DNA from: Clostridia bacterium
GTDB lineage: Bacteria > Bacillota > Clostridia > Christensenellales > Borkfalkiaceae
Length of the DNA: 44,985 bases
NCBI GenBank assembly: GCA_029060985.1
Contig: JAIDSX010000028.1
Location: forward strand, 1-44,985
Direction of reading: 5' to 3'
Notes under the pieces: model-generated
Database searches by the model: none
What the model saw: only the letters and a program-made list of their open reading frames with translations
What the model was told of the DNA's origin: nothing
In this document: positions 1-44,985 of the stretch, in pieces
How the letters are laid out: every line of letters begins with the position of its first letter
How positions within the stretch are numbered: the stretch's first letter is position 1
Made by a program: the position numbers and the translations under genes

Positions 1-102
1 ATATTACCCAACTTTCTTGAGTTTGATAATTAGTCAATACGCTATACTGCTGAACAAAAACGCTCCTATAATATAATAAAAAATAATCTAAAGGAGTGAA
101 CT

Positions 103-714
103 ATGTATTACGGTTACATAAGAGTAAGTAGCGACAAACAGACAGTAGAAAATCAAAGGTTCGAAATTAATAATTTTTGCGAAAAGCAAAGTATAACCAT
201 TGATGGTTGGATTGAAGAAACGATTAGTGGCACAAAAACCTATACTAAAAGGGCACTTGGCAAATTACTAAAAAAAGTAAGCAAAGATGATGTTATTATT
301 TGCTCTGAACTTTCAAGGCTTGGGCGCAATTTGTTTATGATAATGGAAATTCTTAATATCTGCATGAATAGGGAATGTCGCGTGTGGACAATTAAGGATA
401 ATTATAGGTTGGGAGATGATATTCAGAGCAAAGTATTAGCTTTTGCGTTTGGGCTATCGGCAGAAATAGAAAGAAATCTTATAAGCCAACGTACTAAAGA
501 AGCGCTGGCTCGTAAACGAGCGGAAGGTGTTGTCCTTGGGAGACCTATTGGTCGGAAATCAAGCCACGTAAAACTTACCGGAAAAGATGAAACTATAAAA
601 ACTTTACTTGAGCAGGGTGTTTCAATTGTCAAAATAGCTAAAATTTTTAAAGTTGACAGAATGACTGTTGCAAAGTACATAAAAGACAACAACTTAAATA
701 AACGTAGTCTATAA
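103..714 (+). CDS. Serine recombinase/resolvase (resolvase-invertase family)
   Basis: N-term YIRVSSDKQTVENQ with catalytic Ser, ELSRLGRN motif, C-terminal HTH (SIVKIAKIFKVDRMTVAKYI); SD aaaggag upstream of ATG. Confidence 0.93.
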   Translation: MYYGYIRVSSDKQTVENQRFEINNFCEKQSITIDGWIEETISGTKTYTKRALGKLLKKVSKDDVIICSELSRLGRNLFMIMEILNICMNRECRVWTIKDNYRLGDDIQSKVLAFAFGLSAEIERNLISQRTKEALARKRAEGVVLGRPIGRKSSHVKLTGKDETIKTLLEQGVSIVKIAKIFKVDRMTVAKYIKDNNLNKRSL

Positions 715-741
715 TAAAAAATGTTGGATTGAACTAGTACT

Positions 742-973
742 ATGAAGACATAGATTAGATTTTTCGAAAATATTCCAATTGGAACCGTTTGGGAAGATGA
801 GTTTCGTAATGATAGTTTTGTGCTAGTTTTTTGGCCGTAGTTTTAATAATAGTGGTTTACCGTTCTTATTGTAATGATTGAAACGGCGAAACAATTAGTT
901 GATTGCAATTTGCAAACAACTGAAATTGAGAATAGCAATGGGAAAGCTTATATTCCCACTATCCTGCCATAAC
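742..973 (+). pseudogene. Possible degraded coding remnant
   Basis: Two protein-like stretches (FENIPIGTVWEDEFRNDSFVLVFWP and MIETAKQLVDCNLQTTEIENSNGKAYIPTILP) interrupted by stops; no intact ORF. Confidence 0.25.
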
Positions 974-1029
974 GAAACATAATATTGGACTTATAAGATA
1001 TTTAATAATGATAAGGAATCACAATAAAT

Positions 1030-1060
1030 GCCGCCAACGGAAATCCGTCGGCGGTTTATT
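1030..1060 (+). terminator. Intrinsic terminator-like hairpin
   Basis: CCGCC-A-ACGG-AAAT-CCGT-C-GGCGG followed by TTTATT. Confidence 0.6.
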
Positions 1061-1127
1061 AAGTAAAGAAATTCGTCATTTTACTTTCATAAAAGAAAAA
1101 ATATTACAAACAAATGTTCGAAAACTA

Positions 1128-1155
1128 TTGACATATGTAAAATCTGTGATATAAT
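1128..1155 (+). promoter_or_regulatory. Strong sigma70-type promoter with extended -10
   Basis: TTGACA (1128-1133), 16-nt spacer, TGA-TATAAT (-10 at 1150-1155). Confidence 0.85.
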
Positions 1156-1161
1156 TAAGTT

Positions 1162-1540
1162 GTACGGCATAGGTCGTATTTTGCCCTTCGAATAAGGGTA
1201 GGTGTCTGCGGTGGGCGTGCGTGGAATTGCTCATAAAGCGCGGAAGATTTTGGGCGAATATTCGCCCAGCCTTAGCTTGCGATTTTGACGCGAGATTTTT
1301 TAGCGTACAAAAAAATTGCGAGCCGTGATAGGCATTTATTGTCGTACAGTTTTTACGGCAATATCAATGTGCAGCCGGAGTTATCCGAGATTCCTATGAG
1401 GATGCGAAAGTCGGATAGTGTAGAGGGTTTATTTTGTTGTACAAAAATTTCATAGGATGGCTAACCACCATAGAGCAATTAAAAATTGCTAAATACGGTT
1501 AAAGTCGGTGACTACGTTAAAAGTATCAGCGACTTTTTTG
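1162..1540 (+). ncRNA. Candidate structured RNA / 5' leader of the mobilization operon
   Basis: ORF-free transcribed interval with many hairpins: CCCTT/AAGGG 1184-1198; perfect 16-nt palindrome GGGCGAATATTCGCCC 1252-1267; GCTTGCGATTTT/AAAATTGCGAGC 1275-1286/1312-1323; TTGTCGTA/TACGGCAA ~1339-1361; TATCCGA/TCGGATA 1382-1417; GCAATT/AATTGC ~1475-1489; terminator at 1502-1539. Confidence 0.65.
1502..1540 (+). terminator. Intrinsic terminator closing the structured RNA
   Basis: AAGTCGGTGA (1502-1511) pairs with TCAGCGACTT (1526-1535), one mismatch, followed by a T-run. Confidence 0.75.
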
Positions 1541-1637
1541 TGCTCATTTTTGAAGGAGGTGGTGCGTATGCGCTAATTGGAAAGACTTGCAAGCCGTCTA
1601 TAAATGCTTGCGGTAAATAAAATTTTATGGAGGAATA

Positions 1638-2351
1638 ATGGAAAACGAACAACTGAAACAATTTACTTTTTACGACTTGTATGCCGAATTGATGGAAGTA
1701 CTCAGCGATGAAGAACGCGGTAAATTACTGCGCCGAATGTGCGAGTATATGTTTACGGCCGGAGAGCAGAAAGAGCTTACTGACAAGAAGTTGATCTATC
1801 TTTGGGGCAATATTGTAGACTATCTTGATGCGGACAAGCAAGCGCGGTTAAACGGTAAAATGGTGCGGGCGAGTAATAAAATGCGGCACTTTTCTTTCTA
1901 CCGAAACTTTTACGAAGCGGTGGTGCTTATGGAAGACAAGCAGGCGGGGCAATACATAAAAGCAATTTATAACTTTGCATTGAACAGTATAGAGCCGAGT
2001 AAAATACCTTCGCCCGTGGACTTGTATTACACGCTCGCAAAGCGTAAGTTAGAACTTTCAAAAGTGCGGAGCAGTATTGGAAAGAAGGGCGGCAAAGCAG
2101 AGCGAATACCAGTAACAGCCGAACAAGTAAACGCTATTCAACCGAAAGGTTTAACTTCAATCGGGATGGACGGTTTTCTTAAAAACAACCCGCAAGTGGA
2201 GAACGATATTTACAAATCAAGTCTGCACTTAACGGAAGGAGTAGATTGGACAATGCTTGACTATGAGCTGCCGAATTCTGCGTATAGAGATTGCAAAAGT
2301 CTGCATCAAATTTTAATGCATCGTGAGGAAATAGTATGCGGAAGTTTGTAA
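1638..2351 (+). CDS. DUF6291-like mobile-element protein with two related repeats
   Basis: Two similar segments (FTFYDLYAELMEVLSDEERGKLLRRMCEYMF... and FSFYRNFYEAVVLMEDKQAGQYIKAIYNFAL...); SD ggagga. Confidence 0.65.
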   Translation: MENEQLKQFTFYDLYAELMEVLSDEERGKLLRRMCEYMFTAGEQKELTDKKLIYLWGNIVDYLDADKQARLNGKMVRASNKMRHFSFYRNFYEAVVLMEDKQAGQYIKAIYNFALNSIEPSKIPSPVDLYYTLAKRKLELSKVRSSIGKKGGKAERIPVTAEQVNAIQPKGLTSIGMDGFLKNNPQVENDIYKSSLHLTEGVDWTMLDYELPNSAYRDCKSLHQILMHREEIVCGSL

Positions 2352-2416
2352 GCAAATGTACGACCAAACGGGAAGCAAAGTGTAACCTAACCGAAGGAGA
2401 ACGGAAGCAGGCTAAG

Positions 2417-2558
2417 AAAATGCAGTTCGAACTGCATTTTCAAATTCACCATAGTTTATCAATGAAAATATTTAAAAGAAAGATTTTCATTGAAGAGGAA
2501 GCGCAACGAAGCGGATTTGCCGTTTGCAAAGCGAACGGCTGAAAGCGTAGTTTGCGCT
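2417..2558. other. Candidate oriT: three successive inverted-repeat blocks upstream of the relaxase
   Basis: 24-bp perfect palindrome AAAATGCAGTTCGAACTGCATTTT (2417-2440); 11-bp IR TCAATGAAAAT/ATTTTCATTGA (2459-2469/2483-2493); nested AGCGCAA/TTGCGCT (2500-2506/2552-2558) and CCGTTTGC/GCGAACGG (2520-2527/2531-2538). Confidence 0.5.
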
Positions 2559-2575
2559 GACGAGGATACCCGCCA

Positions 2576-3931
2576 TTGAGTAAAAGGAGGAAAAATATAG
2601 GAATACAACCGGTAATATTTGATATAGCATACACGCCGTATCGGTTAAAGAAAAACGCAACAGCGGAGGACGTAGCAGAACACGCAAAGAACCGGGCTTT
2701 CTTCGATATGTCGGGCGAGGATAATATCTACAAGTACATAACGACGGAGGGTAAGATTTACGGCGAGGAAGCGAAAAAGTTCACAATGCTCGAATACCTG
2801 CAAAAGAGTACGGGAGTCTTCAACCAAGACGGAATGCTAACGAAAGGACAAGTAAAGAAAATGCGGAAGCGAGCGCAGACGGGTGAAAAGAATTTATGGC
2901 ACGGGTTTATCTCGTTTAATAAAGAGAACTCAAAGCAAATAGATGATCCCGAAAAATGTATCGCGCTCATAAATCAAACCTTTGGACAGTTTTTCAAAGA
3001 CGCGGGTTTCGATTTCGACAATATGGACTTGATGTGCGCGTTGCATTTGGATCGCCCCGAACACTTGCATATTCACTATATGTTTTGGGAAAAGGAGCCG
3101 AAGGTCAAGAACCAACGTGCGGCGGGTTATATCTATCGTAAGAAAGGAAAGATACCGCTTGACGTAATCGACAAAATGACCGAACGATTGAACGCCTATA
3201 CCATTGACGACGACCTTGCAAAGAAGCGGAAAAAGGTAGTGGAAGAATTGACGAGGACAAGCCATGAATATAACGTTGCGCACCTCAACGATATTCTTCG
3301 AAAGATGCTCAAAGAATTAGCCGACGAACTTCCGAAGGACAAGCCGTTGTGGTACGCAAGTAAAGAGATGAAGCCGTACCGTGCAAAGATCGACACGGCG
3401 GTTGAATGGCTCGTCGATTTAGACGAAAAGACACGCGAAGCAGACTACGCTTTCAGACAAGAGTTGCGAAAGAAAGAACAAAAGTTAAAAGGTATTATGG
3501 GCAACTACTACAAGTCGCGTTTGGAGATAGAAACGAGGCAAATGGACGCTGTTCCCAACTTCGTGGACTATCAAGGGTTAAAGACTGTTCATACCATACA
3601 ACAGTTAGAGTGGGACTATCGTAGACGGCTCGGGAATATCGTCTTGAGAAAGGTGCGTGAGATACAGAGAGAAACGTATAAGAGAAATCCACGCAGAAAG
3701 TACAAGACAAACGATAAGAACCTAAAGCGTCGGCTTGCGATCTCATCAAGAAAAGTGCGTGGGATCATGGACGGACTATTCTCGTCGGTGGCGGAATTAT
3801 TTTCGCCTGAGACGGCGAACTATCGCAACCGATTAAAAGAAATAGAGGAGGAAATGCAGGAAGAGCACGAGAAGGAAAATCGTCCACAGGAACAAGCGAA
3901 AGTAAATTCCAAGTGGGATTGGGGAAAATAA
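2576..3931 (+). CDS. Relaxase, MobP/MobL-like family
   Basis: HLDRPEHLHIHYMFWEKEP three-His motif, N-terminal relaxase-like region, basic C-terminus; lies beside the hairpin cluster. TTG is the only listed start. Confidence 0.8.
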   Translation: MSKRRKNIGIQPVIFDIAYTPYRLKKNATAEDVAEHAKNRAFFDMSGEDNIYKYITTEGKIYGEEAKKFTMLEYLQKSTGVFNQDGMLTKGQVKKMRKRAQTGEKNLWHGFISFNKENSKQIDDPEKCIALINQTFGQFFKDAGFDFDNMDLMCALHLDRPEHLHIHYMFWEKEPKVKNQRAAGYIYRKKGKIPLDVIDKMTERLNAYTIDDDLAKKRKKVVEELTRTSHEYNVAHLNDILRKMLKELADELPKDKPLWYASKEMKPYRAKIDTAVEWLVDLDEKTREADYAFRQELRKKEQKLKGIMGNYYKSRLEIETRQMDAVPNFVDYQGLKTVHTIQQLEWDYRRRLGNIVLRKVREIQRETYKRNPRRKYKTNDKNLKRRLAISSRKVRGIMDGLFSSVAELFSPETANYRNRLKEIEEEMQEEHEKENRPQEQAKVNSKWDWGK

Positions 3932-3933
3932 AA

Positions 3934-4001
3934 ATAATCGTATTAATATTTGTAAAAGTGCTTGACTTTTCTCCCAAAACGAGTATAATCGTATTAACAT
4001 T
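3934..4001. promoter_or_regulatory. Operator-like direct repeats flanking the promoter
   Basis: ATAATCGTATTAATATT (3934-3950) and ATAATCGTATTAACATT (3985-4001), 16/17 identical, 51 bp apart; the second overlaps the -10. Confidence 0.6.
3962..3989 (+). promoter_or_regulatory. Promoter of the TnpV-like gene cluster
   Basis: TTGACT (3962-3967), 16-nt spacer, TATAAT (3984-3989). Confidence 0.75.
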
Positions 4002-4019
4002 CATATTGGAGGTGTTAAT

Positions 4020-4418
4020 ATGATCAGCGACAAAGAGTTATTGGAAAAAGTCGAGGCGAACGAAGGCTTGACGGTGGACGAGATCAAGCGGTATCAACAG
4101 CTTGTAAAACCGCAGAAACAAGTTTACGGAAAGTACGGAACGCTGAAACGCAAGTATCTGGAAGATAGGGGAATAGATTGGACGATAGCGAATCTTCCCG
4201 AATACTTGCACGGCGTGGACAGGCAGGCGGAGGATATGTACAATATCATCTACGCAAAGCTCTCGCTAAATCCGTTGTACAAACGGACAGGCGAGTTTAT
4301 GGAAGACTACCGTAGGCTTACGGCGATGCAACACGCGATCGAAGAAGAAATACTGCACGAATTGATTTACACGGAAAAATCTAGTGGTTTCATCGTGAAG
4401 GAGTATAAAAGACAATGA
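4020..4418 (+). CDS. TnpV-like transposon-encoded protein
   Basis: GKYGTLKRKYLEDRGIDWTIANLPEYLHGVDRQAEDMYN resembles TnpV proteins of clostridial mobilizable elements. Confidence 0.75.
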   Translation: MISDKELLEKVEANEGLTVDEIKRYQQLVKPQKQVYGKYGTLKRKYLEDRGIDWTIANLPEYLHGVDRQAEDMYNIIYAKLSLNPLYKRTGEFMEDYRRLTAMQHAIEEEILHELIYTEKSSGFIVKEYKRQ

Positions 4419-4735
4419 CGCTTACTGGACTCACAACCATTATCAAAATGGCAGACAAAAAGCGAATCATGGAACGCCTGCGCAAACTCGGTTATATTGA
4501 CTGTAAGAAGCACAAAGAACTGCGTAATTTAAGCATTGAAACCTTGTTCAAAGGCGAACTCCAAGAAACAGAGACATTCCCTGATGTTAAGGACAAACGA
4601 ACTTATCAGGGTGGAATATTCATGAAGGTTAAGGGATATGAACAGCTTGAATTTATCATCGTGAATATCAATGACAATAAGAACGCATTTCCTATTGATA
4701 TACTCATTTGGGCGAAGGAGATTGAAAATGGTTAA
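4415..4735 (+). CDS. Hypothetical protein (may start at 4448)
   Basis: Intact ORF, 4-nt overlap with the upstream TnpV-like gene. Confidence 0.55.
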   Translation: MTLTGLTTIIKMADKKRIMERLRKLGYIDCKKHKELRNLSIETLFKGELQETETFPDVKDKRTYQGGIFMKVKGYEQLEFIIVNINDNKNAFPIDILIWAKEIENG

Positions 4736-4871
4736 ACAATGTAAATGTAGTGAATGCCCTTACAGTCAAGCAACTAACGATTTTTGGACGTATTGGTGTA
4801 AGTATTGGCAGAAAATAGTTCACAAAACTTCCGGTTGCACGCGAGAAGACGAAAGTGAAAATGGTAATTAG
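4728..4871 (+). CDS. Small Cys-rich hypothetical protein (47 aa)
   Basis: MVKQCKCSECPYSQATNDFWTYWCKYWQKIVHKTSGCTREDESENGN; ATGGTTAA overlap with the upstream stop. Confidence 0.5.
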   Translation: MVKQCKCSECPYSQATNDFWTYWCKYWQKIVHKTSGCTREDESENGN

Positions 4872-4882
4872 GAGGAAGCTGT

Positions 4883-5086
4883 ATGAAAACGCCGAAATCG
4901 GAAATCGACAAGAGATATGAGGACAAGCACAAGGAGGAACGCAAGGCGGCACACGCCGTGTGGGGAACCTCTATGAACCGTGAGGACTTTGAGGAATTGA
5001 ACAAGTTTCTCAAAAGTCATCACATAAAAAAAGTCCAACTCATTTATGCGGGCTGGGCAGCATTAAAAGAACAATGTAAAGATTAA
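4883..5086 (+). CDS. Small hypothetical protein
   Basis: SD taggagg; 67 aa, charged. Confidence 0.6.
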   Translation: MKTPKSEIDKRYEDKHKEERKAAHAVWGTSMNREDFEELNKFLKSHHIKKVQLIYAGWAALKEQCKD

Positions 5087-5184
5087 TCAAAGAGGAGGAA
5101 AACAGTTTTGAAAAGAGGACATAGTATTCTTAACTATAAGGGCGCGGAAAGATAATTTCCGCAAATCTGCCCGAATAAGGATAC

Positions 5185-6399
5185 GTGAAAGAACAAATTA
5201 ACCAAATACCGAGGGAAGATTCCTTTCAGCAGTTACTTGAAGCAATGAGAACTCAAAACGAGTTATACAAGCAAGTGCTGGCGGGGTTAGGTCCCATGGC
5301 AAAAGAGAGTAATGAAAATCGTCGGAAAGTGCTGAAATTTTCAAGAAAGGAGATTTTACAGATGCCGACGAACTACAGAAACGTTTTTGCGACGAACGAT
5401 ATGATCGTTCATTACCGTTTGAGAAAGGACGGAGTGTACGAGGCAAGATTCCACAGACAGGGAATCGACATAGAGGTTTCGTCCAAAGACCTAACAAAAC
5501 TCAAACAAAAATTTATCGAAAAACTGAATAACAAGGACTTTTGTCCGAGGAAAAAACGCGATCCGAACGAAAAGACGTTTGCACAGTACGCCGCCGAGTG
5601 GCTCAATATCAAGAGGGTAACGACTAAGGAATCTACCTACAAAGAATACGTGCGAATGTTAAACCGTGACGTGTTGCCCGTATTCGGCAAGAAGAGCGCA
5701 ACCGAGATTGACAGAAGCATGTTGCAGAACTATTTGCTTACTTACGTCGATAGGGGTACGCTGCGAATGGCGCACAAGCTGTTCCTACTGCTTAGGTGCA
5801 TCTTCGACATGATTGCGGAGGATTACAACATTCCCACGCCTATGAAGAAGGTGGTCGTGCCCAATTACGAAAGCAAGAAGGGCGAGGCGTTCACTTACGA
5901 GGAAGAAAAGAAGCTTGTCGAGCATTGCCTTGCAAACCTTCAAAAAGACACTTCTCACGCCTTTCTCGTACTTTTGTACGCAGGACTCAGGAGAAGCGAG
6001 CTTGCAAGTCTAAACGTCATTGACGGAACGTGGTTAGAGTGCGAAACGAGCAAAGAGCGAATGGGTAAGAACGTAGTCAAGCGCAAAATCCCGTTCACGC
6101 CCATGATGAAGCGCATGCTGCCGTATATCGACTTTGAAAAGGCGAAGCGCGTAAACCTGAGTTCCTTGCACACGGCGATGAAGCGGTTATTCCCCGAACA
6201 CCACTCGCACGAGCTAAGACACACGTTCATTAGCAGGTGCAAGGAGAGCGGCGTTTTGAGCGAAGTTGTGAGCATTTGGGCGGGACACTCGTTGGGCGGA
6301 ACGATCACGACCACCGTTTACACGCATTACTCGGACGAATTTCACTTAAAGGAAGCGGAAAAGGTAGACTATCTGCAATGGGATTTTGGGAATGAATAA
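5185..6399 (+). CDS. int: Tyrosine recombinase / site-specific integrase
   Basis: Catalytic R (YAGLRRSELASL), HELRHTFISR, WAGHSLGGTITTTVYTHYS; GTG start with aagga upstream. Confidence 0.95.
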   Translation: MKEQINQIPREDSFQQLLEAMRTQNELYKQVLAGLGPMAKESNENRRKVLKFSRKEILQMPTNYRNVFATNDMIVHYRLRKDGVYEARFHRQGIDIEVSSKDLTKLKQKFIEKLNNKDFCPRKKRDPNEKTFAQYAAEWLNIKRVTTKESTYKEYVRMLNRDVLPVFGKKSATEIDRSMLQNYLLTYVDRGTLRMAHKLFLLLRCIFDMIAEDYNIPTPMKKVVVPNYESKKGEAFTYEEEKKLVEHCLANLQKDTSHAFLVLLYAGLRRSELASLNVIDGTWLECETSKERMGKNVVKRKIPFTPMMKRMLPYIDFEKAKRVNLSSLHTAMKRLFPEHHSHELRHTFISRCKESGVLSEVVSIWAGHSLGGTITTTVYTHYSDEFHLKEAEKVDYLQWDFGNE

Positions 6400-6408
6400 A
6401 AGGGTTTA

Positions 6409-6462
6409 GTCCCCAAAAAGTCCCCAAAAAAACCGCGGATTACTCCCAAAAAACTCCCAAAT
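6409..6462. repeat. Phased C/A-rich repeats downstream of integrase (candidate arm-type sites)
   Basis: GTCCCCAAAAA at 6409 and 6420; ACTCCCAAAAA at 6442; ACTCCCAAAt at 6453; 11-bp register with one degenerate unit. Confidence 0.6.
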
Positions 6463-6526
6463 CGGGGTAAAAAAGCCCTAAAATCAGCTATTTTAGTGTG
6501 ATTTTAAAAAACAGTCAAAAAAAGAA

Positions 6527-6574
6527 GACACTATATATTGTGGTCAAAATTTGGTACCTACAATATATAGTGTC
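6527..6574 (-). terminator. 15-bp perfect inverted repeat 2 bp from the tRNA-Gln 3' end; tRNA terminator and/or element end
   Basis: GACACTATATATTGT (6527-6541) / ACAATATATAGTGTC (6560-6574); on the minus strand it is followed by TTCTTTTTTTG. Confidence 0.65.
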
Positions 6575-6576
6575 AA

Positions 6577-6651
6577 TGGCTGGGGCGAAGTGATTCGAAC
6601 ACCCGAATGACGGAGTCAGAGTCCGTTGCCTTACCGCTTGGCGACGCCCCA
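6577..6651 (-). tRNA. tRNA-Gln (anticodon CUG)
   Basis: Reverse complement TGGGGCGTCGCCAAGCGGTAAGGCAACGGACTCTGACTCCGTCATTCGGGTGTTCGAATCACTTCGCCCCAGCCA; anticodon loop CTCTGAC; CCA encoded. Confidence 0.95.
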
Positions 6652-6893
6652 ATGTGATTTTATTTTAGCAAATCAATGCTAATTTATCAAGCGATTTTAC
6701 GGGGAATATGAAAAATTTTTTATAAGTGCTAAAAATCGCAGCGTGCGTCTTATAAAAATATTAAGAGGAGGGTGGAGAGAGATTTCCGCTCTTTTAATTT
6801 GATTGAATTTACTTGCATAAAAATGGATAATATGGTAAAATAAGCAGGATTTAAAATGAGGGAAGTTTCTAAATTATAAGGAGCGTGCGCGGA

Positions 6894-7220
6894 ATGGAAG
6901 AAATACTGAAATCGGTAAAAGAGGCGGAAAGCGCGGCGGCAAAGATCAAAGCCGAGGCGGAAGCAAAAGCCGAAGAGCTGATCACGTCTTCGCGTGCGCG
7001 CGCTAACGAAATCACGAAAAAATCCGAAGAGGAATTAAAGTCCTACCGCGAGACCGCGCTCAAAAAGGCGGAATCGAGAGTTCAAAAAGAGGCGGAGCGC
7101 GCTCTTTTAGAGAACGAGGCGAAAGAAATAAAAGCCGCGGACGCGCTCTTAAAGGATACTGCAAACGCGGTATCGCAAATCGTAAGGAGGGTTACAGATG
7201 GCGATCGCCGTCATGCGTAA
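6894..7220 (+). CDS. V-type ATP synthase subunit G/H-like
   Basis: Short Ala/Glu/Lys coiled coil preceding subunit I in a V-ATPase operon. Confidence 0.75.
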   Translation: MEEILKSVKEAESAAAKIKAEAEAKAEELITSSRARANEITKKSEEELKSYRETALKKAESRVQKEAERALLENEAKEIKAADALLKDTANAVSQIVRRVTDGDRRHA

Positions 7221-9192
7221 GCTGCGCGTTGCCGCAGTCTCCTACGAGGAGGACAAAATTCTCGACGCGCTCTCCAAGACGGGTGCGGTCGAAATAAAGC
7301 CTCTTGATGAGGAAGACGCCGCCCGTCCCGTATCGGACCTGGGGGCGGTTTCTTCGCGCCTTGAAGAAGCGGAGGGGGCGCTCAAAGAGCTCGTCGCCTC
7401 TTCGGAGCGTTACGCAAAAGAGCATAAGAAGGAATTCAAAACCGAGAAGGACGGATTCCTTGTAACTTACGAAGAGTTTATGACCGCAGACGGTAAGCGG
7501 GAAGAGGCGGAAGAGCTGATTGAAAAAATCAAGAGCTTGGCTTCGGAGCGCGCGCGGTTAAACGCAAGTCTTGCGGCGCTCGATAAAACGATATTATCCG
7601 CTACCCCCTACAAGGATTTTGAAATTCCTTTTTCCGCGTTTTCGAATACGCCGCGCGTGCGTATCTTCTTGGGTATGGTGGAAAACGCGGCGGAGGAGCT
7701 CTTTTCAGGTCTTACGGAAGCGTGTGTAAAAATAAAGGGCAACGCTGTTCTCGTTCTCACTTTGAAGGAAGCGGAAAAGGAGACGGAGGAGTTCTTGCGC
7801 GGGCTCGACTTTGCGCTCTGCCCCTTCCTCAAAGAGGACGGCACGGGCAAAGAGCTGTATGCCCGCCTCAACGAAGAAAAGAAAAATTTACTCGAAGAGA
7901 TAGAAAGAAACGCGGAAGCGGAGTTTGCGCTTTCGGAAAACGAACGTTTTTTGAAGGTATACTGTGACCGCATTGCCTACGAGGTAGAAAAGGCGGAGTC
8001 GGTCTCCGAAAAAATGCTTGCGACGGAGCGCGTAATTTTATTGGAGGCGTACGCGCCGAAGGGGAGCGAAGAGGAAATTTCCGAAGCGCTCTCTTCCGTA
8101 ACGGATTCGGCGTACTTCGATTTCGTCGAGCCGGAAGAGGACGAAATGCCGCCCACGCTCATGCAGAATAACGGCTTAACGAAGAACTTCGAGGCGATCA
8201 CAAATCTGTATTCTCCCCCGAACGCGAAGGAGTTCGACCCCACGACCATCATGGGTATCTTTTACAGCGTGTTCCTCGGCTTTATCATGGGGGACATCGG
8301 CTACGGGCTGTTTATGCTTATCGGCGGGGGGATCCTTTGGTGGAAGAACCGCGTGAAGGACAACGGATTAAAACGGCTTGCCGCGGTGTTTGCAATCGGC
8401 GGGGTGTTTGCGATTATTTGGGGATTCCTGTTTAACTCCTTATTCGGAATCGGCATTCTGCCCGTAAGGGTGATGCCGCCGCTCTTGGAGGGAGATACGA
8501 GCTGGCACATTCTCGGAATCGCCATTCCCGCGCTTCTCGTAGTCGCGCTCGAAATCGGCGTGGTGCAGCTCTTTGCGGGGTACGTGTGCCGCGCGGTACA
8601 GGCATGGCGGCGCGGGAAAGTTTGGGACGGCATTTTGGACGGCGTCGTTTGGGCAATTTTTTCCATTGGCGTGGGACTTGCGATTGCGGGGCTCGTGGAA
8701 GAACTGAACATGAAAATGCTCGCCTACGTCGGCGGGATCGCGGCGGGCGCAATGCTGCTCGTTTCCATGCTGACGGCGGGAAGAAAGGAAAAACTACTCG
8801 GGAAGTTTACGAAGGGCTTCGGCGCGGCGTACGGCATTATCAACTACGCTTCGGATATTTTGAGCTATGCGCGATTGTACGGACTCATGCTTTCGGGCGC
8901 GGTCATTGCGGAAATCATTTCTGGCTATGCGCTCACGGGCTACGGCGGCGGCACGGGCATGATCATGAGCGGGAATATCGGGCTCATTATTCTCGGCGTG
9001 GTGCTCCTGTTGGTGGGGCATATCCTCAATCTTGCGTTGAGCCTTCTCGGTGCGTACATTCACGACGCGCGGCTTCAATACGTGGAATTCTACGGCAGAT
9101 TCTACGAGGGCGAGGGGGAGTTGTTTGCGCCCCTCGGCTCCAAACACAGTCATATATTCGTTGTGCCTAAGGCGCAAAAATCAAATCGTTAA
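7198..9192 (+). CDS. ntpI: V-type ATP synthase subunit I
   Basis: Cytoplasmic N-half, C-terminal multi-TM (GIFYSVFLGFIMGDIGYGLFM, SYARLYGLMLSGAVIAE). Confidence 0.95.
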   Translation: MAIAVMRKLRVAAVSYEEDKILDALSKTGAVEIKPLDEEDAARPVSDLGAVSSRLEEAEGALKELVASSERYAKEHKKEFKTEKDGFLVTYEEFMTADGKREEAEELIEKIKSLASERARLNASLAALDKTILSATPYKDFEIPFSAFSNTPRVRIFLGMVENAAEELFSGLTEACVKIKGNAVLVLTLKEAEKETEEFLRGLDFALCPFLKEDGTGKELYARLNEEKKNLLEEIERNAEAEFALSENERFLKVYCDRIAYEVEKAESVSEKMLATERVILLEAYAPKGSEEEISEALSSVTDSAYFDFVEPEEDEMPPTLMQNNGLTKNFEAITNLYSPPNAKEFDPTTIMGIFYSVFLGFIMGDIGYGLFMLIGGGILWWKNRVKDNGLKRLAAVFAIGGVFAIIWGFLFNSLFGIGILPVRVMPPLLEGDTSWHILGIAIPALLVVALEIGVVQLFAGYVCRAVQAWRRGKVWDGILDGVVWAIFSIGVGLAIAGLVEELNMKMLAYVGGIAAGAMLLVSMLTAGRKEKLLGKFTKGFGAAYGIINYASDILSYARLYGLMLSGAVIAEIISGYALTGYGGGTGMIMSGNIGLIILGVVLLLVGHILNLALSLLGAYIHDARLQYVEFYGRFYEGEGELFAPLGSKHSHIFVVPKAQKSNR

Positions 9193-9210
9193 ATATATAG
9201 AAAGGATATA

Positions 9211-9681
9211 TTGGAGGTTGTTATGTTTACAGGTGGTTATGCCATTGCTATGGCGGGGATCGCGATTTGCGTGATCCTGTGCGGCGTAGGCTCCGCGATC
9301 GGTCTTTACAAGACGGGCAGCGCGGCGGCGGGAATCCTCGGCGAAGACCCGAAGAAGTTCGGTAAGGTGCTCGTTCTCGTGCTCCTTCCCGCGACGCAGG
9401 GTATCTACGGATTTATCGTTGCCATCATTGCTTCGGGCGGACTGAGCGCGACGAATCCCGACGCGATCGTGTCTACCGCGGAGGGCTGGGCGGTCTTCGG
9501 ACAGGTTATGCCCATGGCGATTTCCGGTTTAGTTTCGGGCTTCTTCCAGGGGAAGGCGGCAGCGAACTGTATCTATGCGGTCGGCAAGCAGGAGTCCCTC
9601 GGCGGAAAACTGATTATCTATCCCGCAATGATCGAGTTCTACGCGATCCTCGGTATGCTTATCTCCATCATGTTGGGGTAA
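9211..9681 (+). CDS. ntpK: V-type ATP synthase subunit K (rotor ring)
   Basis: Duplicated hairpin, LLPATQGIYGF and AMIEFYAILG motifs. An upstream ATG at 9223 is also possible. Confidence 0.95.
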   Translation: MEVVMFTGGYAIAMAGIAICVILCGVGSAIGLYKTGSAAAGILGEDPKKFGKVLVLVLLPATQGIYGFIVAIIASGGLSATNPDAIVSTAEGWAVFGQVMPMAISGLVSGFFQGKAAANCIYAVGKQESLGGKLIIYPAMIEFYAILGMLISIMLG

Positions 9682-9685
9682 GAGC

Positions 9686-10252
9686 ATGAGTTTGGAATCG
9701 TTGAAAGAAAAAATTCTTTCCGACGCGCAAGGGGAAGCCGAAGCGCTTTTAGAGGCTGCGAAGAAGAAGGCGGCTTTGATCGAAGCGGAAGCGGAGAACG
9801 AGGCTGAAAAAAACCGCGCCCGCGAAGAGAGCGAGGTCGAAGAGCGTATCCGCGCCCTCGAAGCGGGAAGCGCGGCGACCGTTCGGTTAGAGGCGAAGAA
9901 GTTCAACTTGAAGGAGCGGCGGCGCGTCATCGATACCATTTATGAGCGCGCGCTTGAATCTCTCTTTGCTCTCTCCGAAAAGGAGAGCACGGAGCTTCTT
10001 TGTTGCCTTCTCAAAGAGTTTGCCGTCGAAGGGGATACGGTCGCTCTGTCCGAGGACTATCCCTATCCCGCGGCGGCGGAAAAGGCAATCGCGAAGGCGG
10101 GCTATAAGCTCTCCTCCGCGCGGGCGAAGATCAAGGGCGGCTTTTACCTTTACGGAAAGAAGTGCGATAGAGATATTTCGTACGAGGCTCTTCTCAAAGA
10201 GGACAGAGAGGAGAATCAAGCGGAGCTTGCCGCAAAAATTTTCAGAACATGA
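9686..10252 (+). CDS. ntpE: V-type ATP synthase subunit E
   Basis: Coiled-coil N-terminus, operon position. Confidence 0.88.
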   Translation: MSLESLKEKILSDAQGEAEALLEAAKKKAALIEAEAENEAEKNRAREESEVEERIRALEAGSAATVRLEAKKFNLKERRRVIDTIYERALESLFALSEKESTELLCCLLKEFAVEGDTVALSEDYPYPAAAEKAIAKAGYKLSSARAKIKGGFYLYGKKCDRDISYEALLKEDREENQAELAAKIFRT

Positions 10253-11202
10253 GTAAGAGAAAAGACAGCGCTTATACGAACGGCGTGATCGCCGTCAAGG
10301 AGAAAAAACTCCTCAAAGACAAGCTCGCCAAGATGTGTTCCATGAGCGGGGACGAGGCTCTTCGCCTTCTTCTCGACAGCGGTTTCGGCGACCCTTCGCA
10401 AGACGTCGAGGAGCTGATTCTTGCCGACGAAAGGGAGATCGACGCGTTTATCCGCGAGTACGCCCCCACGGACGAGGTGGAGGAGTATCTGCTTGCTCCG
10501 CGCGACTTCCACAACGCAAAGGCGATCGTAAAGGCGCGGTATCTGAAAACCGACCCCAAGCCCATGCTCGGCGGCAACGGAAAATTCACTGCGGAAGAAA
10601 TCGCGCGGCTCATCGATACGGGCGACACGGAAAAGCTCGGCAAAGAGCTGAGCGCGGCAATCAAAGAGGCGCAAACTCTTTTGGAGGGCGAGAATCCCTC
10701 GGGAGCGGAAGTCGGGTTTTTATTCGACAGAGCGCAGTTTACCTATCTCTCGCGCGTATTGAAAAAATTCGGAACGTGCAGAAAGCTGCTTATCCGCCGC
10801 GCCGATATGACCAATCTTTTGACATATTTCCGCGCGGAGAACGCAGAGGAAGCGCAAAAGTTTTTCGTTGCGGGCGGCAGCCTTTCCAAGGAAAAGCTCG
10901 CCTGCGTTTACGAGGGCGAGGACGCCGTATTAAAGGCGTTTGAAAAGAGCGAATATAAAGACTTCGTAAAAAAGCTGGTTGCTTCTTCGGGCGGCGGCTT
11001 TACGGAAGCGGAGAAAATGCTCGAATCCTTCGAGACGGACTTCTTTGCGGAAAAGCCCTACGAGCTTTCGGGACAGGGGACTTTTCTTTACTACATTTTC
11101 CGCCGCCGCGCGGAGAACGAGAACGTGCGGATCGTGTTCGTCTGTTTACGGGCGGGACTCAATGAAGCGGAAATCAAAAAGCGTTTAAGGGGAAGCGTAT
11201 GA
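10249..11202 (+). CDS. ntpC: V-type ATP synthase subunit C (AC39-like)
   Basis: V-ATPase C/AC39-like sequence and operon position. Confidence 0.88.
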   Translation: MSKRKDSAYTNGVIAVKEKKLLKDKLAKMCSMSGDEALRLLLDSGFGDPSQDVEELILADEREIDAFIREYAPTDEVEEYLLAPRDFHNAKAIVKARYLKTDPKPMLGGNGKFTAEEIARLIDTGDTEKLGKELSAAIKEAQTLLEGENPSGAEVGFLFDRAQFTYLSRVLKKFGTCRKLLIRRADMTNLLTYFRAENAEEAQKFFVAGGSLSKEKLACVYEGEDAVLKAFEKSEYKDFVKKLVASSGGGFTEAEKMLESFETDFFAEKPYELSGQGTFLYYIFRRRAENENVRIVFVCLRAGLNEAEIKKRLRGSV

Positions 11203-11516
11203 CGGGCAAATGCGCGATCGTCGGCGACGGCGACAGTATCATGGTATTCAAGGCGGCGGGCGTGGATTCGTTCCCCGCTCTTGACGCGAAGAACGCGCGC
11301 GAAATCCTGCGCAAGGTCGCGCGGGAGTACTCCGTGATTTTCTTGACGGAGGAGCTTGCCCGCGAGCTCGGCGATTTTTTGAAACGGTTTGACGAAGCGC
11401 CCTATCCCGTGGTTTTGACCATTCCCTCAAAGAACGGGAGCACGGGCTTCGGCGCGGAGGAGATACGGCGCGCAAGCGAGAGGGCGCTCGGCGTAGACCT
11501 CTTTACGAACGAATAA
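11199..11516 (+). CDS. ntpF: V-type ATP synthase subunit F
   Basis: Small protein with IVGDGDSIMVFKAAGVDSFP, operon position. Confidence 0.9.
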   Translation: MTGKCAIVGDGDSIMVFKAAGVDSFPALDAKNAREILRKVAREYSVIFLTEELARELGDFLKRFDEAPYPVVLTIPSKNGSTGFGAEEIRRASERALGVDLFTNE

Positions 11517-11550
11517 AAATTTGTTTTATATAACAATTCGGAGCTAATTT

Positions 11551-13317
11551 ATGGCAGGTAAAACAATCAAAGTATCTGGACCTTTAATCATTGCCGAGGG
11601 CATGGCGGACGCAAAACTCTACGACGTGGTGCGCGTATCGCAAAAAAAGCTCGTGGGCGAAATTATCGAACTCAGGGGGGACGAGGCTTCCATTCAGGTG
11701 TATGAGGAGACCTCGGGGCTTGGCGTGGGCGACGAAGTGGAATCGACGGGCGCGCCGCTCTCCGCAGAGCTTGCCCCCGGTCTTATCACGGGTATCTTCG
11801 ACGGAATCCAACGCCCGCTTACGACTTTATATTTCAAATACGGCGACCGCATTTCGCGGGGCGTTTCCGTCAACAACCTCGACCGCGAAAAGAAGTGGCG
11901 CTTTATTCCCCGCGTGCGCGTCGGCGACGAGGTGCAGGAAGGGGATATCTTAGGAATCGTGAACGAGACGGAGATCGTCGAGCACCGCATCACCGTTCCC
12001 CACGGAATCAAGGGAAAGGTCACTTCGATCAGCGAAGGGGACTATACCATCGAAGAGACGGTTGCGACCGTTTCCACGACTTCGGGCAAAAAGAATATCT
12101 GTATGCTCAAAAAGTGGCCGGTGAGAAAGGGCAGACCCTACCGCGAAAAGCTCTCGCCCAATTTTCCCATGGTCACGGGACAACGCGTCATCGATACGCT
12201 CTTCCCCATTGCAAAGGGGGGCGTGGCGGCAGTGCCCGGACCTTTCGGGAGCGGCAAGACCGTCGTGCAGCACCAGCTTGCAAAGTGGGCGGACGCGGAC
12301 ATTATCGTATATATCGGCTGCGGCGAACGCGGCAACGAAATGACGGACGTTTTGAACGAGTTCCCCGAACTCAAAGACCCTAAGACGGGCGAGCCCTTGA
12401 TGAAGCGTACCGTTTTGATTGCAAACACTTCCGATATGCCTGTGGCGGCGCGCGAGGCGTCCATTTACACGGGTATCACGATTGCGGAATACTTCCGCGA
12501 TATGGGCTATAACGTAGCGATCATGGCGGATTCGACTTCCCGCTGGGCGGAGGCCCTCCGCGAAATGAGCGGGCGACTCGAAGAAATGCCCGGCGACGAG
12601 GGCTATCCCGCATACCTTTCTTCGCGGCTTGCGGAGTTCTACGAGCGCGCGGGAATCGTCAAGATTTTGGGCGCGCAGAATAAGACGGGCTCTATCACCG
12701 CGATTGGCGCGGTGTCGCCCCCCGGCGGCGATCTGTCCGAGCCTGTTTCGCAGGCGACCTTGAGAATCGTCAAGGTGTTCTGGGGGCTTAGCGCTTCGCT
12801 TGCATACAAGCGGCACTTCCCCGCGATCGACTGGCTCGTGAGCTATTCGCTCTACGCCGACCGTATGAAGAACTGGTACGACGAAAACGTGGGCAGAGAG
12901 TTCATGAAATACCGTCAGTTCGTGATGACCGTCTTGCAGGAAGAGGCGGCGCTCGACGAAATCGTAAGACTCGTCGGCTTGGACGCGCTCTCCCGTAAAG
13001 ACAGATTGACGATGGAGACTGCAAAGATGATCCGCGAGGACTATCTGCACCAGAACGCCTTCCACGAGGTCGACACCTATACTTCCATGAAAAAGCAGCT
13101 TTTAATGCTGCGCCTTATCTACGAGTTCAACCGCCTTGCGGGAGAGGCGCTTGCAAGCTACTGCGACCTCGAAGAAATTTTGAACTGCTCCTGCAAGGAA
13201 AAAATCGGGCGTGCGAAATATATTCCCGAAGAGAAAATTGAAGAGTTCGATGAAATTTTCGCGCTCATGAGCCGCGAACTCAAAGCGATCGGCGAGGGGG
13301 ACAAGGAAGATGTTTAA
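11551..13317 (+). CDS. ntpA: V-type ATP synthase subunit A (catalytic)
   Basis: Walker [46 protein letters not shown]. Confidence 0.98.
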
Positions 13318-14689
13318 GGAATACAAGACGATTACCGAAGCCGTAGGACCTTTGATGGTCGTAAACGGCGTGGAGGGCGTTACCTATAACGAGCTCGTCG
13401 ATATTATCGGCGCGAACGGCGAACTCAGGCGCGGCAAGGTACTGGAAGTCAACCGCGACAAGGCGGTCGTTCAGCTCTTCGAAAGCTCGCAGGGCTTGAA
13501 GATCTCCGATTCCCGCGCCCGCTTTTTGGGACACAGCCAGGAGCTTGCGGTCTCCCGCGATATGCTGGGGCGGGTGTTCGACGGCATGGGCAATCCCCGC
13601 GACGGGGGCGAGCCCGTCATTCCCGAAAAGAAAATGGATATCAACGGCGAGCCCATCAATCCCGCCGCGCGCGACTATCCCAACGAATTTATTCAAACGG
13701 GTATCTCCGCAATCGACGGACTGAATACCCTTGTAAGGGGACAAAAGCTCCCCGTGTTCTCCATGAGCGGACTTCCGCACGCCGAGCTTGCGGCGCAGAT
13801 CGCGCGGCAGGCAAAGGTGAGAAGCGGAGGCAACTTCGCCGTCGTGTTCGCCGCGATTGGTATCACCTTTGAAGAATCGCAGTACTTCGTGGAGGACTTT
13901 AAGCGTACGGGCGCGATCGAGCGTACGGTGCTCTTCACTAACCTTGCGAACGATCCCGCCGTAGAGCGTATCGCAACGCCCCGCCTTGCTTTGACCTGTG
14001 CGGAATATCTGGCGTTCACCTGCGGAATGCACGTGCTCGTCATCATGACGGACATTACGAACTACGCGGAAGCGTTACGCGAGGTTTCGGCGGCGCGCCG
14101 TGAAGTTCCGGGGCGCAGAGGCTATCCCGGTTATTTGTACACCGACCTTGCGACCTTATACGAGCGCGCGGGCAGGATCCGCGGCGCAGAGGGGTCAATC
14201 ACGCAAATCCCCATTCTCACCATGCCCGAGGACGACAAGACGCACCCCATACCCGACCTTACGGGCTACATTACCGAGGGACAGATCATTCTTTCGCGCG
14301 ATCTCTATAAAAAGGGAATCAATCCGCCCATCGACGTTTTGCCGTCCCTCTCCCGTTTGAAAGATAAGGGAATCGGCAGGGGCAAGACGAGAGAGGACCA
14401 CGCGGACACCATGAATCAGCTCTTCGCGGCGTACGCAAAGGGCAAGGAGTGCAAGGAGCTTTCCGCAATTTTGGGCGAGGCGGCGCTCTCCGAAACGGAT
14501 AAACTGTATGCAAAGTTTGCGGAAGAGTTTGAAAAGAAGTACGTCAGCCAGGGCTTTGAAAAGGACAGAACGATCGAAGAGACACTTTCCGTCGGTTGGG
14601 AGCTTTTGAGAATATTGCCCTCTTCCGAATTAAAGCGTATCCGTCAGGAATATCTCGATAAGTACTTTTATACGGAGACTGAGGAATGA
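13310..14689 (+). CDS. ntpB: V-type ATP synthase subunit B
   Basis: [42 protein letters not shown]. Confidence 0.98.
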
Positions 14690-15294
14690 CGAGACTCAAC
14701 GTCAACCCCACGCGCATGGAGCTGAAAAAGCTCAAGGCGCGCTTAGCTACTGCCACGCGCGGACATAAGCTCTTAAAGGATAAGTCCGACGAAATGGTGC
14801 GGCAGTTCACGGGGCTCGTAAAACGGAATATGAAACTCCGTGCAGAGGTCGAAAAGGAGCTTTCCTTGACCTTGCGCGACTTTTCCGTTGCGCGGTCGGT
14901 TACGCCCGTGTACCGCGCCGAGACGGCGTTTTCGCTTCCCGTATCCTCCGTCACCGCAGAGTGCGGAACGGGTTGCATTATGGGCGTGGACGTTCCCAAA
15001 ATCACCGTCAAGGGAAAGGCGGGCAAGGGGCTTCCCTACGCCTATTCCGAAATGACGAGCGAGGCGGACGCGGCTGTTGAAAAGGCGGGGGAGCTTCTTC
15101 CCAAGATGATAGAGCTCGCTGAGGTAGAAAAGACGGTGCGCCTTTTGGCCGCCGAAATCGAGCGGAACAAGCGGCGCGTGAACGCGCTCGAATACGTAAT
15201 GATCCCGCAGCTCGAAGAGACGATCGCCTACATTAAAGGCAAGCTCGACGAGAACGAGCGCGCGGCGATCATAAGACTTATGAAGGTCAAATAA
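14686..15294 (+). CDS. ntpD: V-type ATP synthase subunit D
   Basis: [41 protein letters not shown]. Confidence 0.95.
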
Positions 15295-15311
15295 AGAAAG
15301 GACTTAAATCA

Positions 15312-17654
15312 ATGAGAATCGGAACTTCCGTAAAAGAAAGCAGAGTGGAAATCGCTTCCAAAGAGCTGCCGGTCATTCCCATGCGTGCGCAGGTGATATT
15401 TCCCGGCGCGAGCGTCGCGTTCGACGTGGGGCGCGAAATGAGCGTCGCCGCAACGAATTTGGCGGAGAAAGGGGATCAGTACGTCTTTCTCGTCATGCAG
15501 AGGGATTCTTCGAAGGACCGCTTGGAGGCGGAGGATTTTTACGAGGTCGGAACGGTTTCGCGCATCAAGCAGATTTCGCGCCTGCCCGGCGACAGGATTC
15601 GCGTGTATGCGGAGGGGCTCTTCCGCGCCCGCGCCATCGAGTACCGCCGTCAGGGGGAGTGCTTCTTCACGCTCATCGAGGAAATTTTCCCCGTGCGCGG
15701 AGGGGACAGCGAATACGAAGAGGCGTCTCTTCGCGCCGCAAAGGGGATCGTGAAGGAGATCGCAGAGCAGGACGGCAAGATTTCCAAGGAAGTGGAAGCA
15801 ACGCTTTCCTCGATCCGCGACGCGGAAATTTATATCAATTTCACGGCGCATTACCTCCGCATGAAGGAAACGCGCAAACAGAGTATTTTAGAGGAAACGT
15901 ATCTGCCCAAGCGCATGGACGCATTTTTATCCATGCTTGCCGAGGAGCTTGAAATCACCAAGTTAGAGCGCAAGATCGGCGAGGACGTGAAAAAGAGCGT
16001 TGAAAAATCGCAGAAGGAATACTTCCTGCGCGAGCAGATGAAGGCGATCCATAAAGAGCTTGGCGACAACGAGGAGGAGAACGATCTTCTCCGCGAAAAA
16101 ATCCTTAAAAAGAATCTGCCGCAGGAGGTGGAGGAAAAGGCACTTGCCGAGCTCAACCGCATGGACAAGATGAGCACCTCCTCCCCCGAATACACCGTTT
16201 TAAGAAATTACCTCGACTGGGTGCTCGATCTTCCGTGGAATGATAAGACGACGGACGACGCGGACCTGAACGAGGTCGAGCGCGTTTTGAACGAGGACCA
16301 CTACGGCTTGGACAAGGTCAAAGAAAGGGTCGTGGAATACCTTGCAGTTTACCTTTTGACGAAGTCGTTGAAGTCGCCCATCCTCTGTTTGGTCGGTCCT
16401 CCCGGCGTGGGCAAGACGAGCATTGCAAAATCGATCGCGCGCGCCTTCAAGCGCAAGTTCGTCCGCATGAGCCTCGGCGGGCTCAAAGACGAAGCGGAGA
16501 TCCGCGGGCACAGGCGCACCTATATCGGCTCTATGCCGGGGCGCATTCTGTACGAGCTCAAAAACGCAGGGTCAAGCAACCCCGTGTTCCTCTTGGACGA
16601 AATCGATAAAATTTCTTCCGATTTAAGGGGAGACCCCGCGAGCGCACTTTTGGAAGTACTCGACCCCGAACAGAACTCCACCTTCCGCGACAGATATCTG
16701 GAAGTTGCGTACGATTTATCGGACGTCATGTTTATTGCAACCGCGAACACGCTTGACACCATTCCCGCGCCCTTGCGCGACAGAATGGAGATCATCGAGC
16801 TTTCGGGCTACACCCCGCAGGAGAAGGAGGAGATCGCAAAGCGCTACCTCGTGCCCAAGCAGGTGAAGCAGAACGGGCTCGATAAAAAGCAAATCACCAT
16901 TGCGGACAGCGCGATTGCGGAAATTATCGACGGCTATACGCGCGAAGCGGGCGTGCGCTCGTTGGAACGCGAGATCGGCGCAGTCTGCCGCAAAGCCGCC
17001 GTGCGGGTTGCGAAAGAGGGCGCGGAAAAGAAAATCACGGTCACCAAAAAATCGCTCGAAGAGTTTTTAGGTGCAAAGCGGTTTATCCGCAACAAGCAGG
17101 CATTAAAGCACAGAGTGGGCGCAGTGACGGGACTTGCCTGGACGGCTGTCGGCGGCACGACCCTCGACGTCGAGGTCTGCACCTTTGAGGGCAAGGGCGA
17201 GATCGTTTTGACGGGTCAGCTCGGCGACGTCATGAAGGAATCGGCGCGCACTGCGTTGAGCTATATAAGAGCCAACGCCGAGAAGTACGGAATCGATAAG
17301 AAGGATTTTGAAACGAAGGATATCCATATCCACTTCCCCGCGGGCGCGACCCCCAAGGACGGACCGAGCGCGGGCATTACGATGGCAACGGCGATCCTCT
17401 CCGCCATGACGGGAAAATACGCAAAGGGCGATATCGCTATGACGGGCGAAATTACTTTGCGGGGCGACGTTCTGCCCATCGGCGGGCTCAAAGAAAAGGC
17501 GCTTGCCGCCGACCGCGTGGGGATTTATAACCTTATCATTCCCGAAGAGAATAAAAAGGACTTGGAAGAGATCCCCGCAAATATCCTTGAAAAATTGAAT
17601 ATCACCTCAGTTAAGAAGATCGACGAGGTGTTCGCGCTTGCGATAGAGGGGTAA
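15312..17654 (+). CDS. lon: ATP-dependent protease Lon
   Basis: Walker A GPPGVGKTSIAKS; PKDGPSAGITMATA catalytic Ser; C-terminal GGLKEKALAA. Confidence 0.98.
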   Translation: MRIGTSVKESRVEIASKELPVIPMRAQVIFPGASVAFDVGREMSVAATNLAEKGDQYVFLVMQRDSSKDRLEAEDFYEVGTVSRIKQISRLPGDRIRVYAEGLFRARAIEYRRQGECFFTLIEEIFPVRGGDSEYEEASLRAAKGIVKEIAEQDGKISKEVEATLSSIRDAEIYINFTAHYLRMKETRKQSILEETYLPKRMDAFLSMLAEELEITKLERKIGEDVKKSVEKSQKEYFLREQMKAIHKELGDNEEENDLLREKILKKNLPQEVEEKALAELNRMDKMSTSSPEYTVLRNYLDWVLDLPWNDKTTDDADLNEVERVLNEDHYGLDKVKERVVEYLAVYLLTKSLKSPILCLVGPPGVGKTSIAKSIARAFKRKFVRMSLGGLKDEAEIRGHRRTYIGSMPGRILYELKNAGSSNPVFLLDEIDKISSDLRGDPASALLEVLDPEQNSTFRDRYLEVAYDLSDVMFIATANTLDTIPAPLRDRMEIIELSGYTPQEKEEIAKRYLVPKQVKQNGLDKKQITIADSAIAEIIDGYTREAGVRSLEREIGAVCRKAAVRVAKEGAEKKITVTKKSLEEFLGAKRFIRNKQALKHRVGAVTGLAWTAVGGTTLDVEVCTFEGKGEIVLTGQLGDVMKESARTALSYIRANAEKYGIDKKDFETKDIHIHFPAGATPKDGPSAGITMATAILSAMTGKYAKGDIAMTGEITLRGDVLPIGGLKEKALAADRVGIYNLIIPEENKKDLEEIPANILEKLNITSVKKIDEVFALAIEG

Positions 17655-17655
17655 C

Positions 17656-18243
17656 ATGGCGGACGCGAAATTTATCACCTCCGCCGCGACTGCGGCGCAG
17701 TTCATAAAGCCCGATAAGCCCATGATCGCGATCGCGGGCAAATCCAATTCGGGTAAAAGCACGCTTATAAATTTGCTTGCGGGGCAGAAGCGGCTTGCAA
17801 AGACGAGCTCCGAGCCGGGGCGCACGCGGCTTGTGAACTACTTCGATTTCGGCTCGTTCATTCTTGCCGACCTTCCCGGCTACGGCTACGCCGCGGTATC
17901 CAAGGCGGAGCAGGAGAAGTGGGGCAAAACGCTGGATTCGTTTTTTGCGCAGAAGGAGGATATTGCGCACGTCTTTCTGCTCGGCGATATCCGCCGCGAC
18001 CCGTCCGCGGACGATATGCAGATGGTGACATATTTGAATTATCACATTCTGCCCTTTACGGTGATCGCAACGAAGAGCGACAAGCTCTCGCGTATGAAAC
18101 AGAAGGAGCGCGTGCGTGCAGTTGCAAACGCCTACGGTTTGGGGATAGACAACGTGATTTCCGTATCGGGACTCACGGGCGAAGGCAAGGATAAACTGCT
18201 TGCGAAAATCAATACGGTAATATCGTTAAAAACGGAATCGTAA
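17656..18243 (+). CDS. engB: Ribosome biogenesis GTP-binding protein EngB/YsxC
   Basis: GKSNSGKSTLINLL, DLPGYGYA, TKSDK; downstream of lon. Confidence 0.95.
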   Translation: MADAKFITSAATAAQFIKPDKPMIAIAGKSNSGKSTLINLLAGQKRLAKTSSEPGRTRLVNYFDFGSFILADLPGYGYAAVSKAEQEKWGKTLDSFFAQKEDIAHVFLLGDIRRDPSADDMQMVTYLNYHILPFTVIATKSDKLSRMKQKERVRAVANAYGLGIDNVISVSGLTGEGKDKLLAKINTVISLKTES

Positions 18244-18281
18244 AAAATCTAAAATTATTATCTTAGTTATGAATAAATCGC

Positions 18282-18311
18282 TTGCCAAGGGCAGGCGGTT
18301 TATGTTATAAT
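18282..18311 (+). promoter_or_regulatory. Promoter for rpsB-tsf
   Basis: TTGCCA, 18-nt spacer, TGT-TATAAT extended -10. Confidence 0.7.
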
Positions 18312-18317
18312 TTGAAG

Positions 18318-18415
18318 GCTGTAAATACGCACCCTTTGAGGCGCCGCCCTCCGTGTCCGTAAATCTTTCATGCGGATGACGGGCGGAACAACGTCAAAGA
18401 GGGGAGGTAAAACGG
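18318..18415 (+). promoter_or_regulatory. Candidate rpsB (S2) mRNA leader structure
   Basis: Nested pairing CTTTGA/TCAAAG, CCGCCC/GGGCGG, TCCG/CGGA between promoter and SD of rpsB. Confidence 0.5.
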
Positions 18416-18423
18416 AGGACATT

Positions 18424-19176
18424 ATGGCAGTTATTTCTATGAAACAGCTTCTCGAAGCGGGCGTTCACTTCGGACACCAGACCAGAAAGTGGAATCCCAA
18501 AATGAAGAAGTACATCTTCGCGGCACGTCATGACATTCACATCATCGACCTTGAAATGACCGCGAAGCTCATCGAGGACGCTTACACGTTCGTATGCGAA
18601 TCGGTGAAGGCAGGCAAGAGCGTTCTTTTCGTCGGCACGAAGAAGCAGGCGCAGGACGCGATCAAAGAGGAAGCAGAACGCTGCGGACAGTACTATATCA
18701 ACTCCCGCTGGCTCGGCGGCACGCTCACGAACTTCAAGACGATCCGTGCGCGTATCGACTACCTCGAAAAGCTCGAAAGAATGGAAGCGAGCGGCGAGTT
18801 CGACCTTCTTCCCAAAAAGGAAGTTTTGGGTCTTAAAAAGGAAATGGCGAAGCTGCAAGAGAACCTCGGCGGTATCAAGAATATGCACGGTATGCCCGGA
18901 CTTCTCTTCGTCGTCGATCCCCACAGCGAGGACATTGCGGTCAGCGAAGCGCGCAAGCTGAATATCCCCATCGTTGCAATCACGGATACCAACTGCGATC
19001 CCGACCTTATCGACTACGTGATCCCCGGTAACGACGACGCGATCCGCGCGATCAAGCTCATTTCGTCCGTGATTGCAAACGCGGTCATCGAGGCAACGGA
19101 GGGCGTGACCCCCGTTCTCGAAACCGAAGAGGCGGAAGAGGAAGCTACGGAAGAGCCCGCGGAAGCGCAAGAGTAA
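18424..19176 (+). CDS. rpsB: 30S ribosomal protein S2
   Basis: [27 protein letters not shown]...; true start MAVISMKQ at 18424. Confidence 0.98.
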
Positions 19177-19208
19177 AATCAGAATTTTTGTGAATTAAGG
19201 AGTATATT

Positions 19209-20096
19209 ATGGCTGCATTTACGGCAAAAGACGTTATGGCGCTCCGCGAAAAGACGGGCGCAGGCATGATGGACTGCAAGAAGGCGCTTGTAGACGCCGA
19301 CGGCGATATGGAAAAGGCGGGGGATCTTCTTCGCGAACGCGGCATTGCAAAGGCTGCAAAAAGAGCAACCAAGGTTGCTGCGGAAGGACTTGTTTACGCA
19401 CTTGTCGAGGGCAAGAAGGGCGTGCTTGTCGAAGTCAACTGCGAGAGCGACTTCGTTGCAAAGGGCGACAAGTTCCACGAGCTCGTAAACGACATTGCAA
19501 AACAGATTTTGAAGGTGAATCCCGCGAACGTAGAGGCGCTCCTTGCAAGCAACATGGGCGGCAAGACGGTCGATACCTTCGTGCAGGAAGCGACGGCTAT
19601 CATCGGTGAAAAGATTTCCGTGCGCCGCTTTACGGTTTACGAGAGCAAGGGCTTTATCGAAACCTACATTCACATGGGCGGCACGATGGGCGTTATGCTC
19701 GACTTCGACACCGCGGAGAGCGCAGAGGCGAAGGAAATCGCGCACAACGTTGCGCTTCACACGGCGTTCAGCAAGCCCGCTTATCTTACCTCTTCCGAGG
19801 TTTCTGCTGAAACCCTTGAAAAGGAAAAGGCAATTTTAACGCAGGAAGTCATGAACGAGGGCAAGCCCCAGGCGATCGCGGAAAAAATCGTTATGGGCAA
19901 AATCAAGAAGTACTACGAAGAGAACTGCCTGCTCGATCAGAAGTTCGTCAAGGACGATAAGATCACGATCGCACAGCTCCTCGGAAAAGTCAAGCTCAAC
20001 CGTTTCTGCTTCTTCGTTATGGGACAGGGAATCGAGAAGAAGAGCGAGGACTTGCAGGAAGAAGTCAATAAGCAAGTCGAAGCAATGAAAAAGTAA
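19209..20096 (+). CDS. tsf: Elongation factor Ts
   Basis: VMALREKTGAGMMDCKKALVDADGDMEKA. Confidence 0.98.
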   Translation: MAAFTAKDVMALREKTGAGMMDCKKALVDADGDMEKAGDLLRERGIAKAAKRATKVAAEGLVYALVEGKKGVLVEVNCESDFVAKGDKFHELVNDIAKQILKVNPANVEALLASNMGGKTVDTFVQEATAIIGEKISVRRFTVYESKGFIETYIHMGGTMGVMLDFDTAESAEAKEIAHNVALHTAFSKPAYLTSSEVSAETLEKEKAILTQEVMNEGKPQAIAEKIVMGKIKKYYEENCLLDQKFVKDDKITIAQLLGKVKLNRFCFFVMGQGIEKKSEDLQEEVNKQVEAMKK

Positions 20097-20110
20097 TTTC
20101 GTTACGTTTG

Positions 20111-20140
20111 AAACGGCGGGAAATTTCCCGCCGTTTCTTG
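20111..20140 (+). terminator. tsf terminator
   Basis: Perfect palindrome AAACGGCGGGAAATTTCCCGCCGTTT then CTTGCTTTT. Confidence 0.85.
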
Positions 20141-20164
20141 CTTTTATTTTTATATTCAGTTATA

Positions 20165-21076
20165 ATGATGACTACCATGAATCATGCTGTTCCTCAAATT
20201 GAGGGTTATCGTTTTACAAAGATAAAACAAATCCAAAAAGGAATGTCGGGCGATCACAAATTCTGTTTGCAGGACGAGAAGGGCGAGCGCTATTTATTGC
20301 GTTTATCCGATGATAGCTCGGAATATGCAAGAAAGCAGGCCGAGTACGGGTTTTTACAAAAGTTGAGCGAAAAAGGTTTCCCCGTACCCAAGCCCGTTGC
20401 ATTCGGTTGCGATCGGGAATGCGTCTACACGCTTTTGACCTGGGTGGAAGGCGAAGAGGCGGAAAAAGTCCTTCCGAAGCTGTCTTCTGACGAGCAGTAC
20501 CGTTTCGGCGTGGAAGCGGGAAAAATTCTCAAAGGGATTCACAATGAATTCCCCGTTGCCCCTAACGAGAATTGGCAGAAGCGGTATTTTGCCGTTATGG
20601 AGGAACGGCTGAACGCTTACCGTGCGGAGGGGATTCCGTTTAAGGGAAGCGATCTTGTTTTGAAATATCTTGAGGATAAAAAAGGGCTGCTTGCAGAGCG
20701 CCCGCAAACGCGCCACCACGGCGATTACCATATGGGCAATCTGATTATCGGAAAGGGCGGAACTCTTTCGGTAATCGATTGGCACACGGTGGACTTTGAT
20801 AATTACGGCGATCCTTGGTATGAATTCAATCGGATCGGCGTAGAAAATCCCTCGTTCGCTACGGGACAGATAGACGGCTATTTCGGCGGCAGCGTTCCCG
20901 AAGAGTTTTGGGAGTTGCTTGCATACTATCTTGCGGGGAGCGCAATCACCTCGATCGTGTGGGCAAAATATTTTGTGCCCGATAGACTGCATGAAATTTT
21001 ATCGCTCAACGAAAATGTCGTTCAATGGTTTCACGGAATGCAAGACCTTGTTCCCGCTTGGTACGGGAAAAAGTAA
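20165..21076 (+). CDS. Aminoglycoside phosphotransferase (APH)/choline kinase-like family protein
   Basis: TRHHGDYHMGNLII and VIDWHTVDFDNYGDPWYEFNRIG. The 20108 start lies in the tsf terminator, so a start near 20165 is preferred. Confidence 0.85.
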   Translation: MMTTMNHAVPQIEGYRFTKIKQIQKGMSGDHKFCLQDEKGERYLLRLSDDSSEYARKQAEYGFLQKLSEKGFPVPKPVAFGCDRECVYTLLTWVEGEEAEKVLPKLSSDEQYRFGVEAGKILKGIHNEFPVAPNENWQKRYFAVMEERLNAYRAEGIPFKGSDLVLKYLEDKKGLLAERPQTRHHGDYHMGNLIIGKGGTLSVIDWHTVDFDNYGDPWYEFNRIGVENPSFATGQIDGYFGGSVPEEFWELLAYYLAGSAITSIVWAKYFVPDRLHEILSLNENVVQWFHGMQDLVPAWYGKK

Positions 21077-21089
21077 AATTTTACGAGAA

Positions 21090-21118
21090 AAAGCCCCGCA
21101 TATAATGCGGGGCTTTTA
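21090..21118 (+). terminator. Terminator of APH-like gene
   Basis: AAAGCCCCGCA-TATAA-TGCGGGGCTTTT. Confidence 0.85.
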
Positions 21119-21134
21119 TTGTGTCACTTTCTCT

Positions 21135-21236
21135 AAGCGGCGCAATACTGCGTCCTGCTCCGCTTTTCTTCGGGTCACTTACGTCTTAGTAAGCTCCCCT
21201 TGAAAATGCTCGCACTCCTTGTCTTGCTTGCTTATA
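21135..21236 (+). repeat. Dispersed structured intergenic repeat, copy A
   Basis: Shares AAGCGGCGCA.TNCTGNGTC, TNACG.TTAGTAA, CTCCTTG..CTGCTTGCTT with 40455-40555; stems TTTTC/GAAAA, GGG/CCC, CTTAC/GTAAG. Confidence 0.65.
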
Positions 21237-21316
21237 GAAAGCGGCGGCGACATAGCGGTGACATAATTGCTATTGACAAACACGGGTAAGTAAGTTACAA
21301 TCAACAAGAGGTGCTT

Positions 21317-22120
21317 ATGAAAAATTTATTGCTTGCAAGCGAAATTATCGCGCAGAGGGTGTTCAATCCGCTGTATATCTATTTGGATATCGTATTCCTC
21401 GTAGCATTGTGCGGGCTTTTGATTGCAAAAAAGAAATATCTTACCTTGCTCTTCGGAATCGCGGGCGGAATCCTTTACATGATCGTCGATTACGGGATTT
21501 TCCATTTATGGACGCACAGCCGCTCCATCGAGGGAGGGAGTATGTTCTGGGTGCTCCTTTGGATGAGCATGAGCTACGGCATTACGAATTTCGTTTGGAT
21601 TTGGCTGTGGTTTTCCAAGGACAAAAAGCTCTTGGAGTGGTCGCTCTTTATCGTCATTTGGTGGATCGCCGCGCCCATGCTGGCAAATACCTTCGGGCAG
21701 AATTTGAACCCCATTAAAATCCAGCGCACGACGGGCGCGTATCACGGATATATGGCGCTCATTCTCGTTGCGGGGTATATGGCGGCAATCGGGATAAACC
21801 TGTTCCGCAAAAACAAAGAGGAGAGGTTTCCGCTTTTGTGGCTTCTCGCAATCGGAATTTTGGTGCAGTTCGCTTGGGAATTCTCCCTGCTTATCGGCGG
21901 GATACGAAGTGCGGAATTCTTATCTTTCGAGGATAAAATCATGACGCTCGTCGTCAATTCTTTGTTGGAAACCAACTTGGGCGCAGTGCCGATCTTCTGC
22001 ATATTTACGGCGGTCACGGCGCGCTTTACGGAGGACTTAAAGAAGCGCGAGCCCGTCAAATTCTTCGAGCGTATCGCGGAAATCAACCGTATGAAAGTAA
22101 GAAATTCCGACAAATTTTAA
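21317..22120 (+). CDS. Multi-pass membrane protein of unknown function
   Basis: Several hydrophobic helices; SD aagaggtg; ATG at 21317. Confidence 0.75.
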   Translation: MKNLLLASEIIAQRVFNPLYIYLDIVFLVALCGLLIAKKKYLTLLFGIAGGILYMIVDYGIFHLWTHSRSIEGGSMFWVLLWMSMSYGITNFVWIWLWFSKDKKLLEWSLFIVIWWIAAPMLANTFGQNLNPIKIQRTTGAYHGYMALILVAGYMAAIGINLFRKNKEERFPLLWLLAIGILVQFAWEFSLLIGGIRSAEFLSFEDKIMTLVVNSLLETNLGAVPIFCIFTAVTARFTEDLKKREPVKFFERIAEINRMKVRNSDKF

Positions 22121-22210
22121 CCCGTGTGAAATTTATGTGAATGGGTTTTAGGTCTTGCTTTTTTTTCCAAGATATGGTATACTGAAACAAATACAAGGAG
22201 AAGCATAAAA

Positions 22211-22918
22211 ATGCAACCTAAGTACAAACGAATTCTTTTGAAGCTATCGGGCGAAGCGCTTGCGGGCGAACAGAAATTCGGGCTCAACGAGAGCGTGATT
22301 TCCGCGGTCGTCGACCAGCTCGTGAAGGTGCACGATATGGGCGTGGAGATCGCCCTCGTCATCGGCGGCGGCAACTTCTGGCGCGGCAGGCAGGGCACGA
22401 AAATGGACAGGGCGACCGCAGACCACATGGGTATGCTCGCCACCGTTATGAACTCGCTCGCTATGATGGACGCGATCGAACAGAAGGGCATTCCCACCCG
22501 CGTACAGACCGCGCTCAACATGATCTCCGTTGCAGAGCCTTACGTTTTAAGAAAGGCGTTGCACCACTTTGAAAAGGGCAGGATCGTCATTATGGCGTGC
22601 GGAACGGGAAACCCGTACTGTTCGACTGATACGGCGGCGGCGCAGCGCGCGTGCGAAATCAATGCGGACGTGCTTCTCATGGCAAAGAACGTAGACGGCA
22701 TTTACGACAGCGACCCCAATAAAAATCCGAACGCGAAGAAGTTCGAAAAGCTCACCTTCGGCGACATTGTAAATAAGGGCTTGAAGGCGATGGATACGAC
22801 CGCGGCGACGATGTGCGCGGAAAACAATATCCCCGTCCTGGCGTTCGCGCTCGGCGAAAAGGATTCCGTGCTCCGCGCCGTCTGCGGCGAAAAAATCGGA
22901 ACGGTCATTACGAATTGA
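22211..22918 (+). CDS. pyrH: UMP kinase
   Basis: YKRILLKLSGEALAGEQKFG; CGTGNPYCSTDTAAAQRA. Confidence 0.97.
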   Translation: MQPKYKRILLKLSGEALAGEQKFGLNESVISAVVDQLVKVHDMGVEIALVIGGGNFWRGRQGTKMDRATADHMGMLATVMNSLAMMDAIEQKGIPTRVQTALNMISVAEPYVLRKALHHFEKGRIVIMACGTGNPYCSTDTAAAQRACEINADVLLMAKNVDGIYDSDPNKNPNAKKFEKLTFGDIVNKGLKAMDTTAATMCAENNIPVLAFALGEKDSVLRAVCGEKIGTVITN

Positions 22919-22943
22919 AAAATATAGGTTGGAGGACTTTATC

Positions 22944-23516
22944 ATGATAGAAAACGAACAGGCAGAGGAAATCTTTCTCGTACTCGACGACAAGCTCGAA
23001 AAGACGCAGAACGTATTGAGAGACGAGTTTGCGTCCATTCGCGCCGGGCGTGCGAATCCGCACATTCTCGATAAATTGCAAGTGGAAGCATACGGCGGCA
23101 CGAGCCCCTTAAATCAGCTCGGCAACGTGTCCGCGGCGGACGCCCGTTGCCTTGTCGTGAGCCCGTGGGATAAGTCCCTTTTGAAATCCATCGAGAAAGC
23201 CATTCTCGCTTCGAATATCGGCATTACGCCTACGAACGACGGAAACGTCATTCGTCTCGTGTTCCCCGAGCTTACCGAGGAGCGCAGAAAGGAGCTCGTA
23301 AAGCAAGTCAAGCGCATGGGCGAGGACGCCAAGATCGCGATCCGCAACAATCGCAGAGAGGCGATGGAGGGCGTTAAAAAGCTCAAAAACGGAAAAGAGA
23401 TTTCCGAGGACGAGGCGAAGAATCTCGAATCGGATATCGAAGACTGCATTGCAAAGAGCGTGGACGCGGTCGATAAAATCGTTGCCGCGAAGGAAAAGGA
23501 GCTTTTGACGATTTAA
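22944..23516 (+). CDS. frr: Ribosome recycling factor
   Basis: ASIRAGRANPHILDKLQVEAYGGTSPLNQLGNVS. Confidence 0.97.
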   Translation: MIENEQAEEIFLVLDDKLEKTQNVLRDEFASIRAGRANPHILDKLQVEAYGGTSPLNQLGNVSAADARCLVVSPWDKSLLKSIEKAILASNIGITPTNDGNVIRLVFPELTEERRKELVKQVKRMGEDAKIAIRNNRREAMEGVKKLKNGKEISEDEAKNLESDIEDCIAKSVDAVDKIVAAKEKELLTI

Positions 23517-24205
23517 TGGAAGAGCGTATTCCCGGTCACGTCGCCGTCATCATGGACGGCAACGGAAGATGGGCGAAAAAGCGCCTGCTTCCCCGCAGCG
23601 CGGGTCACCGTGCGGGCATGAACCGCATGATTTCGCTCTCCGAGCATATCTTTGACTGCGGGGTGAAGTGGTGCACGCTGTACGCGCTCTCGACGGAAAA
23701 TCTTCGCCGTCCCCAAGAGGAGCTTGACGGTCTATTCGGACTGTTCCGCGAGTATTTTATCAAGAACACGCAAACGCTGAAAAAGAAGGGTATCACCCTC
23801 CGCGTTATCGGAAATTTGGAGCTGTTGCCTCCCGACGTTCAAGATATTATCCGAAAGGGCGAAGAGGATACGAAAGGCGGCGCGCGCGGGACCTTAGTGC
23901 TTGCGATCGCCTACGGCGCACGGCAGGAAATTCTTTCCGCCGTCAACCGCGCCGTCAAGGAGGGAAAGGAAGTTACGGAAGAGAGCTTTTCTTCCCTGCT
24001 TCAAACGGACGGCATTCCCGATCCCGATTTACTCATTCGGACGGGAAAGGAATTAAGACTTTCGAACTTTTTACTTTGGCAGTCGGCGTATACGGAGCTG
24101 TATTTTACCGAAAAGCTCTTCCCCGACTTTACGGATAAGGAATTTGACAAGGCGCTTAAAAGTTTTTCGGAGCGGGAGCGCCGCTTCGGAAAAGTCGAAA
24201 AATAA
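23516..24205 (+). CDS. uppS: Isoprenyl (undecaprenyl diphosphate) transferase
   Basis: HVAVIMDGNGRWAKKR; LLIRTGKELRLSNFLLWQSAYTELYF. Confidence 0.97.
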   Translation: MEERIPGHVAVIMDGNGRWAKKRLLPRSAGHRAGMNRMISLSEHIFDCGVKWCTLYALSTENLRRPQEELDGLFGLFREYFIKNTQTLKKKGITLRVIGNLELLPPDVQDIIRKGEEDTKGGARGTLVLAIAYGARQEILSAVNRAVKEGKEVTEESFSSLLQTDGIPDPDLLIRTGKELRLSNFLLWQSAYTELYFTEKLFPDFTDKEFDKALKSFSERERRFGKVEK

Positions 24206-24214
24206 AGGTTAGGA

Positions 24215-25231
24215 ATGGAAGATAATATTTCTCCTGCGGAGAGCGAACAACTGAATACCGAGGTAAATGAGCCGCAGCCCGAAAAGCCCAAGAAAAAGAA
24301 GAGCGATATTTGGGTGCGCATGGGCGTCGGATTTTTGTACATGGCGATCCTGATCGGATTCTTTTTATTGAAGATTTTCGTGAACGATTTCCTGTTCGAT
24401 TTTATCGTGCTCGCGTTTTCCGTTCTGGGCACGTTCGAAATGTGCCGCGCGTTCAAGCATAAAATTACGACGTTACAGACGGTAATCGTAATGATTTTCA
24501 CGACTCTTACGATTTTGACCTTCTGCGTGAGCGATTTCGTGTTCAAGGAAGTCTTTAAGGTGGAATGGGGGCAATCGAACTATACGCCCCTCATCACGCT
24601 CGTCGTGTTCATTGCGGGACTTGCCACCATTTTGGGACTTCTCGTCATGGCGCACCAAAAGACTTCGCTCGAATCGACGGGATTTACTTTAATCGCCTAT
24701 ATCTATCCTACGGTATTTTTGTTGATCCTTGCGGGCTGTAACCACCTTGAACGGTATTCGGACGCGGCGATCCTGTTTATTTTCTTGATTTGTCCCGCTT
24801 CCGATTCGCTCGCGCTCGTATTCGGGCGGCTCTTCGGGAAAAAGATTCCCAAGAAAATGGCGCCCAGCGTCTCGCCGAATAAAACGATCGTCGGCGGTAT
24901 CGGCGGGCTTTTGGGAGGAGCGCTTGGAGCAGTTTTGGTGTTCTTCGTGTATTACGGACTCTGCACGCCGCTCAGAGTGGGGTCGTTTGACAATATCGTC
25001 TTCGAATGGGAGAGCCTGTATCTCTTCCTCGGCGTGGGCGTGATCTCTTCCTTCTTCGCGCAGTTCGGCGATTTGGTGGAGAGCGCCATTAAACGCAAGC
25101 TCGGAATCAAGGATATGGGAAAAATGCTTCCCGGCCACGGCGGACTTTTAGACAGGATCGATTCCTCGCTCTATGCGGGGCTTGCGGTCTGCTTGATATT
25201 TACGATTCGCATTATGTACATTATGTCGTAA
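24215..25231 (+). CDS. cdsA: Phosphatidate cytidylyltransferase
   Basis: Multi-TM, C-terminal KDMGKMLPGHGGLLDRIDS. Confidence 0.95.
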   Translation: MEDNISPAESEQLNTEVNEPQPEKPKKKKSDIWVRMGVGFLYMAILIGFFLLKIFVNDFLFDFIVLAFSVLGTFEMCRAFKHKITTLQTVIVMIFTTLTILTFCVSDFVFKEVFKVEWGQSNYTPLITLVVFIAGLATILGLLVMAHQKTSLESTGFTLIAYIYPTVFLLILAGCNHLERYSDAAILFIFLICPASDSLALVFGRLFGKKIPKKMAPSVSPNKTIVGGIGGLLGGALGAVLVFFVYYGLCTPLRVGSFDNIVFEWESLYLFLGVGVISSFFAQFGDLVESAIKRKLGIKDMGKMLPGHGGLLDRIDSSLYAGLAVCLIFTIRIMYIMS

Positions 25232-25260
25232 ATTCGCACATATACTAAAAAGGATAATTT

Positions 25261-25290
25261 GTCCGCTATTGCTAAGCGGACGTTTTTCTT
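25261..25290 (+). terminator. Intrinsic terminator/attenuator-like hairpin immediately before dxr
   Basis: GTCCGCT-ATTGCTA-AGCGGAC then GTTTTTCTT, ending 6 nt before the ATG of dxr. Confidence 0.75.
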
Positions 25291-25296
25291 AAAACG

Positions 25297-26394
25297 ATGA
25301 AAAAGAAAGTGGCGCTCGTCGGCTGTACGGGCAATATCGGAAAACAAACCGTTCGTATCGTTCGGGAGAATCCCGAACGCTTCTCCTTTTCCGCGCTTCT
25401 TGCAGGGCGCGACGAGGAGGGGCTGAACGCGCTTACGAAGGAATTTTTCCCGCGTTTTTCCCGTTGCGCCGCAAAGGGCGAATTGACGGATTTAGAGCTT
25501 GAAGAAATCTTTTCGGACTGCGACGTTGCGCTCATCGCGGCGGGTGGTTTTGCGGGGCTTCGTTATACGCTCGCGGCGGTACGCGCGGGCAAGACGGTCG
25601 CGCTTGCCAATAAGGAATCCCTTGTCTGCGGCGGGGAGCTCGTTACGAAAGCGGCGAAAGATAAAGGCGTCGAGATCGTTCCCGTAGACAGTGAACACTC
25701 CGCGCTCTTTCAGGCGCTGTCGTTCCGCAGGAACACTCCCTTCGAAAAGCTCGTGCTTACGGCAAGCGGAGGACCTTTTTTCAAGCTCTCTCAAGAGGAA
25801 CTAAAAAAGGTCACCGCAAAGGATGCGCTCGCGCATCCCACTTGGAACATGGGTAAAAAAATCACGATCGACAGCGCGACACTTCTCAACAAGGGCTACG
25901 AGGTCATCGAGGCGAAGTGGCTCTATAACGCCGATTTTTCCAAGATAGAGGCGGTCGTGCACCCCGAAAGCATCGTGCATTCCATCGTCCGCTTTCAAGA
26001 CGGCGCGTCGATCGCGCAGCTTGCCTATCCCGATATGCGCCTGCCCATTCAGCTTGCGCTCACTTATCCTGAGCGGTTACCCTGTTTGGAACAGCTCGAC
26101 TTTTCCAAAATCGGTGCGCTGCATTTTTATCCCTTCCCGCAGGAGAAATTCCCTTGCTATGGGCTCGCGCTTCAAGCGGGCAAGGCGGGCGGGATTGCGC
26201 CCACCGTGCTCAACGGCGCGGGCGAAGTCGCGGTCGCGGCTTTTCTTGACGGGCGTATCGGTTTTATGCAAATTGCAGAAACTATCCAAGGCGTTCTCGA
26301 TAAAATTCCCAATCGGAAAGCCGATTGCTTTGAAACCCTCCGCGAGGCGGATTTCAAGGCAAAGGAACTTGCAAAGAATTTGATTTATGGTTAA
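25297..26394 (+). CDS. dxr: 1-deoxy-D-xylulose 5-phosphate reductoisomerase
   Basis: VALVGCTGNIGKQTVRIV; ALANKESLVCGGEL; PVDSEHSALFQ; HPTWNMGKKITIDSATLLNKGYEVIEA. Confidence 0.97.
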   Translation: MKKKVALVGCTGNIGKQTVRIVRENPERFSFSALLAGRDEEGLNALTKEFFPRFSRCAAKGELTDLELEEIFSDCDVALIAAGGFAGLRYTLAAVRAGKTVALANKESLVCGGELVTKAAKDKGVEIVPVDSEHSALFQALSFRRNTPFEKLVLTASGGPFFKLSQEELKKVTAKDALAHPTWNMGKKITIDSATLLNKGYEVIEAKWLYNADFSKIEAVVHPESIVHSIVRFQDGASIAQLAYPDMRLPIQLALTYPERLPCLEQLDFSKIGALHFYPFPQEKFPCYGLALQAGKAGGIAPTVLNGAGEVAVAAFLDGRIGFMQIAETIQGVLDKIPNRKADCFETLREADFKAKELAKNLIYG

Positions 26395-27817
26395 TACACT
26401 TCTCTCCGTTGCAAGCGTATTTAGAACGATCGGCTCGATACTGCTTGCCATCTTAATCTTACTTGTCATGATCACGATCCACGAGTTCGGGCACTGGATC
26501 GCAGGGAAAATCCTGCGCTTCGGGATCAACGAATTTTCGATCGGATTCGGCCCTGCGCTCTTCAAGCATAAGTCGAAGAAGTCGGGACAGATTTTTGCCA
26601 TTCGTTTGATTCCGCTCGGCGGCTATTGTGCCTTTCAGGGCGAGGACGGGCTCGACGACGAGAAGAAGGAAGAGGAGAAGAAGGAGAATGCGGAAAGCGT
26701 GCCTTCGGAGTCTGCGGAAGAGAAGCCGAAAGAAAGCGTTGCCGAAGCGGCTTCGGATGATACGGTCATTCTGACCCCCGCGCCCGAAGAAACCCCCAAA
26801 GAGGAAGCCAAGGAAGAGGTCAAAGAAGAAACGAAGGAAGAGGATTTCTTTGCAGATCTTCCCGCGCCGACTGCGGAAGAGGGAAAGAAAAAGAAGCGCA
26901 CGCCCGCTTGGAAAGAGAAGCCCGATGACGGCTCGTTTACGCGGAAAGCCCCTTGGAAGCGTATCATCGTTTTGGTTGCGGGCGCGCTCATGAATTATAT
27001 TCTTGCGCTGTTTTTGATCATCATTTGCTTCTTTGCATACGGTCAGACGATGACCGCCGCGTACAAAGTAGAGCCTTCCGACGAAATTCCAGCCGAATAC
27101 TGTTTGCAGGATAAAGATATTTTTCTGAAAGCGAACGGAAAAAATCTTTATCTTACGGTAGACCTTGCCCGCGCGCTTAACGGCAAAAAGGCGGGGGACA
27201 AAGTGGAGTTGTATATTTCGCGGCTCTTTATCGACGAAACGGCGACGAATCCCGAAACGGGCGAAGAGGAAGTCGTAAAGTCGCACCGCGAAAAAATGAC
27301 GGTTGAAATTATTCTCCGTTCCGACGTGAGCGTGAAGAACAGCTCCGAACTCGATTCCGCATGGGCGGGATTGGGGATCGTAAACGATGAGGAAAACGGC
27401 GGGTATCAGCTTGCAAGCGGTACTGCGAAGTTCGGATTTTTTGAAACGCTTGGAAGGGCGATCGTCTATTCCTTTAAGATTGCAGGGTCTATCCTGCGCG
27501 TTATCGGCGAACTATTAACGGGAAGACTTGGGATTTCCGCAATGGGCGGACCGATTTCCACCATTAAGGCTACTTCCGAAATGGCGTCGCTCGGGTTTAG
27601 GTACTTCCTCGAAATATCGGCATTTATCGGCGTAAACCTTGCCGTGTTCAATCTACTTCCCGTGCCCGCGCTCGACGGCAGTAAGGTTGTGTTTACGATC
27701 ATAGAATGGATTCGAGGAAAACCCATCAGCCGAAAGGTCGAGGCAATCATTCACGCGGTCGGATTCGTACTCCTTTTAGGCTTTGCCGTGCTCGTGGATA
27801 TCTTGCAGTTCGTATAG
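26387..27817 (+). CDS. rseP: RIP (site-2) zinc metalloprotease, RseP-like
   Basis: HEFGHWIAGK; FSIGFGP; NLLPVPALDGSKVVF; PDZ-containing region; unusual acidic insertion. Confidence 0.92.
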   Translation: MVNTLLSVASVFRTIGSILLAILILLVMITIHEFGHWIAGKILRFGINEFSIGFGPALFKHKSKKSGQIFAIRLIPLGGYCAFQGEDGLDDEKKEEEKKENAESVPSESAEEKPKESVAEAASDDTVILTPAPEETPKEEAKEEVKEETKEEDFFADLPAPTAEEGKKKKRTPAWKEKPDDGSFTRKAPWKRIIVLVAGALMNYILALFLIIICFFAYGQTMTAAYKVEPSDEIPAEYCLQDKDIFLKANGKNLYLTVDLARALNGKKAGDKVELYISRLFIDETATNPETGEEEVVKSHREKMTVEIILRSDVSVKNSSELDSAWAGLGIVNDEENGGYQLASGTAKFGFFETLGRAIVYSFKIAGSILRVIGELLTGRLGISAMGGPISTIKATSEMASLGFRYFLEISAFIGVNLAVFNLLPVPALDGSKVVFTIIEWIRGKPISRKVEAIIHAVGFVLLLGFAVLVDILQFV

Positions 27818-27865
27818 CATTTCGATTGACAATTATTACGCGGATATAGTACAATATCCGTGCTT

Positions 27866-27941
27866 GGGGTTATGGCGCAGTTGGTAGCGCGTTTGACTGG
27901 CAGTCAAAAGGTCACGAGTTCGAATCTCGTTAGCTCCACCA
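27866..27941 (+). tRNA. tRNA-Ala (anticodon GGC)
   Basis: GGGGTTATGGCGCAGTTGGTAGCGCGTTTGACTGGCAGTCAAAAGGTCACGAGTTCGAATCTCGTTAGCTCCACCA; anticodon loop CTGGCAG; G3-U70 pair. Confidence 0.93.
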
Positions 27942-27976
27942 AGAAAAAAGCACCCGTATGGGTGCTTTTTTCTTGG
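27941..27976 (+). terminator. tRNA-Ala terminator
   Basis: AAGAAAAAAGCACCC-GTAT-GGGTGCTTTTTTCTT. Confidence 0.85.
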
Positions 27977-27993
27977 TTAGGTTAACGATCCGC

Positions 27994-28112
27994 TCGAACT
28001 CGTGGATTCTCACGAAGTTCGCGCGACGAGCGTAAAACGAAACGTAGGAAAAAATACGCAATGTTGTTAGCGAGGAAGCTCCCGAGCGAAGCGAAGGGAA
28101 TCTCGTTAGCTC
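27994..28112. repeat. tRNA-Ala-derived fragments
   Basis: Inverted TCGAACTCGTG (27994-28004) complementary to the tRNA T-arm; direct copy GAATCTCGTTAGCTC (28098-28112) identical to tRNA 27922-27936. Confidence 0.6.
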
Positions 28113-28117
28113 AGCTC

Positions 28118-28155
28118 AAAAGCCAATAAGATAATTTTATCTTATCGGCTTTTTT
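28118..28155 (+). terminator. Terminator-like hairpin
   Basis: AAAGCC-A-ATAAGAT..ATCTTAT-C-GGCTTTTTT. Confidence 0.65.
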
Positions 28156-28329
28156 GATATGTATTGATTAAATATGGCAACTATGATATACTGTTTTTGT
28201 ATATAAGGAGAAAATTCGACTCAAATCCGAAAAGATATACGGGCTATACTTATTGAGGCAGCGAGATTGTTACGCCGTCAAAATAATATCTACATGAATA
28301 TAACATACTTTTTTGGAGGTATATGACCC

Positions 28330-29109
28330 ATGAAAAAATTCAAAATATCAGTTGCGCTTTTTGTTTTAATTTGTTTGCCGGCTTTTTTATTGAGCGGGTG
28401 TAAGGGCTTTGAGGGTTATGAAGGAGAATATCCGCAGCTGTATACTGAAGCGATTTACAGTATATTGGATGTTCGTGGTTATCATGACAGCCATAGTCTT
28501 GTCGATCCCTACATAAAAATTGTAGAAACAGACGAATACGGTAGAATTATGTACACTTATCAAGAAATTGGAGAATATGCTCTTTGTATTATGCAAAAAT
28601 CTGACGAAGATTACGTATATTACTATCCCGACTTTAATTTTATAAGAACGTCAAAAGATGTTTGGGCGGAAGATATAAATGAGCGCATAAGAAATTCGTT
28701 TTCTGAGGAAAGCATTCACGAATTAAAGGCTATGAATGATTTTGGGAAAGAACTTGATGAAAGCAAATGTATCAAAAAACCGATTACGTTGAAAAAAGAA
28801 TCTCCGGAATTAAGTAAAGAAACAGTGAACAAACTTGAAGCCTTGTGTATTTCTTTTGCGGAAGAAAGCGGCTGCAAGGGAAAAGGGTCAGTTTATAGAT
28901 ATGCACAATTTTGCTCTTACGACAATTATGGGCGGATGTTGTTTTACGTATATGGAATACATCGCGACGTATATTTTGATTTGGCAATCATATTTAATCC
29001 GGATTGGAGTTATGACGAAACAAACAGTTTATTACGATTAACGGAAAATTATCAAAGCGACTTAAAAGAATTTAAGCAATTACATAATTGGGATCAACCG
29101 CTTAAATAA
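28330..29109 (+). CDS. Hypothetical lipoprotein
   Basis: Signal peptide with lipobox LLSGC; AT-rich relative to the core genes. Confidence 0.75.
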   Translation: MKKFKISVALFVLICLPAFLLSGCKGFEGYEGEYPQLYTEAIYSILDVRGYHDSHSLVDPYIKIVETDEYGRIMYTYQEIGEYALCIMQKSDEDYVYYYPDFNFIRTSKDVWAEDINERIRNSFSEESIHELKAMNDFGKELDESKCIKKPITLKKESPELSKETVNKLEALCISFAEESGCKGKGSVYRYAQFCSYDNYGRMLFYVYGIHRDVYFDLAIIFNPDWSYDETNSLLRLTENYQSDLKEFKQLHNWDQPLK

Positions 29110-29111
29110 AG

Positions 29112-29137
29112 GCGCGGCTGAATGCCGCGCTTTTTTA
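29112..29137 (+). terminator. Terminator of lipoprotein gene
   Basis: GCGCGGC-TGAAT-GCCGCGC then TTTTTT. Confidence 0.8.
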
Positions 29138-29154
29138 ATTCGTTTTTTTTTGTT

Positions 29155-30015
29155 TTAGAACATTACGAGAAGGAAGCCTGCGATCACACCGACGAAGAGC
29201 GCGAATGCAGGCAATTTGCTTCGCCACATTAAAATGGATTCGGGAAGAAGTTCTCCGAACACGACGTATAGCATAGCTCCGCTTGCAAACCCCAACGACA
29301 GAACGAGCATAATATCGTTGATTCCGCCGAGCGCAAATCCGATGAGCGCGCCGAACACCGTGGGCAGACCGCTGAGTGCGGTAAGAAGTACCGACTTCGT
29401 TTTGCTCATTCCGCCCGAAATCAACGGGACGGAGACCGCCATTCCTTCGGGAATGTTATGCAGTCCGATCACGATCGCCATAATAAATCCGCTGCCCGAA
29501 AACAGGCTTGCCGCTACGTTCGGCGAAATCGCGTAGGACGCACCGATCACCATGCCTTCGGGCAGGTTATGAAGCGCGATCGCGCACATCATCACAAGCC
29601 CCGCGACGAATAGATTGGACTTCGCTTTTTTATGGGATTCGAAGTGATTGGAGTGAATAAGCTCGTCCAAATCGTCCGCTGTGGAGGGGTGGTTTTCGTC
29701 GATATGCTTGACTTCGTGATTGGTCTTTTTGTCGATAAAGAAGTTCAATAGATACACCACGCCGTAGCCCGCGATCACCGCGGCGACTACGATCAGCGGA
29801 GTCAGCGAGGGGAGCGTTCCTTCCTTCATCATTTCTATGGGCTCGTTCATCAAATCGAAGCAAACGACCGCAAGCATGATTCCCGCCGCGAACGATAAAA
29901 GCAGGCTGACGATTTTATTGGAATCGCGCCTGAGCACCGCGCCGATTACGCCGCCGAGCCCCGTACCGATCACGCCCGATATAAACGTTATGACCGTTAT
30001 TACCAAATAGTCCAT
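29155..30015 (-). CDS. ZIP family metal transporter
   Basis: Multi-TM with HNLPEGMVIG and HNIPEGMAVS motifs; start MDYLV preferred. Confidence 0.93.
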   Translation of the reverse strand: MDYLVITVITFISGVIGTGLGGVIGAVLRRDSNKIVSLLLSFAAGIMLAVVCFDLMNEPIEMMKEGTLPSLTPLIVVAAVIAGYGVVYLLNFFIDKKTNHEVKHIDENHPSTADDLDELIHSNHFESHKKAKSNLFVAGLVMMCAIALHNLPEGMVIGASYAISPNVAASLFSGSGFIMAIVIGLHNIPEGMAVSVPLISGGMSKTKSVLLTALSGLPTVFGALIGFALGGINDIMLVLSLGFASGAMLYVVFGELLPESILMWRSKLPAFALFVGVIAGFLLVMF

Positions 30016-30091
30016 AAAGACTATTATAGCCACGTATGCGTTATAATGCAAGCGTAAACGGTGTGCTTCTTCATTGTCGTTATAAAATTCA

Positions 30092-30117
30092 TAAAAAAGC
30101 GCGGCTGAATGCCGCGC
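30092..30117 (-). terminator. Terminator downstream of thiT
   Basis: Minus strand GGCGCGGC-ATTCA-GCCGCGC-TTTTTT. Confidence 0.8.
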
Positions 30118-30124
30118 CTTTTTG

Positions 30125-30895
30125 TTATTCCGTTTTGTCGTCGTCCGTTTTCAAACTTTCGGCGGGAGCGGGCTCTTCCGCACTTTCCGTGACTGCCTTT
30201 TTCATTTTCGGCGTAATGATTTTAACGAGGCTGTCCAAAACCTTCGTCTTTGCGAGGATATACATGACGATTGCGGCGATCGCGCAGTCGGCGGGGATAT
30301 ACACAAGTTGATAAATGAGCGAATAGATAAACGCGTTCGCCATTGCCCAGTCCGGCAGATCGACCCAAACGGCGTCGTCCATAAAATAGATAACGCCCGA
30401 TATGAGGTGGAAGATAAAGCGCACGAAGAACACGGCAACCGTTCCGAGCACGACGTTAAAGGTCTGCTTTTTCGTGAACTTTTTGGCAACGCCCATAATT
30501 CCGATCGAGGCGAACGCCAAGAGATAATCGAGAATAAAGGTGAACGGGGTCAGGATATACGGACCGGAAACAAAATTCAGAAGTCCGAAGATCGTACCTG
30601 CGAGCAAGCCGTCAACGATTCCGTAAACGTAAGCGTAAATGAGCACGGGGACGAAGCTCGCGAGCGTGATCGAGCCGCCGTAGGGCAGAGGGGAAATCTT
30701 TGCATAGGAGAGCGCGAAGGAGAGCCCGATCGTAATGCCGGCGGCGGCGATATGCTTTGCGTCGTAGGTGCGCTTTTTAACGCTGAAACAAATGATTGCA
30801 ATGACGCCGAGAAGCAGAAACACCGTGCCGAGGGATACCCATTTTACGATATCCGTCGTCGTATCGCTCACTTCGAGCAGGGATAAGAGTGACAT
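30125..30895 (-). CDS. thiT: Energy-coupled thiamine transporter S component ThiT
   Basis: PYGGSITLASFVPVLIYAYVYG, ECF S-component topology, upstream TPP riboswitch; ATG at 30895 has SD GGAGG. Confidence 0.88.
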   Translation of the reverse strand: MSLLSLLEVSDTTTDIVKWVSLGTVFLLLGVIAIICFSVKKRTYDAKHIAAAGITIGLSFALSYAKISPLPYGGSITLASFVPVLIYAYVYGIVDGLLAGTIFGLLNFVSGPYILTPFTFILDYLLAFASIGIMGVAKKFTKKQTFNVVLGTVAVFFVRFIFHLISGVIYFMDDAVWVDLPDWAMANAFIYSLIYQLVYIPADCAIAAIVMYILAKTKVLDSLVKIITPKMKKAVTESAEEPAPAESLKTDDDKTE

Positions 30896-30942
30896 AAAAA
30901 ACCTCCGTAAAATTTTTCGACTCATTATCCCCGTTGCAAATA

Positions 30943-31095
30943 AAAAAGCCCACGCTCGTCGCCGTAAACTACGCCATTTCTATTTTGCCGAAAGCAAAAT
31001 TCCAAATGGCTTCGTTACAGCTCCTCTTTCCAAAAAAATACTTTGTCTTTTTTCGGAAGTGTTGCGGTGAGGCTTTTTATATAAAAAGCCCACGC
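30943..31095. repeat. Fold-back element bounded by 13-bp direct repeats
   Basis: AAAAAGCCCACGC at 30943-30955 and 31083-31095; internal stems CGCCGTAA/TTGCGGTG (30960-30967/31062-31069), hairpin 30973-31010, hairpin 31026-31059. Confidence 0.6.
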
Positions 31096-31110
31096 AATAG
31101 ATACGTGGGC
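31088..31110 (-). terminator. Riboswitch expression-platform terminator
   Basis: Minus strand GCCCACG-TATCTATTG-CGTGGGC-TTTTTAT. Confidence 0.75.
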
Positions 31111-31119
31111 AAAATCATT

Positions 31120-31203
31120 CTTGAAATCTCGTACTTTCGTTCAGGGATTATCCTGTCCGATTCAAGTGGTATCATCTCAGCCTGTTACAGCACCCACGAC
31201 GGA
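31120..31203 (-). promoter_or_regulatory. TPP riboswitch (THI element)
   Basis: Minus strand GTGGGTGCTGTAACAGGCTGAGATGATACCACTTGAATCGGACAGGATAATCCCTGAACGAAAGTACGAG contains the CUGAGA and GGAUAAU core motifs. Confidence 0.9.
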
Positions 31204-31301
31204 TAATGCAGTTGTTGAAAATATTATATGCGATTTGGCGTGCGAAGTCAATTGATTTTTAGAAAAATTTGTATTATAATGAAGCGGTACGAGGTGAATT
31301 T

Positions 31302-31883
31302 ATGGAAAAGTTTTACGCATACATGGACAGAATGAAATTTATCAAGCGTTGGCAGCTGATGCGTTCCACGCGGGAAGAGAACATTATGGAGCATTCGCAG
31401 TCGGTCGCCATGCTCACGCACGGGTTGTGCTGTATCGAGAATGCGGTATTCGGCGGAAACGTCAATGCGGAGCGGGCGGTACTCTTTGCCGTCTATCACG
31501 AGGCAAGCGAGGTGATGACGGGGGATTTGCCTACGCCCATCAAATACTTTAACAGCAGTATCCACGGCGAGTATGAAAAGCTCGAAGACCGCGCCGTAGG
31601 CAAGCTGGCTTCGACCCTGCCCGAAGAGCTGAAAATGGAAATTTCGCCCTATCTTGCGGCGGATAAGAACTGCACGGAATACAAGTTTATGAAGGCGGCG
31701 GATAAGCTCTCGGCGTATCTGAAATGTTTGGAAGAGTTGCGCTCCGGCAACAACGAATTCGTACAGGCGGAAAAGACCATTAAAGAGGCGCTTAAAAATT
31801 TGAATATGCGCTCGGTCGATTACTTTATGGAGCATTTCGTTCCCGCGTTTGCGCTGACGCTGGACGAATTGGAAGGGTTATAA
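31302..31883 (+). CDS. yfbR: HD-domain 5'-deoxynucleotidase, YfbR-like
   Basis: RWQLMRSTREENIMEHSQSVAMLTH; YHEASEVMTGDLPTPIKY. Confidence 0.92.
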   Translation: MEKFYAYMDRMKFIKRWQLMRSTREENIMEHSQSVAMLTHGLCCIENAVFGGNVNAERAVLFAVYHEASEVMTGDLPTPIKYFNSSIHGEYEKLEDRAVGKLASTLPEELKMEISPYLAADKNCTEYKFMKAADKLSAYLKCLEELRSGNNEFVQAEKTIKEALKNLNMRSVDYFMEHFVPAFALTLDELEGL

Positions 31884-31898
31884 GACAATAAAATAACA

Positions 31899-31933
31899 AT
31901 CCCCGCACGCAAAAGCGTGCGGGGATTTTTTTA
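31899..31933 (+). terminator. yfbR terminator
   Basis: ATCCCCGCACGC-AAAA-GCGTGCGGGGAT then TTTTTTT. Confidence 0.9.
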
Positions 31934-32060
31934 ATCTTCTAATCCTAAAAGACAATTGGAAGATACGTCAAAAAATTTTTATACGATTTGTGTAAATTAA
32001 ACAATCTTTTATAATAATCGTTATAATGATTTATAAGAAGTTCACGTTGAGGGAAAATCA

Positions 32061-32321
32061 ATGGAAGAAAAGAATTGTAAAAATTGCAGATATTTTTTAC
32101 AGCATTATGTGAAACACAAGCGGTATATTCTTAAAGTGGAATGCGGGCATTGCTTAAAAAGGTATCGGCTAAAATGCGGGGAGTGTCGTAAAAATTGTGA
32201 AAGCTGGGAGCCCATTGCAATTCAGAAAGAAGAGCGGAGAAAAAGCATTAAAGCATTATTGCGGGATATGGAAAAGTCGCTTGAAGATATCAAATTGATT
32301 CTTCAAAGCGACGAAGATTAA
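32061..32321 (+). CDS. Small Cys-rich protein, probable zinc ribbon
   Basis: CKNC, CGHC, CGEC motifs in 86 aa; monocistronic with its own terminator. Confidence 0.6.
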   Translation: MEEKNCKNCRYFLQHYVKHKRYILKVECGHCLKRYRLKCGECRKNCESWEPIAIQKEERRKSIKALLRDMEKSLEDIKLILQSDED

Positions 32322-32352
32322 CGCCCGCGCACAAAGTGCGCGGGCGCTTTTT
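32322..32352 (+). terminator. Terminator
   Basis: CGCCCGCGCAC-AAA-GTGCGCGGGCG then CTTTTT. Confidence 0.85.
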
Positions 32353-32355
32353 AAT

Positions 32356-33285
32356 TTATGCGGATTTTTGTTCCGAATCGGGTTGCGGCTCTTCTTGTTG
32401 CAGGGCTTGTTCTGCTACCGCGCGGTCGGCGGTTTCCTTTACGTAGGATTCCGCATTCAGTCCGCATACGATCAATGCGATTTCCACAAACGGAAGCCCC
32501 ACTAAAAGTCCCACGACTCCGCCTGCGATTGCGGAAATAATCGAATGAAACGCGGAGGAAATCAATAAAACCAAAATATTCGTTAAAAGCAGTTTGGCGG
32601 AGTTCTTTAACGTAACGATTTTTTTCAGCTTCACCTTTCCTAAGCCGTGCACGACGTATGCTTCCATGAGCAGGATAAAGCCCCAAATAAGTGGAAGGAA
32701 CACCGTCACGAAATAGACGCTCGGTTCCCACAATGAACTTAGATAAACGGATAGAACGGGCAAACCCGCCGTTACGATTGCGTCGATCAGCGAAACCAAG
32801 AACGATTTCCAAAGGGCGCGTTTTGCGATTTCCCGTCTGATGAGAAATTTGGTCAAAAAATATCCGCCGATAATCCCGACGACCGCGAACACCAAAACGA
32901 CCATGAACGCGTATTTGATGGAGCTTACGCAGGCGTTTACTTTATCAATGATTTCTTGGGCGACCTCTTGCGCGTCGGGAACGAGCGCAAAGATACTGTC
33001 GGAAAAGGTTTTGTTCAACCAATCCGAATTTAACATTGTGGTGAGCGCTTTTGCGGGGCTTCGCCAATTCAAGTCGAGCACCGCGTCGAGGATCTTATGC
33101 AGGAATGCGGAGAAGTCGAGCTTTACGTCGAGCGACGTGACGAAATCAACGAGCCCGTGAACGGAGCTGCTTATGACGGGGAGCGCAATCGCAAGACTTA
33201 AAATCACGCCGAGCGCCAATACGCCAAGCGGCGTGAAATAATATTTCAGATTGATAAAATAATTTTTCAATCCCTTTTTTATCAT
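32356..33285 (-). CDS. Multi-pass membrane protein of unknown function
   Basis: Hydrophobic helices; intact 309-aa ORF. Confidence 0.75.
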   Translation of the reverse strand: MIKKGLKNYFINLKYYFTPLGVLALGVILSLAIALPVISSSVHGLVDFVTSLDVKLDFSAFLHKILDAVLDLNWRSPAKALTTMLNSDWLNKTFSDSIFALVPDAQEVAQEIIDKVNACVSSIKYAFMVVLVFAVVGIIGGYFLTKFLIRREIAKRALWKSFLVSLIDAIVTAGLPVLSVYLSSLWEPSVYFVTVFLPLIWGFILLMEAYVVHGLGKVKLKKIVTLKNSAKLLLTNILVLLISSAFHSIISAIAGGVVGLLVGLPFVEIALIVCGLNAESYVKETADRAVAEQALQQEEPQPDSEQKSA

Positions 33286-33303
33286 ATCCGCATTTTTCCT
33301 TCG

Positions 33304-35163
33304 TTATTTTTTCAGACTCAGATAGACGGTCAGAACGGCGACGTCCGCGGGGTTGACCCCCGGAATGCGTTCCGCCTGTCCCAAATTCAAGGGGCGCACG
33401 CGCTGTAACTTTTCACGCGCCTCCAATCTTAAACCCTCGATTTTCGTATAGTCCAGATCGGCGGGAAGCGCCTTCTCTTCGGACTTTTTCGCCTTCTCGA
33501 TTTCCTTTTCGCTGTTCTTCAAATAGCCCTCGTAGCGGATTTCCGTCTCCGCGCTGTCCAAAACGTCCTGCGGGAGACTCGGCAAAATCCCGAACTTTTC
33601 CCGAATCGCCGAAAGGGGAATCCCTCGTTTGAGTAGGTCCGCATAGGTCACGCCGCTCGTCAAGGGCGCGAAGCCCTGCTCCGTACAGAGCGCGTTTGCT
33701 TTGCCCTGTTCTGCGCGGGCGGAAAGCTCGGCAATGATCTGTTCGCGCATGAGCTTTCTTGCGCGGTATTTCTGATAGCGCTCCTCGCTTACAAGCCCCG
33801 CGTCGTAGCCCTTTTGGGTCAGGCGCAAATCGGCGTTGTCCTGTCTTAGATACAACCTATATTCCGCGCGCGAGGTCATCATGCGGTAGGGCTCGTCCGT
33901 GCCCTTCGTGACTAAGTCGTCGATCATAACGCCGATATACGCTTCGCCGCGATTCAAAACGAGCGGGGCTTTTCCGCGTAATTTCAGCGAGGCGTTCAAG
34001 CCGGCAACAAGTCCCTGCGCCGCCGCCTCTTCGTAGCCGCTCGTGCCGTTGATCTGTCCCGCCGTATATAAGCCCTCCACCTTCTTAAATTCGAGGGTGG
34101 GGTACAGATCGAGCGTGTCGATACAGTCGTATTCGATCGCGTAGGCGTAGCGCACGATCTCGCAATGTTCAAGCCCCTTGACGGTACGGTACATCTCCTT
34201 TTGCAGATCGTGGGGGAGTGAAGTCGAAAGCCCCTGTACGTACACCTCCGTCGTGTCCGCGCCCTCGGGCTCTAAAAAGAGCTGGTGCCTTTCCTTATCC
34301 GAAAAGCGGACGACCTTCGTTTCGATCGAAGGACAGTATCTGGGACCCGTAGAGGAAATTTCGCCGTTATAGAGAGGGGCGCGGTCGAGGTTGTTCAAAA
34401 TGACCTCGTGCGTCTTTTGGTTGGTGTAGGTGAGATAGCAGGGCGTTTGGTCTTGCGGCACGCGTTCGTTTAGGAAGGAGAAGGGGTACACCTCTTCGCC
34501 GTTCTGTACGGAAAGGGCGGAGTAGTCCACCGTTCTCCCGTCGAGGCGGGCGGGCGTGCCCGTTTTGAAGCGGCGCACGTTGTAGCCGAGCTTTATCAAA
34601 TTTTCGGTGAGTGCGGTCGCCCGTTCGAAGCCGTTCGGTCCGCTGTTCTTGACGACCTCGCCCGTGATGGTGCGGGCGTTGAGATAAACTCCCGTTGCAA
34701 TAACGACTGCGCGGCAGGAAAATATTCCGCCGTAGGTCGTTTTAACGCCCGTGACCTTGCCGTTCTCCGTGAGAATTTCAGCCGCTTCGCCCATGACGAT
34801 TTTAAGGTTTTCGGTATGCTCCAAAACCTTTTTCATTTCGCGGTGATACAAATTTTTATCCGTCTGCGCCCGAAGGGACTGCACCGCCGCGCCCTTGCCG
34901 CGGTTGAGCATTCGTATTTGAAGGGTCGCCCTGTCCGCGTTCAAGCCCATTTCGCCGCCGAGCGCGTCGATTTCGCGCACCAAATGTCCCTTCGCCGTTC
35001 CGCCGACGGAGGGATTGCAGGGCATAAAGCCGATCGAATCGGGATTGAGTGTGAGCATGACGGTTTTAAGACCCGTGCGGGCGAGCGCGAGCGCGGCTTC
35101 ACAGCCTGCGTGCCCCGCGCCAATCACTACTGCGTCGTATGCTCCTTCCGAGAAAACGTTCAT
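33304..35163 (-). CDS. mnmG: tRNA uridine-5-carboxymethylaminomethyl modification enzyme MnmG/GidA
   Basis: VVIGAGHAGCEAALALARTG; CNPSVGGTAKGHLVREIDALGGEMG. Confidence 0.98.
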   Translation of the reverse strand: MNVFSEGAYDAVVIGAGHAGCEAALALARTGLKTVMLTLNPDSIGFMPCNPSVGGTAKGHLVREIDALGGEMGLNADRATLQIRMLNRGKGAAVQSLRAQTDKNLYHREMKKVLEHTENLKIVMGEAAEILTENGKVTGVKTTYGGIFSCRAVVIATGVYLNARTITGEVVKNSGPNGFERATALTENLIKLGYNVRRFKTGTPARLDGRTVDYSALSVQNGEEVYPFSFLNERVPQDQTPCYLTYTNQKTHEVILNNLDRAPLYNGEISSTGPRYCPSIETKVVRFSDKERHQLFLEPEGADTTEVYVQGLSTSLPHDLQKEMYRTVKGLEHCEIVRYAYAIEYDCIDTLDLYPTLEFKKVEGLYTAGQINGTSGYEEAAAQGLVAGLNASLKLRGKAPLVLNRGEAYIGVMIDDLVTKGTDEPYRMMTSRAEYRLYLRQDNADLRLTQKGYDAGLVSEERYQKYRARKLMREQIIAELSARAEQGKANALCTEQGFAPLTSGVTYADLLKRGIPLSAIREKFGILPSLPQDVLDSAETEIRYEGYLKNSEKEIEKAKKSEEKALPADLDYTKIEGLRLEAREKLQRVRPLNLGQAERIPGVNPADVAVLTVYLSLKK

Positions 35164-35206
35164 GTGATACCTTAAAATTCACGCCGCGCGTGGGCGCGGC
35201 GGTCGT

Positions 35207-36556
35207 TTACTGTTTTAAGATTGCCGACTTAATGTCGTTGACTTCCTTGCGGATCGTATCGTTGACCCGAAGAAGCTCGGTGATCTTTTCGCGGGAGTAA
35301 ATGACGGTGGCGTGATCTCTGCCTCCCATCTCCTTGCCCACGGTCACGAGGGGAAGGGAGAGCATTTCGCACATCAGATAGGTGCATATCTGCCGCGCCT
35401 TGACAAGCTCCTGCCGCTTGTTCTTCCCGAGGATATCCGCCTTTGTAAAGGAATAATAATTGCACACCGCGCGAATGATGGATTCGGAGGTGATCTCTTC
35501 CTGTTCGGGCGCGTTTGCAATGGACTCCTGCAAGGCGGTCGCAACGAGCTTTAAGGTGATGGGCTCTTCGTGCAGTTTGCTTGCAAAAATGACCGAGTTG
35601 AGTCTTCCTTCGAGCGTTCTTACGTTGTTATCCGAATTTTTGGCGAGATAGGCAAGCACGTCGTCGGGAACGATCGTCCGCTTTTCGTAAGCCTTGCGCT
35701 TCAAAATGGCGATCTTCGTTTCGATATCGGGCGGTTGAATGTCTGCAATGAGTCCCTGCTCGAAGCGGGTGCGAAGCCTCTCTTCAAGCTCCGTCAGCTC
35801 CTTTGCGGGGCAGTCCGACGAAATGACGATCTGCTTGTGCATGGCGTACAGCTCGTTGAACGCGTGGAAGAATGCTTCCTGCACGCCCGCTTTTCCCGCC
35901 CAAAACTGAATGTCGTCGATGAGGAGCACGTCCACGTTGCGGTAGCGGTTTCTGAAACGGATATCCGCTTCCCGTCCCGCGCCCTTCTTGCGGTACATAC
36001 TGTCCACGTATTCGTTGAGGAAATTTTCGCTCGTCGTATAGAGTACTTTGAGCTGCGGCTTCTTTGCGGCGATTTCGTTGGCGATCGCCTGCATCAAGTG
36101 GGTCTTTCCAAGTCCCGTGCCGCCGTAGATATATAAGGGGTTAAAGTTTTCGCCGGGGGCTTCCGCAACCGACTTTGCCGCCGCATATACGAATTTATTC
36201 GACGTGCCCTCGACAAAGGATTCGAAGGTGTAGCGGTGATCGAGAAGAACGGGGGTTTCCTCGTACGCGTCGGGAATTTCGTCGAGCGTATAGGTGGAGC
36301 TTCCGTCCACGACGACGATAAAATCGACGAGTCCCACGTCTGCGGAGACGACCGACTTTCTGATAAGGTCGGCAAGCGTGCCCGTAATGACCTTAGCGGT
36401 TAACTCCGTTTCCGCCTTCAAAACGATCTTGCGGTTGACGACGTCCACGGGGGTCAAATTCTCCACGAAGGTATTAAAGGATATGGGATTGACGATTTTT
36501 TTTGCCGCTTCGCGGATTTGACTCCACAGCGTGCCGAACTGCGCTTTTTCTTCCAT
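35207..36556 (-). CDS. dnaA: Chromosomal replication initiator DnaA
   Basis: YGGTGLGKTHLMQAI; LLIDDIQFWAGK; GGRDHATVIYS. Confidence 0.98.
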   Translation of the reverse strand: MEEKAQFGTLWSQIREAAKKIVNPISFNTFVENLTPVDVVNRKIVLKAETELTAKVITGTLADLIRKSVVSADVGLVDFIVVVDGSSTYTLDEIPDAYEETPVLLDHRYTFESFVEGTSNKFVYAAAKSVAEAPGENFNPLYIYGGTGLGKTHLMQAIANEIAAKKPQLKVLYTTSENFLNEYVDSMYRKKGAGREADIRFRNRYRNVDVLLIDDIQFWAGKAGVQEAFFHAFNELYAMHKQIVISSDCPAKELTELEERLRTRFEQGLIADIQPPDIETKIAILKRKAYEKRTIVPDDVLAYLAKNSDNNVRTLEGRLNSVIFASKLHEEPITLKLVATALQESIANAPEQEEITSESIIRAVCNYYSFTKADILGKNKRQELVKARQICTYLMCEMLSLPLVTVGKEMGGRDHATVIYSREKITELLRVNDTIRKEVNDIKSAILKQ

Positions 36557-36593
36557 TTTAACCTCTTAAACGCTTTTATTTTTCGCCGATTAC

Positions 36594-36618
36594 TGCTATA
36601 ATAGATTCATCTATTATA
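36594..36618. promoter_or_regulatory. Symmetric face-to-face promoter between dnaA and recF
   Basis: Perfect IR TATAATAGA-TTCA-TCTATTATA (36597-36605/36610-36618); each arm is a TATAAT preceded by TGN (TGC on +, TGT on -). Confidence 0.6.
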
Positions 36619-36668
36619 ACAAAAGTTCGGGGAAATGAAAAGCGTTTTTCCTTGGATTCGGCGTAAAA

Positions 36669-37754
36669 ATGGTCATAAAAAAATTAACTCTCCAAAATTT
36701 CAGAAATTACGAGAAGGAAACCTTTTTCTTTTCCGAAGGGCTAAACGTGCTTTCCGGCAAAAACGCGCAAGGCAAGACGAATTGTGCGGAGGCGGTTTTC
36801 TATCTTTGCACGGGCGCGCCGCTTAGAATCCGCCACGAAAAACAGCTTGTCCGCATGGGGGAGGAGAAGGCGTACCTTTCCGCGGAGACCGAGACGCGGT
36901 CGGGCACGGTCAAGCTCGAAGCGGAAATCTTCGAGAACGGGCGTTCCCTCTTCGTCAACGGAAACAAGGTCCGTAAATTCGTCGATTTTCTGGGACACAT
37001 GACGAGCGTGTTTTTCTCTCCGGGGGAATTGCGTTTAGTGCAGGACGGTCCCGACGAAAGGCGGAGATTTCTCAATTTATCCATTTCGCAGACCTCGCCC
37101 GCCTACGGCTCCGCGCTCCTGCGCTATTCCAAAATTCTCGATCAGAGGAACAACCTCTTAAAATCCAAGGACGTCGATACGATTTTATCCACGCTCCCCG
37201 TGTGGGACGAGCAGCTCTCCGTATACGCCGCACGCATTATAAGGGCGCGGCAGGAGTTTATTAAGGAGCTCTCTCCGCTTGCCGCCGAGGCGCACGCCTA
37301 TCTGACGGACGGGCTCGAAACGCTCTCCGTCGTCGCGGAGGGTAATTATCCCGAAACGGAAGAGGAAATCGCAAAAAAGCTCGTGCGGGAGATGGAAAAT
37401 TCCTACGAGCGGGATATCCGTCTCGGCTATACGACGGTAGGCCCGCACCGCGACGATCTCAAAATTTTAATCGACGGCGCGGACGCGCGCGGCTACGCCT
37501 CGCAGGGGCAGACGCGTACGGCGGCGCTCAGTTTGAAGCTCGCCGAGGCTAAGATTTTCGAAAAGCTGACGGGCGAGCCGCCCGTCCTCATTCTCGACGA
37601 CGTGATGAGCGAGCTCGACCTTCCCCGCAGAAAAAAACTCGTGGAGCGGACGCGCGGACTGCAATGTATTCTCACCTGCACGCACGCCGAGCGCGTTTTA
37701 TACGGCGAGGAGAGCACGAAAATCAAAATCCACGGGGGGAGGATCGTAAAATGA
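36669..37754 (+). CDS. recF: DNA replication/repair protein RecF
   Basis: LQNFRNYEKETFFFSEGLNVLSGKNAQGKTN; LILDDVMSELD. Confidence 0.97.
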   Translation: MVIKKLTLQNFRNYEKETFFFSEGLNVLSGKNAQGKTNCAEAVFYLCTGAPLRIRHEKQLVRMGEEKAYLSAETETRSGTVKLEAEIFENGRSLFVNGNKVRKFVDFLGHMTSVFFSPGELRLVQDGPDERRRFLNLSISQTSPAYGSALLRYSKILDQRNNLLKSKDVDTILSTLPVWDEQLSVYAARIIRARQEFIKELSPLAAEAHAYLTDGLETLSVVAEGNYPETEEEIAKKLVREMENSYERDIRLGYTTVGPHRDDLKILIDGADARGYASQGQTRTAALSLKLAEAKIFEKLTGEPPVLILDDVMSELDLPRRKKLVERTRGLQCILTCTHAERVLYGEESTKIKIHGGRIVK

Positions 37755-38581
37755 TACGCGCAGATTTACACCTTCACACCCTGTGTTCGGACGGAGCGTA
37801 CTCCCCCGAAGAGATCGCCCGCCGCGTCAAAGAAGCGGGCGTTTCGCTCTTTTCCGTGACCGACCACGACAATATGGAAGGGGTGGAGCGCGCCGGAAGA
37901 GCCGCAAAAAAAGAGGGGCTTTTATTCGTGCGCGGCATGGAAATTTCTGCCTATAACGATTTTGGAAAGGTGCACGTGCTCGGCTATTGCTGTGGGCAAA
38001 ATTCTGCCTACGAACGCTTTTTGAAGGAGCGGACGGAGGGCGCGTATCTGCGTGCGGACGACTCGCGCCAAAAGGCGAACGCCTATTTCGGAACAAATCT
38101 TACGATGGACGACGTGGAAGAATTTCACCTTCAAAAGAACGCGCCCCTTCACACCATGCACGTCGTAGGCGCGTTTGCAAAGGCGCTTCAAAGAGGAAAA
38201 ATCGAGCTCTACCGCTTCCTGTTCGCATACGGCAAACCCGCGTATTCGGGGCTGTGCCGTCCCACGCCCGAGGACGCGATAAAGATCATTCACGACATGG
38301 GCGGGAGGGCGGTACTCGCGCACCCCGCGCAGATCAACGCGAAGGGGAAAGCCCTTAAAGGTCTTTTGGACGAGCTTACGGCGGCGGGGCTTGACGGCAT
38401 AGAATGCTATCATACGACGCATACTGTCATAGAGTCGGCAAACTTTGCGGCGTATGCGAAGGAGAAAAAACTGCTGATAACCGGCGGCTCGGATTTTCAT
38501 TCGGACGGTACGGAGCGCGTTTTGGGCTTGCCCGAATTTTACGCTTCCGACGAGCTTTTACAGGCGTTCTCCCTTGCATAG
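37751..38581 (+). CDS. PHP-domain phosphoesterase
   Basis: ADLHLHTLCSDGAYSPEEI; VTDHDNMEG; GGSDFHSDG. Confidence 0.92.
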   Translation: MIRADLHLHTLCSDGAYSPEEIARRVKEAGVSLFSVTDHDNMEGVERAGRAAKKEGLLFVRGMEISAYNDFGKVHVLGYCCGQNSAYERFLKERTEGAYLRADDSRQKANAYFGTNLTMDDVEEFHLQKNAPLHTMHVVGAFAKALQRGKIELYRFLFAYGKPAYSGLCRPTPEDAIKIIHDMGGRAVLAHPAQINAKGKALKGLLDELTAAGLDGIECYHTTHTVIESANFAAYAKEKKLLITGGSDFHSDGTERVLGLPEFYASDELLQAFSLA

Positions 38582-38605
38582 CCCTCTGTCGGCGCGGGGT
38601 GGCGC

Positions 38606-39910
38606 ATGAGAAAACGGAGAAAAGTAATTTTGTCGCTCCTCTTTACGGGGAGCTTTTTCTTGTCCTGTCTTGCGCTCTGCGGCTTTACCTTGGGGAAGGT
38701 GAGAAGCGGGGTCGTCGTAAACGGGATCGAAGTCGGCGGCATGAGCGTAAGGGAAGCCGTGCGAAGGGTAAGGGAGAGCCTTGCCGAAAATCTTCTTCCT
38801 CTCACCGTCGTAACGCCTCAGGAGCGGGTCACAATCACATATCCCGAGCTCTCCTTCACGGACGACGCGGAGCTTATTTTACGGAGCGCGAAAAAGGGGG
38901 AGAGCGTTTCCGTTCGTCCCGTTCGGCAGTGGGCGGACGCGGAGAGCCGTATCCAGGAGCTGTGCGACAAAAACGCGCGGCTTGCAATCGACGCGGACGT
39001 ATCCTTTTCGCCGTCGGGCTTTACTTATCAAAAAGAGAAAGCGGGACTCGCGTGCGACTATAACGAAACGCTCGCCCGCGTATTTGACGCGCTTCAAAAC
39101 GACGGGCGGGAGGTCGAGCTCGTAACGTACGAGTATTCGCCCGCGCTCACGGAGGAAATCTTAAAGAAGAGAACGCAGATGCTCTCCTCGTACACGACGC
39201 GCTTCGAGGCGTCCAACGAGAGCAGGGTGCACAATATCCGTCTTGCGGCAAGTAAGATTTCGGGCGCGGTCGTTATGCCGCACACGGAATTTTCCTTCAA
39301 TAAACGCGTGGGCAAGCGCACTGCGGAGAACGGGTTTTTAGAGTCCGTCGTCATCTTCGACGGGGAGTTCGTCAAGGGCGTGGGCGGCGGCGTATGCCAG
39401 CTGAGCACGACTCTCTTCAACGCCGCGCTCCGCGCGGGAATGCGTGTGACCGAAAGCAGGAATCATTCGCTCTCCGTCTCCTACGTGCCGCCTTCTCTCG
39501 ACGCGATGGTCTCCGAATACAGCGATCTGAAATTCGTAAATCCCTTCGATACGCCCGTCTATCTGAACGCGATCGTAAGAGGTGGGAGTGTGACGGTGGA
39601 GTGCTTCGGACTTCCCGACGGCTATCGTTATAAAACGGAGAGCGTCGTTTTATACCGCCTTGCTCCGCCTCCCGCCGAGATCGTGGAGGGGGAGGAGGAA
39701 AAGGTTTTGCGCGCCGAAAAGGAGGGGATCGCAAGCGAGAGCTATTTGCTGAAATACGATAAGAACGGAAGGCTCTTGAAAAGGGAGCTTTTGCGCCGCG
39801 ATAATTACGCCGTCGTCCGCGGCAAATATCAAATCGTTCCGCCCAAAGAGGAGGAGACCCCGAGCGAGCCTGCTCCGCCCGAAACCGAATTGCCCGAAAC
39901 CGTGCAGTAA
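38606..39910 (+). CDS. VanW family protein
   Basis: PHTEFSFNKRVGKRTAENGF; GGGVCQLSTTLFNAALRAGM; NHSLSVSYVPPSLDAMV. Confidence 0.92.
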   Translation: MRKRRKVILSLLFTGSFFLSCLALCGFTLGKVRSGVVVNGIEVGGMSVREAVRRVRESLAENLLPLTVVTPQERVTITYPELSFTDDAELILRSAKKGESVSVRPVRQWADAESRIQELCDKNARLAIDADVSFSPSGFTYQKEKAGLACDYNETLARVFDALQNDGREVELVTYEYSPALTEEILKKRTQMLSSYTTRFEASNESRVHNIRLAASKISGAVVMPHTEFSFNKRVGKRTAENGFLESVVIFDGEFVKGVGGGVCQLSTTLFNAALRAGMRVTESRNHSLSVSYVPPSLDAMVSEYSDLKFVNPFDTPVYLNAIVRGGSVTVECFGLPDGYRYKTESVVLYRLAPPPAEIVEGEEEKVLRAEKEGIASESYLLKYDKNGRLLKRELLRRDNYAVVRGKYQIVPPKEEETPSEPAPPETELPETVQ

Positions 39911-39945
39911 ATAAAAAAATTTTTTCAAAACCGCCGTAAAATAAG

Positions 39946-39974
39946 TTGATTTTTTGGCGGGTATCCTTTATAAT
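39946..39974 (+). promoter_or_regulatory. rplS promoter
   Basis: TTGATT, 17-nt spacer, TATAAT. Confidence 0.75.
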
Positions 39975-39980
39975 AATGCA

Positions 39981-40054
39981 GTGACTTCGGGCGTTCCTCT
40001 GCCGTGGCTTGTGCCGATACGGGAATGAACGTACTGTTATGGGAGGTAAAGTCA
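39981..40054 (+). promoter_or_regulatory. Candidate rplS (L19) mRNA leader
   Basis: Closing stem TGACTT (39982-39987)/AAGTCA (40049-40054), internal CGTTC/GAACG and CCGT/ACGG stems, directly before rplS ATG. Confidence 0.6.
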
Positions 40055-40055
40055 G

Positions 40056-40397
40056 ATGGGACTCATTGAGGCAATCGAAGCCGAAAACATGAAGGAGAAC
40101 GTTCCTCAGTTCAACGTGGGCGACACCGTTAAGGTCGGCTACCGTATCATCGAGGGCGGCAAGGAAAGAGTTCAGAATTTCGAAGGCGTCGTGATCGCAA
40201 AGAAGAACGGCGGCGTCAGAGAAACGTTCACGGTACGCAGACTTTCGTTCGGTATCGGCGTGGAACGCTGTTTCCCCCTTCATTCCCCGAAAGTAGCTTA
40301 CATCACCGTCGTTAGAGCGGGTAAGGTACGCAGAGCAAAGCTCTATTATCTGAGAGGGCTTACGGGAAAAGCGGCAAAGATCAAAGAAAAGAAATAA
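40056..40397 (+). CDS. rplS: 50S ribosomal protein L19
   Basis: [59 protein letters not shown]. Confidence 0.98.
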
Positions 40398-40406
40398 GAA
40401 GGAACA

Positions 40407-40440
40407 CGGCTTGCCAAATCGGCAAGCCGTGTTTTTATTT
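40407..40440 (+). terminator. rplS terminator
   Basis: ACGGCTTGCC-AAATC-GGCAAGCCGT then GTTTTTATTTTTT. Confidence 0.85.
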
Positions 40441-40454
40441 TTTGAAGTTTGGAT

Positions 40455-40555
40455 AAGCGGCGCATTTCTGTGTCGCGCTGTGGCAACCCTCCGTCATTTA
40501 CGATTTAGTAAACTTCGTCGGGTTTTCCTCGCGCTCCTTGAACTGCTTGCTTCTG
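40455..40555 (+). repeat. Dispersed structured intergenic repeat, copy B
   Basis: Same layout as 21135-21236; stems AACCC/GGGTT, CG/CG, TTTAC/GTAAA. Confidence 0.65.
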
Positions 40556-40701
40556 CAAACTTCAATTCGTTTTTGCAATATAGGCAGAGAATTATGTAAA
40601 AAATTTTTATAAAAAAGCCGATTTCCTGTTTACAATTTGAATATTATCGGTTAGAATAAGAAATGGTGCGTTATACATTATAATAAGGAAAAAAGAAAGC
40701 T

Positions 40702-42801
40702 ATGAAAAACTTCCTTCAAAAATTCAGAAAATTTGTAGGATTCCCGTTCGTGTTTCTCCTCGTGATGATCCTCTTTCTGGGGGTGACGCTGGGAACGGCG
40801 GGCTCTACCGCCACGACGGGGGACTCCTTTGAACTGCAATACACTACCGATAAGAACTGGTCGTGGGTCGTATTTAAGGTCACCGCGCCCATGACGGAGG
40901 ACGAAGAGGGAGAAAAAAAGGAAGTGCCCGTTCGTCTTCACGACGTGTACCTCAACGTCGGCACGATCTATTCCGAGGACCAATCGGCGATCATGGAATT
41001 GCAATGGGGCACTGCTTCGACTGAGGCGGACGGTCATTGGTGGACGCTGAGCAAAATGAAAAAGGCGGTGCTCTACGGGGGAACGCCCCAGGGCGCGCTC
41101 GAAGATTCGCTCACGGACGCGGCAGCGGCGGGGAACAATGATTACAACTATGTTTACAACGCTTCGTACCGTTGGATCGCGCCCTTCGGCGTGGACGGGC
41201 TCGAAGAGACCTCCACGTACCGCACGCTCAATTCGTCGCCGAGCTACTTTAAGCTCGTGCTTCCCAAGGTCGGCAGTAAATATCAAAACGTCAACGTTCT
41301 CGTAAACGAAATCGTGTTTATCGGCGAAGTGTACGAGGGCAACAAGGGTACGGGGGAATACGTCGTTCTTCCCGTCGAAATCGATTCGCGCACCTTTGTG
41401 CCCGCCGAGGGCAAGGCAGAGGGAGACGCACTTGCGGGAGCGCTCATCGATAGGCAGGAGATGCCCTCGTTTTCCGAGTCTACCTTCCACCGCTACGCGG
41501 ACGAGGAAGTGAAGATGCTCATGACCCTTTCGGAAATGAAGATGGGCAACCGTTACGTGCAGGATGATCATTACCACGGCGATACGACCTATAACTCCTT
41601 GGGACTCAACCTTACCTATCTCGGAACGCTCATCTTCGGCATGAGTCCCTTCGGCGTGCGCTTCTTCAACGTGCTCGCTTCGTTCGGGATCTTAGCCGTG
41701 GGATTCTTCCTCGTAAGGAGCTTGTTCAAGAGCGATAAGGCGGGACTGCTGTTTGCATTCATATACGCGCTTTCGGGGGTTGCGATGAGCCTTGCGCACC
41801 TCGCTTCGCCCATTATGCTCGGCGTGTTCTTCCTGCTTGCTTCGCTCTATGCGTGCCACCACTACTATGCAAAAGGCATGAAAAAGTCCTCTGCATTGGA
41901 TACGCTTCCGCTCCTTTTTGCGGGTATTGCGGGTGCGCTTGCAATTCTCGTGAACGGCGCATTCGTCATTCCCGTAGCGGGCGTTGCGGCGCTCTTCGTT
42001 GTCGGCGTTATCAAACAGTACAAAAAGAACCGCGCTCGTTTAGACGAGGCGATCGCCTTTGCGGAAGAGGAAAAGGCGCAGGGCATTCCCGCCGTCTCCG
42101 AGGACGGAACGGAGAGCGAGGGAAACAGGAAGGTCAGAACTGCGCTCAATAAATACCGCTACGATACGACGGCGGCAATCAGCGTGTTTGCTTGCAGTTT
42201 GATTCTCGGCGTTTTCGTACTGTCCATTCTGTTGGCGTTGCCCGTTTCGTTCGCTACCATTAAGATATACGACGGAACGTTTTCCGGCACAAGCCCCAAC
42301 GTGTTCAAGGTTGCCTTCCGTCTGTTTGCGGCAGGGTTTGCAAGCGACGGCATTTGCGGTTGGAATTATATCTATCCTATCTTTACGGGCACGGGCGAGC
42401 GCTACGCCGTAACCTTAGGCATTATGAACTTTGCGGCGACCCTTTTGGGACTTATCGGTCTCATGTTTGCAATCTACCGTATCGTAACGCTTGTCAAGAA
42501 TAAGGCTGCGATCGGAGAGTATGCAAGTGTTATTATCCCGCTTGCAGGGCTCGTGTTGAGTTTGGTTACGGGCGCGTTTGCGGGCGGCGCGATTGCGTTC
42601 GTGCTGCTTGCAAATCTGTTTGCGTTTATGCTCGTTTCGGGCGGCGACGAGCTGTTTGCAAAAGAGGGAGCTAAACAGGCGAAGGCGGCGTTCATTATAA
42701 AGACCGTATCGCTCGCGCTCCTCGCCCTGTGCTTTGCGCTTACGGCGGTGTTCACGTTCTCCATTCCTCTGCCCGCGTCGTTCATGGCGAAGATATTTTA
42801 A
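40702..42801 (+). CDS. Large multi-pass membrane protein, possible GT-C/PMT-like glycosyltransferase
   Basis: Extracytoplasmic N-terminal region, then DDHYHGDTTYNSLGLNLTYLGTLIFGMSPFGVRFFNVLASFGILAVGFFLVRSLF, and many TMs. Confidence 0.6.
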   Translation: MKNFLQKFRKFVGFPFVFLLVMILFLGVTLGTAGSTATTGDSFELQYTTDKNWSWVVFKVTAPMTEDEEGEKKEVPVRLHDVYLNVGTIYSEDQSAIMELQWGTASTEADGHWWTLSKMKKAVLYGGTPQGALEDSLTDAAAAGNNDYNYVYNASYRWIAPFGVDGLEETSTYRTLNSSPSYFKLVLPKVGSKYQNVNVLVNEIVFIGEVYEGNKGTGEYVVLPVEIDSRTFVPAEGKAEGDALAGALIDRQEMPSFSESTFHRYADEEVKMLMTLSEMKMGNRYVQDDHYHGDTTYNSLGLNLTYLGTLIFGMSPFGVRFFNVLASFGILAVGFFLVRSLFKSDKAGLLFAFIYALSGVAMSLAHLASPIMLGVFFLLASLYACHHYYAKGMKKSSALDTLPLLFAGIAGALAILVNGAFVIPVAGVAALFVVGVIKQYKKNRARLDEAIAFAEEEKAQGIPAVSEDGTESEGNRKVRTALNKYRYDTTAAISVFACSLILGVFVLSILLALPVSFATIKIYDGTFSGTSPNVFKVAFRLFAAGFASDGICGWNYIYPIFTGTGERYAVTLGIMNFAATLLGLIGLMFAIYRIVTLVKNKAAIGEYASVIIPLAGLVLSLVTGAFAGGAIAFVLLANLFAFMLVSGGDELFAKEGAKQAKAAFIIKTVSLALLALCFALTAVFTFSIPLPASFMAKIF

Positions 42802-42822
42802 CGGTTTACGATAGGGAAAATT

Positions 42823-44346
42823 ATGATTGCGAAAATTATCTGCTATGCGTTGAACGGGCTTGACGGGATTCCCGTGGAAGTGGAGACGGACGTAAACAAG
42901 GGCGTGCCCTCCTACGAAATGGTGGGGCTTCCCGATACCGCCGTGAAGGAGAGCAAGGAGCGCGTGCGCTCCGCGCTCAAAAACAGCGGACTTCTGTTCC
43001 CCATGAATAAAATCACGATCAACTTTGCGCCTGCCGACTTGAAGAAGGAGGGCGCGTCGTTCGACCTTGCGATCGCAATCAGTCTGTTGAAGGCGAGCGA
43101 ACAGCTCGTGGGGGCGGACGTTAAGGACACGGTGTTCCTGGGCGAGCTCTCCCTGAACGGAGACCTTCGTCCCGTGAACGGACTACTGCCCATTCTCATT
43201 TCGGCAAAGGGACACGGGTTTACGAAGTTCATCGTTCCCGTCGGCAACGCGCGGGAAGCGAGCTTCTTGGGCGGCGCTCAGATTATTCCCGCGTGCAGTC
43301 TTACGGAAGTTATAAACCACCTCACGGGCTTAAAACCCATTCCGCCCTTGGAGACGACTCAGTTCGTCGCAGGCGCGAAGGGGAACGGCTCTGCCGATTT
43401 GAAATTCGTCAAAGGTCAGCCCATGGCGCGGCGGGCGCTTGAAATCGCCGTTGCGGGCGGGCACAATCTTCTGTTGGCGGGTCCTCCCGGCACGGGGAAA
43501 ACGATGCTTGCGCGGTGTCTTCCCACCGTTATGCCCGACCTCTCTTTTGAAGAGGCGCTTGAAATTACGAAAATACATTCCGTTGCGGGAACGCTCGGAG
43601 AGGAGGGGATCGTAACAGTTCGTCCCTTCCGCACCCCGCACCACACGGCGACGACCGTTTCCATGTGCGGCGGCGGCAACCGCGTCGTGCACCCCGGTGA
43701 AATATCGCTTGCGCACGGCGGCGTGCTCTTTTTGGACGAACTGCCCGAATACAAGCGCTCCACCCTCGAAGCGTTGCGCCAGCCCCTCGAAGACGGCAAG
43801 ATCACCGTCTCCCGCGCGGGCGGCTCTTATACATATCCCTCACGCTTTATGCTCTGTGCGAGTATGAACCCGTGCCCCTGCGGCAATTACGGCTCGGCGA
43901 ATCAGACGTGCACCTGCACGCCCGCGGAAATCAGAAACTACCGCAAGAAGATTTCGGGACCGCTTCTTGACAGAATCGATCTGCAAGTCGAAGTGGACAA
44001 CGTGAGCTACGACGAGCTGACCTCGACGCAGCGCGCCGAAAGCTCTTCGGAGGTAAAGAAGCGCGTGGACGAGGCGCGCAAGATCCAGCGCGAGCGCTTC
44101 GGTAATTACGGGATCGTGACGAATGCGGAAATGGGAGAGCGGGAAATCGCGATCTTCTGCGGGCTCTCCAAAGAGGGCGACGAGATATTGAGAGAGGCGT
44201 TTGACAAAATGCACCTCTCCGCCCGTGCAAGAGCTCGGATCGTGAAGGTGGCGCGTACGATCGCAGACCTCGATTTCAGCGAAGCCATTCTTGCAAAACA
44301 CGTTTACGAAGCCGCGTCTTACAGGCTCAACGATAAATTAAACTGA
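42823..44346 (+). CDS. comM: YifB/ComM family Mg chelatase-like AAA ATPase
   Basis: VEVETDVNKGVPSYEMVGLPDTAVKESKERVRSAL; GPPGTGKTMLARCLPTVMP; CPCGNYG. Confidence 0.95.
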   Translation: MIAKIICYALNGLDGIPVEVETDVNKGVPSYEMVGLPDTAVKESKERVRSALKNSGLLFPMNKITINFAPADLKKEGASFDLAIAISLLKASEQLVGADVKDTVFLGELSLNGDLRPVNGLLPILISAKGHGFTKFIVPVGNAREASFLGGAQIIPACSLTEVINHLTGLKPIPPLETTQFVAGAKGNGSADLKFVKGQPMARRALEIAVAGGHNLLLAGPPGTGKTMLARCLPTVMPDLSFEEALEITKIHSVAGTLGEEGIVTVRPFRTPHHTATTVSMCGGGNRVVHPGEISLAHGGVLFLDELPEYKRSTLEALRQPLEDGKITVSRAGGSYTYPSRFMLCASMNPCPCGNYGSANQTCTCTPAEIRNYRKKISGPLLDRIDLQVEVDNVSYDELTSTQRAESSSEVKKRVDEARKIQRERFGNYGIVTNAEMGEREIAIFCGLSKEGDEILREAFDKMHLSARARARIVKVARTIADLDFSEAILAKHVYEAASYRLNDKLN

Positions 44347-44347
44347 C

Positions 44348-44985
44348 ATGAAGTATACCGAAGAAGAAAGGGCGATCGTCTATTTGAATTTCTGTACGCA
44401 GTACGATTACCGCGAAAAGGTGTCGCTTCTCAGAAAAATTCTGAAAGACGGAGCGGCCGAATTGGAAATACAGAAAGAAGAAACGGATAAACTCTTTGCG
44501 GAGCTTGACAGGAAGAATTATTTTGCGGTGACGCTTGCTTCTTCCGATTATCCCGAAGCGTTGAAGACGATAGACGAGCCGCCTCTCGCGCTCCTTTGCG
44601 CAGGGAACAGAGAGCTTCTTTCGGGGCGCAAGTTCTGCATCGTCGGCTCGCGCAAAACGCCGAGCTGGGCGGAAGGAGTGACGAAGCGCATTTCAGAGGA
44701 ACTCAGCGAAAACTTTGTAATCGTTACGGGACTTGCGGAGGGCGGCGACAGAGCCGCGATCGACGGCGCGTTAAAGAGCGGAAACCTCATCAGCGTGCTT
44801 CCCTGCGGCTTGGACGAATGCTATCCCTCCGCGCACTTTTCCCTCAAAGAAAAAATCAGGGGAAGCGGACTTCTAATAAGCGAATACCCCTTAAAGGAAA
44901 AGGTGCGCCAATACTCCTTTCACGAAAGAAACCGCATTCTTGCAGGGCTCAGCGAAGGGGTCTTGGTCGTCTCTGCGGGGGAGAA
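44348..44985 (+). CDS. dprA: DNA processing protein DprA/Smf (truncated by window end)
   Basis: FCIVGSRKTPSWAEGV; VTGLAEGGDRAAIDGAL; PCGLDECYPSAH; SEYPL; FHERNRILAGLSEGVLVVSAGE. Confidence 0.93.
   Translation, partial: MKYTEEERAIVYLNFCTQYDYREKVSLLRKILKDGAAELEIQKEETDKLFAELDRKNYFAVTLASSDYPEALKTIDEPPLALLCAGNRELLSGRKFCIVGSRKTPSWAEGVTKRISEELSENFVIVTGLAEGGDRAAIDGALKSGNLISVLPCGLDECYPSAHFSLKEKIRGSGLLISEYPLKEKVRQYSFHERNRILAGLSEGVLVVSAGE

Follow-up and report, generated by a model that had tools for sequence, protein, structure and literature searches.

What is the hairpin-rich stretch of DNA that precedes the mobilization genes of a small integrated element in a member of the Borkfalkiaceae, and does it act on those genes? 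Small mobilizable elements commonly carry genes between gut bacteria and, to our knowledge, little is known about how the production of their relaxases is timed. The window, that is, the whole 44,985-nt stretch analysed here (GCA_029060985.1, contig JAIDSX010000028.1), presents in 5' to 3' order a LexA-type operator, a promoter, the hairpin-rich RNA interval, a terminator, a DUF6291 gene and a MobL gene (Table 1), the DUF6291 ORF starting about 100 nt 3' of the terminator. The same element also encodes a resolvase (103-714) and a TnpV-like protein, and its tyrosine integrase (5185-6399) adjoins tRNA-Gln. A first inspection of the DNA letters (the sequence-only reading) had assigned positions 1128-1576 to this unit. 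The promoter does start at 1128, but the RNA proper spans approximately 1162-1539, and position 1576 takes in a Met-Arg-stop mini-ORF belonging to the downstream module.

Table 1. Features of the mobilization leader and adjoining genes in the window.
Feature	Position	Strand	Basis
LexA-type operator CAAACAAATGTTCG, palindrome just 5' of the -35 box	1107-1120	.	9/10 fixed LexA positions
Sigma-70-type promoter TTGACA-16-TATAAT, extended -10 (TGATATAAT)	1128-1155	+	12/12 hexamer matches; kept in most homologs
Structured RNA, ~380 nt (inferred ends)	1162-1539	+	Fold z = -3.8; homologs; conserved structure
Hairpin P4, 16-nt palindrome GGGCGAATATTCGCCC	1252-1267	+	3 pairs with two-sided changes, 21 homologs
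Hairpin domain P5	1269-1333	+	3 pairs with two-sided changes
Hairpin P6, recurrent loop motif TACAGTTTTT	1338-1363	+	Motif enriched in family
Optional module P7, holds GAAAGTCG	1372-1420	+	Only some A-type homologs have P7
Conserved 3' core	1449-1501	+	Alignment A1 (42 sequences)
Intrinsic terminator AAGTCGGTGA...TCAGCGACTTTTTT	1502-1539	+	Present in all core homologs; p = 0.98
Shine-Dalgarno and Met-Arg-stop mini-ORF (ATG CGC TAA, 1568-1576)	1553-1576	+	M-X-stop ORFs in RNA-less MobL relatives
DUF6291 protein	1638-2351	+	PF19808, E = 8e-15
MobL-family relaxase	2576-3931	+	PF18555, E = 7e-16

The promoter (TTGACA at 1128-1133, a 16-nt spacer and TGATATAAT at 1147-1155) is as strong as had been supposed, with every hexamer position matched and the extended -10 present, and it ranks best of 13 promoter-like sites in the 5 kb scanned. 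Overlooked in the earlier description was the operator next to it, which was scored against the Bacillus LexA consensus, CGAAC-N4-GTTCG (PMC4551915). The host's own lexA gene is preceded by GGAACATTTGTTTG, whose core is the reverse complement of the operator core, and this same core is found at the same place upstream of lexA in most relatives checked. Throughout the RNA family, 33 of 59 promoter regions contain the core AACAWWWGTT, as compared with 4% of random windows. The presence at the promoter of a box matching that of the host lexA gene suggests that transcription of the RNA is under LexA (SOS) control. Several copies have a divergently oriented gene for an XRE-type repressor upstream of the RNA promoter.

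The predicted fold of the interval has a free energy of -125.3 kcal/mol (z = -3.8), and none of 100 shuffled sequences was as stable; the early impression of a segment rich in hairpins, the P4 palindrome among them, is borne out. In the 3' core, the CTAACC loop of a first hairpin (ATGG/CCAT, 1457-1471) can pair with GGTTA (1497-1501), and a second hairpin is found at 1474-1490. Compensatory changes occur in these conserved helices, as in a structured RNA: in the core alignment (A1), 96.6% of the cells are paired, six pairs show two-sided changes and 10 cells carry compensatory changes, against 2.1 in shuffled alignments. At the top of the first hairpin, for example, a G-C pair gives way to A-U and to U-A. 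The corresponding figures for P4-P5 (alignment A3) are six pairs and 13 cells against 4.4 in shuffled alignments, this alignment having been fitted to the model and hence being biased towards structure. Column shuffling yielded z scores of -4.8 for the core, -4.6 for P4-P5, -5.5 for A-type and -7.9 for B-type alignments. In 37 of 38 sequences (19/20 of A type, 18/18 of B type), the more stable fold is that of the plus strand; at paired sites, G-U is far more frequent than A-C. The 5' part is modular, extending over approximately 280-440 nt in the A type, to which the window belongs, and 410-650 nt in the B type, and its modules vary and swap between A, B, C and D types. A loop motif, TAC[ACT]NTTTT, is repeated in the hairpins (25 occurrences observed versus 1.4 expected in the A type; 50 versus 1.6 in the B type). 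Two B-type RNAs (L053 and L098) contain palindromic inserts of about 80-90 nt, located in the apical loops of two different hairpins and recalling the insertion of a small repeat element at sites where the fold can accommodate one. The interval contains no long ORF, in agreement with the sequence-only reading, and no ORF conserved within the RNA was found when its two longest plus-strand ORFs (1285-1455 and 1221-1328) were checked across homologs; in most of these, both are disrupted by stop codons and by frame-changing length differences.

The blastn search suggested at the outset recovered a family, with the covariation just described. Of 301 Borkfalkiaceae genomes, 54 gave matches; the closest relative is homologous from the -35 hexamer as far as some 10 nt beyond the terminator, with the last 100 nt or so the most conserved. 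In all, 61 distinct copies were collected, nearly all from a single bacterial order, with up to five copies per genome. The 3' core pattern was found at 42 loci of a one-genome-per-species collection, nearly all labelled Clostridia, the few other labels corresponding to binned metagenome contigs. Of the 396 genomes of the order searched, 21 contain a match to a covariance model built from the core; in a class-wide sample, the sole match outside the order was weak. Copies occur in isolates of Pumilibacter intestinalis, Pumilibacter muris and Anaerocaecibacter muris, and the RNA was not found in phage records, plasmid records or viral contigs. No Rfam 15 family matches the interval or its homologs of types A-D at the gathering score, and a search at permissive thresholds returned chance-level matches only, so that the failure to place the segment in a known class by eye has its counterpart in the covariance-model scan. 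The interval is a real, previously unlisted structured RNA family.

In 45 of the 54 copies with enough flanking sequence, the next gene on the same strand is a mobilization gene. When these contexts were counted by hand, 34 were of the MobV (Mob_Pre) type, eight comprised NikA/MobC with a PF03432 relaxase, and three DUF6291 with MobL or MobV. The nine copies lacking an adjacent mobilization gene include remnants and copies beside recombinases. The same leader design is shared by elements with three relaxase families and with integrases of either the serine or the tyrosine type. A motif scan revealed no promoter between the terminator and the mobilization gene: the best score in this interval averages 7.7, versus 8.1 in shuffled sequences, and that of the RNA promoter region is 11.0. 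Transcription of the mobilization genes is therefore most likely due to read-through from the RNA promoter.

A general link between the RNA and DUF6291-MobL modules was considered and rejected, since 20 MobL loci chosen by their relaxase lack the core. The window sequence resembles MobL relatives from approximately position 1553 onward, and its RNA cassette thus appears to have been joined to a MobL module just past the terminator. Judging from these comparisons, the RNA is a separable cassette that is combined with different mobilization modules, an aspect missing from the initial account. Between the DUF6291 and MobL genes lies a 22-nt perfect palindrome, AAATGCAGTTCGAACTGCATTT (2418-2439), occurring once in the window; it may represent the oriT region of MobL. 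The host genome contains another relaxase gene, of MobV type and decayed, which is accompanied by a MobV-type oriT repeat but not by the RNA core.

The terminator was correctly recognized from the sequence. Its arms, AAGTCG (1502-1507) and CGACTT (1530-1535), are followed by a T-run; a simple scan with a loop limit of 8 nt omits it, the loop being longer. It is predicted to form with a probability of 0.98 in the window and of 0.77-0.99 in 40 of 41 homologs. The sequence-only reading had offered a large noncoding RNA or an attenuating leader as alternatives, and both fit the homologs in view of the covariation, the lack of an Rfam match and the position before mobilization genes. The switch it proposed, in which GAAAGTCG (placed at 1406-1413) competes for the CGACTT arm, was rejected: the module that carries it, P7, is absent from many homologs, and the terminator dominates the predicted ensembles. 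Nor was any conserved antiterminator detected among 41 homologs, in which upstream partners of the terminator arm fall at inconsistent places. Thus, of the features of an attenuator leader, a terminator between promoter and gene with no second promoter seen by motif scan is present, and a conserved antiterminator fold is not.

Past the terminator, a short ORF ending in Pro-Pro-stop was found 68-83 nt beyond the terminator core in 47 of 58 copies, as compared with 1.2% of random windows; this element, too, had been missed. These ORFs have a Shine-Dalgarno sequence, are mostly 6-10 codons long and often read MTIRPP-stop. The second proline codon can be CCA, CCT or CCG, the arginine codon AGA, CGA or CGC, and all three stop codons are used; such freedom at third positions and at the stop argues for selection on the peptide. 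A terminal Pro-Pro-stop generally slows the ribosome and would be expected to do so here. Pro-Pro-stop ORFs also close MobV leaders with other RNAs (e.g., MKNYHHYHPP-stop). In the window, a Met-Arg-stop ORF replaces the Pro-Pro-stop ORF typical of MobV loci. Mini-ORFs of the Met-X-stop kind (ATG NGC TAA or TGA), some with a clear Shine-Dalgarno sequence, precede DUF6291-MobL at five other loci, and Pro-Pro-stop ORFs (MKVTIRPP, MQTIRPP) do so at two loci without the RNA core. Six further loci carry a Shine-Dalgarno sequence and a start-stop ORF (ATGTAA or ATGTAG) upstream of MobV; these lie mostly between two terminators, and such ORFs occur in 0.065% of random windows.

The reading we favour, with a probability of about one half, is that the RNA is a structured leader, induced by the SOS response and ending in a terminator, which restricts relaxase expression. 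Operator, promoter, RNA and terminator would form a self-contained unit serving as the 5' leader of the element's mobilization genes. Upon DNA damage, LexA would be cleaved and the promoter fire; most transcripts would end at the terminator, releasing an RNA of about 380 nt, and a minority would read through to give the relaxase mRNA, for which motif scanning reveals no other promoter. Read-through might be favoured by a protein, by the tandem U-rich hairpins or by translation. In most relatives this mRNA would then meet the 6-10 codon Pro-Pro-stop ORF, where stalling could act as a second, translational brake, leaving relaxase expression scarce and SOS-dependent. Such a leader is suggested by homology bounded by the -35 hexamer and the terminator, by the position of 45 of 54 copies before mobilization genes that lack a visible promoter, by the conserved structure, by the LexA core at the promoters and by the enrichment of Pro-Pro-stop ORFs. 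Against it stand the absence of an antiterminator, the dominance of the terminator at equilibrium, an RNA more ornate and modular than a simple attenuator requires, the nine copies with no neighbouring mobilization gene and the MobL relatives that manage without the RNA.

Alternatively, the terminated RNA may itself be the product: a noncoding RNA that acts in trans and is required for transfer or regulates it. Its proximity to mobilization genes would then reflect co-transfer, and its U-rich tandem loops and pseudoknotted 3' core would serve to bind a protein, a different RNA or its own copies. This we regard as the main rival, less probable than the leader. The core is conserved beyond the needs of termination, the loop motif recurs and is enriched, the cassette is separable and joined to different mobilization modules, and equilibrium folding favours termination; there is also a precedent in SGI1, the mobilization of which is reported to need a self-encoded sgm-sRNA (PMC9299015). 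However, the mobilization genes have no other visible promoter and would need read-through regardless, the position and orientation of the RNA relative to them are nearly fixed, and a terminator stands between promoter and mobilization gene even in MobV leaders with a different RNA. A bolder version, in which a new ornate RNA class of one order's mobile elements, induced by DNA damage, licenses or times transfer in trans for any relaxase, seems rather unlikely; such action may proceed through the repeated U-rich loops and the conserved 3' core.

Strong default termination, together with 5' modules that vary and are swappable among types, would also suit an insulator that uncouples the mobilization genes from the SOS promoter, the folds merely stabilizing or processing the transcript; we consider this improbable, as it does not explain why the sequences of the core and the loop motif are conserved. 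More improbable still is a function at the DNA level, as an oriT or single-strand origin with hairpins working in single-stranded DNA. Inverted repeats are indeed abundant upstream of the relaxase genes, and such sites are known close to mobilization genes (PMC5090054). Nevertheless, many MobV loci have a separate oriT repeat about 150-300 nt downstream, 3' of the RNA, which resembles the pMV158 site AAGtaTAGTGTG (PMC5863519) and is found in either orientation, whereas that of the RNA is fixed. Moreover, three relaxase families share one RNA unit, folding is better in the plus strand, G-U greatly exceeds A-C, and a promoter and a terminator set the bounds. The downstream repeat in both orientations and the strand-specific folding thus disfavour an origin.

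Some known systems resemble the leader in part. The sgm-sRNA, self-encoded and essential for mobilization of SGI1, is likewise an RNA of an IME mobilization module lying near oriT and mob genes, with a strong promoter and terminator-like control; but it is the processed 3' end of an mRNA, the likeness drawn here being one of description, SGI1 uses MpsAB proteins of tyrosine recombinase type in place of MobV or MobL relaxases, and a multi-hairpin family, LexA operator and Pro-Pro-stop ORF are not reported in the sections available (PMC9299015). Gram-positive leaders with terminator-type attenuators share the arrangement of promoter, structured leader, intrinsic terminator and regulated gene, as well as short upstream ORFs; here, however, no antiterminator was found, the Pro-Pro-stop ORF follows the conserved terminator instead of preceding it, and the leader is modular and 300-560 nt long. 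OLE, ROOL and GOLLD, which come from bacteria or their mobile elements, are likewise long RNAs with several domains and extensive structure (PMC12286853); the present RNA has no Rfam match to them and is tied to the mobilization genes of small elements. MobV modules such as those of pMV158 (MobM) and IMESag-rpsI have a Mob_Pre relaxase with a AAGTATAGTG-type oriT just upstream (PMC5090054), but in pMV158 the mob promoters lie at oriT, and the extracts at hand describe neither a long RNA nor a LexA operator nor a leader with Pro-Pro-stop.

The RNA probably represents a new means of timing the movement of these elements between cells. Its presence in isolated species of Pumilibacter and Anaerocaecibacter may make the leader model testable. 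If true, the model would link DNA damage directly to mobilization and provide a new RNA class to study.
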